Assembly (NCBI GenBank): GCA_028690585.1
Contig: JAQVAZ010000004.1
Location: 1-55,777 of the forward strand
DNA: 55,777 nucleotides
Direction of reading: 5' to 3'
From: Candidatus Altimarinota bacterium
Lineage (GTDB): Bacteria > Patescibacteriota > Gracilibacteria > JAHISY01
In this document: piece by piece, positions 1 through 55,777 of the stretch
Layout of the letters: the number at the start of each line of letters is the position of its first letter
Numbering within the stretch: the first letter of the stretch is position 1
Notes under the pieces: model-generated
What the model was told of the DNA's origin: nothing
Seen by the model: the letters and a program-made list of their open reading frames with translations, nothing else
Database searches by the model: none
Translations under genes and position numbers: made by a program

Positions 1-573
1 CCCATCGGCCACTACGGCGGACGCCACGAAATCATCGGCTCCTATGTCAACGACTCGCCCCACCCCAACTGCCTCCGCAACGGCAACAAGGACGAGCTGT
101 ACATCCCCAAGGAAAAGGGCGCGCAGTTCATCTCCCTGGACGTGGATACCGAGACCGGCATGGTCGATAACGTCCGCGTGATCATGGTCCAGAACGTGGG
201 CCGGGCCCTGCACCCGAAGATCGTCGAAGGCCAGCTGCTGACCGCCCGCCACGGCGTCGAACACGCCGTGCTCGGCTGCGAGTGCGTGTCCGACAAGCGC
301 AACGGCTGGCTGCTGGTACCCAACTTCGTGGACTACAAGCCGTGCACGACCATGGACTGCTCCGTGGAGCCGTTCGTCCTGGAGATTCCGGGCGACCCGA
401 CCCATCCCTTCGGAGCCACGGCCTGCGGCGAAGGTGCCGCCTGCCCGTCCCTGGCCGCGTTCTCCAACTCCATCTACAACGCCATCGGCGTCCGGCTCAC
501 CGAGACGCCCTTCACCCCGGCCAGAATCCTCTCCGGGCTCGGCAAGATCAAATCCGGAAAAGGGGGCAAGTAA
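1..573 (+). CDS. Molybdenum hydroxylase (xanthine dehydrogenase family) large subunit, C-terminal fragment
   Basis: The frame is open from base 1 and ends at TAA 571-573, giving the last ~190 residues of a molybdopterin-binding catalytic subunit. The segment near FGATACGEGAACPS resembles the family's GxGE region, which supplies the catalytic Glu, and the following helix (AFSNSIYNAIGVRLTE) matches the usual C-terminus. These enzymes hydroxylate or reduce aromatic heterocycles and pass electrons through FeS and FAD subunits. The stop codon touches the next gene's ATG (574), so the two form an operon. GC-rich codon use differs from everything after ~1,395. The substrate (xanthine, nicotinate or benzoyl-CoA type) cannot be told from this fragment. 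Confidence 0.85.
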   Translation, partial: PIGHYGGRHEIIGSYVNDSPHPNCLRNGNKDELYIPKEKGAQFISLDVDTETGMVDNVRVIMVQNVGRALHPKIVEGQLLTARHGVEHAVLGCECVSDKRNGWLLVPNFVDYKPCTTMDCSVEPFVLEIPGDPTHPFGATACGEGAACPSLAAFSNSIYNAIGVRLTETPFTPARILSGLGKIKSGKGGK

Positions 574-1392
574 ATGAAACGGTTCAAACACCTGCAGGCC
601 GCGAGCGTCGAAGATGCCGTCGCGGCCCTGAAAGAGTACGGCTCAGCCCACGTCATCGCGGGCGGCAGCGACCTCATGGGCTGCCTCAAGGACAACCTGT
701 GGATGGAGAGCCCCGAGGCGATCATCAACCTGAAGACCATCCCCGGCCTGGACGAAATCCGGAAAGAGGACGACGGACTGCACCTGGGCGCGCTGGTCAC
801 CCTGACGCGGATCGCGGAATCCTACACGGTGCGGAGCGGCTGGCCTGGCCTGGCCGAGGCCGCCCGCAAGACCGGATCGCCCCTGCTGCGCAACATGGGC
901 ACCATCGCGGGCAACATCTGCCAGCAGAACCGCTGCTGGTACTTCCGCTATCCCGACAAGATCGGCGGACGGATCGACTGCGTGCGCAAGGGCGGCAAGC
1001 GCTGCCTGGCCGTTCCCGGCGACCACCGCTACCACTCCATCTTCGGCGCGGTGAACAAGTGCATCGCCGTGAATCCCAGCGACACGGCCCCGGCGCTGGT
1101 GGCGCTCAACGCCCAGGTGGAGACCAGCCGGCGCACCATCCCCATCGACGCGTTCTTCTCCGCCGAAAGGGGAGCCGCCTCCACCGTCCTGGAACACGAC
1201 GAGATCGTCACCGCCATCTTCGTGCCACAGCAGGAAGAGGGCGCTCGCAGCGCGTTCCGCAAGGTCGCCATGCGCAAGTCCATCGACTTCGCCCTGGTCA
1301 ACTGCGCCGTTGCCCTGGTCCTGGACGGCGGCGTGGTCAAATCCGTGCGCATCTGCCTCAACGGCGTGCACAACAACCCCTATCACAAGTAG
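574..1392 (+). CDS. FAD-binding subunit of molybdenum hydroxylase, truncated at the junction
   Basis: 272 codons, starting right after the catalytic-subunit stop. It has the FAD-binding signature IAGGSDL (residues 28-34) and RNMGTIAGNI (106-115). Between them and the C-terminal domain lies a Cys-rich insertion with C116, C121, C136, C144 and C163. In 4-hydroxybenzoyl-CoA reductase-type FAD subunits a comparable insertion binds an extra [4Fe-4S] cluster; that function is inferred here. The protein stops at HNNPYHK, where homologues usually continue for some tens of residues. The TAG stop is at the composition break, so it is probably created by the junction rather than the natural end. Confidence 0.85.
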   Translation: MKRFKHLQAASVEDAVAALKEYGSAHVIAGGSDLMGCLKDNLWMESPEAIINLKTIPGLDEIRKEDDGLHLGALVTLTRIAESYTVRSGWPGLAEAARKTGSPLLRNMGTIAGNICQQNRCWYFRYPDKIGGRIDCVRKGGKRCLAVPGDHRYHSIFGAVNKCIAVNPSDTAPALVALNAQVETSRRTIPIDAFFSAERGAASTVLEHDEIVTAIFVPQQEEGARSAFRKVAMRKSIDFALVNCAVALVLDGGVVKSVRICLNGVHNNPYHK

Positions 1393-1397
1393 CGTTG
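1390..1397. other. Composition break / probable chimeric junction
   Basis: To the left lies a GC-rich molybdenum hydroxylase operon on the plus strand; to the right lies AT-rich DNA with an AAA ATPase gene on the minus strand. Both genes lose their C-termini at the same few bases. No transposase, integrase, tRNA or inverted repeat is visible here. An assembly chimera or a recent illegitimate recombination would both look like this. Confidence 0.75.
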
Positions 1398-1962
1398 AAA
1401 GGGGAAATTGGTTCGACTCGGCTCGATCGCTCATAGTCTGGGCTTCGTCGTAGGCGAATACCACACCCTTCACGCTATGCTGTTCTAGGATTGTCCAAAC
1501 GAAAAAAAACAGCGCAATCAATTTATCACTCACTAAACCAGGCAATATGCTGTAATAATCAACAAGAAAATGGAAATTGAGTTTTTGCTGTGTAGTTTCC
1601 TCATCTCCTGTGAAGCCGATAGATTGCTTTTGTTCTAAAGGAATTGATATCTCCGAGGTAACGATTGCAATGTCTGCAATAATTCTGCGCGCCAAAGATT
1701 CCTCACTCACACTAGCAGATTCTGAAAGATCCACACTTGTCCAAAGCCATTTTTTTTCACGAGCGACAGGCTTTAGGCTTTCTAATAATACGGTTTTCCC
1801 GACTCCGCGTAACCCAGTAATAATTAAATTTTTAGTAATAACACTCTCATCTAATAGCTTGCTGAAAGCTTCTCGCTCTTTGTGTCTACCTGCGAGGTAT
1901 GGTGGTTGGTGACCTGCTCCTGGTCGATATGGATTCGCGGCTAACATAACAACATCATACAC
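1395..1962 (-). pseudogene. AAA/ORC-type ATPase, N-terminal fragment cut by the junction
   Basis: Reading leftward from a GTG at 1962 (or ATG at 1947) gives NPYRPGAGHQPPYLAGR, an N-terminal motif of a family of stand-alone AAA ATPases, then Walker A GLRGVGKT and a Walker B-like segment VVFAYDEAQ. Homology runs to SNQFPLS at about 1,395. Beyond that the open frame is only the antisense of the molybdenum hydroxylase gene, so the C-terminal half is missing. The domain suggests a nucleotide-dependent switch of unknown target. Its AT-rich composition is lower in GC than the genes after 2,700, so it could itself be acquired DNA. Confidence 0.7.
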
Positions 1963-2043
1963 GATATTGTTAATTACAAAAATTGCTATTTTAAAGACGC
2001 ATTCGGTTGATCATTTATTTTTTTAATGGATATACCGACTTGC

Positions 2044-2239
2044 TTGTCGGCAGGTCGGGGTTCGAAGCTAGCTGCTAGTTTTTGGAAAAGTAAAATTTTA
2101 ACTCGCTCATCGTTTCACTCTTCGCTACCACGCGCGTGGAAACCTTTTTTCTAAAATCGGATTTGAGCTCTTGCCGGTTTCTCACCAGCCACCTCACCAA
2201 AATCAAAACCCCCTCGCTTCGCGAGGAGAACTTGATTTT
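2044..2239 (-). repeat. tmRNA-downstream copy of the three-copy RNA-3'-end element
   Basis: This ~196 bp stretch follows the tmRNA 3' end on the minus strand. Reading along that strand it contains a terminator, a run that aligns with the element after tRNA-Ser (AAGGTTTCCA, then AGTGAAACGA, then TTTTACTTT), a hairpin CCAC-GCGC-GTGG at 2139-2128, and AGCTAGC followed by TTCGAACCCCG at 2066-2056. That last string repeats 11 bases of the tmRNA T-arm; after it the match to the tmRNA 3' end decays. It is the most diverged of the three copies (see 24286 and 24821). Confidence 0.6.
2199..2239 (-). terminator. Terminator of ssrA
   Basis: On the minus strand, stem CCTCGC-GAA-GCGAGG is enclosed by the complementary outer arms AAAATCA and TGATTTT, with a T-rich 3' side. 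It lies immediately after the tmRNA CCA end. Confidence 0.75.
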
Positions 2240-2666
2240 TGGTGGAGATGCCGGGGTTCGAACCCGGATACAAAGAGTCGGTGCAGGCCGTTTACAATCG
2301 TATTTAGCTTTGAGATTTTCGAGTGTGGAGATAGAAAGCGAAAGAAAAAAATCCAAACCTTAACCCTAAATTTCACAAACTCCGCGGGTGAAAAGTTTGC
2401 TAACTCATATTGTGAAGCGGATTTGAATCGCCATGAGTAGGTAATTCAAGCGCTACGGCGAGCCGAGGCTCAAGCCGATTTACGCAGCGTAAGCGTAATC
2501 AAAAACAGGTTTTGATTTTGCGATACTGCGGAGACTGCGCTGAGCGCGAGTCAAAAAAGAATCTGTTTTTGCAGATAGTTTTGCTGCTGGATATGACGAG
2601 AAACAGCATCTCGTGATTGCGGTGATTGCATCCGATAGGCCTCTCTGGCGAAACCAATACATCCCC
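2240..2666 (-). ncRNA. ssrA: tmRNA (transfer-messenger RNA)
   Basis: Read on the minus strand, the 5' end GGGGATGTATTGGTTTCG is typical of tmRNA. GGGGATG at 2666-2660 pairs with CATCTCC near the 3' end, followed by an encoded ACCA, and the T-arm is TCCGGGTTCGAACCCCGG. The tag frame ends DYAYAA-TAA (stop at 2482-2480). The resume codon is probably one of the GCA triplets at 2587 or 2584, giving a tag of 34-35 residues. tmRNA rescues ribosomes stalled on broken messages and marks the product for proteolysis. The long tag and the YAYAA end (more commonly YALAA) are noteworthy. The total of ~427 nt is slightly long. Confidence 0.95.
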
Positions 2667-2699
2667 ATATGAGTGCCTGCTTTCAAAGGGCAGAGTTGT

Positions 2700-2728
2700 A
2701 ATTTAACATTTTCCTGCGTTTTTTTCAA
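2700..2728 (-). promoter_or_regulatory. Promoter of ssrA
   Basis: Minus strand: -35 TTGAAA (2728-2723), a 17-nt spacer and -10 TAAATT (2705-2700) preceded by TGT. It predicts a pre-tmRNA with a 5' leader of about 28 nt. Confidence 0.7.
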
Positions 2729-2758
2729 GGAAGCCTTTTACCACTTTATAGCTGAGGC

Positions 2759-2788
2759 TTGTCTCCTTGCCTATTTTTCTACTAGAAT
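2759..2788 (+). promoter_or_regulatory. Candidate promoter of hppA
   Basis: -35 TTGTCT (2759-2764), an 18-nt spacer and -10 TAGAAT (2783-2788), with the start codon ~46 nt further on. The leader just before the ATG is C-rich (CCTAACCCCC) and has no Shine-Dalgarno. Confidence 0.5.
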
Positions 2789-2834
2789 CCTGCTAATAAA
2801 TTTACCCTTTTTCATTTTTCCTAACCCCCTTACC

Positions 2835-4913
2835 ATGGATGCGTTTATCCAGCTTCTCCCTGCCAATGTAGTTATCCTCGCGATTGGCTCAGCAGTCTTT
2901 GCGTTACTCTACGCAACTTTCACGATTTTCCGTGTGATGCGTAAATCCGCTGGCGATAAGAAAATGCAGGAAATTGCTTCCTATATCCAAGAAGGCGCCG
3001 CGGCTTACCTCAATCGCCAATATTCCATCATCGCGATTTTCGCAGTTTTGATTTTCTTGGCTCTCGCTTTCTTCCTTCCAGTGAATGGTTGGTTGATGGC
3101 TGTCGGCTTCATGGCTGGCGCGATTCTTTCCGCTGCTGCTGGTTACATTGGTATGAGTGTGAGTGTCAGAGCAAATGTGCGCACTACTGAAGCTGCTAAG
3201 AAAGGCTTGAAAGAAGCGCTGAATGTTGCTTTCTCGGGAGGTAGTATCACTGGTTTCTTCGTAGCAGGTTTGGCGCTGGGTGGTGTAGCGACTTTCTATT
3301 GGTATCTCACAGCAATTGTTGGTTTACCGATTGGTGAAGCCACTCAAACTCTCGTTGGTTTCGGATTCGGAGCTTCTCTCATCTCTCTCTTCGCGAGAGT
3401 GGGTGGTGGTATCTTCACCAAGGCTGCGGATGTTGGCGCGGATTTAGTGGGTAAAGTAGAAGCAGGAATTCCAGAAGATGATCCACGCAATCCTGCTACG
3501 ATTGCTGATAACGTAGGTGACAATGTAGGAGATTGCGCTGGTATGGGTGCCGATCTTTTCGAAACTTACGCGGTGACTACTATCGCTGCGATGATTCTCG
3601 CTGCTATTTCTCTCGGAGGAGAAGGCGGTCTTACAGAAAATCATGTCTTACTTCCACTCGCAGTTGGTGCTGCTTCGATCTTCGCAACTGTGATTGGCAC
3701 TTTCTTCGTGAGATTGGGCAAGAAAGAAAAGATTATGCGCGCGCTATATCAAGGCACTTTTGTGACTGCGATTCTCGCCGCGGTGGCTTTTTACTTCCTC
3801 AACTCTTGGTTGACTGCAGATATCAATCTTTTCTACGCTGGCTTGGTTGGTTACGGCATCACCGTTTTCATGATGGCAATTACTGAGTATTACACTTCCA
3901 CTGCTTTCTCTCCTGTGAGAGGAATCGCAAAAGCTTCCCAAACTGGCGCTGGCACAAATCTTATCGAAGGTCTCGCAGTAGGATTGAAATCTACTCTTTA
4001 TCCAACTCTCACAATCGTTGCGGGAATCATCGCTGCTTATTACTTCGGTGGTTTATACGGAATCGCAATCGCAGCAGTAACGATGCTTTCTACTACTGGC
4101 ATGATTATTGCGATGGATAGTTACGGTCCAATCACTGACAACGCTGGTGGTATCGCAGAGATGACTGGCCAACCAGAAAAAGTGCGTAAAAATACTGATG
4201 CGCTTGATGCAGTGGGCAACACAACCAAAGCAGTTACCAAAGGTTACGCAGTGGGTAGCGCGGCGCTGGGAGCTTTGGTGCTTTTCCAAGCTTACGGAGA
4301 TACACTTTTCGCGAATAATCCTACTGGTGTTTTTGACTTCTCTCTCAGCAATCCAGCAGTGTTAGTTGGTTTATTCATCGGAGCCTTACTCCCATTTGTT
4401 TTCTCTGCTTACTGTATGCAAGCGGTGGGCCGCGCGGGTTACGCAGTGGTAAATGAAGTGCGCCGCCAATTCCGTGAAATCAAAGGCATCATGCAAGGCA
4501 CCGCGAAACCAGAATATGCCAAGTGTGTAGACATCGTTACCAAAGCTGCGCTGAAAGAAATGATTATGCCAGCAGCGATTGCGGTTATTTCTCCAATCCT
4601 CGTTGGTTTCATTCTCGGGCCAGTAGCCCTCGCAGGTTTACTCATCGGTGTGATTGTCTCTGGATTACTCGTGGCACTCATGATGGCGAATGGTGGTGGC
4701 GCTTGGGATAATGCGAAGAAATATATTGAAGATGGTAACTACGGAGGCAAGGGTAGCGAAGCGCATAAAGCGGCAGTGGTGGGTGATACGGTAGGAGACC
4801 CTTACAAAGATACAGCTGGCCCAGCCATCAACGCGCTGATCAAAGTTATCAATACCATCGCTTTGATTCTCGCTTCTGTTTTGGCTACTACTGGAGGCTG
4901 GATTCACTTCTAA
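2835..4913 (+). CDS. hppA: Membrane-bound proton-translocating pyrophosphatase
   Basis: 692 aa starting at ATG 2835; an upstream in-frame GTG would add unrelated residues before the first membrane helix. This multi-helix pump hydrolyses cytoplasmic pyrophosphate and exports ions. The active-site string [19 protein letters not shown] and the following [15 protein letters not shown] are intact, and the C-terminal motif [17 protein letters not shown] is present. The sequence [10 protein letters not shown] has Lys at the position known to separate potassium-independent (Lys) from potassium-dependent (Ala) enzymes, so a potassium-independent proton pump is inferred. For an organism with a small metabolism it would recover energy from biosynthetic pyrophosphate. 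It is transcribed alone between a promoter and a terminator. Confidence 0.97.
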
Positions 4914-4946
4914 TAGTTGGTAGATTCTCGAAATTCTAAATTTTAA

Positions 4947-4982
4947 AATTAGCCTCTAGGCGACTAGGGGTTAATTTTTTTA
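4947..4982 (+). terminator. Terminator of hppA
   Basis: 13-bp stem AATTAGCCTCTAG / CTAGGGGTTAATT around a GCGA loop (4960-4963), followed by a T run. Confidence 0.85.
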
Positions 4983-5071
4983 TCGCTAAAATTTTTAATT
5001 CCAAACTTCTTTAAACTGGATTTTCTCTCGCAGATTGCTGACTGTAAATCCCGAAGGTAAGCCTTCGGCTC

Positions 5072-5101
5072 TTGAAACTGCCAACGGCGTTTTGTTATAA
5101 T
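5072..5101 (+). promoter_or_regulatory. Promoter of the metZ leader
   Basis: -35 TTGAAA (5072-5077), an 18-nt spacer and extended -10 TGTTATAAT (5093-5101). The start point would be near 5108, giving a ~155-nt leader before metZ. That is exceptionally long for this genome. Confidence 0.8.
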
Positions 5102-5123
5102 TCCTGCAGTGAAATACCTCTCC

Positions 5124-5236
5124 ACCAACTCCCGAATGATGCAAATGATGATGCTTCTTTCCCGAGGGTTGGTATTTGGTAGGTAAAAAATAATTCACTC
5201 ACCAAAGATACATCACCCTCGGAAGAGGGTGTTTTT
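5124..5236 (+). promoter_or_regulatory. Candidate translation-coupled attenuator of metZ
   Basis: Four segments form mutually exclusive pairs. Segment 1 ACCAACTCCCG (5124-5134) pairs with segment 2 CGAGGGTTGGT (5163-5173), with one mismatch. Segment 2 CGAGGGT (5163-5169) also pairs perfectly with segment 3 ACCCTCG (5215-5221). Segment 3 CACCCTC (5214-5220) pairs with segment 4 GAGGGTG (5225-5231) around GGAA, followed by TTTTT (5232-5236), an intrinsic terminator. A Met-rich leader ORF starts 1 nt after segment 1 and ends after segment 2. Ribosomes stalled at the Met codons would cover segment 1, free segment 2 to trap segment 3 and prevent termination. This is the trp-type logic applied to methionine. 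Confidence 0.75.
5136..5186 (+). CDS. Methionine-rich leader peptide of metZ
   Basis: A 16-codon ORF, MMQMMMLLSRGLVFGR, with Met at five of its first six codons and a TAA at 5184-5186. It has no Shine-Dalgarno, like most genes here. It is too short to be a functional protein, and its position between attenuator segments 1 and 2 argues that it senses charged Met-tRNA. Chance clustering of ATG triplets is the alternative, but the pairing scheme around it fits the sensing role exactly. Confidence 0.75.
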   Translation: MMQMMMLLSRGLVFGR

Positions 5237-5264
5237 AATTTTAATTTTCCTAACTTTTACTTCT

Positions 5265-6461
5265 ATGCAAACTTCTCAAAAATATACCGAAGCAAAACTC
5301 CAAAATGGTTTCGCCACCAAAGCGATTCGCAGTGGCTATATCCCAGGCCCAGAACTTTCACACTCCGAGCCGATTTTCCTCACCTCTGCATATCACTACG
5401 AAAACGCTGATTATGCAGCTGAGCTGTATAGAGGAGAGATTCCTGGGAATGTTTACACACGCATCCAAAATCCCACCACCGATATTTTTGAGAAGCGCAT
5501 TGCTTCTCTCGAGGGTGCGGAAGCGGGGTTGGCAACCTCTTCTGGCATGAGTGCGATTTCGCTTACACTTCTGCATCTACTTTCTGCTGGAGACCACATC
5601 GTAGCTGCGCAAGAAGTATATGGAGGCAGTAATCAGTTACTGCGTGTGAGTTTGCCGAAGTTTGGGATCACTACTACTTTTGTAAAAGGTGAAAATCTTT
5701 CTGAGTGGGAAGCCGCGATTACTCCGGCCACCAAAATTATTTTTTTCGAAACTCCCACCAACCCAACTCTCACTCTCGTAGATATCCGCAAGGTGTGTGA
5801 GATTGCAAAAGCGAAAGGCATTCTCACGATTGTAGATAACACGATTGCTGCAGCAGCTTTGCAGAATCCGATTGCGCTCGGAGTCGATATTGTAATTCAT
5901 TCCGCGACAAAATATATCGATGGCCAAGGCCGCGCGATTGGTGGAGTGATTTGCGGCAAGAGTGAAATCATCAATCAGATTCGCGCCATCAGTCTGCGCA
6001 ATTTTGGTAGCTGCCTTTCACCTTTCGATGCGTGGATTTTTCTCAAGGGTTTGGAAACTTTGGAGTTACGCATGGAAAAACATTCCGCCAACGCCTTGGC
6101 GATTGCAGAATTTCTCTCCACTTATCCTAGGGTGAAAAAAGTAAATTATCCTTTCCTGTCTTCGCATCCGCAATACGAGTTAGCAAAATCTCAGCAAAAA
6201 GCAGGCAGCGGTTTACTTTCTTTCGAGGTAGAGAATCTTGCCACGGGAAGAAACCTGATTGATAGCGTGAAGCTGATTTCACTCGTGGGAAATCTCGGCG
6301 ATACCAAAACCATTATCGGCCACCCGGCTTCTACTTCGCATCAGCAACTTTCTGTCGCGGATGCAGCGGCTTCGGGCATCACTCCAGGCCTCATTCGATT
6401 ATCCGTAGGTTTGGAATCGGTGGAGGATTTGATTGCAGACCTCACTCAGGCTTTGGGGTAA
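5265..6461 (+). CDS. metZ: O-succinylhomoserine sulfhydrylase-type Cys/Met metabolism PLP enzyme
   Basis: 398 aa starting at ATG 5265, just after the attenuator. A fold-type I PLP enzyme of the Cys/Met family: NVYTRIQNPT (Y64, R66 bind phosphate of the neighbouring PLP), D191 for the pyridine nitrogen, and the Schiff-base lysine K216 in HSATKYIDGQGR. The GQGR continuation is characteristic of MetZ, which makes homocysteine directly from O-succinylhomoserine and sulfide. Cystathionine gamma-synthase or gamma-lyase remains possible. No other met gene is nearby. The Met-codon attenuator supports a role in methionine synthesis. Confidence 0.85.
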   Translation: MQTSQKYTEAKLQNGFATKAIRSGYIPGPELSHSEPIFLTSAYHYENADYAAELYRGEIPGNVYTRIQNPTTDIFEKRIASLEGAEAGLATSSGMSAISLTLLHLLSAGDHIVAAQEVYGGSNQLLRVSLPKFGITTTFVKGENLSEWEAAITPATKIIFFETPTNPTLTLVDIRKVCEIAKAKGILTIVDNTIAAAALQNPIALGVDIVIHSATKYIDGQGRAIGGVICGKSEIINQIRAISLRNFGSCLSPFDAWIFLKGLETLELRMEKHSANALAIAEFLSTYPRVKKVNYPFLSSHPQYELAKSQQKAGSGLLSFEVENLATGRNLIDSVKLISLVGNLGDTKTIIGHPASTSHQQLSVADAAASGITPGLIRLSVGLESVEDLIADLTQALG

Positions 6462-6472
6462 AGCTGTAAACT

Positions 6473-6481
6473 TGTTATAAT
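6473..6481 (+). promoter_or_regulatory. Extended -10 of the PHP phosphatase gene
   Basis: TGTTATAAT ends 22 nt before the ATG at 6504. No convincing -35 and no Shine-Dalgarno. Confidence 0.6.
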
Positions 6482-6503
6482 TCCGCACTCCAATTTTAAT
6501 TCA

Positions 6504-7343
6504 ATGAAGAAGTTTGATTTCCATACTCACACTACTTATTCTCACGGAGATGATTCTCCAGAGAAGATGATTGCAACAGCGCAGAAAGAGGGAATTGCTA
6601 CGCTTGGAATTTCCGAGCATTTGCCGCGCTTAACAAATTTTCGTTATAGCGGAGAAAACGGAAAGATTCGAGGACTCTCAACTTGGGGTGAGTATTTGAT
6701 GAAGATGAGAAAGTTGCGTGATGATTCTCGTAACCAACAAACTAAAGTTTTATTGGGTTGTGAAGTAGATTGGGTAGGAGAAACGCATGTGAGTTATTAT
6801 CAAGAGCAACTACGCGAAGGAGAGTTTGATTACACGATTGGCTCGGTGCATTTTATCGGAGAGATCGGTTTTGATTACGAAGCTGATTGGGAAAAGCTTG
6901 TAGAGAAATTTGGTAAAGATAATATTATTGGAGTCTATGAAGCTTACTTTGCTGAATACGTGAAGATGGTGGAATCTGGTTTATTTGATATTGCAGGCCA
7001 CCTTGATTTGATAAAAATATTTAGAGATAAAAATCCACTGCCAGCTGGTGTGGATATTTTGAAGCTAGCAGATAAGGCTTTGATAGCTTTGAAAAAAGCT
7101 GGAATGGTGATGGAGATAAATACAGCAGGATTTGCAAAAGGTTTGGGTGAGTTTTATCCGAGTGAAGATATTCTCCGCAAGGCTTGCGAGATGGGAATTC
7201 CAATTACATTTGGTTCAGATGCGCATTCTGTGAAAAGAGTGGGAGATAAATTTGAGGAAGCGATGGATTTAGCGAAGAAAGTTGGTTACACAGAAATCAC
7301 AGTGTTTAGAGAAGGAGGGAAAAGAGAAAGTGTTAAAATCTGA
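6504..7343 (+). CDS. PHP-domain phosphoesterase, histidinol-phosphatase family
   Basis: 279 aa. Metal-binding motifs of the PHP fold are present: FHTH (H7, H9), the ISEH motif around residues 37-40, GSVHF, GHLDLIK and the C-terminal GSDAH. The full-length resemblance is to HisK-type histidinol-phosphatases, which dephosphorylate L-histidinol phosphate. No other his gene is in the window, so another phosphomonoester substrate is possible. The last codons (GTT AAA ATC TGA) also form the -10 box of the next gene. Confidence 0.8.
   Translation: MKKFDFHTHTTYSHGDDSPEKMIATAQKEGIATLGISEHLPRLTNFRYSGENGKIRGLSTWGEYLMKMRKLRDDSRNQQTKVLLGCEVDWVGETHVSYYQEQLREGEFDYTIGSVHFIGEIGFDYEADWEKLVEKFGKDNIIGVYEAYFAEYVKMVESGLFDIAGHLDLIKIFRDKNPLPAGVDILKLADKALIALKKAGMVMEINTAGFAKGLGEFYPSEDILRKACEMGIPITFGSDAHSVKRVGDKFEEAMDLAKKVGYTEITVFREGGKRESVKI
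7331..7339 (+). promoter_or_regulatory. Extended -10 of ribE, inside the upstream gene's last codons
   Basis: TGTTAAAAT overlaps the Val-Lys-Ile codons of the preceding gene and ends 9 nt before ATG 7349, predicting a leader of 0-3 nt. Confidence 0.65.
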
Positions 7344-7348
7344 TTCCA

Positions 7349-7939
7349 ATGTTTACAGGAATCATTTCCGAAATCGGTGAAGTAAAAAAGATTTTCCGTG
7401 ATAAAGAAAATACGGTTTTTACGATTGCCGCGAAAAAAAGTTGCGTGGGTTTGAAGCTCGGAGACTCCATCGCTATCAATGGTAGCTGCCACACAGTGAT
7501 TCGCAAATCTGCTGGCAGCTTCTCTGTGGAATCCATGCCAGAAACTCTGAAGCGCACCAATCTCGGAGAATTAAAAATCTGTAGTAAGGTGAATCTCGAA
7601 AAGCCGCTGAAAGCTTCTGGCAGTCTCGATGGGCATTTCGTCTCTGGCCATATCGATGGAGTCGCGAAAATTATTTCTATCACTCCAGATAAAAATTCCA
7701 AAATCTTCACACTAGAGATTCCGAAAGACTTAAGTAAATTAGTAGTAGAGAAAGGCAGCATCGCGCTGGATGGAATTTCACTCACCGTGATTTCGATTCG
7801 TGGCGATAAAATTACGGTGGGGATTATCCCGCATACTTTAAAATTCACTACACTGGGTTTGCGTAAAGCAGGAGACAAAATTAATGTGGAAGCAGATTTA
7901 CTCGCGAAGCATTTGGCGAAATTAGTTGGTAAGAAATAA
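7349..7939 (+). CDS. ribE: Riboflavin synthase alpha chain
   Basis: 196 aa, the usual length. It starts with the hallmark MFTGIISEIG, and two tandem lumazine-binding barrels are visible (residues 1-~95 and ~96-190), with FVSGHIDG marking the second repeat. It dismutates two 6,7-dimethyl-8-ribityllumazine molecules to riboflavin plus a pyrimidine. Lumazine synthase follows after ~120 bp, so the last two steps are adjacent, but ribA, ribB and ribD are not in the window. It begins at a -10-adjacent ATG without Shine-Dalgarno. Confidence 0.95.
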   Translation: MFTGIISEIGEVKKIFRDKENTVFTIAAKKSCVGLKLGDSIAINGSCHTVIRKSAGSFSVESMPETLKRTNLGELKICSKVNLEKPLKASGSLDGHFVSGHIDGVAKIISITPDKNSKIFTLEIPKDLSKLVVEKGSIALDGISLTVISIRGDKITVGIIPHTLKFTTLGLRKAGDKINVEADLLAKHLAKLVGKK

Positions 7940-7959
7940 GGATTAAGAATTAAGAAAAG

Positions 7960-7987
7960 GTAGGGAATTGCCATGGCAATTCCCTAC
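7960..7987. repeat. 28-bp perfect palindrome, copy 1
   Basis: GTAGGGAATTGCCA followed by its exact reverse complement. The identical 28 bp recurs at 40683-40710, and a same-length variant with a different core lies at 43595-43622. Here it follows a GGATTAAGAATTAAG-type repeat (7940-7954) between ribE and ribH. Confidence 0.9.
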
Positions 7988-8039
7988 ACCCGCGATAATT
8001 TCTTGGATTTCTTTTTTGCAGGAATGACAAAATATAAAA

Positions 8040-8048
8040 TGTTAGAAT
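8040..8048 (+). promoter_or_regulatory. Extended -10 of ribH
   Basis: TGTTAGAAT ends 9 nt before ATG 8058, predicting an almost leaderless mRNA. Confidence 0.6.
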
Positions 8049-8057
8049 TGTTTCCCA

Positions 8058-8483
8058 ATGAAAATCGCTATTGTTTCTTCTCGCTTCGCGGATAAAGCTG
8101 GTAATGCTTTGGAGGCTTTGCGTGTGAGTTGTCAGAAAAGATTACAGGAATTAGAAGTGGAGTTTATTGAGTTTCGCGTAGCTGGCGCTTTCGAGATTCC
8201 GACTGCAGTGAAGAAAGTTTTACTTACGAAAAAATTCGAAGCAGTGATTACGCTCGGAGTAGTCGTGAGAGGCGAGACTTCCCACTATGAATTTGTCGCT
8301 GGCAATGCTGCGCGAAAGATTGCAGATCTCGGAGTGGAGTTTGCTACTCCCGTGATTTTTGGAATTCTCACTACAGAATTAACTCAGCAAGCGGAAGCTA
8401 GAGGAAATCTCGGGAAAGATTATGCGGAAGCTGCGGTAGAGATGCTAGCAACTTTGCGGGAAATCGAGGATGCTAAAATCTGA
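8058..8483 (+). CDS. ribH: 6,7-dimethyl-8-ribityllumazine synthase
   Basis: 141 aa. The signature strings GAFEIP (residues 43-48) and VVVRGETSHYEF, with the catalytic H76, are intact, followed by the FGILTTELTQQAEAR region that binds substrate phosphate. It condenses 3,4-dihydroxy-2-butanone 4-phosphate with the ribitylamino-pyrimidine to make the substrate of RibE, probably as a 60-mer or pentamer. The final codons GAT GCT AAA ATC TGA carry the -10 box of pgk, so the two genes are packed without a leader between them. Confidence 0.95.
   Translation: MKIAIVSSRFADKAGNALEALRVSCQKRLQELEVEFIEFRVAGAFEIPTAVKKVLLTKKFEAVITLGVVVRGETSHYEFVAGNAARKIADLGVEFATPVIFGILTTELTQQAEARGNLGKDYAEAAVEMLATLREIEDAKI
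8471..8479 (+). promoter_or_regulatory. Extended -10 of pgk, inside the 3' end of ribH
   Basis: TGCTAAAAT lies in the Asp-Ala-Lys-Ile codons of ribH. Its last base is 6 nt before ATG 8486, so the predicted transcription start is the A of the start codon itself. Confidence 0.65.
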
Positions 8484-8485
8484 GC

Positions 8486-9679
8486 ATGCAGATTAAAACT
8501 ATTCGAGATATCGAGGTTACTGGGAAACGCGTTTTGGTGAGAGTGGATTTCAATACTCCGATTGAAAATGGAAAAGTCGGAGATGCTACGCGGATTGCCG
8601 AAGCGCTGCCTACGATTCGTTATCTTATTCAGAAAAAAGCAAAAGTAATTCTTCTCTCGCATTTCGGTCGGCCCAAAGGGAAAGTGGTAGAGGAATTTCG
8701 TGTTGCGCCAGTCGCAGCAAAATTATCTGAGATGCTGGATACTAAAATTCACACTGCTTCCGATTGCGTCGGAGAAGAAGCTGAAAGTGTTGTAAGCAAA
8801 CTAAAAGAAGGAGAAGTGGCGCTGCTGGAAAATACGCGCTTCCACAGCGAGGAAGAAGCGAATGATGCTGTCTTCGCAAAAAAACTTTCCTCACTCGGAG
8901 ATGTTTTTGTCGCTGAAGCTTTTGGCGCGGCGCATCGGGCGCATGCTTCCACAGTGGGAATCGCGCAGTATCTCCCGACTGTCGCAGGCTTACTCATGGA
9001 GAGAGAAGTGAAAGAGTTGAATCAGGTTTTTCACAATCCAACTAAACCACTGGTTTTGATTCTCGGAGGCGCGAAGATTGATTCCAAGATTGGAGTGTTG
9101 CGCAAATTTTCCGAAATGGCGGATACGATTCTCCTCGGTGGTGGTATCGCGAATACTTTTCTTGCGGCGCAAGGTTTCGAAATCGGCGAAAGTTTGTATG
9201 AAGAAGACAAAGTGGAGCTGGCGATGGATATTCTCATGGAGGCGGCGGCGCGTGGTTGCGAGATTGTTTTACCGAAAGATGTGATTTGCGCGGATGCGAT
9301 AGCAGCGATTTCCGATAAAACTTCTACTGTGGATATTCGCGCAGAGGCTTTGCCTTTCAATCTCAAGATTCTCGATATCGGAAAAGAGAGCCAGCAGCAG
9401 TATGCCGAGATTATTTACTCTGCGCGGATGGTTATCTGGAATGGCCCAGTAGGTTTATTTGAATTCAAGCCTTTTGAAAAAGGCACTAAAGCAATTGCCG
9501 AAGCTTGTGCCAAAACGAAAGCTACCACCATCCTCGGAGGAGGTGATACTCTCGAGGCTCTCAAGCGTTTCAAAATTTCCCCTGAAGAATTCACACATGT
9601 TTCCACGGGTGGTGGCGCGATGCTGGAATTCCTCGAAGGCAAAAAACTTCCTGGAGTCGAGATCTTAGGTAAAATCTAA
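8486..9679 (+). CDS. pgk: Phosphoglycerate kinase
   Basis: 397 aa, the normal length. N-domain substrate loops VDFNTPIENGK and SHFGRPKGK and C-domain nucleotide loops GGAKIDSKIG and GGGDTLEAL are complete. It transfers the acyl phosphate of 1,3-bisphosphoglycerate to ADP in lower glycolysis, a main ATP source for a fermentative cell. No other glycolytic gene is adjacent. It is transcribed from a promoter embedded in ribH and faces the HU gene tail to tail. Confidence 0.97.
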   Translation: MQIKTIRDIEVTGKRVLVRVDFNTPIENGKVGDATRIAEALPTIRYLIQKKAKVILLSHFGRPKGKVVEEFRVAPVAAKLSEMLDTKIHTASDCVGEEAESVVSKLKEGEVALLENTRFHSEEEANDAVFAKKLSSLGDVFVAEAFGAAHRAHASTVGIAQYLPTVAGLLMEREVKELNQVFHNPTKPLVLILGGAKIDSKIGVLRKFSEMADTILLGGGIANTFLAAQGFEIGESLYEEDKVELAMDILMEAAARGCEIVLPKDVICADAIAAISDKTSTVDIRAEALPFNLKILDIGKESQQQYAEIIYSARMVIWNGPVGLFEFKPFEKGTKAIAEACAKTKATTILGGGDTLEALKRFKISPEEFTHVSTGGGAMLEFLEGKKLPGVEILGKI

Positions 9680-9733
9680 ATTCTTTCTCCACACACAAAA
9701 ACAGTGAAGCCGACCCCTTTTTATTTTGCTTGC

Positions 9734-10009
9734 TTAGCGGATGGCATCCTTCAGGGTTTTGCCAGCGCGGAAAGCTGGCACTTTTAGCGCAGGAATTTCA
9801 ATTCGCTGCTGTGGGTTGCGTGGGCTGACACCTTCACGCGCCGCGCGTTTACTTACGCGGAAAGTCCCGAAGCCAGTAACAGTTACATTGTTACCTTTCT
9901 TCAATTCCTCGGTGACTATAGCGATGAAACCTTCCAACACTTCCGTCACCATGCGTTTACTGAGGCCGAGTTTGGCAGCCAAAGCTTCGATGAGTTCCTG
10001 ACGGTTCAT
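9734..10009 (-). CDS. hup: HU/IHF-family DNA-binding protein
   Basis: 91 aa, with the start chosen at ATG 10009 (MNRQELIEAL), the typical HU N-terminus; the frame upstream adds 25 atypical residues. The helical dimer part is followed by GFGTF and the DNA-clamping arm, including RNPQQ with its DNA-intercalating Pro. It is a nucleoid protein that bends and compacts DNA. A -10 (TGCCTAAAAT) lies ~25 nt upstream at 10035-10040. The leader is pyrimidine-rich with no Shine-Dalgarno. Confidence 0.95.
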   Translation of the reverse strand: MNRQELIEALAAKLGLSKRMVTEVLEGFIAIVTEELKKGNNVTVTGFGTFRVSKRAAREGVSPRNPQQRIEIPALKVPAFRAGKTLKDAIR

Positions 10010-10116
10010 AAGGAGGGAGTTAAGAACTAGCTTGATTTTAGGCAGGCAAAAGCCAGAATTGCAAAAGAAATTAACCAAATTCAATTCAGTTAGTTTTCAT
10101 CAGCTATTCTATAGGT

Positions 10117-10881
10117 TTAGTTTTCGGTTTCTAGTCTCCAATTCGCAAGCGGATCAGTATGCTGCCGAGGCTTGATTTCTGCAACTACTGGCTCAATTTT
10201 TTTCCACAAATCTTGCGCTACCTGCTGGATAGATTGATTCGCGTTTACTACTTCCCATTTGTAGCGCTTCGCGAGAATTTGAAAGGATTTGCGCGCTTTT
10301 TCAATCAACCTATCGCTGCTTTCATGTAAATGCACTTTTTCTTTACCAATCAAAAATCTTTCTCCATCAAGGAGGATTTCCACATCAGGCGGGCAGAGGA
10401 ATTTATTTACATTTACCAACCACTCGAGATCTGCGCCTTTGGCGGCGCCCCAAGCCAATCCCGTGCCAGTGTAATCTTCCGCGAGAATCGTAACTCCGCT
10501 TTCGAGTTTCTTCTGAATGGTTGGATCGTATTGGTAGCGATTCAGTGAATACCACATCTGCAACTCTTGCTCAGTTACGCGCTGGCGAATTTCTTTCGGC
10601 GCAATCGTGTGAAAGCGGAAAGTTACATTTTTCTTTTCACGCGTAGCAGGCTTCCTGACTTTTGTGCCTTCGAAAAAATTAATCATGCTTTGCACATTGT
10701 GTTGCTCTTTGCCGCGCAAAATCTCATTCAACTTTTTTCCCGTAGGATCAAGGTTGTAAATCGGATATTTTACATACTCGGTGCGAATCCCCGCTGCAAT
10801 CAGTTTCTGCAGCAGCAAAGCAGTTTGGGTGCTTTTCCCAATATTATTGATTCCGTAAATAGCAATAAACTTACCCTGCAT
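10117..10881 (-). CDS. Thymidylate kinase-like protein with an insertion
   Basis: 254 aa, versus ~205-215 for ordinary thymidylate kinases. P-loop YGINNIGKST (residues 9-18), followed by helices typical of the dTMP kinase family; AEDYTGTGLAWG fits the DRY-like region with altered residues. A ~30-residue insertion rich in Lys/Arg lies near residues 70-105. It would phosphorylate dTMP to dTDP, but the altered motifs leave room for another nucleotide. The predicted mRNA is leaderless: -10 TAGAAT ends 9 nt before the ATG. Confidence 0.75.
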   Translation of the reverse strand: MQGKFIAIYGINNIGKSTQTALLLQKLIAAGIRTEYVKYPIYNLDPTGKKLNEILRGKEQHNVQSMINFFEGTKVRKPATREKKNVTFRFHTIAPKEIRQRVTEQELQMWYSLNRYQYDPTIQKKLESGVTILAEDYTGTGLAWGAAKGADLEWLVNVNKFLCPPDVEILLDGERFLIGKEKVHLHESSDRLIEKARKSFQILAKRYKWEVVNANQSIQQVAQDLWKKIEPVVAEIKPRQHTDPLANWRLETEN

Positions 10882-10890
10882 TGTTACTCT

Positions 10891-10896
10891 ATTCTA
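10891..10896 (-). promoter_or_regulatory. -10 of the thymidylate kinase-like gene
   Basis: Minus-strand TAGAAT, 9 nt before ATG 10881. Confidence 0.5.
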
Positions 10897-10900
10897 CGCT

Positions 10901-10933
10901 AAAAACCCCACCAAAGTGAATTTGGCAGGGTTT
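10901..10933 (-). terminator. Terminator after the M23-SLH gene
   Basis: On the minus strand, AAACCCTGCCAAA pairs with TTTGGTGGGGTTT across a TTCAC loop, then a T run at 10905-10901. Confidence 0.75.
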
Positions 10934-10953
10934 CATTTTTTTATTCAATCCTC

Positions 10954-12624
10954 CTAAATCGATAAATCACTGGAGTAAGCTACCGCTTCATTTTTTTGCA
11001 CTACTAGCATGCGGTAAATCGTTTCTGCTACTTCTGCGCGAGTAACCTTCGCGCTACCGTTGAAGTTGCTACCGCTGACTGGGAAGATATTCGCTTCCTT
11101 GGAATATCTAGCGAAAGAGGAAAACCAATCATCTACACTTACATCACGATAAGGCGCTTGGCTAGTTTTGCCTGGAGTAATATCTGCGCTGCCAAATAAG
11201 ATTTTGAGATACTCGGCGCGGTTGACATTATTCGCTGGGCCAAAAGTGCCATCAGGATAACCCGCTACGATTTTTTGGAAAACAGCGCAGCCAACGAAAT
11301 CTGCATACCAAGCATCGGAAGAAGTATCAGGGAAGGTTGGCACTGGAGAATAAGTGCAATCTACTCCCAAACCTAATTCCAACATTTTCAAAGCTTCTAC
11401 ACGAGTGACAGTTTTATCTGGCTGAAAACTGCCATCGTTATATCCAGCGATAATTTCTTTCTCTTTGAGATACTTAATCGCGGTGAAGTTTTCGTGATTA
11501 CTATCTACATCAGAGAAAAGTGTTTCTACGGCAGGAGTTACCACTGCTGGAGTTTCTGCTACAGTTTCCTCAGTTGCGGCAGTATCGGTTGTGGAATCAC
11601 TTGTTTCAGTTGAAGTAGTTTCCGTGGTTGTCGTGTCAGTAGTAGCGGCAACTGTATTTTCTAGTGAAGCTACATCGACTGTAACAGCAGTAGCTGCAGC
11701 AACTTCACTTGCTACTGTATCGGTGGTTGTTGTGCTTGCTGTTGCGGTTGGGGCTACATAAGCATCGCTACCAGTTATGAGATAGCGTTGCACCCAAAGC
11801 ATTGGATTGATAGTGTTAGCAATTGCTTGAGATTGGTTGATGCCTGCGCTGACTCCATCGAAGAAACTTACTCCAGCCGTTGCGCATTCTGCGCTAGTGA
11901 AGGGCCACCAAGGATGCCAAGGCGCAGTATCTTTATCAATCTGGAAATGGAGATGGGGAGTGGTAGAAGTGCCAGTGCTGCCAGTTTCTCCAATCAAATC
12001 TCCGCGCTTTACGATTTGGTTTTGTGTAACGAGAATCTTACTAAGATGCCCGTAGGCAGAATAAAGTGTGGTGGTTGTATTGCTATCGAGAGAAGGCACA
12101 TCAGTATGAGTAATTACAATGTGTTTCCCAAAACCGCTGCTAGCTTCCGCTACTTTGGAAACTTTTCCATTGGCCACTGCGTAAACTTTCGTGCCAGTTG
12201 GCACTTTGATGTCTATCGCAAGATGGCTGCCTTCATATTCTTTACTGCCAGACTCGTAGCTTCCCATATATGGCACTGCATAGGTAATCAGCTGATTTTT
12301 GAGAGAATCATTAATACTATTCCAGTTGGAGGCTACGAGAGTTGTGCCAAAAATCGCTGGGTCGTAATTTGGCATAGTTGTTTTTTTCTCAGCTGGAATA
12401 GAAGCTGCGAGAAGCGAGTATTCACCACTCGCAAGCTTTGCCCAATCAGGAATTTCTTTGACTGGATAAGAAGTGCCATCAAATGGCGCTGGTTTCTCTA
12501 CACTTAGCAATTCCGCCATAAATTCCGTAGTTTGCCCCTGTAAGAAAAAGACTCCTACCATGAGGAAGAAGGTGGCAAAAAGTCCGATTAGAAACTTGCG
12601 GTGTTCTCTCCAAAAGTTTTTCAT
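10954..12624 (-). CDS. Envelope M23 peptidase-like protein with three SLH domains
   Basis: 556 aa. An N-terminal membrane segment or signal anchor (residues 10-30) is followed by an M23/LytM domain with H134 and D138 (SHLAID), H193 and HLH 224-226, the full zinc/catalytic set of a glycyl-glycine-type endopeptidase. Next comes a Thr/Ala/Glu-rich linker (~285-370), then three S-layer homology repeats (~370-540) with motifs such as AGYNDGSFQPDKTVTR and AGYPDGTFGP. SLH domains anchor proteins to cell-wall polymers, so this is probably a wall-bound peptidoglycan hydrolase for growth or division. It stands alone with its own terminator. Confidence 0.9.
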   Translation of the reverse strand: MKNFWREHRKFLIGLFATFFLMVGVFFLQGQTTEFMAELLSVEKPAPFDGTSYPVKEIPDWAKLASGEYSLLAASIPAEKKTTMPNYDPAIFGTTLVASNWNSINDSLKNQLITYAVPYMGSYESGSKEYEGSHLAIDIKVPTGTKVYAVANGKVSKVAEASSGFGKHIVITHTDVPSLDSNTTTTLYSAYGHLSKILVTQNQIVKRGDLIGETGSTGTSTTPHLHFQIDKDTAPWHPWWPFTSAECATAGVSFFDGVSAGINQSQAIANTINPMLWVQRYLITGSDAYVAPTATASTTTTDTVASEVAAATAVTVDVASLENTVAATTDTTTTETTSTETSDSTTDTAATEETVAETPAVVTPAVETLFSDVDSNHENFTAIKYLKEKEIIAGYNDGSFQPDKTVTRVEALKMLELGLGVDCTYSPVPTFPDTSSDAWYADFVGCAVFQKIVAGYPDGTFGPANNVNRAEYLKILFGSADITPGKTSQAPYRDVSVDDWFSSFARYSKEANIFPVSGSNFNGSAKVTRAEVAETIYRMLVVQKNEAVAYSSDLSI

Positions 12625-12674
12625 GTTAATTTTGTGTTAGTTTTGTTTTTTTTATTGGGTAATTCTACCATTTT

Positions 12675-13112
12675 TTGTCTCTCAAATCAATCTATCAGAC
12701 CGACTTTAGTGAAGCCACAGAAGCGCTTGGAAAGCGTTACGCAAGCCAATTTATCAACCAAAAAATCTTTCTCTTTGGTGATTTAGGTGTGGGAAAAACT
12801 ACCTTTCTGCGCGGGTTTGCTAAGGGCTTACGCATCAAATCCAAAATCAAATCTCCTACTTTTGTGGGTGAGCATTTACACATTATCGATTCCAAACATT
12901 ATTTTCTCCATCTCGATTTTTATCGCGCGGAGAAATTACCTCCCGAAACGGTAGCGAGATTAGATGAGATGTTTACCTCACCTAATACTACTGTAGCGAT
13001 TGAGTGGAGTGAAAAACTTCCACGTAAAATACTTCCCAAGAAGAGAGTGGAGATTCATTTCCAAGATTGTGGTGGGGAGAAGCGCGAGATTACTTTTGCA
13101 GTTTTTCCCTAA
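12675..13112 (+). CDS. tsaE: tRNA threonylcarbamoyladenosine biosynthesis ATPase TsaE
   Basis: 145 aa starting at a TTG (12675); no ATG fits before the conserved N-terminus. Walker A GDLGVGKTTFLRG, the SPTF switch, HLDFYR and IEWSEKLP are all present, the usual TsaE order. TsaE drives the TsaB-TsaD complex that puts t6A on ANN-decoding tRNAs. Partner genes are not in the window. Its last 23 nt overlap the 3' end of purL on the opposite strand. Confidence 0.92.
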   Translation: MSLKSIYQTDFSEATEALGKRYASQFINQKIFLFGDLGVGKTTFLRGFAKGLRIKSKIKSPTFVGEHLHIIDSKHYFLHLDFYRAEKLPPETVARLDEMFTSPNTTVAIEWSEKLPRKILPKKRVEIHFQDCGGEKREITFAVFP

Positions 13113-15396
13113 ACGCATTCTGCCAAATCTCTTTCAGCGCGTAGAGTGATTCACTCACTACGCAACCAACATTCACTAGTGGCTCGAGTGAGACTTTTCC
13201 GACTGTGGCAATTTTTACTCCAACTTTTGTTGCTAACTTCTCTAATTTTTCTAGTTTATCTGGGGAGATTTCCACGATGTAGCCAGGGTTCTCCGAGAAA
13301 AGTTTTTCCACAGGCAGATTCTTTAGCTGAATTCCAAAACCATTCCGGAGAGTTTGCTCGGCGGCGCCGACGAGTAATCCTCCGCGATGCAAATCTCGCG
13401 CAGAGGTGATGAGTTTTGCTTTCGCGGCTGCGAGTAAGAATTTCGTTTCGGCAGCAAATTTCTTCACATCGATTTTCGCAGCCTCGCCGAGTTTCTTCCC
13501 AACCACTTTTTCAAATTCACTGCCACCCAAAGCGCTGCTTCTTTCTCCAATCAAAACAATTAAATTCCCAGCTTGCTGGAAGCGCGAAGGAATTCTTTGA
13601 TTGATATTCTCTAGTTTCCCTACGCAAGCCACCAGCGCAGAAGGATTGATAGAGTTATCTTTATTCTCGTTGTAGAGGCTGACATTGCCACTTACAAAAG
13701 GAGTTTCAAAAATCTCCGCAGCTTCACGCAATCCTTCAATTCCCTCCACGAATTCTCCCATCTGATTTGGTTTCTCGGGATTCCCGTAATTCAAACAATC
13801 TGTTAGCGCGAGTGGAGTAGCTCCCACGCTGGCAACATTCGCAACTGCTTCACACACCGCGTGAATCGCTTGCAGCCGCGCGCTGTATCTTCCGAGTGTC
13901 GCGTTGCCACCGACTCCGATAGTTACTCCGACTTGTTTGATTTTTTCACTGGCGGAAGTATTCAGCAGTGGTTGAATCACGGCGCTGCTGCCTTTCCCCG
14001 CATCTCTTACCGTGAGGCCCTGCACTTCTTTATCGTATTTCTCATAGATGGATTCGCGTGAAGCGATGTTTTCACTCGCGAGTAATTTCTTCAAAACTTC
14101 TCCCAAGTCGAGCTTCGCAAAATCTACTTTTTCTTTCTCAAAAGTTTTTTTCACCACTTTATATTCTCTGTTGTAGCGCAAACCCTCCGTGAGTAATTTC
14201 GCTGGCGCATCGACGATTACACTTCCGTGATATTTCAAAACATAATTGCCCGGCTTCACTTTCCCCACGAGTGAAGCGCGCGCACCTTTGCTTACTCCAG
14301 GTAGATTCCATTTCTCATTATAAGTGTCGAGAATTAGTTTTGTAACTTTCGGATGGCAAACCCAGCAAAATCTTTCTTGCGTTTCGGCGCAAGCAATGAT
14401 GTGGGGGAGATGCTCACCTTCCGTGTGAATTTTTTCCACATCGATTTCCGCGCCAAAGCCATGTTTATCTAGTTGCTCCACACTCGCGCAAACATTGCCT
14501 CCCGCTCCCATATCTTTGAAGCTTACTTTATCCAGCAACTTCCGCTTCTTCAGCTCAGCGAATAAATCGTAAGTAGAAACGAGAATGTGCCTTTCGAGGA
14601 AAGGATTCGGCTCCTGCACCGCGCCTTTATTGGTTTCCACATCTTCTTCTTTCAATTCTCCACTCGCGAAACTCGCGCCACCAAAACCACTTCTATCCGT
14701 GGGTTTTCCGACGATGATGATATCGTAGCCAACTTTCGCTGCTTCCTTCGGCGCATAGGAATGAATGATTTCATCTTCGCGTAGCACTCCGGCTGCCACT
14801 ACATTCACCAAGCAATTTGTATCGAAGCTACTATCGAATTCGATATCGCCTCCGATATTCGCAACTCCGAGAGGATTCCCATAGCCTGCTACTCCCGCGA
14901 TGACTTCGCGCGCCAACCAACGATTTAGATGTTTATCGAGACTGCCAAAACGCAGACAATCCAAGCAGCCAATCACATGCGCACCCATGCAAACAATATC
15001 TCTCACGATTCCACCGACTCCAGTCGCCGCACCTTCATACGGCACGATTTGGCTCGGATGGTTGTGAGATTCATGTGAAACCACCAAACCCCAACGCAAC
15101 TTGCCTTCCTTCGCAATCTCCACAATGCCACTATCTTCACCTGGGCCCATGATTACCGCTTTACCTTTCGTTGGTAGTTTCGCGAGATACTGGCGAGTGC
15201 TGCGATAGCTGCAATGCTCACTTCCTTGGATTCCGAGAATCGTTAACTCCGTAAGCGTGAGTGGCCTCCCCAGTTTCTCTTGGAAATAGCGCGCTTCTTT
15301 CGGTGTCAGCGAAACGAGATTCTCACTGAGTTGCTTCTTCGCTTCGAGATCATTCAGCTGAGTGAAATCAAAAGTCGGCTCAATATGTTTTTGCAT
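13090..15396 (-). CDS. purL: Phosphoribosylformylglycinamidine synthase II
   Basis: 768 aa, the size of the small (PurL) form that works with PurS and PurQ. The signature HESHNHPS is intact, and the two repeated ATP-binding/AIRS-like halves are visible (~residues 50-400 and ~430-740), with GGNATLG and GRSSALGGSEF-like loops in the second half. It converts FGAR to FGAM in purine synthesis. No other pur gene is adjacent. The upstream -10 (TAAACT, 15408-15403) is 6 nt from the ATG, predicting a leaderless message. Confidence 0.97.
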   Translation of the reverse strand: MQKHIEPTFDFTQLNDLEAKKQLSENLVSLTPKEARYFQEKLGRPLTLTELTILGIQGSEHCSYRSTRQYLAKLPTKGKAVIMGPGEDSGIVEIAKEGKLRWGLVVSHESHNHPSQIVPYEGAATGVGGIVRDIVCMGAHVIGCLDCLRFGSLDKHLNRWLAREVIAGVAGYGNPLGVANIGGDIEFDSSFDTNCLVNVVAAGVLREDEIIHSYAPKEAAKVGYDIIIVGKPTDRSGFGGASFASGELKEEDVETNKGAVQEPNPFLERHILVSTYDLFAELKKRKLLDKVSFKDMGAGGNVCASVEQLDKHGFGAEIDVEKIHTEGEHLPHIIACAETQERFCWVCHPKVTKLILDTYNEKWNLPGVSKGARASLVGKVKPGNYVLKYHGSVIVDAPAKLLTEGLRYNREYKVVKKTFEKEKVDFAKLDLGEVLKKLLASENIASRESIYEKYDKEVQGLTVRDAGKGSSAVIQPLLNTSASEKIKQVGVTIGVGGNATLGRYSARLQAIHAVCEAVANVASVGATPLALTDCLNYGNPEKPNQMGEFVEGIEGLREAAEIFETPFVSGNVSLYNENKDNSINPSALVACVGKLENINQRIPSRFQQAGNLIVLIGERSSALGGSEFEKVVGKKLGEAAKIDVKKFAAETKFLLAAAKAKLITSARDLHRGGLLVGAAEQTLRNGFGIQLKNLPVEKLFSENPGYIVEISPDKLEKLEKLATKVGVKIATVGKVSLEPLVNVGCVVSESLYALKEIWQNAFREKLQK

Positions 15397-15402
15397 GGCA
15401 GT

Positions 15403-15408
15403 AGTTTA
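15403..15408 (-). promoter_or_regulatory. -10 of purL
   Basis: Minus-strand TGTTAAACT: the hexamer TAAACT ends 6 nt before ATG 15396, predicting transcription start at the start codon. Confidence 0.55.
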
Positions 15409-15431
15409 ACAAAAATTTTTAGGATGCTTGG

Positions 15432-15459
15432 TTGTAAGAAAATTGAAAACTTGTAAAAT
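15432..15459 (+). promoter_or_regulatory. Promoter of the membrane-protein cassette
   Basis: -35-like TTGTAA (15432-15437), a 16-nt spacer and -10 TAAAAT (15454-15459). It predicts a ~120-nt 5' UTR, unlike the leaderless genes around it. Confidence 0.5.
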
Positions 15460-15485
15460 ACCTCCTCGTTTCCTTGAAATCTCGG

Positions 15486-15566
15486 TTGTTGGGGTTATGG
15501 GGAGTGCATGTTGCACTTCTGCGAATTTCGCGGAGGGCATCTCGCTTTCCACAGCTGCCCCAACAA
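15486..15566 (+). promoter_or_regulatory. Structured 5' UTR element (candidate regulatory RNA)
   Basis: Closing helix TTGTTGGGG (15486-15494) pairs perfectly with CCCCAACAA (15558-15566). Inside are two hairpins: AGTGCA-TGT-TGCACT and TCTGCG-AATTT-CGCGGA. The element ends 9 nt before an AAGGAGG ribosome site. CCTCCT upstream (15461-15466) could pair with AGGAGG of that site. This looks like a multi-branched leader that could gate translation. I do not recognise it as a known riboswitch class. Confidence 0.55.
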
Positions 15567-15587
15567 AATTTTCCCAAGGAGGAGAGG

Positions 15588-15917
15588 ATGAATAGTCTAG
15601 TTGTGTTGTTTCTGGGCGTGTTGTTTTCTCTCAGTGCGTGGATTAACTTTTTAATATGCAGGAAGGTAAATTCTCTGCATGAATTGAAGAATTGCGCAGC
15701 GAAAAACACCCGCTGCGCTGGAATGCTCGCAACTGTCGGCAGCGTCGCCTTGCTCTTCTTCAGCTCGATGCTTGCGCTGTATTTATTGGCTGATTGTTTT
15801 CAGCTTTTCCCCAGAGTGAAAGCAGTTGATATGGGGTTTCATGCTGCTTTTGGCGGCACGATTATCGGGTTGGTTGCGGAAATAATCCGCTATCATCGAG
15901 TAACAACTCGAAACTAA
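15588..15917 (+). CDS. Small three-helix membrane protein, unknown
   Basis: 109 aa starting at ATG 15588, chosen because AAGGAGG (15576-15582) sits 5 nt upstream, one of only two strong Shine-Dalgarno sites I see in the window. An open frame from TTG 15474 would run through the structured leader and is rejected. Predicted membrane segments lie near residues 3-22, 42-66 and 83-98, with a basic C-terminus (RYHRVTTRN). I recognise no family. It forms a unit with the next gene. Confidence 0.7.
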   Translation: MNSLVVLFLGVLFSLSAWINFLICRKVNSLHELKNCAAKNTRCAGMLATVGSVALLFFSSMLALYLLADCFQLFPRVKAVDMGFHAAFGGTIIGLVAEIIRYHRVTTRN

Positions 15918-15935
15918 AAGCTAAGGAGAAGTAAC

Positions 15936-16217
15936 ATGATGGGCATTTTTATCCCACTGACCTTATTACTGGTTTGGGCGCCAAATTTTGCCTTCGTCCA
16001 CTTCTATCGGAAGAGGGTAACCAACGAAGGTCAACTGCTGGGGATGAGAATCCTAAGCTTCATCTTGGGCACTGTCAGTGTCATTATTTTCACTTCTGTT
16101 ATTGCCCATCTCAAAATCTTGCCTCAGGAGGCAGTCTGTTTCTGGGGAGTCAGCTTTGCGTTTCTCGGCGGCTACATGGGTAGCCGCGTGAGCAGAAAGC
16201 TTTATATCATCCCCTGA
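15936..16217 (+). CDS. Small three-helix membrane protein, unknown
   Basis: 93 aa, preceded by AAGGAG (15923-15928) 7 nt before the ATG. Hydrophobic segments near residues 3-22, 38-58 and 66-85; basic residues (FYRKRV, RVSRKL) lie between and after them. It starts 18 nt after the upstream gene, so the two are co-transcribed and end at a strong UUCG terminator. No family recognised. The matched topology suggests two subunits of one small membrane complex, or a toxin/immunity-like pair; neither is shown. Confidence 0.7.
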   Translation: MMGIFIPLTLLLVWAPNFAFVHFYRKRVTNEGQLLGMRILSFILGTVSVIIFTSVIAHLKILPQEAVCFWGVSFAFLGGYMGSRVSRKLYIIP

Positions 16218-16236
16218 TTGTCGGGCAGCTGACTTT

Positions 16237-16274
16237 GGGTGGGGTGGAGACTTCGGTTTCCTCCCCGCCCTTTT
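16237..16274 (+). terminator. Strong UUCG-loop terminator of the membrane cassette
   Basis: 15-nt arms GGGTGGGGTGGAGAC (16237-16251) and GTTTCCTCCCCGCCC (16256-16270) with a single T-T mismatch, closed by C(TTCG)G and followed by TTTT. It is the longest and most GC-rich terminator in the window. Confidence 0.9.
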
Positions 16275-16283
16275 CCCTATGCG

Positions 16284-16291
16284 TGTAATAT
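16284..16291 (+). promoter_or_regulatory. -10 of nfo
   Basis: TG directly followed by TAATAT, ending 6 nt before ATG 16298. Predicted leaderless. Confidence 0.5.
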
Positions 16292-16297
16292 CTGGAT

Positions 16298-17146
16298 ATG
16301 GGAAAACTAATTCTTGGCGCGCATGTTTCGATAGCCGCAGGCTTTCCAGAAGCTGCACTTTTTGCGCGAGAAAAACTCCAAGCGAATGCTTTGCAGATTT
16401 TTGCGAAATCTCCACGCAGTAATGGGAAATCGAAACTCATTGAAGCAGAAGCAGCGACTTACCGCGCAGCTACGAAAAATATTTTCACTGTGATTCATTG
16501 CAGCTATCTACTCAACTTCGCTAAAGATTTATCGAAGATTAATTATCCGTTGGAAAACCTCATTGATGATTTACATAGCAGTGAGATGCTGGGGGCTGCT
16601 GGTGTGATTCTGCATGTAGGTAAGCATCTCGAGTTATCTCGCGCTGAGGGAATCGCTTGGATTGTAAAAAATTTACAATATGTTTTGGAGAAAACTAAGA
16701 ATTTGAAATCAGCGATTATTCTCGAAATCACTGCTGGGCAAGGCACGGAATTGGGTAACAATTTTGCGGAATTGCGAGAAATTTACACACAGCTAGGCAA
16801 GCCGAAGCGCATCAAGTTTTGTTTCGATACTTGCCACGCTTTCGCTGGCAGTTACGATTTGCGCGATGCCGCGAAAGTAAAAAAAGTTTTCTCGGAGTTG
16901 GATAAAACTCTTGGAATAAAAAATCTCAGCTGCATTCATTTCAATGATGCGCTTTCCGAATTCAGCAGCCGAGTTGATCGGCATGCGAATCTCGGAGAGG
17001 GGAAGATTGGGAAAGCAGGATTGCTTGCAGTTGCCAAATTTGCGGAGAAGAATTCCATTCCGCTGATTCTCGAGACTCCCGAGAAAGATGGAAATTCCCA
17101 TGCTGATGATTTGAAAAAACTGCGTAGTTGGCTTAAAAAGAATTAA
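16298..17146 (+). CDS. nfo: Endonuclease IV (AP endonuclease)
   Basis: 282 aa, standard length. GAHVSIAAGF at the N-terminus, ILEITAGQGTELG, FDTCHAFAGSYD and the NDA...VDRHANLGEG segment provide the tri-zinc ligands of the xylose isomerase-like barrel. It cuts 5' of abasic sites in base excision repair. It stands alone and leaderless between the foreign-looking cassette and a superoxide reductase gene, with a GGATTAAGAATTAAG repeat after it. Confidence 0.95.
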   Translation: MGKLILGAHVSIAAGFPEAALFAREKLQANALQIFAKSPRSNGKSKLIEAEAATYRAATKNIFTVIHCSYLLNFAKDLSKINYPLENLIDDLHSSEMLGAAGVILHVGKHLELSRAEGIAWIVKNLQYVLEKTKNLKSAIILEITAGQGTELGNNFAELREIYTQLGKPKRIKFCFDTCHAFAGSYDLRDAAKVKKVFSELDKTLGIKNLSCIHFNDALSEFSSRVDRHANLGEGKIGKAGLLAVAKFAEKNSIPLILETPEKDGNSHADDLKKLRSWLKKN

Positions 17147-17194
17147 GCAGTAAGGATTAAGAATTAAGTAAAATTATTATTTAACTTAAACACC

Positions 17195-17506
17195 ATGAAT
17201 GAGATTATTTACACAGCGGAGAATCCAGGAGAATTCGGTGAGAAAAAAGAAAAGCATATTCCAGTTGCTACTATCGTAGGAGATTCCATCACGGTGAAAG
17301 TTGGCATTGAAACGCATCCGATGGAGGCTACTCATTACATCGAGTGGATTGGAATTTTTCGCAGTGGAGTAGAAATCGCGCGAAAAGATTTACAACCAGG
17401 TGATGCGCCAGAGGCTATTTTCGCTGGGATTACAGACTTCACCAATCTCACTGCCAGAGAAAAATGCAACCTGCATGGTTTGTGGGAAGTGGAGATTGCT
17501 GCTTAG
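17195..17506 (+). CDS. Superoxide reductase (neelaredoxin, class II)
   Basis: 103 aa. All five ligands of the catalytic [Fe(His)4Cys] centre are present: H21 (in EKHIP), H41 and H47 (THPMEATHY), C91 and H94 (CNLHGLW); K20 next to H21 is the usual active-site Lys. It lacks the N-terminal desulforedoxin domain, hence class II. It reduces superoxide to peroxide without making oxygen, typical of anaerobes. It stands alone and ends at a strong terminator. A TAAAAT at 17169-17174 may be its -10. Confidence 0.93.
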   Translation: MNEIIYTAENPGEFGEKKEKHIPVATIVGDSITVKVGIETHPMEATHYIEWIGIFRSGVEIARKDLQPGDAPEAIFAGITDFTNLTAREKCNLHGLWEVEIAA

Positions 17507-17521
17507 TTTTTTCATAAAAAA

Positions 17522-17547
17522 GCCCCGCTGTTTTGGCGGGGCATTTT
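17522..17547 (+). terminator. Terminator of the superoxide reductase gene
   Basis: GCCCCGC (17522-17528) and GCGGGGC (17536-17542) around TGTTTTG, then A and a T run; the run of A before the stem could also serve the opposite strand. Confidence 0.85.
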
Positions 17548-17648
17548 TGTTTTTAAACTTTAGGGAAAGATTATTGCCGAGGATAGCGAGGTGAGAGCAG
17601 CTTGCTGTTCTTGACCGAGCGACGCAGGCAACAATTAGCGAATGCTAA

Positions 17649-18353
17649 TTATTTCTTTCCGTTTGGGCCAACGATATCTTTGCGCATCTTCTGGATAATA
17701 TCAGCAGCAGCATCGCGGCCACCGAGACCGAAAGCGAGACCAAAAGCTGCAGCGATTGCGAGGCCAAGATTATTAAAGAAGGAATCGAGCAGAGTCGCGC
17801 CGACTTGGAGTTGATCCAGCGCGATGATAGCAGTGAAGATGATTACTGCGTATTTCACGATTGCACCTACTAGATGAGGTTTACCAGTTTTAGTTGCTTG
17901 AGTGGTGCCATGCGCGAGATCAGAAACGAAGTTTGCTATCAGGATACCGATAATCATGATAACTGCAGCGATGATTACATTTGGAATGTAATTCAAAACA
18001 CTGCTAAGGAATCCATTGATTTGAGGTAAACCGAAAGCGTTTGCAGCGGAGATGAAGAAAGCGATAAGGATAAACCACTTCACGATTTCTTCAAAAACTT
18101 TATCGATATTGAGTTTGATGCCAGCGCGTTGAAAAAAAGCTTTGATTCCAGCGGAAGCAAGGAGATTATCTAGGCGAATTACTTCGATGACTTTTCCGAC
18201 AAAACGGGAAACGAGTTTAGCGATTACCCAACCAACAATGAGGATTACGATTCCCTCTGCGATACCTGGTAGCACCTGCAGCATTCCATTCCACAAACCC
18301 TCGAAAGAGTTGCGGATATTTTCAACGAGACTGTCGAGGATTGTAGTATCCAT
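17649..18353 (-). CDS. Mechanosensitive-channel-like protein with conserved TM-helix repeats
   Basis: 234 aa. An amphipathic N-terminus is followed by four or five hydrophobic helices (about residues 28-50, 85-107, 118-145, 165-182 and 192-208). The paired segments GIVILIVGWVIAKLVSRFVGKV and VIMIIGILIANFVSDLAHG are the Gly-rich TM_helix repeat found in small mechanosensitive channels, and the C-terminal FGLAFGLGGRDAAADII matches the pore/TM3 motif of that family. It lacks the large MscS beta domain. A role in osmotic release is inferred. The hairpin AATTAGC-ATTC-GCTAATT lies at its 3' end. Confidence 0.75.
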   Translation of the reverse strand: MDTTILDSLVENIRNSFEGLWNGMLQVLPGIAEGIVILIVGWVIAKLVSRFVGKVIEVIRLDNLLASAGIKAFFQRAGIKLNIDKVFEEIVKWFILIAFFISAANAFGLPQINGFLSSVLNYIPNVIIAAVIMIIGILIANFVSDLAHGTTQATKTGKPHLVGAIVKYAVIIFTAIIALDQLQVGATLLDSFFNNLGLAIAAAFGLAFGLGGRDAAADIIQKMRKDIVGPNGKK

Positions 18354-18591
18354 AAGGGAAGGGGGTTAAGGGGTGATAAAAGGGATTTTGTTATGAACAA
18401 AAAAGTAGCTCATAACGCTTAAAATTTAGGTTTTCCGATTTCTATAGTCAAGGCTGAGTAAAAAAATTAAACAGCTAAGCATGTAAGAGGCTTGTATAAG
18501 CCAAAAGCTTAGATTGACAGTATCCATAAAATTGTGTTTTCAAATACTAACCTACACTATATTTTGTGGTTGCCTCTCCTAAACTTCCTTA

Positions 18592-18600
18592 TGCTAAAAT
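18592..18600 (+). promoter_or_regulatory. Extended -10 of efp
   Basis: TGCTAAAAT, 24 nt before ATG 18625; the leader has no Shine-Dalgarno. Confidence 0.6.
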
Positions 18601-18624
18601 CTCGGAAATCTAAATTACCCTCAA

Positions 18625-19185
18625 ATGTACGAAATTACAGACCTCAAAGTCGGAACCACCATTACTTACGAAGAAGATCCTTACAAGATTGTGTGGAATC
18701 AATTCAGCAAAACTGGCCGCCAAGGCGGAGTGATGGCTGTGAAGATGAAAAATCTTAGAACTGGCCAAGTGCTGCCAAAAACCTTCCAAGGCGCGGATAA
18801 GATTGAGCCTGCGGAAATTTCTATGCGCAAAGCGCAATTCCTTTACCATGATGCCGATGGTTTTCACTTCATGAATGGAGAAACTTACGACCAATTTTCT
18901 CTCACTGAAAAAGCGGTGGGAGAAGCTGGGCAGTTTATGAAAGATGGCGAGGATTATCACTTGATGTATTTCGGAGAAGATCCAATCAATGTGAATATGC
19001 CTGTGAAGATGGAATTCACCGTAGTAGAAACTGTGCCAGGCGTGAAAGGTGATACGGCGCAAGGCGGCACAAAACCCGCGAAGCTGGATTGTGGAGTAAG
19101 TGTGAATGTGCCACTCTTCATCGATGAAGGCCAAAAAATCCGTATCAACACAGATACTATGGAGTATGTGGAGAGAGTGAATTAA
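18625..19185 (+). CDS. efp: Elongation factor P
   Basis: 186 aa with the N-terminal KOW-like domain and two OB domains. The C-terminal signature GVSVNVPLFIDEGQKIRINT is intact. It relieves ribosome stalling at polyproline. The tip loop of domain I reads KTGRQGG, so the residue that is Lys34 (beta-lysylated) in E. coli is Arg32 here. Arg-type EF-Ps are known to be rhamnosylated by EarP, but no earP or epmA/B lies in the window, so the modification is unknown. Confidence 0.95.
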   Translation: MYEITDLKVGTTITYEEDPYKIVWNQFSKTGRQGGVMAVKMKNLRTGQVLPKTFQGADKIEPAEISMRKAQFLYHDADGFHFMNGETYDQFSLTEKAVGEAGQFMKDGEDYHLMYFGEDPINVNMPVKMEFTVVETVPGVKGDTAQGGTKPAKLDCGVSVNVPLFIDEGQKIRINTDTMEYVERVN

Positions 19186-19189
19186 GCTG

Positions 19190-19444
19190 TTAAATACTTA
19201 CTGCTAGGAGAATAGCTTTGCTTGCTGCTCGAGTTTTTTGTGTTGAGCCATCAGGGGCAGCATCTGCAACGCTTTGAACTTGCATAACGGTTGTTGCCAG
19301 CTCAAACGCTTGATTGAGTGCCCAGCTTTGTAACTCAGATCCCTCAAGAGCAGATTCAGCGATTTCAATCGCAGTATGAAAATCTGTTAGAGATTCAATC
19401 TCTTCTTTTGTGTATGCTAGTGATTCGGGTGTATTTTCATGCAT
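19190..19444 (-). CDS. Small helical protein, unknown
   Basis: 84 aa, acidic and all-helical in character. The stretch DFHTAIEIAESALEGSELQS, followed by a second Ala-rich helix, resembles in spacing a segment of the upstream minus-strand protein (19463-19873). The two genes are 18 nt apart and read the same way, so probably form an operon. No family recognised. Its stop lies 4 nt after the efp stop on the other strand. Confidence 0.55.
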   Translation of the reverse strand: MHENTPESLAYTKEEIESLTDFHTAIEIAESALEGSELQSWALNQAFELATTVMQVQSVADAAPDGSTQKTRAASKAILLAVSI

Positions 19445-19462
19445 TTAATTTAGAGTTAGAAA

Positions 19463-19873
19463 TTAAGGTTGCGTGATTTTACCCACAGCAAATCTGGCTT
19501 TTGCTTTTACTGCCCAGTCTCGAAGAACTTCGCTTTCAGTATTTTTCAAAATATCATCAGCCTCTGCTTCTGTTAGTGTGTGGTTTGTATGGAGCTGCTC
19601 AGCTAATTTAAATGACCAATTTTGCACGTTTGTGCCTAAGGCGGATAGCTTAAAAATATTCCAAGCCGCAGGGAAAGTAGTCGGTGGGTTTTTCTGGAAA
19701 AGGATTACAGCTTCTTCTTGGGCTGCGTGGGCTATAGACCACTCACTATTTTTCAGAGCTTCCGAGCAAATACCCAAAGCTTCTTCCGTAGTTTTTGCTG
19801 AATTCAGTCGATGCCTCAATGCTTCTGGATCAGGTGAGCAGTCAAGCTCGATTGCTTTTCCTCTATTAGCCAT
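19463..19873 (-). CDS. Helical-repeat-like protein, unknown
   Basis: 136 aa, cytoplasmic, no Cys motif other than two isolated cysteines. Repeating Ala-Glu-rich helices (EEALGICSEALKNSEWSIAH, then AQEEAVILFQ, and WSFKLAEQL) suggest a HEAT/TPR-like solenoid of about three units. The neighbour downstream has one similar unit. Function unknown; a scaffold role would fit the fold only. Confidence 0.6.
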   Translation of the reverse strand: MANRGKAIELDCSPDPEALRHRLNSAKTTEEALGICSEALKNSEWSIAHAAQEEAVILFQKNPPTTFPAAWNIFKLSALGTNVQNWSFKLAEQLHTNHTLTEAEADDILKNTESEVLRDWAVKAKARFAVGKITQP

Positions 19874-19986
19874 TTCAATTAGGGTTAAGAGTTTTAAAAG
19901 GAGATAAGGTTAACAACGCTAACTGAAAAAATCAAACAATTTTATTCCTACCATTTCTTTCCTCGCCTTTATTTTTCCGCTGCATT

Positions 19987-19995
19987 TGCTAAGAT
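19987..19995 (+). promoter_or_regulatory. Extended -10 of uvrB
   Basis: TGCTAAGAT, 26 nt before the GTG at 20022. Confidence 0.5.
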
Positions 19996-20021
19996 ACTCC
20001 AACTAATTTTACTCTATTTTT

Positions 20022-22028
20022 GTGCAGCTAAAAAATATTCCCTTCAAGCTCGTTTCCAAATTCCAACCCAACGGAGATCAGCCGGCGGCGATCAAGAAGA
20101 TGATTAAGAATTTCGAAAATAAGAAGCAAGATCAAACTTTGCTTGGAGTTACTGGTAGTGGCAAAACTTTTACCATCGCGAATGTGATCCAGAAGCTCCA
20201 GCGGCCAGCGCTGATTGTCAGTCAAAATAAAACTCTCGCGGCACAACTCTGCAGTGAGTTTCGCGAATTCTTTCCAGACAATGCAGTGCATTATTTTGTG
20301 AGTTATTACGATTACTATCAGCCAGAAGCATATATGCCAGCGACTGGCACTTACATCGAGAAAGATGCTTCGATAAATGAAGAGATTGCGAAGTTTCGCC
20401 ACGCTGCCACCAAGTCATTACTCACACGCAGTGATTGCATCATCATCGCTTCGGTTTCTTGCATCTACGGTTTGGGTGATGTGGAAGCTTATGAAGCTTT
20501 AGCTTTTGAGTTAAAACTTGGGAGTCAGTGGCGGCGCGATGATTTGCTGCGCAAACTAATCGAGCTGCAATACAATCGCGCGAATATGGATTTCAAGCGT
20601 GGGCAATTCAATGTCTTGGGAGATATCATCGAAATCTATCCACCAGATAGCGATGAGAAAATTGTGAGGTTGGATTTCTTCGGTGATGAGATTGAGAGAA
20701 TTACTATCGTCGACCACTTCACGGGAGAGATTTATGAAGAGGTGAGTGATTACACACTTTTCCCAGCGAAGCATGATGTCACCACACAGGAGAGGATTGA
20801 AAGGGCGGTAGCCGAGATTCGTTTGGATCTCGCGAAGCGTTTACACGAATTGAAATCTATCGGAAAAAATATCGAAGCGGAGAGATTACAAATCAAAACA
20901 GAATACGATTTGGAAATGTTGCTTGAGGTTGGCTACGTGAGTGGCATCGAAAATTACACGCGTTATCTCTCGGGTAGAGATGCAGGCCAGCCACCTTCTA
21001 CACTACTGGATTATTTCCCGAAGGATTACATGCTTTTTGTAGATGAATCGCATGTAACGATTCCGCAAATCGGGGGAATGCATGGAGGCAATGAATCACG
21101 CAAAAGAACTCTTATCGAGCACGGTTTCCGTCTCCCATCTGCGATGGATAACCGCCCACTCAGCTTCCCGGAATTCGAAAAGCGTATGGGCCAAACGGTT
21201 TACATCTCCGCCACTCCCGCGGATTATGAAGTCAAAAAATCTGGAAAAGAAATCGTGGAAATGATTGTGAGGCCAACGGGGCTTCTCGACCCAGCTATCG
21301 AAGTCGTGCCAAGTAAGAATCAAATTGATAGAGTGATGAAAGAAATTCAAGATGCAATTAACCGCGGCGAGAGAGCACTCATCACCACTCTCACCAAAAA
21401 ATCTTCTGAATCACTTACGGAATGGTTAACCGAGCATGGAGTGAAAGTGAAGTATCTTCACTCGGATGTGGATACGATGGATAGGATTGAAATCCTTCGT
21501 GAGTTACGCTTGGGTGTTATCGATGTGATTGTGGGAATCAATCTTCTCCGTGAAGGTTTGGATTTACCAGAGGTAAGTGTGATTTGTATTCTCGATGCCG
21601 ACAAAGAAGGTTTCCTCCGCAGCAGCAGAAGTTTGATTCAAACGATTGGCCGCTGCGCGAGAAATGTAAATGGCCATGTGGTGATGTTTGCCGACAGGAT
21701 TACTGACTCGATGAAGCAAGCCATCGGAGAAACAGATAGAAGAAGAGAAATCCAAGCCGCTTACAATATCAAGCATGGCATCACTCCGCAGACAATCAAA
21801 AAAGCAGTTTTGGATATCGCGGCGATGAAACACGACACCGGTGTGAAGAAAATCGATGCCAGCAAAATCCCCACTGAATCACTGGATAGAGTTATCGGAG
21901 AGTTGGAGGTGGAGATGGATCTCGCTTCGCAAAATCTCGAATTCGAGAAGGCGGCAGATTTGCGCGACCAAATCGATGCGCTGCAAGAGCTGAAGTCTCA
22001 AGGCAAAACACGCGTGAAGAAAAAATAA
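20022..22028 (+). CDS. uvrB: Excinuclease ABC subunit B
   Basis: 668 aa starting at GTG 20022. Walker A GVTGSGKTFT, the damage-probing beta-hairpin YYDYYQPEAY, helicase motifs including GINLLREGLDLPEV and QTIGRCARN, and the C-terminal UVR motif (LEVEMDLASQNLEFEKAADL) that contacts UvrC are all present. It verifies lesions in nucleotide excision repair. Its last 23 nt and the following T belong to a 24-bp sequence duplicated 255 bp downstream, so something was inserted or duplicated just behind this gene. Confidence 0.98.
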   Translation: MQLKNIPFKLVSKFQPNGDQPAAIKKMIKNFENKKQDQTLLGVTGSGKTFTIANVIQKLQRPALIVSQNKTLAAQLCSEFREFFPDNAVHYFVSYYDYYQPEAYMPATGTYIEKDASINEEIAKFRHAATKSLLTRSDCIIIASVSCIYGLGDVEAYEALAFELKLGSQWRRDDLLRKLIELQYNRANMDFKRGQFNVLGDIIEIYPPDSDEKIVRLDFFGDEIERITIVDHFTGEIYEEVSDYTLFPAKHDVTTQERIERAVAEIRLDLAKRLHELKSIGKNIEAERLQIKTEYDLEMLLEVGYVSGIENYTRYLSGRDAGQPPSTLLDYFPKDYMLFVDESHVTIPQIGGMHGGNESRKRTLIEHGFRLPSAMDNRPLSFPEFEKRMGQTVYISATPADYEVKKSGKEIVEMIVRPTGLLDPAIEVVPSKNQIDRVMKEIQDAINRGERALITTLTKKSSESLTEWLTEHGVKVKYLHSDVDTMDRIEILRELRLGVIDVIVGINLLREGLDLPEVSVICILDADKEGFLRSSRSLIQTIGRCARNVNGHVVMFADRITDSMKQAIGETDRRREIQAAYNIKHGITPQTIKKAVLDIAAMKHDTGVKKIDASKIPTESLDRVIGELEVEMDLASQNLEFEKAADLRDQIDALQELKSQGKTRVKKK

Positions 22029-22029
22029 T
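22006..22029 (+). repeat. 24-bp direct repeat, copy 1 (uvrB 3' end)
   Basis: AAACACGCGTGAAG followed by AAAAAATAAT encodes the last residues and stop of UvrB. An identical copy lies at 22261-22284. Confidence 0.9.
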
Positions 22030-22079
22030 TGATAAGCAAAGGGGGAGTTGATAGTATTGCCTCCAGTAATTTTTCTACT

Positions 22080-22247
22080 ATGAGTGATACACCAAAATAT
22101 TCCCTCGAGAGAGTATGTGATGGTGAAGGGCTTGATTTACCTCAATGTGCAAATAGAAAAGGTCTGAAAGCAACTCTAGGGGAATTTCCTGCTGATAAGC
22201 TAGCTTCACCTGTAAAGTATGCTGATGATTTTGATGGTGAAGAATAG
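22080..22247 (+). CDS. Small acidic protein, unknown
   Basis: 55 aa from ATG 22080 (MSDTPKYSLERVCDGEGL...). The frame opens further upstream but this start leaves a 51-nt gap after uvrB and is preceded at 28 nt by TGATAGTAT, a possible -10. No domain recognised; two Cys, and an acidic tail DDFDGEE. It is the only ORF between the two 24-bp repeats, so it arrived with the insertion or arose in it. It may not be a real gene. Confidence 0.4.
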   Translation: MSDTPKYSLERVCDGEGLDLPQCANRKGLKATLGEFPADKLASPVKYADDFDGEE

Positions 22248-22260
22248 AAAGCGTAGGGGG

Positions 22261-22284
22261 AAACACGCGTGAAGAAAAAATAAT
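22261..22284 (+). repeat. 24-bp direct repeat, copy 2
   Basis: Exact copy of the uvrB 3' end (22006-22029). It ends 2 nt before the extended -10 of the HNH gene. Confidence 0.9.
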
Positions 22285-22286
22285 AG

Positions 22287-22295
22287 TGATAAAAT
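22287..22295 (+). promoter_or_regulatory. Extended -10 of the HNH gene
   Basis: TGATAAAAT, with 7 nt to ATG 22303: predicted leaderless. Confidence 0.6.
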
Positions 22296-22302
22296 TAAAG
22301 AA

Positions 22303-22848
22303 ATGGCTTTCCCCGAATCAATCAAGCTCGAAGTTAAAAAGAAGGCAGCATTTAGGTGTTGTTGGTGTCAAAATGTTAGTGTTGAGATACATCACATAAT
22401 CCCCGAAAAAGATAAAGGTAGTGATGATATTGACAATGCTGCACCACTTTGTCCAAGTTGCCACTCTTTGCTTGGCGATAATCCTATGAAGCGAAAAGAA
22501 ATTAAGGAAAAGAGAGATTGGTGGTATGAGGAGGCTAAAAAAATGTTTTCTGGTGCAGTTGGGTTAGATGTTTTAGAGAAAATTAGCAACAGTATGGAGG
22601 AAATCAAGGAGGGTCAAAAAGATTTTTCTGAACTTAAGACTTTACTCAAAGAAGTAGCTAATAAATCCATTGAAAGCATTACAAAAGAAACAGCTTCCAC
22701 GACTGCCTCTGGAATTATTAATGCAGTTCAGGCGACAACACTAGGAGACAAAGTTCACGCTAATTTTGTATGTAGAAATTGTGGAACAAGAATTGGTTTA
22801 TTGATTGGATCTAATAATTGTCCGAATTGTAAAACACCAATTAATTAA
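22303..22848 (+). CDS. HNH endonuclease-like protein with coiled coil and C-terminal zinc ribbon
   Basis: 181 aa. The N-terminal HNH domain (residues ~10-60) has paired Cys (CCWC and CPSC) flanking EIHHIIPEKDKGSDDIDNAAPLCPSCH, the catalytic His and Asn included. A helical coiled-coil region (~80-145) follows, then a zinc ribbon CRNCG...CPNC (~158-177). HNH nucleases act in restriction, phage defence and mobile DNA. The combination with a terminal zinc ribbon suggests a DNA-targeted nuclease. It sits between the repeat-flanked insertion and tRNA-Ile2, a plausible acquired island. Codon use is more AT-rich than in uvrB. Confidence 0.75.
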   Translation: MAFPESIKLEVKKKAAFRCCWCQNVSVEIHHIIPEKDKGSDDIDNAAPLCPSCHSLLGDNPMKRKEIKEKRDWWYEEAKKMFSGAVGLDVLEKISNSMEEIKEGQKDFSELKTLLKEVANKSIESITKETASTTASGIINAVQATTLGDKVHANFVCRNCGTRIGLLIGSNNCPNCKTPIN

Positions 22849-22853
22849 TCTAG

Positions 22854-22930
<77 letters not shown>

Positions 22931-22971
22931 GAGATAAAAGGATTTTAGCATGCGGTTTTTGTGTTGTGGGT

Positions 22972-22977
22972 TAAAAT
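22972..22977 (+). promoter_or_regulatory. -10 of queA
   Basis: TAAAAT ending 9 nt before ATG 22987; predicted near-leaderless. Confidence 0.5.
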
Positions 22978-22986
22978 ACTCACCTC

Positions 22987-24000
22987 ATGCAAACCGCTGA
23001 TTTTGATTACGAGTTGCCACCCGAGTTGATAGCGCAGTCTCCAGCGCATCCACGCGATGCTTCGCGCTTACTTGTTTACGCTGAGGGAAAAGTTTCGCAT
23101 CATACATTTCACGAGTTACCAGATTTACTACAGCCCACGGATGTTTTGGTTATCAATGAAACTAAAGTGATTCCAGCGCGGTTGCAGACGCTGGAATGCA
23201 AAGAAGTTTTTCTTTCTCGCAAAGCTGCGCAGCAAGATGGTGAAGGTGAGATTTGGGAATGCCTCGTCAGGGGTGGGAAATTTTTTCAGCCAGGAATGCA
23301 GTTTGAGATCGGAGAAGATTTGCGTGGAGAAGTTCTCGAGATTCTCCCGAGTGGTGAGAGATTGATTCGTTTTCATTCTGCAGATTTCCACTCAGCGCTG
23401 GATAAGTATGGTTTCACTCCGCTGCCTCCTTACATCCACCAAACCGCGCAGAAGATTCCGGAGTATCAAACTGTGTATGCAAAGAAGGAAGGCTCGGTGG
23501 CGGCGCCGACTGCAGGATTGCATTTCACTCCAGAGATTTTTGGGAAACTCGCAGAGAAAGGAATCGCGGTGGAGAAAATTACTTTGCATGTGGGAGTTGG
23601 AACTTTCGCGCTGGTGAAAGCAGAGGAGGTAGAGAAGCATGAGATGCATTCAGAAGTTTTTGAGTTACCTGCGGAGGTGGCTTCCCGCCTGAATCAATAT
23701 AAGAAAGCAGGCAGAAGAATTATTGCTGTAGGCTCAACCAGCTGCCGAGTCTTGGAAAGTTGCGCGAATGAAAGTGGGGAATTGATTCCCCGCAGTAGTG
23801 AAACTGATATTTTTATTTACCCAGGTTACCGTTTCCGTTTCATCGATGCGATGCTGACGAATTTCCATTTACCAAAATCTACTTTGATTATGCTGGTGGC
23901 AGCGAAGATTGGCAGAGAGAAAATTCTGGAGTTATACGAAATTGCGAAGCGAGAGAAGTATCGCTTCTATAGCTTCGGCGATGCGATGCTTTTGCTATAA
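22987..24000 (+). CDS. queA: S-adenosylmethionine:tRNA ribosyltransferase-isomerase
   Basis: 337 aa, the standard length. FDYELPPELIAQSPAHPRDASRLL at the N-terminus, the GSVAAPTAGLHFT motif and the C-terminal FHLPKSTLIMLVAA are diagnostic. It transfers the ribosyl group of SAM to preQ1 in tRNA, forming epoxyqueuosine at position 34 of GUN anticodons. The nearby tRNA-Tyr (GTA anticodon) is a natural substrate. No tgt or preQ1 pathway genes are in the window, so the base may be salvaged. Confidence 0.96.
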   Translation: MQTADFDYELPPELIAQSPAHPRDASRLLVYAEGKVSHHTFHELPDLLQPTDVLVINETKVIPARLQTLECKEVFLSRKAAQQDGEGEIWECLVRGGKFFQPGMQFEIGEDLRGEVLEILPSGERLIRFHSADFHSALDKYGFTPLPPYIHQTAQKIPEYQTVYAKKEGSVAAPTAGLHFTPEIFGKLAEKGIAVEKITLHVGVGTFALVKAEEVEKHEMHSEVFELPAEVASRLNQYKKAGRRIIAVGSTSCRVLESCANESGELIPRSSETDIFIYPGYRFRFIDAMLTNFHLPKSTLIMLVAAKIGREKILELYEIAKREKYRFYSFGDAMLLL

Positions 24001-24117
24001 AAAGGATTAAGGATACAGAATTAAGGATTAAGTTCTTTTGGGATTTTTTCTTCACGAAATTTTCCAACACAATCGGGAAGCTGGGAATCATATTTAGTGT
24101 GATTGTTTTGTTTTTTC

Positions 24118-24146
24118 TGGATCCCCGCCTTCGCGGGGATGACAAT
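24118..24146. repeat. REP-like hairpin
   Basis: GGATCCCCGCC-TTC-GCGGGGATGACA. A related longer form (GGATTCCCGCC...GGAATGACA) is at 40818-40866. The class is widespread between bacterial genes. 24001-24117 otherwise holds only GGATTAAG-type repeats. Confidence 0.7.
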
Positions 24147-24191
24147 GGGAAGCGGAAGCGAGAAGTTATTTGTTGTAAACTCTCAGCCTAC

Positions 24192-24285
24192 GGAGAGGTG
24201 GCTCGAGTTGGTTGAAGGCGCTCGACTCGAAATCGAGTATTCCGCGCAAGCGGAATCGAGGGTTCGAATCCCTCCCTCTCCGCCA
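24192..24285 (+). tRNA. tRNA-Ser (CGA)
   Basis: 94 nt with CCA. Acceptor GGAGAGG/CCTCTCC, anticodon stem-loop CTCGA-CTCGAAA-TCGAG, long class II variable arm TTCCGC-GCAA-GCGGAA, T-arm GAGGGTTCGAATCCCTC. Its last 23 nt are repeated at 24452-24474. Confidence 0.95.
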
Positions 24286-24474
24286 CCGAAAAAGATTCTC
24301 CACCGTAGGTGGGAATTTTTTTGGAGGAGTAGGGAGTGTGAAGAAATCTCGCGGAGTAGGAATTTTAATTTAGTTAGAAGGTTTCCAGGCGATTGGTAAC
24401 GAGTGAAACGAGTGATAACAAACTTTACTTTAGATCAAATTTCAAGCCACCTTCGAATCCCTCCCTCTCCGCCA
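24286..24474 (+). repeat. tRNA-Ser-associated copy of the RNA-3'-end element
   Basis: A 189-nt unit directly after the tRNA. In order: terminator (24295-24322); a purine-rich segment; AAGGTTTC followed by hairpin CCAG-GCGA-TTGG (24385-24396) and GTAA; a stretch with GAGTGAAACGAGTG; an AT-rich part; AAGCCACC; and an exact 23-nt copy of the tRNA 3' end (TTCGAATCCC...CCGCCA). No ORF. Homologous units follow tRNA-Tyr and tmRNA. Confidence 0.8.
24295..24322 (+). terminator. Terminator after tRNA-Ser
   Basis: ATTCTCCACC-GTA-GGTGGGAAT then a T run and GG. It matches in layout the terminators after tRNA-Tyr and tmRNA. Confidence 0.8.
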
Positions 24475-24518
24475 AGATTTCTGCTAAACTCTCCCGGCTG
24501 TCAGAAATCCATTTAGTT

Positions 24519-24594
24519 GCCGCTTTAGCTCAGTTGGTAGAGCAACCGCCTTGTAAGCGGTAGGTCGTCGGTTCGAATCCGACAAGCGGCTCCA
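24519..24594 (+). tRNA. tRNA-Thr (TGT)
   Basis: 76 nt with CCA. Acceptor GCCGCTT/AAGCGGC, anticodon stem-loop ACCGC-CTTGTAA-GCGGT, T-arm GTCGGTTCGAATCCGAC. Unlike its two class II neighbours it has no 3'-end duplicate downstream. The following 24595-24735 holds only hairpin-rich sequence (next entry). Confidence 0.95.
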
Positions 24595-24620
24595 GCCTTC
24601 GCCCTTCGGGCTACGGCTGG
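24592..24620 (+). repeat. Nested hairpin after tRNA-Thr
   Basis: CCAGCC...GGCTGG encloses GCCC-TTCG-GGGC, starting at the CCA of the tRNA. Related CAGCCAG/CTGGC fragments follow to ~24700. It lacks a clear T run, so it is a processing or weak termination signal at best. Confidence 0.5.
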
Positions 24621-24735
24621 CACAGCCAGCCAATCACTTTACTCGGAGTTACAGCTGGCAGACTGGCTTTCACTTCTTGTTTCACTCGGGGCTACGGCCG
24701 ACAGGACACTCCTTACATCTCAGCTTAAAACATAT

Positions 24736-24820
24736 GGGCAGGTTCCCGAGCGGTCAAAGGGGACGGACTGTAAATCCGTTGGCTCAGCCTTCGAAGGTTC
24801 AAATCCTTCCCTGCCCACCA
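24736..24820 (+). tRNA. tRNA-Tyr (GTA)
   Basis: 85 nt with CCA. Acceptor GGGCAGG/CCTGCCC, anticodon stem-loop ACGGA-CTGTAAA-TCCGT, long class II variable arm, T-arm GAAGGTTCAAATCCTTC. Its last 23 nt recur with one mismatch at 24978-25000. Confidence 0.95.
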
Positions 24821-25000
24821 GAAAAGGTTCTCGGCACGAAGTGCCGAGGTTCTTTTTTGGTGCAGCGGGAGGAATGCAGAAAATTCGAGTGTGAGCATAG
24901 CAAGCTTTATTGAGGCAAAGAGGTTTCGGAGCGATCCGTAAAATAAATTTTAATTTAAGAAAAAACTTGAAGCTACCTTCAAATCCTTCCCTACCCACCA
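24821..25000 (+). repeat. tRNA-Tyr-associated copy of the RNA-3'-end element
   Basis: A 180-nt unit laid out like the tRNA-Ser copy: terminator; GGGAGGAATG-type purine-rich part; AGAGGTTT followed by hairpin CGGA-GCGA-TCCG (24927-24938) and GTAA; AT-rich AAATTTTAATTTAAG; AAGCTACC; then TTCAAATCCTTCCC plus TACCCACCA, a 23-nt copy of the tRNA-Tyr 3' end with one change. No ORF. Confidence 0.8.
24830..24858 (+). terminator. Terminator after tRNA-Tyr
   Basis: CTCGGCAC-GAA-GTGCCGAG followed by GTTC and TTTTTT. Confidence 0.85.
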
Positions 25001-25191
25001 TTCTTCGTTCTGCTGTCGCAGAACTTCGAATGGCGCAGCCATTCCTTCGCACTAATCCAAATACTGTAGTAAGGAGAAGAATGCCCTGCGTAGCTTTAGC
25101 GAAGCATGGGCAAAAAACTGTTGTGCGAAATTACGAATCGCTAGCCACTTCATATTTTATGAAGGCTTTGGTTTGCTTCGCAGTAGAAGCT
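25001..25191. other. Non-coding spacer with hairpins
   Basis: No gene seen. It contains the hairpin GTTCTGC-TGTC-GCAGAAC followed by TTCGAATGG, and a larger imperfect hairpin GCCCTGC...GCATGGGC (25083-25111). A weak echo of the element flank (CTAGCCACTTC) occurs at 25142-25152. Confidence 0.5.
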
Positions 25192-25200
25192 TGTTAAAAT
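25192..25200 (+). promoter_or_regulatory. Extended -10 of the DUF5667 gene
   Basis: TGTTAAAAT, 34 nt before ATG 25235; C-rich leader without Shine-Dalgarno. Confidence 0.65.
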
Positions 25201-25234
25201 TCCTGCAATAAAACCAACCCCTAACCACTTTCTC

Positions 25235-26458
25235 ATGAAATCCTTTCGTAAGGTTGCTGCAGTTGCTGCTGCTTCCACTCTGATGTTTAGCGTAGCTTTG
25301 GCTGCGGAGGTTGCCACTGAAACACAACCTCAGGCAGAAGCTACTATTACGGACACAACTACCGCTACAGATTCTCAGATTATCAGCCAAGAGGTGCCAG
25401 CGGAGAATAGTGCTACTGCCACAACCGCAGTAGATTCCACGATTACTACTCCAGCAGTTACCAAGCCAGCTACTCCAGTGGTTGCTACTTCTGAGGAGAT
25501 GGGAGTTACGGAGATGCCTTCTGTTTTACCAGGTAGCTTCCTTTATCCATTCAAACAATTCTCAGAATGGGTTGAGTTACTTTTCACATTTGATCCGATT
25601 GCGAAAGCTGATAAGCAAATCTCCCTCTTGAGTGAGAGATTACTTGAAGCAAAATTATTAGCAGATTCTGATGAAGCCGAGGCAGAAGATTTAGAGACAG
25701 CCTTAGATGAATACACAGCAGAAGCAGCTGCGCTTGAAGAAAATCTCGCAGAGATTGAAGTAGAGGAGGATGTGGATTCTGCAGATGAGATTGATACAGC
25801 TGATTCCGAAGAAAATTCTGAAGAAGTTGATTCAGCGGAGACTGAAGATGCAGATTTAGCCGCGCTAGAAAATAAAATAGCTGAAACAGAATTAGCCCGC
25901 CAGAGTTTATTCGAAGAGTTGAAGCTTGATGAAGAGTTGGATGCAGAATTCGCGGCACAGCTGGCAGAAATCCAAGCAGAATCTTTCACTCAAGCGCAGG
26001 ATTCTTTGACTGAGCTGAGTAGTAGTGAGGAAGCTGGTCAAACTTTCCTCAACGCTTTTGAAGGTTTCGATGGGGATTGGCAAGCAGCCAATGCAGATTT
26101 CCTTGCGGAGATTGCAACCTTCAGTGCAGAAATTGAAACAGAGGTGAAGGCGTTGCAGCAGCAAATTCTGGAGGAAACTACAGGCATGACTCAAAACATT
26201 CTGGATGAGGTGAATGCTGAGGTAGGAGATGCTGTAAAAGAAACGGATAATTTGCGTGAAGATATTATGAGAGAGGTTAACTCTGAATTGGAAGATACAA
26301 TGCAACAGACTAAAAAAACAATAGATGAGGCTTCTCACGCGGGTGACGCAGCGGTAAAAGACGCGCTGGAAAGTGTGAGAAACATCAAAATCACTTCTCC
26401 TCTAGATTCTACTTCCACTGTAGATGTGGAGGCAGAAGCTGTGCCAGCTTCAAACTAA
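25235..26458 (+). CDS. Secreted DUF5667-type acidic coiled-coil protein
   Basis: 407 aa. Signal peptide (residues 1-23, cleavage after ALA), a Thr/Ala-rich segment (24-90), then VLPGSFLYPFKQFSEWVELLFTF and DPIAKADKQISLLSERLLEA (~97-140), which match the DUF5667 core (LPGSPLYPLK...P..KA). The rest is very acidic heptad-like helix (140-390). No C-terminal anchor is visible. Likely an extracellular or envelope-associated rod; function unknown. It converges on recF, with a 4-nt overlap of the two stop regions. Confidence 0.8.
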   Translation: MKSFRKVAAVAAASTLMFSVALAAEVATETQPQAEATITDTTTATDSQIISQEVPAENSATATTAVDSTITTPAVTKPATPVVATSEEMGVTEMPSVLPGSFLYPFKQFSEWVELLFTFDPIAKADKQISLLSERLLEAKLLADSDEAEAEDLETALDEYTAEAAALEENLAEIEVEEDVDSADEIDTADSEENSEEVDSAETEDADLAALENKIAETELARQSLFEELKLDEELDAEFAAQLAEIQAESFTQAQDSLTELSSSEEAGQTFLNAFEGFDGDWQAANADFLAEIATFSAEIETEVKALQQQILEETTGMTQNILDEVNAEVGDAVKETDNLREDIMREVNSELEDTMQQTKKTIDEASHAGDAAVKDALESVRNIKITSPLDSTSTVDVEAEAVPASN

Positions 26459-27555
26459 GCTGCTGCTTTTACTTCACCACTTTCTACTTCATAGATTTGA
26501 GTTTGCTTGCGGATGGTTTCGAGATGCTCGACTTTCGTAGTAGTGATGAAGGTTTGATAACCCACCAGCATTTGCATTAGGCTTTCCTGCCTACCTCTAT
26601 CCAATTCGCTAAACACGTCATCTAGCAGCAAGATTGGTTTTTTCTCAGTATGTTTCTCGAGGAATTCCAACTCAGTAAATTTCAAAGCCAAAACACTACT
26701 GCGGATTTCACCGCGGCTGCCATTCTCAGCGAGTGGTTTACCCGCGAGACTTAGCTGCAAATCTTGTTTATGGATTCCATAGTTGGTATTCCCATAGCGC
26801 AAATCTTTCTCACGCATTTTCCCGAGATTCTCGAGATATTTCTCCGTAGTAATCTCTTCTCCATGGAAATTTTTTAATTCAGCCGTGAGTTTGCGTTTCT
26901 CACCTGAGATTTTTTCAAAGTAATGCGCCAGTGGTTTCGTAATCTCATGCAGCCAGTCGGCGCGATGCAAACCAATTACACTACCATGCTGCGCTAATTC
27001 TTTATCCCAAAACTCTAACTCATTCTCTGCAGCGAATCCTTCGGCGATTCTTCCGAGTAACGCATTGCGTTGCTTCAGTGCTTTCCCATAGCTGCTGAGG
27101 GCTTGGAGATATTTTCGATCGACTTGACTGAGGAGAATATCGAGATATCTTCTGCGTAAACTTGGAGAAAGCAAAACCAAATTTAAATCTTCTGGCGCGA
27201 AACTTACCAGCGGAAGTCTCCCAACCAAATCACTCGCATTTACTTTTCTCCCATTCACCTTACAAACTTTGTTGATACTTGGTTTCGCTGCAGCGCTGAC
27301 TTCGATGCGTAATTTCTCACCACTGCCTTCTTGCGCTTCACCACTCACACGGTAAAAATCTTCTCCATAAGGAATCAGATTTTTTTCCTCATCGGCGCGG
27401 AGAGATTTCCCCAAAGCCAAAACACTGATGGCTTCGAGAATATTAGTTTTGCCTTGCGCGTTTTCTCCGATAAATGCAGTGACGGGTTGCGCAAAAACCA
27501 AATCCAACTGCGCTAGATTTCTGAAGTTGGCGATGCTGAGAGTAGTAAGCTGCAG
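26455..27555 (-). CDS. recF: DNA replication and repair protein RecF
   Basis: ABC-type SMC-like ATPase. Walker A FIGENAQGKTN, the ABC-signature region near LSPSLRRRYLD, and the Walker B/D-loop LLLDDVFSELD are intact. RecF loads RecA at gaps with RecO and RecR. The first ATG/TTG-type start is TTG 27507, but the conserved N-terminus (LQLTTLSIANFRNLAQLDL) begins 16 codons earlier at a CTG (27555), two codons after a stop. A CTG start is therefore inferred, giving 366 aa. It lies 10 nt after a small upstream gene. Confidence 0.9.
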   Translation of the reverse strand: MQLTTLSIANFRNLAQLDLVFAQPVTAFIGENAQGKTNILEAISVLALGKSLRADEEKNLIPYGEDFYRVSGEAQEGSGEKLRIEVSAAAKPSINKVCKVNGRKVNASDLVGRLPLVSFAPEDLNLVLLSPSLRRRYLDILLSQVDRKYLQALSSYGKALKQRNALLGRIAEGFAAENELEFWDKELAQHGSVIGLHRADWLHEITKPLAHYFEKISGEKRKLTAELKNFHGEEITTEKYLENLGKMREKDLRYGNTNYGIHKQDLQLSLAGKPLAENGSRGEIRSSVLALKFTELEFLEKHTEKKPILLLDDVFSELDRGRQESLMQMLVGYQTFITTTKVEHLETIRKQTQIYEVESGEVKAAA

Positions 27556-27565
27556 GGCTTACAAA

Positions 27566-27808
27566 TTAGTTAATAATTTTTTCCAAAAGCTTGCGCGCAA
27601 ACGCATCACTATTTTCCTCTTGCGCGATTTCATTGAAAACTTTGAGATTGAGTTTCTCACCCTCAGCGATATCTGGCGGCAGGAGATTCAGCGGGAAATC
27701 GAATTCGAGATGGCCTTCGAGAGTTTCCAAAAGCGCAGCTTCGCGTTTAATTTTTTTTACGCGCAGTGCGATGATGCCGATTTTGGTTGGGAGGCTAATT
27801 CTTTCCAC
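27566..27808 (-). CDS. Small DUF3006-like beta-barrel protein
   Basis: 80 aa. The core (AALLETLEGHLEFDFPLNLL, then PPDIAEGEKLNLKV) follows the pattern of DUF3006-type proteins, in which a short beta structure carries a LPxxxxEGxxL motif; the match is weak. It overlaps the end of the Nudix gene by 14 nt and is followed by recF, so Nudix, this gene and recF form one unit. Function unknown. Confidence 0.5.
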   Translation of the reverse strand: MERISLPTKIGIIALRVKKIKREAALLETLEGHLEFDFPLNLLPPDIAEGEKLNLKVFNEIAQEENSDAFARKLLEKIIN

Positions 27809-28235
27809 TGGAGATAATTGATTGAATAATTTCTAGATAAGCGGGGGATTCGATGAGAGTAGCGATTTCCGCTGGAGTGACGAAGCGGTATTCCACGATT
27901 TCTTTTCCATCGACTTGGATTTCGGATTCTTTGCCTACGAAATTTGCGAGGAAGAGATGCACCGTTTGGCCGCGATAGCTTTTGTAATGCGGATCTTGTT
28001 TCAATTCCACCGGGAAATCGTATTGGTAGATTCCAGCAGGCTTGAGTATTTCCACTTTGCTGCAACCCAACTCTTCCGTGAATTCGCGTAGCGCGGTTTC
28101 CTCATAAGTTTCTTTACTCTCCACTCCACCCTGCGGAAACTGCCAAGCGTGGTGACGGCGCGGTTTCCTTACTAGCAAATATTTTCCATTTTGCTGCGCG
28201 ATGATTGAAGCGTTTTCGCGATAAGGTAATTCCAT
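27795..28235 (-). CDS. Nudix hydrolase, RppH-like RNA pyrophosphohydrolase
   Basis: 146 aa starting at ATG 28235 (MELPYRENASIIA); the longer frame adds 50 residues that cross an upstream repeat. The Nudix box GGVESKETYEETALREFTEELG is perfect, preceded by HHAWQFPQGG as in RppH/Ap4A hydrolases. RppH removes pyrophosphate from RNA 5' ends to start decay. In a genome of predicted leaderless messages such a 5'-end enzyme would act right at the start codon. Minus-strand TAAAAC (28249-28244) lies 8 nt before the ATG. Confidence 0.85.
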   Translation of the reverse strand: MELPYRENASIIAQQNGKYLLVRKPRRHHAWQFPQGGVESKETYEETALREFTEELGCSKVEILKPAGIYQYDFPVELKQDPHYKSYRGQTVHLFLANFVGKESEIQVDGKEIVEYRFVTPAEIATLIESPAYLEIIQSIISSGKN

Positions 28236-28365
28236 ATCTTGTAGTTTTACACAAAAACCACTACAAAATCTAGCAGGGGTAAGAATATAGTAGCCAACTT
28301 TTTTGTTCGAGCCTGTCGAGAACTTGGTGAGAAAAAACTTCTCGATTCCTCTTCGCTTCACTCGA

Positions 28366-28390
28366 AGAAAAAAATTCAGAAACACTGAAT
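28366..28390 (-). terminator. Terminator of the SMR-GT-UbiA operon
   Basis: Minus strand ATTCAG-TGTTT-CTGAAT followed by a T run. Upstream sequence (28301-28320) contains the hairpin TTCGAG-CCTG-TCGAGAA, a REP-like string. Confidence 0.75.
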
Positions 28391-28414
28391 CTACAAACTG
28401 CTTTCTGCCAACTA

Positions 28415-28750
28415 TCAGCGAGTGGCGATAACGATTCCTCCAAGAATCATCACTATCCCTACGATATGCAGCGGTGTGAGAGTTTCACGCAGAAAGAAGA
28501 AAGATAATCCCAACACCACGAGAAAAGTGCCTCCGACGAAAGCTGGGTAACCTATCGCGAGATTTACTTTCTGGATAAACAAAGCATAGAAACCTACATT
28601 CAGCGCGAAGAGAACCAGAGTGATGTAAAGCAGCGGTTGCTTTAGAGTCTCCACGGAAACCAAATTTACTTCACTACTCGCAAGAAGCTTCAGAGTGTAG
28701 CTGGCGATTCCATTGCAGATAATCCCGAGAAGAAAGAAAACATAAACCAT
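28415..28750 (-). CDS. Four-helix SMR/EamA-type membrane transporter
   Basis: 111 aa with four hydrophobic helices (about 2-20, 35-55, 60-80, 88-108). The strings NLAIGYPAFVGGTFLVVLGL and FFLRETLTPLHIVGIVMILGGI match small multidrug-resistance/EamA half-transporters, including the Glu after TM3. Members next to glycosyltransferases often act as flippases for lipid-linked sugars, which fits the neighbours. Its own -10 (TAAACT at 28763-28758) lies 7 nt before the ATG, so it may also be expressed alone. Confidence 0.75.
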   Translation of the reverse strand: MVYVFFLLGIICNGIASYTLKLLASSEVNLVSVETLKQPLLYITLVLFALNVGFYALFIQKVNLAIGYPAFVGGTFLVVLGLSFFFLRETLTPLHIVGIVMILGGIVIATR

Positions 28751-28757
28751 TACTCGT

Positions 28758-28763
28758 AGTTTA
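28758..28763 (-). promoter_or_regulatory. -10 of the SMR-type gene
   Basis: Minus-strand TAAACT, 7 nt before ATG 28750; predicted leaderless. Confidence 0.45.
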
Positions 28764-28773
28764 CCCTTCTTCG

Positions 28774-30297
28774 TTAAAACTCAACACGGAAGATATACCA
28801 AGAATAGTTAGCTTGGAAATTAATGCAATCTTGTTTTCCGCCGAGTGGGAGTTTTTTTACTAGCGTGAATTTCACTCCTCCTAATTCTTTAGTTGCCCCG
28901 ATTTGCAGTTGGTTATCAATCAGTGGAATGAGATTACTTTTTTCCCAAGCTGGATAAAGCACATACATATCTTCTTCCACTACGAGATAGTTTGGTTTCT
29001 CTTGCTGGATGAACTCCAGTTGTTTACCACTCTTCACGAAAGGAATTGCTTTTGCGTTTAGCGTTGCATCCATACTCAGCATTTTTCTATCAGAGTAATA
29101 AGCGCTTTGGTCGATTTCTTTCATCGCAATCACATCATTCTCGCTAGTGTTGTGTTTCAACCACAAACCAGTTTCTCTTCTCACGCTGTCGATATGCGGA
29201 GCTTCACAAATTTCCACAGAGTGTTTTCTTTCAACTAGCTGCTGAGTAGAAATAGCGAAGCTGCCAAGTAAAACCAAAACCAACGCAAGATTCCGCCACT
29301 TCGCTGCTTCGATTTTCCAAACTCCCATCACAGCAATCAGATAAAAGAAAGGAAGAGTGCTGAGGATGTAGCGGTAGCCTTCGGTAGTGGGGAAAATTAT
29401 CGTGAAAAAAATTGCGTGGAAAGTTAACCAAGCTGCGATGGGAAAAAGTTTCCACCAATCTTTACCTTTTTCTTGCCACCAGAAGAAAGCGAAGAAAGGA
29501 GTTGCTGGGAGTAATTTAGTTAGAAGAATTTTCCCAATCTCAGGAGTGAAATAAAATACTCCGAATTTTTTACTCCACTGTGCCGCGCGCAAAATTCTCG
29601 CAGCGCTACTAGGAAAAATTTGCTGTGTGTTTTCCCATAGCCACCAGTAGTAAGGAGAGAAAATTATCGCAGCTGGAATTCCAACTGAAAAAATTACGCG
29701 TTTGCCTTTCCTTACCAGCAGCGGAATTCCCAGGAAAGCCGCGAGAAACCAGCCTTCTGGCCGCGCAAGAATTGTTAACCCCAAGAGAATCCCCAGCAAG
29801 ATTTCCAGCTTCACAGATTTTTCTTTACGCAGAATTTCTAAATAAGCGAGGAAGCTGCCCAAAACCAAACACACATAGAGAGGAGTTTCCATTCCCTTCG
29901 CTGCCCAGAAACTCAAAACATAACTACCAGCTAGCAGCGCGGCGGCTGCGAGTGAGAGGTTGCGCTTACCTGCAATTTTTTCTGCCACGAGATAAGTAAG
30001 TGGAATCGCCGCAGCCACAAAAATACTCGCGAAGATTTTCACGCCGACGATGATTCCATCACCTGCAAATTTCCAAACTGGCGCCAGCAAAATACTCCAG
30101 AGGGGAGAAGTGCTGCCAGCGGAAAATACTCCGTTGTAGCTAAACCAATCGCCTTCAGCAATTCCTCTGGCAAAAACAAAGTGAATAAAAGCATCTCCCA
30201 TCACTGCATCTTTCACAATCCAAACTTGCAGCAAAGCGATTGCAATCAGAATCCCCAACCAAGTTTTCGTAGAAATATTTTCTAAGAAATTTCTCAT
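28774..30297 (-). CDS. Integral membrane GT-C-type glycosyltransferase-like protein
   Basis: 507 aa with about ten hydrophobic helices. The N-terminal loop after TM1, MGDAFIHFVFARGIAEGDWFSYN, resembles the acidic catalytic loop of GT39/ArnT-like polyprenyl-phosphate sugar transferases (usually DDAFI.F.YARN...G). A soluble domain of ~120 residues forms the C-terminus. Donor is probably a polyprenyl-phosphate sugar. It overlaps the upstream UbiA-family gene by 4 nt (ATGA), so supply of lipid-linked sugar and transfer appear coupled. Acceptor unknown. Confidence 0.75.
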   Translation of the reverse strand: MRNFLENISTKTWLGILIAIALLQVWIVKDAVMGDAFIHFVFARGIAEGDWFSYNGVFSAGSTSPLWSILLAPVWKFAGDGIIVGVKIFASIFVAAAIPLTYLVAEKIAGKRNLSLAAAALLAGSYVLSFWAAKGMETPLYVCLVLGSFLAYLEILRKEKSVKLEILLGILLGLTILARPEGWFLAAFLGIPLLVRKGKRVIFSVGIPAAIIFSPYYWWLWENTQQIFPSSAARILRAAQWSKKFGVFYFTPEIGKILLTKLLPATPFFAFFWWQEKGKDWWKLFPIAAWLTFHAIFFTIIFPTTEGYRYILSTLPFFYLIAVMGVWKIEAAKWRNLALVLVLLGSFAISTQQLVERKHSVEICEAPHIDSVRRETGLWLKHNTSENDVIAMKEIDQSAYYSDRKMLSMDATLNAKAIPFVKSGKQLEFIQQEKPNYLVVEEDMYVLYPAWEKSNLIPLIDNQLQIGATKELGGVKFTLVKKLPLGGKQDCINFQANYSWYIFRVEF

Positions 30298-31142
30298 GCG
30301 AGAGAGAGGATTACGATTACGCTAATTCCCCAGAGAATCACGGAAGCCAGCAGTGGTTTATCTGTGAGTAATAATTCTGTCGGTGATTCGGCGGCGTTTT
30401 CTCCATCAATTAGCATCAGATAGCGTAGTAAGCCATAAACCACAATCGGAGTAGTGAAGATGAAGTAAGGAGATTGATTCGCTTGGAAAGTGTAAAAAAG
30501 ATAAGCGAGTAATACACACGGGAGAATAATTTTTGTAACGCTATCTAGAAAAGAGACAGTGTAGTTTTCCAAAACTTTGCGAGAGGCGCTACCAGCAGTT
30601 TTAGTTTCGCGGATGCGTTTACCCGTAGCGAGAAGCAAAGCAAGGAGAAAAGTTACCAGCAGCAACCAATTACTAATCGCCACGGCGATTACCAATCCAC
30701 CGGCGAATACACGCAAAACAAAACCCACTGAGATTACGAGTAAATCGATAATTACCAAATGCTTCAGTAGCAGTGAGTAACTGATTTGCAGTAAAGCATA
30801 ACCGAGGAGAATTCCGCCCACCGCAGGATTCAAAACAAAAGCTGCGCTGATTCCTCCACCCAAAAGAATGAAGCTTGTAATCGCAGCAATGCTTACGGGA
30901 AGTTTCCCACTCGCAATTGCGCGATGCTTCTTGGTAGGATGTAGCGCATCGCGCTTCCGATCAAAAATATCATTCAACAAATAGATTCCACTTGCTACTG
31001 CGCAGAAGATTCCAAAAACCATCATGGTTAATTCCACTTTCCCGATATCAGTAAATTCTTTTACAAAAATCAGCGGGATAAAAACGAAGAAGTTTTTGAT
31101 CCACTGTTTGATTCGCAGCGAAGAGAGGAGAGCTTTTAGCAT
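30294..31142 (-). CDS. UbiA-family decaprenyl-phosphate phosphoribosyltransferase-like enzyme
   Basis: 282 aa, eight to nine membrane helices. The first Asp-rich motif NDIFDRKRDALHPTKKHRAIASG is the form found in 5-phosphoribosyl-1-pyrophosphate:decaprenyl-phosphate transferase (Rv3806c type), rather than quinone UbiA. SWIRIKQW-like SLRIKQWIKN at the N-terminus agrees. The product, polyprenyl-phosphoribose, leads to lipid-linked arabinose or ribose for surface glycans. The GT-C protein and an SMR-type transporter follow, consistent with an envelope pentose pathway. Confidence 0.85.
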   Translation of the reverse strand: MLKALLSSLRIKQWIKNFFVFIPLIFVKEFTDIGKVELTMMVFGIFCAVASGIYLLNDIFDRKRDALHPTKKHRAIASGKLPVSIAAITSFILLGGGISAAFVLNPAVGGILLGYALLQISYSLLLKHLVIIDLLVISVGFVLRVFAGGLVIAVAISNWLLLVTFLLALLLATGKRIRETKTAGSASRKVLENYTVSFLDSVTKIILPCVLLAYLFYTFQANQSPYFIFTTPIVVYGLLRYLMLIDGENAAESPTELLLTDKPLLASVILWGISVIVILSLA

Positions 31143-31149
31143 TTCGCTA

Positions 31150-31155
31150 ATTTTA
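31150..31155 (-). promoter_or_regulatory. -10 of the UbiA-family gene, built on a stop codon
   Basis: Minus-strand TGTAAAAT: the hexamer TAAAAT begins with the TAA stop of the GIY-YIG gene and ends 7 nt before ATG 31142. Confidence 0.55.
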
Positions 31156-31404
31156 CACTGATTTCTTTCTCAGTAGCTTTTCTTTCGCTTCGCGCTTCCA
31201 GCTTTTTACTTCTGCTTCGCGCTGCATCGCTGCACTTTTACTTTCAAATTCCTCTGAGTAAATAATCTTCACAGGTTTCCGCGCAGCGGTGTATTTCGCA
31301 CCTTTGCCGAGATTGTGTTGCGCTTCGCGTTTCTCGAGATTCACTGTGTAGCCAGAATAAAGAGAATTATCACAGCAGCGCGCGATGTAGAAGAAATGTT
31401 GCAA
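31153..31404 (-). CDS. GIY-YIG domain nuclease-like protein
   Basis: 83 aa, a stand-alone GIY-YIG domain of the YhbQ/UPF0213 kind. FYIARCCDNSLYSGYT holds the (G/F)YI...YxGYT motif, followed by R26 in EKREAQHN, KYTAARKPV and a final Glu (residues ~55-62). Function of these small proteins is uncertain (DNA repair or mobile-element remnants). Basic C-terminal tail. It is first in the run leading to the UbiA-family gene. Confidence 0.85.
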   Translation of the reverse strand: MQHFFYIARCCDNSLYSGYTVNLEKREAQHNLGKGAKYTAARKPVKIIYSEEFESKSAAMQREAEVKSWKREAKEKLLRKKSV

Positions 31405-31663
31405 GAATTAAGGAGTAAGAACAAAGGATTAAGAAGGAATATGGAATATGGAATAAGGCAGCTAGAAAAGTTATGCTAAAGAAATTTTAATGGTGGAAGT
31501 CTTCTCTATTCTCTGTCAGAACTCAACGGTTAGCTTTCTTGCCGAAGAATTAAGGATAAGGAAAAGATTAAGAATCAAGGAAAATTTTGCTAAGAATTTA
31601 TAAAAGCCCTAATTCTTCTCCTTAATCTTATTTCTTAATTCTAGTTTTGCGTCAGCAAAATTT
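31405..31663. repeat. Intergenic region packed with GGATTAAG-type repeats and inverted repeats
   Basis: No gene seen. Variants of GGATTAAGAATTAAG occur repeatedly (31405-31440, 31545-31580) and in inverted orientation (31610-31642). AAAATTTTGCT (31581-31591) and AGCAAAATTTT (31654-31664) form the arms of an 84-nt inverted repeat. TTTTGC-GTCA-GCAAAA just beside tRNA-Met could terminate it. Confidence 0.65.
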
Positions 31664-31740
31664 TGGTGGCACAGGGTGGAGTTGAACCACCGACCTCGGG
31701 CTTATGAGTCCCACGCTCTAACCAACTGAGCTACTGTGCC
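31664..31740 (-). tRNA. tRNA-Met (CAT), elongator type
   Basis: 77 nt with CCA. Acceptor GGCACAG/CTGTGCC pairs fully, so it is not an initiator (which needs a mismatched first pair). Anticodon loop CTCATAA. The 5' half GGCACAGTAGCTCAGTTGGTTAGAGC follows E. coli elongator tRNA-Met. The last anticodon-stem pair is an A-G mismatch. Confidence 0.88.
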
Positions 31741-31796
31741 AAATGTTGGTTGATTTTATCTGCCTTCGCGAAAAACTTCCAGTGTCAGCTAGAATA

Positions 31797-33293
31797 ATGG
31801 ATGTGAAACAACCCTCTCGGAGTTTTCTGACGATTCTCACACTTTTGGCTTTTTTGGGTGGGGTGGGGTTAGCTTCATTCTTTTTGCTGGATCTCACTTG
31901 GTTGCTGGGAATTATTAGTGTGGGATTTTTAGCTGCGCTGCTGGGTAAGAAATTCCCTCCAGTTTTGCTGGTGGGTATGGTTTTAGTCGGTAGTGGAATC
32001 GGGATGTTGCGCTACAATTTCGCGCTTCAGGATAATTCTCCACATCCACTTTCCCAATTTAACGATATCGAGAGAGAAGTTACGCTTACGGGTGAAATAA
32101 TCGCTGAGCCGGATAGTAGAAGCAACCACACCAAATACAATTTGGAAATTTCTAGCTGGAGTGATGGAATTGTAGAGAAGTTTGTTTCCGGCAGAGTTTT
32201 AATCAAAACGCAGAAGCTGCCAGAATATTTTTACGGTGACGAATTAAGTTTGCGTGGGAAAATTCAAACTCCGTTTGAAACGGATGAGTTTAGCTACCGC
32301 GATTATCTCGCGCGTAATGGAATCAAATCAGTGATGTATTATCCGAGCTTAAAAAAAATTTCCTCGGGCAACGGGAATATTTTTCTCGCTGCGATGTATC
32401 GATTCAAAGCAGCTTTCGAAGCGAAGCTGAATCAAATTTATCCAGAGCCACACGCGAGTTTCATGGCAGGATTGCTGATTGGCTCGAGGAGAGGAATTTC
32501 TGAATCCGTGATGGATGACTTCAATACAACTGGTCTTACCCACATCATTGCTATTTCGGGTTACAACATTGCGTTGGTGATTGCGTTGATTACAGGATTA
32601 TTCGGTAGTCTACTTCCACGCAAGTGGCAGTTTCCCGTGGCTTTGATTTTTGTAACTGTTTTCACACTGCTTGTCGGCGCGAATGCTGCGGTGGTGAGGG
32701 CTGCTATCATGGGGTTGCTTGCTTTCTTCGCTTTAACTATCGGGCGGCAATACCATGTGGGATTAGCAATTACACTTACAGCCGCTGCGATGATTCTCTG
32801 GAATCCCTACACATTGCAGGATGTTTCCTTTCAGCTTTCTTTCGCTGCGGTTTTGGGATTGATGTTTATCTCTCCGCTGCTAGAAAAATATCTCGCATGG
32901 ATTCCAAATAAATTCGCTGTCAGGGAAAGTCTCCTCATGACTTTTTCGGCGCAGGTGACAGCGGTGCCGCTGATTGTTTTTTATTTCGCGCGGTTGAGTT
33001 TGATTTCACCCATCGCGAATGTTTTGGTTGCGCCAGCGATTCCACTCGCGATGTTGCTTGGTGCGCTTTCGATTATCGCTGGTTGGATTTTCCTCCCTGC
33101 AGGAATCCTCATCGGTTTCCTCGCTTATGGTTTGCTTACTTACATTCTCAAGGTGGCAGAGTGGGGAGCAGCGTTGCCTTTTGCGAGTCTCGCGGTAAAT
33201 AACTTTACTTTTGCTTTGGTGATAATTTATTACGCAGCGCTAATTGGGTTTTTGGTTTGGAAATATAACTTTCAAGCAAAGAAGATTTTATAA
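31797..33293 (+). CDS. comEC: ComEC/Rec2-family DNA uptake channel
   Basis: 498 aa from ATG 31797 (MDVKQPSRSF); a start at 31743, 3 nt from the tRNA, would add 18 residues and is less likely. Two N-terminal helices, a DUF4131-type soluble beta domain (~80-190), then the Competence domain with HIIAISGYNIALVIALI, VGANAAVVRAAIMG and FQLSFAAVLGLMFISP. The C-terminal metallo-beta-lactamase-like domain of full-length ComEC is absent. It forms the inner-membrane pore for single-stranded DNA during transformation. No other com gene is in the window. Confidence 0.92.
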   Translation: MDVKQPSRSFLTILTLLAFLGGVGLASFFLLDLTWLLGIISVGFLAALLGKKFPPVLLVGMVLVGSGIGMLRYNFALQDNSPHPLSQFNDIEREVTLTGEIIAEPDSRSNHTKYNLEISSWSDGIVEKFVSGRVLIKTQKLPEYFYGDELSLRGKIQTPFETDEFSYRDYLARNGIKSVMYYPSLKKISSGNGNIFLAAMYRFKAAFEAKLNQIYPEPHASFMAGLLIGSRRGISESVMDDFNTTGLTHIIAISGYNIALVIALITGLFGSLLPRKWQFPVALIFVTVFTLLVGANAAVVRAAIMGLLAFFALTIGRQYHVGLAITLTAAAMILWNPYTLQDVSFQLSFAAVLGLMFISPLLEKYLAWIPNKFAVRESLLMTFSAQVTAVPLIVFYFARLSLISPIANVLVAPAIPLAMLLGALSIIAGWIFLPAGILIGFLAYGLLTYILKVAEWGAALPFASLAVNNFTFALVIIYYAALIGFLVWKYNFQAKKIL

Positions 33294-33297
33294 AAAA

Positions 33298-33316
33298 GAC
33301 GCCCCAGCGGGGCGTC
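33298..33316 (-). terminator. Terminator of the minus-strand malic enzyme run
   Basis: GACGCCCC-AGC-GGGGCGTC, flanked by AAAAAA on the plus strand, which is a T run for minus-strand transcripts. Confidence 0.85.
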
Positions 33317-33385
33317 TCTACATATACTATTTTTAAGGCTCAAACAATTACAACAGTTAGAACAATTTGAACATTTAGAACTTTT

Positions 33386-34528
33386 CTAGATCGCCTTCTT
33401 CACTGCAGCAGCAACTTTCTTCGCAACACTTTTATCCAGCGCTTTTGGAATGATGCAATTCGCTGTCGGTTTTTTCACGCAACCGGCGATAGCCAGCGCA
33501 GCTGCGAGTTTCATCTTTTCTGTAATCTTCGCGCGAGAATCTAGCGCTGCGCGGAAAACTCCGGGAAACGCCAACACATTATTAATCTGATTCGGGAAAT
33601 CACTTCGGCCAGTGGCGATTACGGTTGCGCCAGCTTTCTTTGCTGCATCTGGGAGAATCTCTGGATTGGGATTCGCCAGCGCAAAGACAATCGCATTCTG
33701 ATTCATTACTTTTACCATCTCAGGCTTAAGTGCATCTTTCACACTTACTCCGATGAAAACATCTGCATGCTTCAGCGCTTCCGCAAGATTACCTTTCACT
33801 CCTGAAGCATTCGTAAATTTTGCCAACTCAGCTTTCGTCGAATTCATATTTTCTTTTCTCTCCGCATAGATACTGCCCACCGTATCACAAACGATAATTT
33901 CTCCTACTCCATATTTTCGCAGCAACTTCGCAATCGCTACTCCTGCGCTGCCTGCGCCATTTATCACGATTCTTAAACTCGCGAGAGGTTTCTTCACTAC
34001 TTTCGCAGCGTTGATTAATCCAGCTAAAACTACGATGGCAGTGCCGTGTTGATCATCGTGGAAAACTGGAATATCCAAACGCTTCTTCAGCTCTTCTTCA
34101 ATCTCGAAGCAGCGTGGCGCAGAAATATCTTCGAGATTCACTCCACCGTAAGCTGGCGCGAGTGCCTCTACGATTTCAATAATTTTTTTCGGATCTTGAG
34201 TAGCGAGGCAAATTGGAATGCAGTTGATACCAGCGAATTCTTTAAACAATAAACTCTTGCCTTCCATCACAGGCAGAGATGCTTCCGCGCCGATATTTCC
34301 CAATCCCAAAACTGCGCTACCATCGGTAACGATTAGGATAGTGTTTCCTTTCCAGGTGTAATCAAAAACTTTGCTTTTATCTTTCGCGATTTCGAGGCAA
34401 GGCGCCGCTACTCCTGGAGTGTAGGCGAGTTTCAGATTCGCAGCGGTGAGTTTGCTTTTTGTTTTCACTTCAATCTTCCCGCGTAAGCGTTTGTGAAAAG
34501 CGATTGCTTGTTTGCTGATATCAGCCAT
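33386..34528 (-). CDS. maeB: Malic enzyme (NAD(P)-dependent, decarboxylating)
   Basis: 380 aa, the short bacterial form without the phosphotransacetylase-like extension. TDGSAVLGLGNIGAEASLPVMEGK, FHDDQHGTAIV and NGAGSAGVAIAKLL (nucleotide-binding) are intact. It converts malate to pyruvate and CO2, yielding NAD(P)H. It follows trxB with the stop codon touching its ATG, so NAD(P)H supply and thioredoxin reductase are co-expressed. Symbol is generic; NAD versus NADP preference is not decidable. Confidence 0.93.
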   Translation of the reverse strand: MADISKQAIAFHKRLRGKIEVKTKSKLTAANLKLAYTPGVAAPCLEIAKDKSKVFDYTWKGNTILIVTDGSAVLGLGNIGAEASLPVMEGKSLLFKEFAGINCIPICLATQDPKKIIEIVEALAPAYGGVNLEDISAPRCFEIEEELKKRLDIPVFHDDQHGTAIVVLAGLINAAKVVKKPLASLRIVINGAGSAGVAIAKLLRKYGVGEIIVCDTVGSIYAERKENMNSTKAELAKFTNASGVKGNLAEALKHADVFIGVSVKDALKPEMVKVMNQNAIVFALANPNPEILPDAAKKAGATVIATGRSDFPNQINNVLAFPGVFRAALDSRAKITEKMKLAAALAIAGCVKKPTANCIIPKALDKSVAKKVAAAVKKAI

Positions 34529-35419
34529 TTATTTAGAAATAAATTCAAAAGCTTGATTTGCTGCATGCGCACCTTCCGCTACTCCAGTGATTGCTTGTTT
34601 CCAATCCGCATCGGTGACATCACCCGCTGCGAAAACTCCCGCTACATTCGTTTGCCCGAAGCGATTAATTTTAATCTCACCTTTTGCATTCAGCTCACAA
34701 CCAAGTTGCTTACCGATTTCGTTATTCGCGATTCTACCCACCTCTACAAAGACGCCACTGAGTTTCAAGTCTTCACCACTGTCTAGCTTCACGCCTTCCA
34801 CAGAGTTGCTTCCATAAATCTCAGTGATATTCACACAGCATTTTATTTCAATATTTTTCTCTGCCTCCATTCTCCTGATATTGATTGGCTCAGCGCGCAG
34901 CTTCTCACCACGATAGAGAATGATTACTTTTGCTGCGTGTTTTGCCGCGACTAAGCTTTCCTTCACGGCGCTATCGCTACCACCGACGATTGCCACAGTT
35001 TTGCCTTTGAAGAAAGCGGCATCACAAGTCGCACAATAACTCACACCGCGATTGGTAAATTCTTTTTCGCCTTTCACTTCAAGTTTCCGATGATTTGTGC
35101 CAGTGGCGATTATTACGCTACGCGCTTCCACACTTTCTTTTCCAAGTTTCACGCGAAAGCCTTTCTCAATTTTTTCTACGCCTTCGACTTTCTCATTGCG
35201 GAATTCTGCTTTCAGACTTTCTGCATGCGTGAGAAGTTTTTGCGCTAACTCAAAACCCGAAAGGGAAATGAAACCCGGATAATTTTCCACAAGATGCGTT
35301 TGCGTAATCGCGCCTCCAGGTAATTCTCCAATTACGAGAGTCTGCATCTCAAATCTCCGCGCATAAACCGCAGCGCCGAGGCCAGCTACTCCGCTGCCGA
35401 TGATTACAACATCATACAT
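34529..35419 (-). CDS. trxB: Thioredoxin reductase
   Basis: 296 aa. FAD motif GSGVAGLGAAVYA at the N-terminus, redox pair CATC (CATCDAAFF; the usual third residue after D is Gly), NADPH motif VGGSDSAVKE and the C-terminal FAAGDVTD. It transfers electrons from NADPH to thioredoxin. The gap to the upstream rseP stop is 6 nt. In this clade the family can also use ferredoxin or other donors, so thioredoxin is inferred. Confidence 0.93.
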   Translation of the reverse strand: MYDVVIIGSGVAGLGAAVYARRFEMQTLVIGELPGGAITQTHLVENYPGFISLSGFELAQKLLTHAESLKAEFRNEKVEGVEKIEKGFRVKLGKESVEARSVIIATGTNHRKLEVKGEKEFTNRGVSYCATCDAAFFKGKTVAIVGGSDSAVKESLVAAKHAAKVIILYRGEKLRAEPINIRRMEAEKNIEIKCCVNITEIYGSNSVEGVKLDSGEDLKLSGVFVEVGRIANNEIGKQLGCELNAKGEIKINRFGQTNVAGVFAAGDVTDADWKQAITGVAEGAHAANQAFEFISK

Positions 35420-35425
35420 ACATTT

Positions 35426-36532
35426 TTATTTAAAGATATCTTGCCAAGAAATCACTGCAATCAAACCGAGGAGAATTATGTATCCCGCGAAGTGAATATA
35501 AGCTTCCGCTTTTGGATTCGCGCGGTAGCGAGTAATCAATTCAAAAAGCAAGAAAAGTAATCTGCCACCATCTAGCGCAGGAATCGGGAGAATATTGAAA
35601 ATTGCGAGAGTAATCGAAAGCATCGCCGCGAAATTCAACAGCGCAATGAAGCTACTCGCGCGGTAAAAAGTTTCCTTCGCGATGGCGACTGGCCCACCAA
35701 TATCCGCAGGCAGCTTCCCATGTAAAACACTTCCAAATAAACTGCCGATACTGCCAACGATTAATTTCGTCAGGCGGATAGTTTCTATCCCAGCTTCTTT
35801 CACCGCAGTCGGGAAAGGGTAGCGCAGAGTCACTGACATCAGCGGTTGTGTGAATTCCACTCCAATCAAACCTTCGCTACTAGGAGTTACTTTCACTTCA
35901 AACTCATAATCTCTGCGAGTGATTGAGAGAGTGGTGGTTTTATCCGCTTGGTTTTTTAGCGCTTGCTGGAGAATCTCACCAGAGGTGATTGGCTCACCAT
36001 TCACTTTGGAAATGAAATCATATTTTTTAATCTCGGAAGTCTCCGCGATTCCGTCAGGTGTTACTGCATTTACTAAAACTCCAAGCAGGCGATTATCCAC
36101 CACTTGCGCTTGCGGATTTTCCGCCAGCATCTGATTCACATTTTCAGGAGAAGCGAGTTGGCTGCTACCAATCGAGAAAACCGCAACCAATAAAATAAAA
36201 CCAAGAAGAAAATTCATCGTTACTCCAGCGATTACGATGATGATGCGTTTCCAGACAGCGATAGCAGCGAAAGAATCTTTTTCTTTCAGTAGCTTATTTG
36301 TGACTGCATCTTCACCTTTCATTCTCACGAAACCTCCGAGAGGCAACCAATTCAGCGTGTATTCAGTTTTGTGTTTATCCTTGAAAAGCACTTTTGCTTT
36401 TGGGGGCATTCCTAATCCAAATTCCTCCACCTTCACCCCAAAGAAGCGCGCAGCCGTAAAATGGCCGCCTTCGTGAATGAGAATCAGCAAAGAAAAAATA
36501 ACAAGGAAAGCGCAGATAGCGATGAAGAGCAT
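35426..36532 (-). CDS. rseP: RseP-type site-2 intramembrane metalloprotease
   Basis: 368 aa. The zinc motif HEGGHF (HExxH form) is in the first membrane helix, the PLGGFVRMKGED loop follows, a PDZ domain spans about residues 150-250, and the C-terminal NILPIPALDGG supplies the third zinc ligand. It cleaves membrane-anchored regulators or signal peptides within the membrane. It sits between frr and trxB, a typical position after frr in many bacteria. Confidence 0.94.
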   Translation of the reverse strand: MLFIAICAFLVIFSLLILIHEGGHFTAARFFGVKVEEFGLGMPPKAKVLFKDKHKTEYTLNWLPLGGFVRMKGEDAVTNKLLKEKDSFAAIAVWKRIIIVIAGVTMNFLLGFILLVAVFSIGSSQLASPENVNQMLAENPQAQVVDNRLLGVLVNAVTPDGIAETSEIKKYDFISKVNGEPITSGEILQQALKNQADKTTTLSITRRDYEFEVKVTPSSEGLIGVEFTQPLMSVTLRYPFPTAVKEAGIETIRLTKLIVGSIGSLFGSVLHGKLPADIGGPVAIAKETFYRASSFIALLNFAAMLSITLAIFNILPIPALDGGRLLFLLFELITRYRANPKAEAYIHFAGYIILLGLIAVISWQDIFK

Positions 36533-36554
36533 TGAGAGTGTTTAGAGCTTCGCT

Positions 36555-36563
36555 ATTTTAGCA
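36555..36563 (-). promoter_or_regulatory. Extended -10 of rseP
   Basis: Minus-strand TGCTAAAAT, 22 nt before ATG 36532. Confidence 0.55.
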
Positions 36564-36593
36564 AAAGAATCGAGGAGAGGTTGGCAAAAAAGC

Positions 36594-37154
36594 CTAAACC
36601 TTCATCAACTCAGCTTCCTTCTTTTTGGCATCCTCCTCAATTTTTTTATTCGTAGCATCAACTTTTTCCTGCAACTGTTTCTCGAAGACAGCGAGAATAT
36701 CTTCACCGATTTCATTGGCGGCTTTTGCTTGCTTCGCTTTATTTTTTGCATCCTCGCGGATTCTCCTTACGACGATACGCGCATTTTCTTCCATGCTGCC
36801 TACCAATTTTGTTAAATCTCTTCTCCTTTCTTCTGTTAGTGGTGGCACATTCAATATAATTCTCACTCCATCATTATTCGGATTCAATCCCAAGCTGCTA
36901 TCGCGAATCGCTTTCTCGATTTTGCTGAGATTACTTTTATCCCAAGGCTCGATGAAGATAGTTTTGCTATCTGGAATCATCACATTCGCGAGATTCTTCA
37001 CAGGCTGCATGCTGCCATACACTTCTGCCTGTAGGCCTTCCACGAGGCTGGCGCTGGCTCTGCCAATCTGCAAGCCAGATAATTCTTGCTGCAAATGCTC
37101 GACAGATTTATCGAGTTGCTCAGAAGTAGTTTTGAGTAGCGCAGAAGTATCCAT
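36594..37154 (-). CDS. frr: Ribosome recycling factor
   Basis: 186 aa. The three-helix bundle and its beta domain are full length, with LQIGRASASLVEGLQAEVYG, IPDSKTIFIEPWDKS and NVPPLTEERRRDLTK all typical. It splits the post-termination ribosome with EF-G. It lies 54 nt behind pyrH, the widely conserved pyrH-frr order. Confidence 0.97.
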   Translation of the reverse strand: MDTSALLKTTSEQLDKSVEHLQQELSGLQIGRASASLVEGLQAEVYGSMQPVKNLANVMIPDSKTIFIEPWDKSNLSKIEKAIRDSSLGLNPNNDGVRIILNVPPLTEERRRDLTKLVGSMEENARIVVRRIREDAKNKAKQAKAANEIGEDILAVFEKQLQEKVDATNKKIEEDAKKKEAELMKV

Positions 37155-37176
37155 AACAATTAATTAAGTAGGTAGA

Positions 37177-37182
37177 ATTTTA
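37177..37182 (-). promoter_or_regulatory. -10 of frr
   Basis: Minus-strand TAAAAT, 22 nt before ATG 37154; leader without Shine-Dalgarno. Confidence 0.45.
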
Positions 37183-37208
37183 GGTTACCAGAGAAGAAGA
37201 GTAAATGC

Positions 37209-37919
37209 TTAGCGAATCAAAGTGCCGATGTCTTCACCGCTAGCCGCTTTCAAAAGTAATCCTGCTTTCCCGAAGTTGAAAACTGCGAGTGGGATTTTTT
37301 TCTTCTCGAGAATCTCGAAAGCTTTCAGATCCATCACTCCATATTTTTTTGCAATCGTTTCTTTGTAAGTGAGTTGTTTCAAGAGTTTCGCTTTCCGATT
37401 CTTCCTTGGATCGGAATCATATACTCCATCTACATTGGTAGCTTTGAGAATTCTCTCGCAGCGCATTTCTACTGCGCGCATCGCAGCAGCTGTATCGGTA
37501 GTGACAAAAGGTTTACCAGTGCCACCACTCAAAACTACTACTCCACCTTTTCCCATCACTTTGCGCGCTTTTGCGATGCTGTAAGGTTGCGTGATTTCAC
37601 TTGGAGACTTCACCGCAGAAAAAACTTCTGCGTTGATTTCCAAATCTTTCAGCGCAGCAGTGAGAACCACACCATTGAAAACAGTTGCTAGCATTCCTAG
37701 GTAATCGGAATTTACGCGTGGCAGGGAAGTGAGTTTTTGGTTATCGCGGAATCGCCACACATTGCCACCACCGATTACGATTGCTACTGCGATGCCTTTG
37801 CGATTCACTGCAGCGATTTGCTGCGCAACGCGCTGAAGTTTCTTGTAATCCACTCCACCACTTCCAAGAGATTCACCAGAGAGTTTCAAGAGAATGCGCG
37901 GATAGGTTTTGGTTTTCAT
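37209..37919 (-). CDS. pyrH: Uridylate kinase
   Basis: 236 aa of the amino acid kinase fold. RILLKLSGESLG, VIGGGNVWR, VVLSGGTGKPFVTTDTAAAMRA and KATNVDGVYDSDPRKN are diagnostic of bacterial UMP kinase, which makes UDP and is usually GTP-activated. Its ATG overlaps the lysA stop (ATGA), giving translational coupling without a Shine-Dalgarno. Confidence 0.96.
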   Translation of the reverse strand: MKTKTYPRILLKLSGESLGSGGVDYKKLQRVAQQIAAVNRKGIAVAIVIGGGNVWRFRDNQKLTSLPRVNSDYLGMLATVFNGVVLTAALKDLEINAEVFSAVKSPSEITQPYSIAKARKVMGKGGVVVLSGGTGKPFVTTDTAAAMRAVEMRCERILKATNVDGVYDSDPRKNRKAKLLKQLTYKETIAKKYGVMDLKAFEILEKKKIPLAVFNFGKAGLLLKAASGEDIGTLIR

Positions 37920-39217
37920 TTCTGGAGATATTTAGGAAGCGTTTGTTTGCCGATGATTTCGCTTAGAGTTTCTCTCTCGCGAATTATTCGCGCTTCTTTA
38001 CCTTTCACAAGAATCTCGGCTGGCCTCGCGCGATTATTATACTGACTACTCATCACAAATCCGTAAGAGCCAACATCGAGAATCGCAACTAAATCTCCTT
38101 CTACAATTTTCGGCAGGATTCTGCCTTTTGCAAATTGGTCGGTATTTTCACACGCTGGGCCGACTACTGAAACTTTCTCTTTTTTATTCTGATTCAAATC
38201 ACTCGCATTCAGAATCTCATGGTAAGCACCATACATCGCCGGCCTCACGAGAGTCTGCATACCAGCATCTACTCCCACGAAATTTTTACCATACATGCGT
38301 TTCAGTGTATGCACTTTCGTCAGCAAAACTCCTGCATCACCGACGAGATATCTGCCTGGCTCCAGCATTAGCTTCGGATTTCCTAGTTTATTTTTCTTCA
38401 CCGCAGCGGTAAAAGTTTTCGCAATGTTTTTGATTATCCAATCAATCGGCAGCGGTTTTTCTTTAGGCGAGTAGGGAATCCCGAGGCCTCCACCGATATC
38501 GATAAATTCAAATTCGATGCCAACTTCTTTCACAATTCTCGTTGCGATTTCCATCAGCTTCGCGGTGATGGCTGGGAAATATTTTGGATTCAAAACTCCG
38601 CTGCCAGTCATCATGTGTAAACCAAATCTTTTCACTCCTGCTTTCTTCGCTGCGCGATAAGCTGCTACTGCATCATCTGCTTCCACCCCAAATTTTGCTT
38701 CTGGGCCAGCGAATACCAAGCCAGAAAATTTTCCGTCTCCCATACCTGGATTCACACGCATCGAAAAGAGTGGTGGTTTCCCAAATTTCAAACAGCGCAG
38801 CGCGGAGGAAAGCGCATCGAAGTTAAACGCAACCTTATGCTGCAAGCCTTGTTGCAATTCTGTATCAGAGTGGTAAATCCCTGAGTAGAGAATTTTCTCC
38901 TGCGAAAATCTAACTCGCTTCGCTAACTCTACCTCTGCGATGCAACTCGCATCAGCGCCGAGGCCTTCGCTACGGATGATTGAAAGCACCGAAAGATTAC
39001 TATTCGCTTTCACTGCATAATAGAGTTGATGATGCGGAATGTATTTTTGCAGTGCATTTTTCAATCTCTGGATATTACTGCGAATCCGTGTCTCGGAATA
39101 TACATAAAGTGGAGTGGAGAATTTCTCTGCGAGAGTTTCACTATTTACTCCCTCGATAAAAAGTTTTCCTGCGCGATTAGCTAAAAAGTCACGATTACGA
39201 AACATCTTATCTTCCAT
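37916..39217 (-). CDS. lysA: Diaminopimelate decarboxylase
   Basis: 433 aa with start at ATG 39217 (MEDKMF), 1 nt after the TPR gene stop; ATG 39205 is the alternative. Alanine racemase-like fold III PLP barrel: the Schiff-base Lys is in YAVKANSN, GGGLG binds phosphate, EPGRYLVGDAG and GPACENTDQFA are active-site loops. It makes lysine from meso-diaminopimelate. The segment LHMMTGSGVLNP replaces the usual HIGSQ, as in some CPR and archaeal members. Carboxynorspermidine-type decarboxylases share this fold and are the alternative. Confidence 0.88.
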   Translation of the reverse strand: MEDKMFRNRDFLANRAGKLFIEGVNSETLAEKFSTPLYVYSETRIRSNIQRLKNALQKYIPHHQLYYAVKANSNLSVLSIIRSEGLGADASCIAEVELAKRVRFSQEKILYSGIYHSDTELQQGLQHKVAFNFDALSSALRCLKFGKPPLFSMRVNPGMGDGKFSGLVFAGPEAKFGVEADDAVAAYRAAKKAGVKRFGLHMMTGSGVLNPKYFPAITAKLMEIATRIVKEVGIEFEFIDIGGGLGIPYSPKEKPLPIDWIIKNIAKTFTAAVKKNKLGNPKLMLEPGRYLVGDAGVLLTKVHTLKRMYGKNFVGVDAGMQTLVRPAMYGAYHEILNASDLNQNKKEKVSVVGPACENTDQFAKGRILPKIVEGDLVAILDVGSYGFVMSSQYNNRARPAEILVKGKEARIIRERETLSEIIGKQTLPKYLQK

Positions 39218-39218
39218 C

Positions 39219-40622
39219 TTATTTCTTTTGCGCATCAAGTAAGCGATTGTAACTCGCAGCTGCCAAAGCCCCGACACTGCCAGCCTTATCTAGATTGTAA
39301 GTTGCTTTGTAAGTATCTAGCGCAGCGTTGAGGTTACCAGTTTCCTCGTAATACAAACCGAGATTGTAATGTGGCCAAGGCAGATTTTTATCTAGTGTGA
39401 TGGCTTTCTCGAGTTGAGTTTTGGCTTCCGGCAAAAACTTATTACGCAAACTTACCCAACCAGCGAAATTGTAAGCTAGCGCATTTTCAGGATAGCGTTG
39501 CATCGCTAGCGCGGCGAGATTCCAAGCTTCTTTGCCTTCCCCGAGTTTCTCGAGATATAGGTAAATCGCGCGAATGAATTCTTCGATTTTAGCTTGAGGA
39601 TTTTTCTCGAGATAATCATTCAATACCGTAGCTGCCTCACGGAATTTATCTTGCTTGAAGTAAGCTTCCGCGAGTTTCTCATCTAAACCATTCGGAGTGA
39701 ATTGGTTTTCTTTTGCTAGTAGCAATAATTTTTCTGCATTCGCAAAATCTTTCAATTCAAAATTTACCAAACCGAGGAAATATTGCGTTTCTGGTTTCGT
39801 AGTATCGAGAGAGTAAGCAGTTTCCCAGCTTTGCTTCGCAGCTGTGTAATTCTCTTTCGCAAACTGCGCGTAACCCAGTAGCAACCAGGCATCGCGATAA
39901 TCAGGATTACTCGCAATCACTGGTTTGATTTTTGCAATTGCGAGTTCAAATTCACCGAGTTGGTTGAAAGCGCGCGCGAGTAGGGTGTCGATATGCAGTT
40001 TCGGAGAATCTGGATACTGCGCGTATTCTTGATACGCTTCCATGATTGCATGAGAGCCGTTATCTGAGAGAGGCGCAAGCAAGGATTTTGCTTCATCGGC
40101 TTTATCAAAGAAAGCTGCCATCAATCCTTTCCAGAAATTTCCACCACTTGTAGCTTTCGCAAACTCGCGTGTGGCCTCTACAAATTTTTCCTCACGGAGT
40201 AGGATTCTCCCACGCTGAATAAAAATTCCTGAGTAAGTAGCATCGAGTTTTTCGGCAGCAGTGAGATTACTGCGCGCTTGTTTGTAATCATTCAAACCTA
40301 TTTGGGCTTCTGCGAGTTTCACTAGAGAAGCTACATCAGTAGAATCACTCTTCGCTGCTTTCGCAAAAGCGGCAGCCGCTGCCTCAAAATCACCTTCACT
40401 CAAAGCTTTCTCTCCTGCGGTTTCCGTAGTGGCTGTTGTTGGGTTTGCGGTTGTTGCTGGAGTTGTTGTTTCTGCTGCTGGAGTTTTCTTTTCTGAAGAG
40501 ATGAGAGTAGCGAAAGGATTCGCTGTATTTCCGCGGAAGAATTTATCGAAAACTACCCAACCAGAAACCGCGATAATTAACACTGCTACAGCTACTCCGA
40601 AAGCGAGGATGTTTTTACGCAT
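39219..40622 (-). CDS. Membrane-anchored TPR protein
   Basis: 467 aa. A single N-terminal membrane helix (residues 8-28), a Thr/Ala-rich linker (45-70), then about ten tetratricopeptide repeats to the C-terminus, several with the A..F.KA / W..LG pattern (for example AWLLLGYAQFAKENYTAAKQ and PHYNLGLYYEETGNLNAALD). It is a scaffold for protein complexes on the outer face of the membrane. It heads the operon with lysA, pyrH and frr; the link to these housekeeping genes is positional only. Confidence 0.85.
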   Translation of the reverse strand: MRKNILAFGVAVAVLIIAVSGWVVFDKFFRGNTANPFATLISSEKKTPAAETTTPATTANPTTATTETAGEKALSEGDFEAAAAAFAKAAKSDSTDVASLVKLAEAQIGLNDYKQARSNLTAAEKLDATYSGIFIQRGRILLREEKFVEATREFAKATSGGNFWKGLMAAFFDKADEAKSLLAPLSDNGSHAIMEAYQEYAQYPDSPKLHIDTLLARAFNQLGEFELAIAKIKPVIASNPDYRDAWLLLGYAQFAKENYTAAKQSWETAYSLDTTKPETQYFLGLVNFELKDFANAEKLLLLAKENQFTPNGLDEKLAEAYFKQDKFREAATVLNDYLEKNPQAKIEEFIRAIYLYLEKLGEGKEAWNLAALAMQRYPENALAYNFAGWVSLRNKFLPEAKTQLEKAITLDKNLPWPHYNLGLYYEETGNLNAALDTYKATYNLDKAGSVGALAAASYNRLLDAQKK

Positions 40623-40641
40623 ACTTAAAGTTAACGGGTTT

Positions 40642-40650
40642 ATTTTAACA
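40642..40650 (-). promoter_or_regulatory. Extended -10 of the TPR operon
   Basis: Minus-strand TGTTAAAAT, 19 nt before ATG 40622. Probable main promoter of the seven-gene run down to 33,386. Confidence 0.6.
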
Positions 40651-40682
40651 TTTCGGAGGATTAAGGATATAGCCTAAAAAAA

Positions 40683-40710
40683 GTAGGGAATTGCCATGGC
40701 AATTCCCTAC
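40683..40710. repeat. 28-bp perfect palindrome, copy 2
   Basis: Identical to 7960-7987. Flanked by GGATTAAGGATATAG (40657-) and GGACTAAGGATTAAG (40731-) repeats. Confidence 0.9.
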
Positions 40711-40770
40711 ATCGCATAGTTTGGCAGCAAGGACTAAGGATTAAGCGCAAAGAATTAAGAAAGATTTTAT

Positions 40771-40795
40771 AAAAGCAAACCCCCCCGAAGGGGGA
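40771..40795 (-). terminator. Probable terminator of the PP2C-like gene
   Basis: On the minus strand CCCCC-TTCG-GGGGG-type stem followed by TTTGCTTTT. Confidence 0.55.
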
Positions 40796-40817
40796 TTAAG
40801 CAGAAGAATTTTTTATT

Positions 40818-40866
40818 TTGGATTCCCGCCTTCCCTCCAGAGGCGGGCAGGCGCTGGAATGACAGC
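40818..40866. repeat. REP-like element
   Basis: GGATTCCCGCCT...AGGCGGGCAGGCGCTGGAATGACA: longer relative of the hairpin at 24118, with an extra internal inverted repeat. Confidence 0.65.
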
Positions 40867-40870
40867 AGGA

Positions 40871-42814
40871 TTAGATATTTGCTTCGTAAACTTTCTGGCT
40901 ATCCATCACATAAATCTTTTGCTCAGCTGTATCTACCCAGAAATCCTTCACTTCCTTCAAACCTTCAAATAAGTATTGCATGTTGTATACGAGGCTGCGC
41001 ACTTCTGTGCCAGCTTCAGCTGGATCTTTGTAAAAGCGGAGAATGCGTTTATTCGCTTGATCCAAAACATAAACGAATTTCAAACTATCGTTGGTGAAAA
41101 TCTTCTTAGGATTTTGCCAAGCAGTTGCTGGTAAATCTGAAACTTGGAGAGGTTTTCGCTCACCCTTCCTGACGCGGATGATATCGTTACTCATATCACC
41201 ATCAGCATCGTTTGCGAGAATCCAAAGATCTCCATCAATCGCAATTGAAACAGATTTAGTTAAATCCGCGTTGGTATTGTATTGAGTAGCAGTAGAATAA
41301 TTCGCATTGTTGCGGGAGTATTTCCAAATCTGGTTATTCACTGGATCCAACATATAAATGTATTTGGAATACACTCCAACATCTACTGCGGATTTCCAAG
41401 TTTCATCATCAGTGCTCATTGGGTTGAGTTCACCATCTCTCCACTCCAAAACTTTTCCATCAGTAGTGAGGATGAGTAACGCATCTCTATCAGGGAAATA
41501 ATGCGCAACTTTGATTGAAGCGGTTTTCTCAATCTCTTGGGACTTGGAAACAGCATCTAGCGCAGTATCGTAAAGCGAATGTGCATCGTAGGCGATTTTC
41601 TTTCCGTGGAAATCTTCCAAACCAACTAGCGCTACAGTTTTATTTGCGCTGCTGATATCTACGAGAGGAGTGAGAGATTGGAAGCGTTTGATATTATCCA
41701 TCTCATCACGCAGCTGCATGATTTCTACAATCTTCGCATTTGCTTCTTCCATCGCGAGGCCACTTTTCACCAAATCAGTTGCTGTAGTTTCTGCTTCTTT
41801 CAAGAGTGTGTAAGCCTGAGGTTTATCTCCGATGTTTCTGCGAGTTTTGGCTAAATCAATATTAGTTTGCACACTTTCGAGCGCTGTTTTCACTTCCTCG
41901 AGTTTCACACTGCTGCGCGCGCTACCGAGACTCCAAGAAACGGAAAGCAGAATTAAAATCGCTACAACCAAGAATCCGAGAATCACATAATTCTTATCTA
42001 GTTTCAATTCTCTGCCGCCTGGGAGCTTGGTGCCTTCTGGTAATTTATCGCGCATCCAATTCAAACCTTGATTCATGTATTTCGTAGCCATGCCTACGAA
42101 ATTTTTCTCACGAGAAACAGATTCCACTGCAGCGCTGCGAGTAGCAATCGCTTCTGTAACGATATCAAGTGCGAATACTCCAGTAGTTTGCGCGCCTTCC
42201 AACACGATGATTTCATCTAATTCTTCCAACGCTAAACCAATCTCCTTATTGGTGGAGAAAATCTTAGTTAATTCATTCTTCGTAGCATAGCGGAGCAATC
42301 TCTCACTGCTGAGGATTACTTTATCGCGATTCTCTGTCTTACCACTCGCGATATTTACAAATACATCGACAGCATTTTCATCGCCTGCTAATCCTTCAGT
42401 AATCGTAGTCAGCGCACCTTTGCGAATCAGATAAGCTTCGGCTTCACCACTCTGAGTGAAGTGTAACTCTCTACCAGAAATGAAACCGATGATAGCGTTG
42501 ATTCTACTCAAGCCACGGTTGGGGAGGCTGCTGCGGAATTCTGCGATGATGGCATTTACTTCCTTCAGCGCTGCCTCAAATCTTTCGTAAGAATCTTGGT
42601 TTTGATCGAGGAAGCAGATTTCTTGCAGACTTTGGAAAATCGCGCGAATCAAATCTTCACCACCAGCTGGCCTATCTGGTAATTCCACCAAAGCGAATAC
42701 TTCTTCTCGCGGAATCGTTTCTGTATCTTCGCGCGCAGAGGAAAAAGTTCGCAAGATAGTTTGGCTATCTGTGCTGAGGCGAAGTTCTTCAGAAATCGTA
42801 TGAAAGGAGGCCAT
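40871..42814 (-). CDS. PP2C-like domain, membrane helix and beta-propeller fusion
   Basis: 647 aa. Residues ~1-225 follow a PP2C phosphatase layout (INAIIGFISGRELHFTQSGE, AEAYLIRKGALTTITEGL, GDKVILSSERLLRYATKNEL), but the metal-binding aspartates (DGxxG, DNxT) appear replaced, so it is probably catalytically dead. One membrane helix at ~277-295, a helical coiled-coil region (310-375), then a six-bladed NHL/propeller-like C-terminus (400-645) with repeats such as YIYMLDPVNNQIWKY and FVYVLDQANKRILRF. It could sense an extracellular ligand and signal inward. It stands alone. Confidence 0.65.
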   Translation of the reverse strand: MASFHTISEELRLSTDSQTILRTFSSAREDTETIPREEVFALVELPDRPAGGEDLIRAIFQSLQEICFLDQNQDSYERFEAALKEVNAIIAEFRSSLPNRGLSRINAIIGFISGRELHFTQSGEAEAYLIRKGALTTITEGLAGDENAVDVFVNIASGKTENRDKVILSSERLLRYATKNELTKIFSTNKEIGLALEELDEIIVLEGAQTTGVFALDIVTEAIATRSAAVESVSREKNFVGMATKYMNQGLNWMRDKLPEGTKLPGGRELKLDKNYVILGFLVVAILILLSVSWSLGSARSSVKLEEVKTALESVQTNIDLAKTRRNIGDKPQAYTLLKEAETTATDLVKSGLAMEEANAKIVEIMQLRDEMDNIKRFQSLTPLVDISSANKTVALVGLEDFHGKKIAYDAHSLYDTALDAVSKSQEIEKTASIKVAHYFPDRDALLILTTDGKVLEWRDGELNPMSTDDETWKSAVDVGVYSKYIYMLDPVNNQIWKYSRNNANYSTATQYNTNADLTKSVSIAIDGDLWILANDADGDMSNDIIRVRKGERKPLQVSDLPATAWQNPKKIFTNDSLKFVYVLDQANKRILRFYKDPAEAGTEVRSLVYNMQYLFEGLKEVKDFWVDTAEQKIYVMDSQKVYEANI

Positions 42815-42898
42815 TTTTGAGGCGGTTAGAAGCTTTTTTGAAGTTTAATGTTGATAAGTTGTGTTTGCAAGCTGTCGCCTATCCTATTAGTAGTTGCA

Positions 42899-42907
42899 TG
42901 TTAAAAT
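42899..42907 (+). promoter_or_regulatory. Extended -10 of the trpG/pabA gene
   Basis: TGTTAAAAT, 15 nt before ATG 42923. Confidence 0.6.
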
Positions 42908-42922
42908 CTCTTTATCAACCAC

Positions 42923-43510
42923 ATGCCTACCAAGAAAACTCTACTTATCGATAATTACGATTCCTTCACCTTCAATCTTTACCAATATTTAGGTGAGCTT
43001 CACGCAAATCCAATCGTGAAGCGCAACGATGAGTTAACGATTGCCGAGATTGAGAAAATGAAGCCTACACATATTGTTTTATCTCCTGGGCCAGGCCGAC
43101 CAGATGATGTAGCTTATTTCGGTGTTTGCCTCGAGGTGATTCTAAATCTCTCGGAAAAAATTCCAGTGTTGGGTGTCTGTCTTGGGCATCAAGGTATCGC
43201 GCATGCTTTCGGTGGCAAAGTAATCCGCGCGCCACAGGTGATGCATGGAAAAACGAGTGTGATTACTCACACGGGGAAGGGAATTTTCCGTAATCTTCCA
43301 AATCCTATCGAAGGAATGCGTTACCACTCACTCGTAGCGGAAGAAAAAAGTTTTCCTGCAATGCTAGAAATTACCGCTAGAGAAAAAGAGAGTGGATTAA
43401 TCATGGGGTTACAGCATCGCAATCGCAAACTTTTTGGTATCCAATTCCACCCTGAATCCATTGGCACTCCAAATGGCAAGCAGATTCTCACTAACTTTTT
43501 GGAGAGTTAA
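42923..43510 (+). CDS. Anthranilate/aminodeoxychorismate synthase glutamine amidotransferase subunit
   Basis: 195 aa class I glutamine amidotransferase. The triad is complete: C86 in GVCLGHQG, H176 and E178 in FHPES. NYDSFTFNLYQYL and LSPGPGRPDDV are diagnostic of TrpG/PabA. It supplies ammonia to a chorismate-using partner, but no trpE or pabB is in the window, so tryptophan versus folate synthesis is open. Promoter close to the ATG, no Shine-Dalgarno. Confidence 0.9.
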   Translation: MPTKKTLLIDNYDSFTFNLYQYLGELHANPIVKRNDELTIAEIEKMKPTHIVLSPGPGRPDDVAYFGVCLEVILNLSEKIPVLGVCLGHQGIAHAFGGKVIRAPQVMHGKTSVITHTGKGIFRNLPNPIEGMRYHSLVAEEKSFPAMLEITAREKESGLIMGLQHRNRKLFGIQFHPESIGTPNGKQILTNFLES

Positions 43511-43594
43511 ATTCTTAGGAATAATGGAATATAGAATAAGGGATAAAGCAGTTTGGAATTCTTTTTTATATTTTCCTTATAGCTTTCCAGAGAA

Positions 43595-43622
43595 GTAGGG
43601 AATAAAAATTTTTATTCTCTAC
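43595..43622. repeat. 28-bp palindrome, variant copy 3
   Basis: GTAGGGAATAAAAA followed by TTTTTATTCTCTAC: the same outer nine bases and the same 28-bp length as the copies at 7960 and 40683, but an AT core and one mismatch. It is preceded by a GGAATATAGAATAAGG repeat (43521-). Confidence 0.75.
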
Positions 43623-43656
43623 GCGGCTGCCATCGTTGACTTTTCTAAAAACGAAA

Positions 43657-43710
43657 AGTCTGGGTTACAAGCCAAAGGCTTCTTCTTTGGGAAATTGGGA
43701 AACCCAGACT
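43657..43710 (-). terminator. Terminator of the surface-protein operon
   Basis: Minus strand: AGTCTGGGTT (43710-43701) pairs with AACCCAGACT (43666-43657), enclosing a second hairpin AAGCC-TTT-GGCTT, followed by TTTTCGTTTTT. Confidence 0.8.
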
Positions 43711-43722
43711 AGGAAGATGGTT

Positions 43723-44130
43723 TTAGTTTTTTATACAGTAAAAATGTGAGATTGTGGTGCCACCATTAGCATCCCCAAAATCTTCTTTTATGCCTTTTGC
43801 AGTGAATCCAGTTGGGCAACCGCAGAAATAACTATAATTAGAGTAAGTGCAGGTTGCTGGCGCAATAGCACCGCTGCAGGGATTAGCCCAACTATTTTCG
43901 CCAAAGGTTGTTACTGATGAATCACAAAGTCCATACCATCCGCCAGGCATATAACTAGGGCTATTACTTAATGTGATATTTCCATTTACTGGTGAAGCTT
44001 GCGGTGCTAAGCCTGGATCCCAAGTGGTGAAAGCGTAAGCTAGCATTACAAATAAAAATAAACCAGATACTAACCCAAGGCTGGTAGCGAAACCTTTTGC
44101 GAAGCGAGATAGAAAGTGATTTCTCTGCAT
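43723..44130 (-). CDS. Small secreted Cys-rich protein, pilin-like N-terminus
   Basis: 135 aa with start at ATG 44130 (MQRNHFLSRFAKG); the longer frame runs into the upstream gene. One hydrophobic helix (residues ~17-37), then an extracellular part with six to seven Cys (GLCDSSV, NPCSGA, ATCTYS, FCGCPTGF, FYCIKN) and many Gly, Ser and Tyr. Disulfide-stabilised surface protein; not recognised further. Last gene of the surface operon, 7 nt behind the large paralogue. Confidence 0.6.
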   Translation of the reverse strand: MQRNHFLSRFAKGFATSLGLVSGLFLFVMLAYAFTTWDPGLAPQASPVNGNITLSNSPSYMPGGWYGLCDSSVTTFGENSWANPCSGAIAPATCTYSNYSYFCGCPTGFTAKGIKEDFGDANGGTTISHFYCIKN

Positions 44131-44137
44131 AAGATTT

Positions 44138-46885
44138 TTAGTAACCAATCTCGCCGCCACTAGTGGAAGATGTTTTGGAGAAGAGTGGAGGAGGAGTGGT
44201 TTGAATTCTGCTATCGTATTCAATTGTAACTGCATTGTTATTTGTTACTGCTAATCCCACTGCACGATTACCTCCAGCTTCAATGTGATAAGTGCGGAGA
44301 TAAGTAAGATCATAAAATCTTGCTACCGCGCGAGAGGTGCAGGTGATACCAGTTGGGCATTCGAAAGGATTTTTATCACTACCACCAACAGTATTTACTG
44401 TAGCAAAAGAACCTTTTAGATAAAGCTGGTTGCGTAGCTCAAAAGATCTATCACAGAAACCATTATTTCCACTGCAAGTGCTGCTACTATCCTCGCCACT
44501 TTTTCCGAGAGTATTTACTGAGATTACGCTACCTTCTGCATAGAAGGCACCAACTACATTAGTTACATCAGGATAAATGTAGATATTACCTCCCTTGCCA
44601 GCTGCATCTTTCCGTAGGATTATCCCAAAAGAATCTCCGCGGCTAGCATAAGTGAGATTGCTCTTGATGTGGAGATTACCCCCACTAACCAAAATAGTTT
44701 TTTTACCGCTTGGGAGTGTAATGCTGCTTCCAGCTCCATCAAGATAAACATCCTTACCATTTACAAAAGCGATAGTTTTCTCTGTGAAGAGGCAGCCTGC
44801 GCGATTGAAATCACTAGCTTGAGTAATTGTCAGATCCAACTTGCAAGCAGCTTTACTATTGATGTTGCTATCACTGATAAAAGCTTGAGTGTTTTTATCA
44901 ATCGTAAGTTTTGCCTCATTGCGCGCTACATCACCAAAGGATTCAGAGATGCTATCTGCCTGTTTACCTGAAACTTCTTTCTCCGTGGAGACCAAACCAC
45001 TTACATTTAAGCTTGGATTGTGTAGATCTAGATTAGCGATCGCGCCTTTATGTTTTACGGTTTTACCATTCATTTCGTAGCTAACATAAGTGGTGAAACT
45101 TGTAGCGAGGTTTTCAGGTGCTTGCGTATTTGGTAATAAAATCGGAGTTGTGCGAATGCGGATTGTTTTATCCCCGCTAGTATCTCTGGGAATCTTGGGT
45201 AAAACTCCCGCAAAATCATTCCAAGCTTGGCTGAATCCATCAGCGCTGCTGCTATCTATATTTAAAGCTTGGGAAGTAAGGGTAGAGTTAATTTTTTCTA
45301 CTGCAGCATCTCCCCAGGCGATATTTGTGGTATTACTGTCGATTACCAATCCCAACTCTGGGTTATCCGCATCGAAGTTTGAGCTGGCATTTTCGAAACC
45401 AATTTGGAAACGTTTTGGGGCGTTGATGGTGATGTTCGCATTAGCATTTCCAGTTACGGTGAAATCACTTGTGAAATTCATCGCTTCTGGGATAGTGGTG
45501 AGAGTAGGAGAAAAGGCAAAAATTCTTTCTGGGCTTCCGCTTGAAGCGCTACCTGAGCTTTCACCAACATTGAAGCTGCCGCTGAGTGAATTGATTTCGT
45601 ATTCGATGTAATCAAAATCCAAATCAAATCCATCATTCGAAATTGGGGAGTAGCCTGCGCTAGTAGGGGTGAAGGAGGCTACATCAATTTGCCAAATACC
45701 ATCTCCATTGCTTGCTTCGGTGAGAAAACCAGTGGAGTCTCCACCTTCTTGGTTGAGGTCAAATTCACTTGAGATATATTTCGCAGCATCACCAGTGCCA
45801 CCAATCTGATCAAGTTTCGTAGTGTTATTAAAGTGGAAATTTACTTTTACTTCTTTCACTCCGGCAACTGAGGTGATAGCGTTTCCGTAGCTATCTTTCA
45901 AAATTAATTTCACATAGTGAGCTTCAGCACTGTCTGCTACTTTGATTGGTGAGCCAAATTCAAAAGTGCTAGTTAGTTCTTCGCTACTGCTGGGGATACC
46001 AGCTACTACGGTGTAGAAATCATCAATGACGTTGATACTGCTAGTGCCATCGCTGCAATTCCCAACCACATCACAACTGGTGAAATGTAAATCGTAAGTT
46101 TGTGCAACGCTTAGATCACAAGTAGTGGTGAAAATCTTGGAAGTAACTCCGAGGAGATTGGTGGCGCTGTTGTTTGCGCAGCTAACGATATCTCCATTTG
46201 CTCCAACTAGGTTGAAGCTCAAACTTTCCAATCCAGTTTGCCCATCAACAAAATTCAGAATGATTGGCTTCGCTGAATCTGCCGCAAAAGTTTCGCTTGC
46301 AGTTGTGATGGTTGGTGCTACTTTATCGAGATAAGTTCCGTAAGTATCGAAATCATAAAGCGGATAAGTGGTATCGGTATCGCAGAGGCTAAAGTAGCCA
46401 GTTGTGCTGCTATAAGCAAAACCACAGAGCTTCGCGCTAGCGGAGGTGAGAGTTACTCCTGGGTTGTAGCTATTTGGTTGGTTAGCTTCGAAATAAGTTG
46501 TGCCAAAATTGTAGGTTGCCATACCATTCGCGTTGCTACTTCCTTGGAGGTTGTTTTCATTCAGAGTAACTCCTGTGAGATTCAACCAACCATAGTTGGG
46601 AGAGTAGGCGACTCCAGAAAAAGCGTTGGTAGCTGTATCAAACAAAGTTGCATAAGCAACATTGTTGCAAGTAGTGGTTGAAGTGCTGCTACCACCGATG
46701 CTACTGTTGATATTCGCGGGCTTTGCGCCTCCACTTCCATCACAATAAAAATTAATCCAACCAACATTTGGGCTGTAGGCTTGGCCCCAAACTGGCACGG
46801 TTGCTGCTTGCGCACTTTGTGCGAAAAAAATAGCAGCAAGTAAGAGAGAGATGCGAGTAGCTACCCGAAAGATTTTTTTTAGCAT
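44138..46885 (-). CDS. Giant surface protein, paralogue without Hint domain
   Basis: 915 aa. Signal peptide (residues 1-27, cleavage after AQA). Two N-terminal repeats contain AYSPNVGWINF and AYSPNYGWLNL, then Ig-like beta regions, and a C-terminal region of short beta repeats (SGGNLHIKSNL, GGNIYIYPDVTNVVGAFY, RNQLYLKGSFATVNTVGG) suggestive of a beta-helix. From ~residue 330 it aligns along its whole length with the 994-aa protein upstream. Predicted extracellular. No transpeptidase or SLH anchor is visible, so how it stays on the cell is unclear. Confidence 0.7.
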   Translation of the reverse strand: MLKKIFRVATRISLLLAAIFFAQSAQAATVPVWGQAYSPNVGWINFYCDGSGGAKPANINSSIGGSSTSTTTCNNVAYATLFDTATNAFSGVAYSPNYGWLNLTGVTLNENNLQGSSNANGMATYNFGTTYFEANQPNSYNPGVTLTSASAKLCGFAYSSTTGYFSLCDTDTTYPLYDFDTYGTYLDKVAPTITTASETFAADSAKPIILNFVDGQTGLESLSFNLVGANGDIVSCANNSATNLLGVTSKIFTTTCDLSVAQTYDLHFTSCDVVGNCSDGTSSINVIDDFYTVVAGIPSSSEELTSTFEFGSPIKVADSAEAHYVKLILKDSYGNAITSVAGVKEVKVNFHFNNTTKLDQIGGTGDAAKYISSEFDLNQEGGDSTGFLTEASNGDGIWQIDVASFTPTSAGYSPISNDGFDLDFDYIEYEINSLSGSFNVGESSGSASSGSPERIFAFSPTLTTIPEAMNFTSDFTVTGNANANITINAPKRFQIGFENASSNFDADNPELGLVIDSNTTNIAWGDAAVEKINSTLTSQALNIDSSSADGFSQAWNDFAGVLPKIPRDTSGDKTIRIRTTPILLPNTQAPENLATSFTTYVSYEMNGKTVKHKGAIANLDLHNPSLNVSGLVSTEKEVSGKQADSISESFGDVARNEAKLTIDKNTQAFISDSNINSKAACKLDLTITQASDFNRAGCLFTEKTIAFVNGKDVYLDGAGSSITLPSGKKTILVSGGNLHIKSNLTYASRGDSFGIILRKDAAGKGGNIYIYPDVTNVVGAFYAEGSVISVNTLGKSGEDSSSTCSGNNGFCDRSFELRNQLYLKGSFATVNTVGGSDKNPFECPTGITCTSRAVARFYDLTYLRTYHIEAGGNRAVGLAVTNNNAVTIEYDSRIQTTPPPLFSKTSSTSGGEIGY

Positions 46886-46898
46886 GATTTGGGGTGGT

Positions 46899-47471
46899 TT
46901 AAAAACTGCTTTCGCAGCGTTTTTTTAGTTGGCTGTCTATAATCTCCTCACACAGCTCTGGCTTCGCTTGGGTTACTGCTTTTTGAAAAGTGATTTCATC
47001 CTTACAATCTTCCGCAGCATTTGCATTTCCGATCTCTGCGCAGCTGGTGGTATCCTGTTTGCTTGCAGCTGCAATCCGAATTGTATATTGCTCTGTTTCA
47101 ATTGCTTTGACTTTAGCGATCAGGTTTTCGCTTCCAGAATTTTCTGTCAAAATGATTTTATCTTTAGGCATAGAAGCTTCTTGATTTGCTGCCAATTGTT
47201 TTTTTAATTCTTCTAAATCAACAGCTGGTCGGGTGATACGAGAAATTGGATCAGTATTAATACTTTTTTTAGGTCTCAAAGTAAAAAACAGTAAATCAAT
47301 GTTTTCTTGATTAGCGAGATTTTCAGCTAAATTTTCTTCCGTTTCAGGGCTTAATGAAAAAATACCGGTTTGTTTTTTCTCAAGACTTGGTAAGAGCGCT
47401 GCCGCAACCGCCAGCCCGATTATAGTTATCAAGCTGAGGGTTACTTTCGTGAAGTTTTTAAATAGATGCAT
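46899..47471 (-). CDS. Membrane-anchored protein with C-terminal Cys motif
   Basis: 190 aa. Basic N-terminus and one hydrophobic helix (residues ~10-29), then a charged extracellular part. The C-terminus has five Cys in a recurring pattern (SCAEIGNANAAEDCKDEI..., ELCEEIIDSQLKKRCESS), which resembles short C-x(8-10)-C helical repeats seen in secreted CPR proteins. It sits between the two giant paralogues (13 and 7 nt gaps), so is probably an assembly or anchoring partner. Function unknown. Confidence 0.6.
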   Translation of the reverse strand: MHLFKNFTKVTLSLITIIGLAVAAALLPSLEKKQTGIFSLSPETEENLAENLANQENIDLLFFTLRPKKSINTDPISRITRPAVDLEELKKQLAANQEASMPKDKIILTENSGSENLIAKVKAIETEQYTIRIAAASKQDTTSCAEIGNANAAEDCKDEITFQKAVTQAKPELCEEIIDSQLKKRCESSF

Positions 47472-47477
47472 TTTATA

Positions 47478-50462
47478 TTAATAGCCAGCATCGTTACTGT
47501 TTAAGGCGTTATTTGATCCAAAGAGTGGAGGAGTAGATGTTTGCACTCTTGAGCTGTAACCAACAACCACAGAATAATTATTACTTGTGTTGCCTGGGGT
47601 AGGTAATCCATCGCTGCTTCCAGCACGTATTCCGCCAGAATCCTCATGAAAAGTTCTCAAGTAATTCAGATCGAATATTCGAGCAAAAGCGCGGTGAAGC
47701 ATTTCACTACCACTAGCGAGGTAACTACACATAGGGTTGATGGATTCTGGACAGGTTGGGTCAAGCTTATCCGAGCCACCAATCGTGTTGATGGTGATGA
47801 GTGAGCCTTTCCAATAAAGCTGATTGTGTAATTCATTCGCTCGATCGCAGAAACCGCCACTGCCATCACTTGGGCAGTTGTTGCCACTGAATTCAATAAG
47901 TTTGCCCTTTTGATTTACGCTAAAGATTGCGCCCTCCGTATAGGCAGCACCAACTGCATTAGTAACATTAGGGTAGAGATAGATATTGCCACCATCATTG
48001 AATGGGCTCATATCTCCGTTATCATTTTTCAAAACTGCAATACCAAAAGAAGAATTAGAATCTGGATAGTTAAAATTATTTTTGATGTAGAGATTACCTC
48101 CGTGAATTAGGATGGTTTTCAAACCACTTGGTAATGTGAGTAACCCGGTAGGATCTTCCAGATACACATCTACCCCTTCGAAGTAAGCAATACTTTTATT
48201 GCTAAAAAGGCAGGGAAGAGAATTCCATGTGCCATTACTAATGGCATAATGATAGAAAGCTGTGTGACAGGATTTTGCTTTGGCAGTTGCGCTGCTAATC
48301 AAAGCTGCTGAGTTTTTATCGATGGATGTCTTTACTTCTGCGCGAGAAATATCACCAATTGCTCCAATCGCTTCTTCGTTCTCTAGAGAGGTTCCGAATT
48401 TTCCGCTTGAAGTGGAAACACCGATAATCTGAATAGATGTGTTGTAAATATCCGTATTAACTTCGTTTTCTTCAAGTGATAATCTGTCACTTTTGTGGCG
48501 AGGGTGTCTACCATTCACTACATAATCAACGTAAGCGCGGAAATTGGTTGTGAGTGATGGGTTGGTTTTCCCTCCTGCAGTTAAAACTGGTTTACTGCGC
48601 ATTTGGAAATTTTCCGCAGTATCTGCTGCAATATCATCAATCGGGCTAGGTAGAGTTTTCCAAGCGCTATTTGCACTTTCAAAAGGAGCAACAGTATCAA
48701 GGTTGAGAGTTTCTGAAACATTGCTTGCGTTGATTTGCTCAATCCCAGTTTCACCCCACACCACATCTGGGTCAGCCGCATCTACAAGAAAACCAATTTT
48801 TAAATTACTAACATCTTTAGTTGCGCTTTGATTCACAAGATTTACGAGGAAACGCTTAGTAGCGTTTAGTGTGATATTGTAAATGGCACTTTCTTCTGCG
48901 ATGTAAATTCCGCTAGTTGCATCGAAATTCAAAGCTTGTGGAATCGCTTTCAGTGCTGGAGCAAAATGGAATTCTCCAGATTCATTGATATCTTGTTTTC
49001 CAGAATTTGAATCAACTTCAGCGGTAACGCGATATTCAATACTTTCAAGATTGATATCGAAATCATCATCCGCGATTGGGGTGTAGGCGTTACTCGTAGG
49101 GGAGTAAGCATAAATTTCTACATAATATTCACCATCTCCATCGGGTTCTTCAGTTAGCCAACCAGTGGTGATTATTTTATCGCTACCACTATCATCACCA
49201 GTTGCATCTAAGTCAAACTCTTCTGATTTGATGCGAATTGCATCACCACTATTATTTAGTTGATCAAGAGCAGTTGTATTTTTGAAATTAAATTTCATTG
49301 CTACCTCTTGAGTGAGGTCAGGGTCAGTTTCAGAATTCCAATCAGAAGCATTGCTCAGCGAAATAATCGGATTTTTGTAAGTATCACGTAGCTTTACGGC
49401 GACTGAGTGGCTGTTTACTCCATCTGCGATTATGGTGCCAATTGAAATAATGATTTGGGAAGCACCTTCATTAAAGGAAGGAATCTTTGCTGCGATATAG
49501 ATAAATTTTTCTACTACTTGATCAATACGGATATTCCCATTCACATCTTCTGCAGTCCAAGCCAGAGTGTAGCTGCCAGCCTGAGTGAAGCTACAGTTGA
49601 CTAGAGAGAGCGTATCTCCGCTTCCACTTCCACTACAAACCAAAGTATTATCATTTGCATTGGTGATGGTGGCAGAAGTATCTCCTACTCCTGCGGAGTC
49701 ACTAAAAGGTAAATCAACAGTTACATCTTGAGTTGGATCCCAAGCGTATTTTGTAACTGCGAGAGTAGGCGGATCGGTATCGCAAGTATTAGTATCGGGA
49801 GTTTCCCAACTTATTTGCGGATCTCTTTCTTCGAGCACTCCATCATTTCCTACAATCTGCTGCGCATAACAAGTGATGTTACCTTTATTATGCACAAGGA
49901 AACCATTCGCATAATAAGTGCGATCTCCTGAAACGCGGAAGTTATATATAGGGGTGAAGTAATCACTGGCAACTGCTTGGATTTTTTTCACAATTTCCTT
50001 ACCTTTTTCTGTAATCAGCGTATCGCCGATTTCTAGGCTGCCAACTTTCAAACCACTCATTTCAAGTGCGGTAGCTTCGGGATTGATGCTGCGCCAGCCA
50101 GTAGTAGTGGAAAAAGGATGTGATTCTGTTACAAAGGCTGCGGAATCGTTAATCGAAAAGAGCGGGCGGTTTTTTAATAAAGTCTTTTTTACTTCCACTA
50201 CCTTGTTCTTCTCACTGCCTCCGAGAATCTCATCTCCTACTTTCACTTCTTCAATATTTTTCTTCTCTCCATTTGGTAGCGAAACTTTTGTGCCAGTGAT
50301 AAAGCAGCCACCACCGCCACCACCTCCGCAGCCACCACCAATTCCGATATCGCAGAAGAAGCTACTTGCTTCCACTAATCGTGTGGAAAAAAATCCAATA
50401 CATAAAAATACCAATAAAGCTGTCAAAATATTCAGCCAACGCAGTGAAATTTTTGCTGGCAA
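47478..50462 (-). CDS. Giant surface protein with N-terminal Hint (bacterial intein-like) domain
   Basis: 994 aa, first gene of the operon, starting at TTG 50462 (no in-frame ATG upstream; frame choice follows the signal peptide, residues ~8-33). A Gly-rich stretch with Cys leads into a Hint domain from C53 (CFITGTKVSL) through the TxxH motif (T112-H115, TESHPF) to the terminal HN (191-192, LVHNKG). These are the catalytic positions of inteins and bacterial intein-like domains. K193 follows, so cleavage rather than splicing is expected. The rest (200-994) aligns with the 915-aa paralogue: Ig-like repeats, then GGNIYLYPNVTNAVGAAY-type beta repeats. Confidence 0.75.
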   Translation of the reverse strand: MPAKISLRWLNILTALLVFLCIGFFSTRLVEASSFFCDIGIGGGCGGGGGGGCFITGTKVSLPNGEKKNIEEVKVGDEILGGSEKNKVVEVKKTLLKNRPLFSINDSAAFVTESHPFSTTTGWRSINPEATALEMSGLKVGSLEIGDTLITEKGKEIVKKIQAVASDYFTPIYNFRVSGDRTYYANGFLVHNKGNITCYAQQIVGNDGVLEERDPQISWETPDTNTCDTDPPTLAVTKYAWDPTQDVTVDLPFSDSAGVGDTSATITNANDNTLVCSGSGSGDTLSLVNCSFTQAGSYTLAWTAEDVNGNIRIDQVVEKFIYIAAKIPSFNEGASQIIISIGTIIADGVNSHSVAVKLRDTYKNPIISLSNASDWNSETDPDLTQEVAMKFNFKNTTALDQLNNSGDAIRIKSEEFDLDATGDDSGSDKIITTGWLTEEPDGDGEYYVEIYAYSPTSNAYTPIADDDFDINLESIEYRVTAEVDSNSGKQDINESGEFHFAPALKAIPQALNFDATSGIYIAEESAIYNITLNATKRFLVNLVNQSATKDVSNLKIGFLVDAADPDVVWGETGIEQINASNVSETLNLDTVAPFESANSAWKTLPSPIDDIAADTAENFQMRSKPVLTAGGKTNPSLTTNFRAYVDYVVNGRHPRHKSDRLSLEENEVNTDIYNTSIQIIGVSTSSGKFGTSLENEEAIGAIGDISRAEVKTSIDKNSAALISSATAKAKSCHTAFYHYAISNGTWNSLPCLFSNKSIAYFEGVDVYLEDPTGLLTLPSGLKTILIHGGNLYIKNNFNYPDSNSSFGIAVLKNDNGDMSPFNDGGNIYLYPNVTNAVGAAYTEGAIFSVNQKGKLIEFSGNNCPSDGSGGFCDRANELHNQLYWKGSLITINTIGGSDKLDPTCPESINPMCSYLASGSEMLHRAFARIFDLNYLRTFHEDSGGIRAGSSDGLPTPGNTSNNYSVVVGYSSRVQTSTPPLFGSNNALNSNDAGY

Positions 50463-50566
50463 ACTGTTGGATTTACTAGCTTCGCTAAGTTTAGTTTTGG
50501 TTTGGATAATATAATGAGATATATCGCTCGGAATTTTAACACTAATTAAACTCTCGATGCATCTCC

Positions 50567-50575
50567 TGATATAAT
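50567..50575 (+). promoter_or_regulatory. Extended -10 of the acyltransferase-like gene
   Basis: TGATATAAT, ending 7 nt before ATG 50583; predicted leaderless. Confidence 0.65.
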
Positions 50576-50582
50576 CTCAATC

Positions 50583-51767
50583 ATGGAACAAACAAAACTT
50601 TCTAAGCGCTGGCAAACCCTTGAAGTTTTTCGTGCAGTAGCGGTAGTGATGATGGTAATCGCGCATATCTTGATGTTTTGGTTTATGCCAAATCGCGCAA
50701 CGGTTTTGGCCAGCATTCCTCAGGCAAAACTCGGAATGAGTTGGCTGCTGACTCCGATTGGTTTTTTTGTTTTCTCGATTCCGATTATTGCTGGCGCGGC
50801 ATTGCGTTTCTCTTTTCAGCCTGCGTGGGATAATCTACGCCAAAAATTAACCTGGAAGAAAAAACCTTACCTTTTCCAAGATATTGGGAAGCGTGGATTG
50901 ATTCTCCTTCTCATTGGTTATGGAGTGAATCTGCTGGCTTCCGGCCTCAACTATCTGCAGTTTGGTTTTGGTTTTCAGATTCTTTCCAATGTTTTACTTT
51001 TCTTCGCGCTAGCGATTTTTGCGATTACTTTGCTTCTCAAACTTCTCAATAGTTACTGGCTGGGAGGTTTAGGAATTCTCGCGATTGCTTCCGCACCTTT
51101 TCTCAGCAGTGTTGCTTTCGCTGGCAAGACTCCTTATATCTGGATGCTTTTCTTTGGAGATTCAGAGGTTTATAGTTTCTGGCCATTTTTTCCTTGGGTA
51201 GGAATAGTGATTTTTGGTTTTCTTGTTGCGCAGCTTTATCTCACGCTGAAAAATAAAAAAGATTTCTCTAAAATTTTAGGTGAAGTGGGGATTCTTTTTT
51301 TTCTCGCTGCGCTTCTTTCGGGAGTGTGGTTTCAAAATATCGAATCTTTTAACAGCTGGAGTAGAGCTTTTTTCCAACCACCTACACTGCGCATTATTGG
51401 GCAGTTGGGAGTTTTTAGCTTACTGGTCGCTTCCCTAGAGTTTTTTCTCAGTAAGCGTGAAACGGTTTATAAACCGTATGGATTTATCAATACTTTCTCG
51501 CGCGGGATTCTCTATATCTACATATTCAATCTCACTTTTGGAATGTGGATAGCAAATTTTTTCCAAACACATTTCACTAATGCGGATGTTTTTACTCTGC
51601 ATAATACAATGCCAGGATATCCTTTTTTACCAGAAATTATTCCAGAGATGTGGCAAAGCGGGGTAGTTTTGTTATTCGTGGTTATGCTGCAATTGATTCT
51701 TTCTTATGGTTTGGGTGCGCTGAGGGTTTATCTCAAAAATAAATATAAGGGGAGATTTTTAGTTTGA
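50583..51767 (+). CDS. Integral membrane acyltransferase-like protein (DUF1624/HGSNAT type)
   Basis: 394 aa with about ten membrane helices. The first helix, LEVFRAVAVVMMVIAHILMFWF, carries the R...H pattern of the heparan-alpha-glucosaminide N-acetyltransferase/DUF1624 superfamily, and the loop GKRGLILLLIGYGVNLL and FPWVGIVIFGFL agree. These enzymes move acyl groups across the membrane onto sugars or surface polymers. It is divergently placed from the surface operon with a promoter only 7 nt upstream; modification of surface glycans would fit but is not shown. Confidence 0.7.
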   Translation: MEQTKLSKRWQTLEVFRAVAVVMMVIAHILMFWFMPNRATVLASIPQAKLGMSWLLTPIGFFVFSIPIIAGAALRFSFQPAWDNLRQKLTWKKKPYLFQDIGKRGLILLLIGYGVNLLASGLNYLQFGFGFQILSNVLLFFALAIFAITLLLKLLNSYWLGGLGILAIASAPFLSSVAFAGKTPYIWMLFFGDSEVYSFWPFFPWVGIVIFGFLVAQLYLTLKNKKDFSKILGEVGILFFLAALLSGVWFQNIESFNSWSRAFFQPPTLRIIGQLGVFSLLVASLEFFLSKRETVYKPYGFINTFSRGILYIYIFNLTFGMWIANFFQTHFTNADVFTLHNTMPGYPFLPEIIPEMWQSGVVLLFVVMLQLILSYGLGALRVYLKNKYKGRFLV

Positions 51768-51820
51768 TAGTTTCAGGTAAAATTTTTTGCAGTAAACTGC
51801 TTCGGCAGATTTAGTTTCTT

Positions 51821-54211
51821 ATGTTTTCTTCTTCAAATTTTCGGATTCAAAAAGTTGCTGTCTTGGGCGGTGGTGTGATGGGTATGAATATCGCTGCGCA
51901 TTTTGCGAATTCCGAAATCCCCGTAGTGCTTTTTTCACGCAAACCGAAGGAAGCTTCCTCTCACGTAGAAGCTTTGAAAATTTTGCAGGAGAGAATCGAT
52001 AAGTTTAAAAAAACAAAACCACTACCTTTTTATTCCAAATCTTCACTTGATTATCTCACGGTTGCTACGCTCGAAGATGATTTAGAAAAGTTAAAAGAAG
52101 CGGATTGGGTGATCGAAACAATTGTAGAAAACTCCGAAGCAAAAGCTGAGCTTTACCAGAAAATTATTCCTTTCGTTTCTCCTTCCGCAATTCTCTCTAC
52201 GAATACTTCGAGCCTTTCAGTGAATGCTTTAGCGAAAACTCTTCAAAACAAAATTCAACAGCGTTTTCTGGGAGTGCATTTTTTTAATCCAGTGCGGTAT
52301 TTGAAATTAATAGAAATTACTCCAGCAGAAAAAACAGATAAAGAAATTTCTCAAATCCTAACTGAGTTTGGAGAGCAAAAACTTGGTAAGCGGATTGTGA
52401 TTGCGCGTGATACTCCAAACTTCATCGCGAATCGCATTGGAATTTTCTCAATGATGCAAGCAGTGAAGCTGGCTATCACTGATCAATTAACTGTGGCAGA
52501 AGTTGATCAAATTACGGGTGAAGTAATCGGTAGACCCAAGAGTGGAACTTTTCGCTCAATTGATTTGGTGGGGATTGATACTGCGATTTTGGTTTCCGCG
52601 GAAGCTTCCCAAAATTTACCTGAGAAAGATGCGATGCGTGAGATGTTGCAGTTGCCAGATTTTTTCTCTCACATGGTTGAAAAAAATTGGTTGGGTCAAA
52701 AAACTAATCAAGGTTTTTATAAAAAAGTGGAAGGTGGCAACAAGGGTGACTTAGAGATGCTGAATCTCACAACACTGGAATATGAAGCTGCCCCAAAGAT
52801 TCCCTTTTCAGATTTGAAAGAGTTACTTGCTTCCGAAGATTTACCAACGCGATTGAGGTTACTTTTTTTCAGCAGAGATCGCGTAGGTGAATTTGTCCGC
52901 CAACATCTCAGCGCAGTTTTGTATTACGCTGTGAGTTTGATTCCAGAAATTAGCGCAGATATCACTTCTATCGATAACGCTTTGCGTTGGGGTTATGGTT
53001 GGCAGATGGGACCTTTTGAGATTTGTGATGTGCTGGGTGTGGGGAATTTAATAAAATTTTTCACTAACGAAGGTAAAAAAATTCCTTCGATTATCCAGCA
53101 GCTTATCGCTAGCGGTGAAGTTTCTTTTTATCGTGAAACAGCTGAGGAGTCAGCAGCTTTCAATTTTTCCACTAACCAGTATGTGAAAATCTCGCAGCAT
53201 CCGCAGGTTTTGGGTTTACCGAAGCTGAAAAAATTTCAGCGCCCGATTCTCAAAAATGCTTCTGCAAGTTTGGTGGATTTAGGTGATGGAGTGGTGTGTT
53301 TCGAGTTGCACTCCAAGCTGAATACTCTAAACGAGGAAACGATTGAGTTGCTGAATCAATCAATTAACTTGGTAGAAAAAAATTACGAAGGTTTGATAAT
53401 CGCGAGTAGCGCAGATTATTTCAGCGCGGGTGCAGATCTCAATATGCTTCTCAAAGCTGCAGAAGGAAAATATTGGAAAGAGATTGAAGAGAGGCTACGC
53501 ATTCATCAAAATGTTTTGCAGCGTTTGCGTTACAGCAGCAAGCCTGTGGTAGCAGCGTTGCGCGGTTTGGCTTTAGGTGGTGGTTGTGAGTTAGCGCTAG
53601 CGTGTGATCGAATCGTGGCAGCGCCAGAACTTTATATCGGTTTAGTAGAGATGGGAGTGGGCTTGGTGCCAGCGGGTGGTGGTTGCAAAGAGTTGCTGCG
53701 CAGAATTCATCTCGCGCTACCCGAAGTGCCAAATGGAGATATGCTTCCATTTATGCATCATGTTTTTGAAAATGTAACCAAGGCAAGAGTTGCGACTAGC
53801 GCATTGCAAGCTCGTGAGTTTGGATTTTTGAACTCAGATGACAAGATTGTTGCAAACGAAGATTTTTTATTACATTCAGCTAAGCAAATTATTTTGGGTT
53901 TACAGCTTCAAGACTATATTCAACCGAAGCCAATAAATGATTTGCGTATTGTTGGTGAGGCTGGATATCCAGCCTATTACTATAGTTTTTATAATGCGCG
54001 AGAAGCTAATTGGATTAGTGATTATGATCAAATTGTAATCAAGAAAATTGTTGATATTCTTTGTGGCGGGAAACTTTCAGGTAATTCACGCGTTTCAGAA
54101 CAATATATTCTAGATTTAGAAAGAGAAGCTTTTATGAGCTTAATCGGAGAGGATTTAACATTGATACGGATACGCTATATGCTGGAGTATGGTAAACCAC
54201 TGCGCAATTAA
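51821..54211 (+). CDS. fadN: 3-hydroxyacyl-CoA dehydrogenase / enoyl-CoA hydratase fusion (FadN type)
   Basis: 796 aa, with dehydrogenase first and hydratase last, as in Bacillus FadN rather than FadB. N-terminal Rossmann motif [18 protein letters not shown] (residues ~12-29), ending the dehydrogenase half with a second 3HCDH C-domain (~350-430). C-terminal crotonase domain (~490-700) with [19 protein letters not shown] and [15 protein letters not shown], holding both catalytic Glu. It would catalyse two steps of fatty acid beta-oxidation. It is 8 nt upstream of a thiolase, forming an operon. No acyl-CoA dehydrogenase or ligase is visible. Confidence 0.92.
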
Positions 54212-54218
54212 TTTTTCC

Positions 54219-55406
54219 ATGGAAAAATTTTCTGATTATCCCGTAATTATCTCTGCAGCTCGCACACCTTTTGGTCATGCAAAAAAAGGAGGATTATCTG
54301 AGGCTTCCCCGGTGGAATTTGCTGCAGTGATCCTGCGGGAAATTTTACACCGTGCTTTCAGTGTAAATCCAGAAGAAATTGGAGATGTTGTGCTCGGTTG
54401 TGGATTTCCAGAAAGTTATCAGGGTGTGAATGTAGCAAGGATTGTTGCGATGCGCGCAGGACTACCAGAATCTGTGCCAGCTATGACGCTCAATCGTTTT
54501 TGCGCTAGTGGTTTGGAATCAATTGTGCAATGTGCTGATCAGATTCGGCTAGGTCGCTACGATTATGCTTTGGCTGGTGGGGTGGAATCCATGAGTCTGG
54601 TCCCTTTGGGTGGATCTAAAGGTCGTCCTAACCCAAATCTTATAGATAGTTTTCCAGAAATCTATCTTGGGATGGGTCTGACAGCTGAGAAGCTAGCAAA
54701 GCAATTTGGTATTAGCCGAGAGGAAGCAGATTATTTCGCGTTACAAAGTAATCGGCGCGCGGTAGCTGCAATTAATTCTGGTATATTTTCAGAAGAAATT
54801 GTGCCAGTGATGGTTGAGAAAGTTTCTCTCAATTCAGAGAATAAAATCATTACAGAATATAAAGAATTTTCCGTAGACGATATTCCTAGGCGAGATACGA
54901 GTGCCGAGGCTTTAACAAATTTAAAACCTGTTTTCCAAAAAGACGGATTAGTGACTGCTGGTAACTCTTCCAAAAATGCTGATGGAGCGGCGGCGGTTTT
55001 GATTGCTAGTAGAAAAGTTGCCGAAGAGAGAGGATTGGAAATCCTAGGCAAGTTGGTTGATTATGTGGTGGTGGGAGTAGCACCTGAGATCATGGGGGTT
55101 GGCCCAGCAGTAGCGATTCCAAAATTACTCGCGCGTAACAATCTTACAGTCGATGACATCGATCTTTTTGAAATTAATGAAGCGTTTGGTTGCCAGATTG
55201 CTTATGTATTGCGCGAGTTAGGCATCTCAGAAGATAAAGCGAATGTGAATGGTGGTGCGATTGCTTTGGGGCATCCGCTTGGCGCTACTGGTGCGAGACT
55301 TACCACTACGCTGCTTTACGAAATGCGCAGAAGAAATTCTCATCTTGGAGTGGTGAGTATGTGTGTGGGGGGAGGGATGGGAGCTGCTGCACTTTTCGAA
55401 AGATAA
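54219..55406 (+). CDS. fadA: Acetyl-CoA C-acyltransferase (thiolase)
   Basis: 395 aa from ATG 54219. The nucleophile C95 lies in NRFCASGLE; the second-site His is in NEAFG and the final [10 protein letters not shown] plus CVGGGMGAA motif (second Cys) are complete. It cleaves 3-ketoacyl-CoA with CoA, or runs in reverse to condense acetyl-CoA. With the FadN fusion it completes the hydratase-dehydrogenase-thiolase sequence. In a fermentative organism the set could run in the reductive direction toward butyrate-like products. Confidence 0.94.
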
Positions 55407-55415
55407 AATTTATTT

Positions 55416-55777
55416 CTAATTTGTTTTGGGATAGTAAAAATTTTTCAATTCACACGGTGTTGCGTGAATGCCAGGATTTTTTTTGTCTACATAACCACAA
55501 GCAAAAATTAACTCTGGATAATAATCTCCATCGAGATTTAATTTTTCTTTCGCGGCTCTTTTGTTGAATCCTCCAATCCAGCAGCCGCTTACTCCTGCTG
55601 CTTCAAGTGTTGCGCTAAAATAGCCTGCTACAAGATAAACAGTTCTTCGGATGTATTCATCTTTGATATTCAGAAAATGTTTGAAAGCTGCCTCAGCTTC
55701 TGGTTTATCAAAATTCTTGAAAAGAAATTTTTTTGCGTTTCTTTCTCCGATTTCCTTGCTGCCTGCAAAGAGAAAAA
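55416..55777 (-). CDS. Nitroreductase-family protein, C-terminal fragment (cut by window end)
   Basis: 120 codons, open at the window edge; the stop TAG is at 55418-55416. The sequence ...YFSATLEAAGVSGCWIGGFNKRA and PELIFACGYVD carries the C-terminal FMN-binding pattern of nitroreductases (ATLEAAG..CWIG.F). These flavoproteins use NAD(P)H to reduce nitro compounds or quinones. It converges on the thiolase gene with a 9-nt gap. The N-terminal half is outside the window. Confidence 0.75.
   Translation of the reverse strand, partial: FLFAGSKEIGERNAKKFLFKNFDKPEAEAAFKHFLNIKDEYIRRTVYLVAGYFSATLEAAGVSGCWIGGFNKRAAKEKLNLDGDYYPELIFACGYVDKKNPGIHATPCELKNFYYPKTN

Follow-up and report, generated by a model that had tools for sequence, protein, structure and literature searches.

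The leader in front of a metZ-like gene in the window (the whole 55,777-nucleotide stretch analysed here) is very probably a ribosome-mediated transcription attenuator of the trp/his type, one that would sense charged Met-tRNA and control the metZ-like gene, and it belongs to a family of leaders spread across the class. The leader and its gene consist of the following features.

5072-5101, + strand: promoter, TTGAAA-18-TATAAT, 11 of 12 consensus bases, with TG before the -10 (-35 TTGAAA at 5072-5077, spacer 18 nt, -10 TATAAT at 5096-5101)
5109-5186, + strand: leader ORF on the leaderless GTG start reading, VKYLSTNSRMMQMMMLLSRGLVFGR, 25 aa, stop TAA at 5184-5186
5115-5134, + strand: segment 1, partner of segment 2; 1:2 hairpin of -19.9 kcal/mol
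5136-5153, + strand: control codons Met Met Gln Met Met Met, from the sequence; a stall here gives the antiterminator in simulation
5162-5183, + strand: segment 2 (CCGAGGGUUGG...), partner of 1 or 3, from folding, shuffles and class-wide 2:3 covariation
5197-5222, + strand: segment 3, which pairs in the antiterminator and whose 3' portion doubles as the 5' arm of the terminator
5214-5236, + strand: intrinsic terminator 3:4, stem 5214-5231, loop GGAA, U tract 5232-5236
5250-5254, + strand: CTAAC motif, 10 nt upstream of the metZ ATG, one of the motifs enriched near start codons in the genome
5265-6461, + strand: Cys/Met-metabolism PLP enzyme, MetZ-like (O-succinylhomoserine sulfhydrylase type), PF01053, below curated cut-offs

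The first-pass annotation had read a consensus promoter here, followed by a Met-rich leader ORF with five Met codons, and both are present in the sequence: the promoter departs from consensus at a single base, and the ORF from 5136 to 5186, which encodes MMQMMMLLSRGLVFGR before its stop, carries all five Met codons within 5136-5153. Folding of the leader yields three mutually exclusive pairings, 1:2, 2:3 and 3:4. The terminator, CACCCTC-GGAA-GAGGGTG followed by T5, folds with -12.8 kcal/mol and ends 28 nt short of the metZ-like gene start. At the core of the antiterminator, CCGAGGGU (5162-5169) pairs with ACCCUCGG (5215-5222) in eight perfect pairs, one more than the seven counted earlier, and an interrupted pairing of approximately 5172-5183 with 5197-5211 extends it to a total of -23.7 kcal/mol.

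The exclusive pairings and the T5 terminator, as originally described, are all in the sequence, and they exceed chance. Of 3000 dinucleotide-preserving shuffles of 5109-5213, with the terminator kept fixed, 0.07% reached the observed 2:3 energy, 0.17% reached that of 1:2, and none (0/3000) reached both. Ranked by 1:2 plus 2:3 energy, the metZ leader comes first among the 24 terminator-like sites of the window, where the pattern ATGATGNNNATGATGATG, at no more than two mismatches, occurs once against 0.17 expected.

Ribosome stalling was simulated by folding the RNA with the ribosome footprint masked (-11/+9, -14/+12 or -16/+14). Placing the A site on codons 2-5 (M, Q, M, M) of the short ORF brought the antiterminator to 0.87 and the terminator to approximately 0. 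Once the ribosome had reached the last Met codon, the terminator won with the two larger footprints, at 0.57-0.85 for a ribosome at the stop codon; with -11/+9 the boundary shifted, and at the stop codon the antiterminator won. The trp-style logic proposed at the outset, with Met codons after segment 1 and the stop after segment 2, is therefore reproduced in a footprint-dependent manner. Ribosome-free RNA up to 5231 preferred the terminator (0.87), whereas full-length RNA without a ribosome preferred 2:3 at equilibrium, so that the switching logic needs folding during transcription, as in trp.

MetZ orthologs proved to be no source of homologous leaders. Neither the 65 genome loci with MetZ homologs (33-49% identity) nor the six class members with MetZ (38-43% identity) had a Met-rich leader plus terminator in the upstream DNA covered, and no close MetZ (E<=1e-75) was found among 380 genomes of the phylum. 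The window metZ-like gene seems to be an isolated acquisition. The check proposed earlier, for conserved Met codons and pairing in relatives, thus found no leaders to compare among metZ orthologs; homologous leaders before other methionine genes do bear it out. At Neisseriaceae-type metZ genes (L005, L006, L007, L010, L012, L021, L023, L025, L030) we observed a long near-perfect palindrome, ACAAGGGTTGGC...GCCAACCCTTGT, approximately 75-83 nt before the matched start.

The family itself came to light in a seed search for the pattern ATGATGNNNATGATGATG in 353 genomes of the class. About 90 loci were read, and many matches to the Met-run pattern were dropped as low-complexity or lacking a terminator; a second Met run in the genome under study (C22:16702) lies inside a 280-aa frame and so is no leader. 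There remained 22 short Met-rich ORFs with an intrinsic terminator 19-30 nt after the stop, the window leader included. A covariance model (R1) built from 17 leaders of other class genomes, with the window left out, finds the window leader at 5103-5238 (48.7 bits, E=2.6e-11), with no other match at E<=0.01 in that genome, and it makes full-length matches at E<1e-6 in 55 of the 353 class genomes, spanning nine families. As the seeds were picked by their Met codons, the conservation of these codons among the leaders stems in part from the selection itself; the terminator, the 2:3 pairing, the start frame and the downstream genes are independent of the seed pattern. Two loci carry tandem Met-leader attenuators before one gene (L212 at 2745-2884 and 2901-3030; L214 at 256-390 and 474-612).

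Structure and simulation statistics were drawn from 60 high-scoring homologs. The 3:4 terminator stem, which was part of the aligning model, is paired in 95.9% of cells over these members, against a shuffled mean of 84.3%, with two-sided changes at all seven pairs. The 2:3 antiterminator, which was not part of that model, is paired in 83.0% of cells, a figure lowered by the window and a few others being offset by some columns in the alignment; two-sided changes occur at six of its eight pairs, and slid partners reach 36-54%. In duplex energy, 2:3 falls below the 5% shuffle level in 80% of members. The position of the 1:2 pairing varies among members; 43% of them have a 1:2 energy below the 5% level, and 95% have one below the 25% level. 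A correct switch in simulation, with a stall at Met giving the antiterminator and a ribosome at the stop giving the terminator, was obtained for 38 of 60 members (63%) compared to 2% of shuffles; about a third of these members fail to switch in the simulation.

A GTG at 5109 shares the reading frame of the Met ORF and lies 7 nt downstream of TATAAT, at the expected transcript start; its distance of 27 nt to the Met run recurs in L116, L224 and L243. In the family, whose promoters have a -35 of TTGACA and a spacer of mostly 16 nt, 37 of 60 members have an ATG or GTG in the Met frame at 4-9 nt downstream of a strong -10/-35 pair, against 0 and 1 for the other reading frames; this bias is independent of the seed pattern. 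Given this bias and the spacing, we place the start at GTG 5109 rather than at ATG 5136, where the first-pass annotation had put it: the codon stands in the Met frame just where the transcript should begin, and the peptide most likely starts there without a 5' leader, as the 25-residue VKYLSTNSRMMQMMMLLSRGLVFGR.

Shine-Dalgarno-like motifs precede none of the 31 window genes, and the 16S 3' end retains the anti-SD (CAUCUCCUUU). Two other motifs are enriched near start codons, TANAAT at 5-10 nt before the start (9 of 45 genes, 1.0 expected) and YTAA[CA] at 7-12 nt (19 of 45, 2.7 expected), and both are also found in genomes of the same family (L106-L108).

We propose that transcription starts at approximately 5108-5109 and that a ribosome would load at the 5' end on GTG 5109, leaderless, to cross segment 1 and reach the five Met codons. 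With enough Met-tRNA, it would go on to the stop behind segment 2 and block this segment, 3:4 would form and transcription would terminate at approximately 5236. Were Met-tRNA scarce, a stall on the Met codons would cover segment 1, so that 2:3 could pair, no terminator would arise and metZ would be transcribed. Under conditions of no translation, 1:2 and then 3:4 would be expected to form, again leading to termination. The element is one of a family that, across the class, stands in front of genes for making or regenerating methionine. Anatomy, pairings, homology, covariation and the identity of the genes behind the leaders come from sequence and computation, and the transcript start, leaderless initiation, stalling and the response to methionine are inferred.

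The element, first noted as controlling metZ, is not specific to that gene: homologous leaders precede other genes too, most of them starting some 16-36 nt after the model match ends. By sequence, 57 downstream proteins clustered as 12 + 5 + 3 + 1 + 20 + 16. The twelve form a homocysteine S-methyltransferase group, seven of them checked directly against PF02574 (L143 is one such leader), and the five are homoserine O-acyltransferases (metA/HTS, PF04204), including those behind L122 and L123 (L123 E=2.6e-130). The three are SAM hydroxide adenosyltransferases (SAM hydrolase), two checked and the third assigned by grouping; this enzyme converts SAM to adenosine and methionine. The one is the window metZ-like enzyme, the 20 are an orphan family, and the 16 are others, including some methyltransferases. 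Methyltransferases aside, the characterised steps under the element make or regenerate methionine. Among the homologs, these characterised genes serve the amino acid that would be sensed; for the window metZ, the rest of the pathway was not found.

The orphan family (L116, L124, L128, L129, L133, L148, L154, L169, L208, L211, L215, L226-L228, L230, L234, L239, L241, L246, L249) comprises proteins about 300-370 aa long in which N-A-R, F, QxRS and DxxxN positions are invariant. Those members checked gave no Pfam match, and two gave no NCBIfam match. There is a weak PDB profile match to the SAM hydrolase-like structure 2zbu (E=0.015 and 0.0055), and a profile comparison with clear SAM hydrolases returned 1% probability. 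Its position under the attenuators points this family towards methionine supply. It is tempting to speculate, with somewhat less than even confidence, that leaderless Met-leader attenuators run a class-wide Met regulon; the orphan family would then be a new enzyme that generates methionine, perhaps a SAM hydrolase that has diverged far, and metZ, itself an orphan, would make methionine by an unusual route.

The product of the window gene falls in PF01053 (Cys_Met_Meta_PP fold family, E=4.6e-138), and its best NCBIfam models are O-succinylhomoserine sulfhydrylases, yet it misses the curated MetZ equivalog cut-offs (NF006003, 487 bits against 522; TIGR01325, 477 against 510). Its host genome (1.05 Mb, 98.7% complete) carries the gene in single copy and has a homoserine dehydrogenase. 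The CPR placement comes from the first-pass annotation, and a genome of this size fits it. No match was found in it to MetE (PF01717), MetH-type S-methyltransferase (PF02574), MetA (PF04204) or MetX (TIGR01392), the MetX search being one in which no control genome rose above the cut-off, yet 9 of 14 controls were detected. With none of these four found, the name metZ is only a family label, and it is the switch that suggests a part in Met supply. The earlier metZ call accordingly holds as to the Cys/Met PLP family and MetZ-type best models and falls short at the equivalog cut-offs and the rest of the pathway.

These same gaps leave room for a reading in which the switch is as we describe but the enzyme is catabolic or acts in transsulfuration, as a methionine or cystathionine gamma-lyase type, with the Met codons standing in for a shortage of sulfur amino acids in general. 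The best PDB relatives of the enzyme are methionine gamma-lyases, and in two class members (L002, L071) a MetZ homolog directly follows what appears by eye to be a cystathionine beta-synthase or cysteine synthase gene, an order that suggests a transsulfuration role of the homolog there. We nevertheless consider this reading rather unlikely, as the best NCBIfam models point to the sulfhydrylase, the enzyme has DGQGR where the aligned lyase has NGHGD, and the other characterised metabolic genes under the element all make or regenerate methionine or are methyltransferases.

Less probable still is that the family attenuator operates here with its decisive initiation at ATG 5136, on a 27-nt 5' UTR, thereby sensing a mixture of initiator and elongator Met-tRNA. 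ATG 5136 is a strong codon, and in some other members an ATG of the Met cluster itself lies within leaderless distance of the -10; on the other side stand the placement of GTG 5109, with its counterparts in L116, L224 and L243, and the lack of an SD-like motif ahead of ATG 5136. Methionine genes are commonly under SAM riboswitches or T-boxes, so one might look for a known element (SAM riboswitch, SAH riboswitch, T-box) with an incidental leader ORF. This we regard as highly improbable: against Rfam, no family reached the gathering score at the leader, hits with E up to 10 were unrelated families only, no curated covariance model of a SAM riboswitch or T-box matched, and what the homologs keep is the leader ORF, the stop position and the terminator, not an aptamer. 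It would be even more surprising if the terminator merely ended an upstream transcript, with a Met-rich ORF arising by chance and metZ having its own start. Although the leader is single in its genome and no metZ ortholog carries it, the shuffle p is below 1/3000, homologs of equal layout precede Met genes, and no -10-like sequence lies at leaderless distance ahead of the metZ ATG.

Attenuation by a ribosome translating a leader peptide has long been known. Like the trp/his-type attenuators (trpL, hisL, thrL and ilv leaders), the attenuator we describe has a short leader ORF with a run of control codons, 1:2/2:3/3:4 pairings, an intrinsic terminator and a stop codon placed so that a ribosome that has finished blocks segment 2. 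It differs in that Met would be sensed, by codons directly behind segment 1, in the probable leaderless initiation in an SD-poor genome, and in serving unrelated single genes instead of one operon. In mycobacteria, polycysteine leaderless short ORFs attenuate downstream genes by ribosome speed (Canestrari et al. 2020, cited in PMC9031893). Those leaders likewise are leaderless short ORFs in which a single sulfur amino acid is repeated, with Cys in place of Met. A survey of Actinobacteria described mycobacterial cys leaders without a conserved terminator hairpin, whereas the terminator here is conserved and covarying; it also found methionine operons of that group to lack a conserved RNA structure upstream, and named the S-box as methionine RNA control elsewhere (PMC1262725). 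The met leader of S. aureus is a T-box (PMC3771891), and metZ of Sinorhizobium has a SAM-II riboswitch predicted to act by transcription termination (PMC9373788). These two are also RNA leaders of methionine genes, but they bind tRNA or SAM directly, without a Met-codon leader peptide, and the window leader is without an Rfam match.

No Met-codon attenuator was found described in the open-access literature searched, which is weak evidence since subscription journals were mostly outside its scope; a Met-sensing, leaderless, class-wide attenuator family before methionine-making genes is apparently undescribed so far. The family counts dozens of homologs, has covarying stems and stands before methionine genes, and it lies in a small-genome class in which little is known of gene regulation. 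It may offer a codon-based readout of what these cells find limiting, and a natural test case for leaderless GUG initiation in genomes without Shine-Dalgarno motifs.

Two further observations concern other parts of the window. The tmRNA gene at 2240-2666 (- strand) has an unusually long predicted tag peptide, AKTDSFLTRAQRSLRSIAKSKPVFDYAYAA. At 1-1440, the first kilobase has a GC content of 65% against 39-48% over most of the window, and xanthine/CO-dehydrogenase-like reading frames stop abruptly; this stretch looks like a chimeric contig end.
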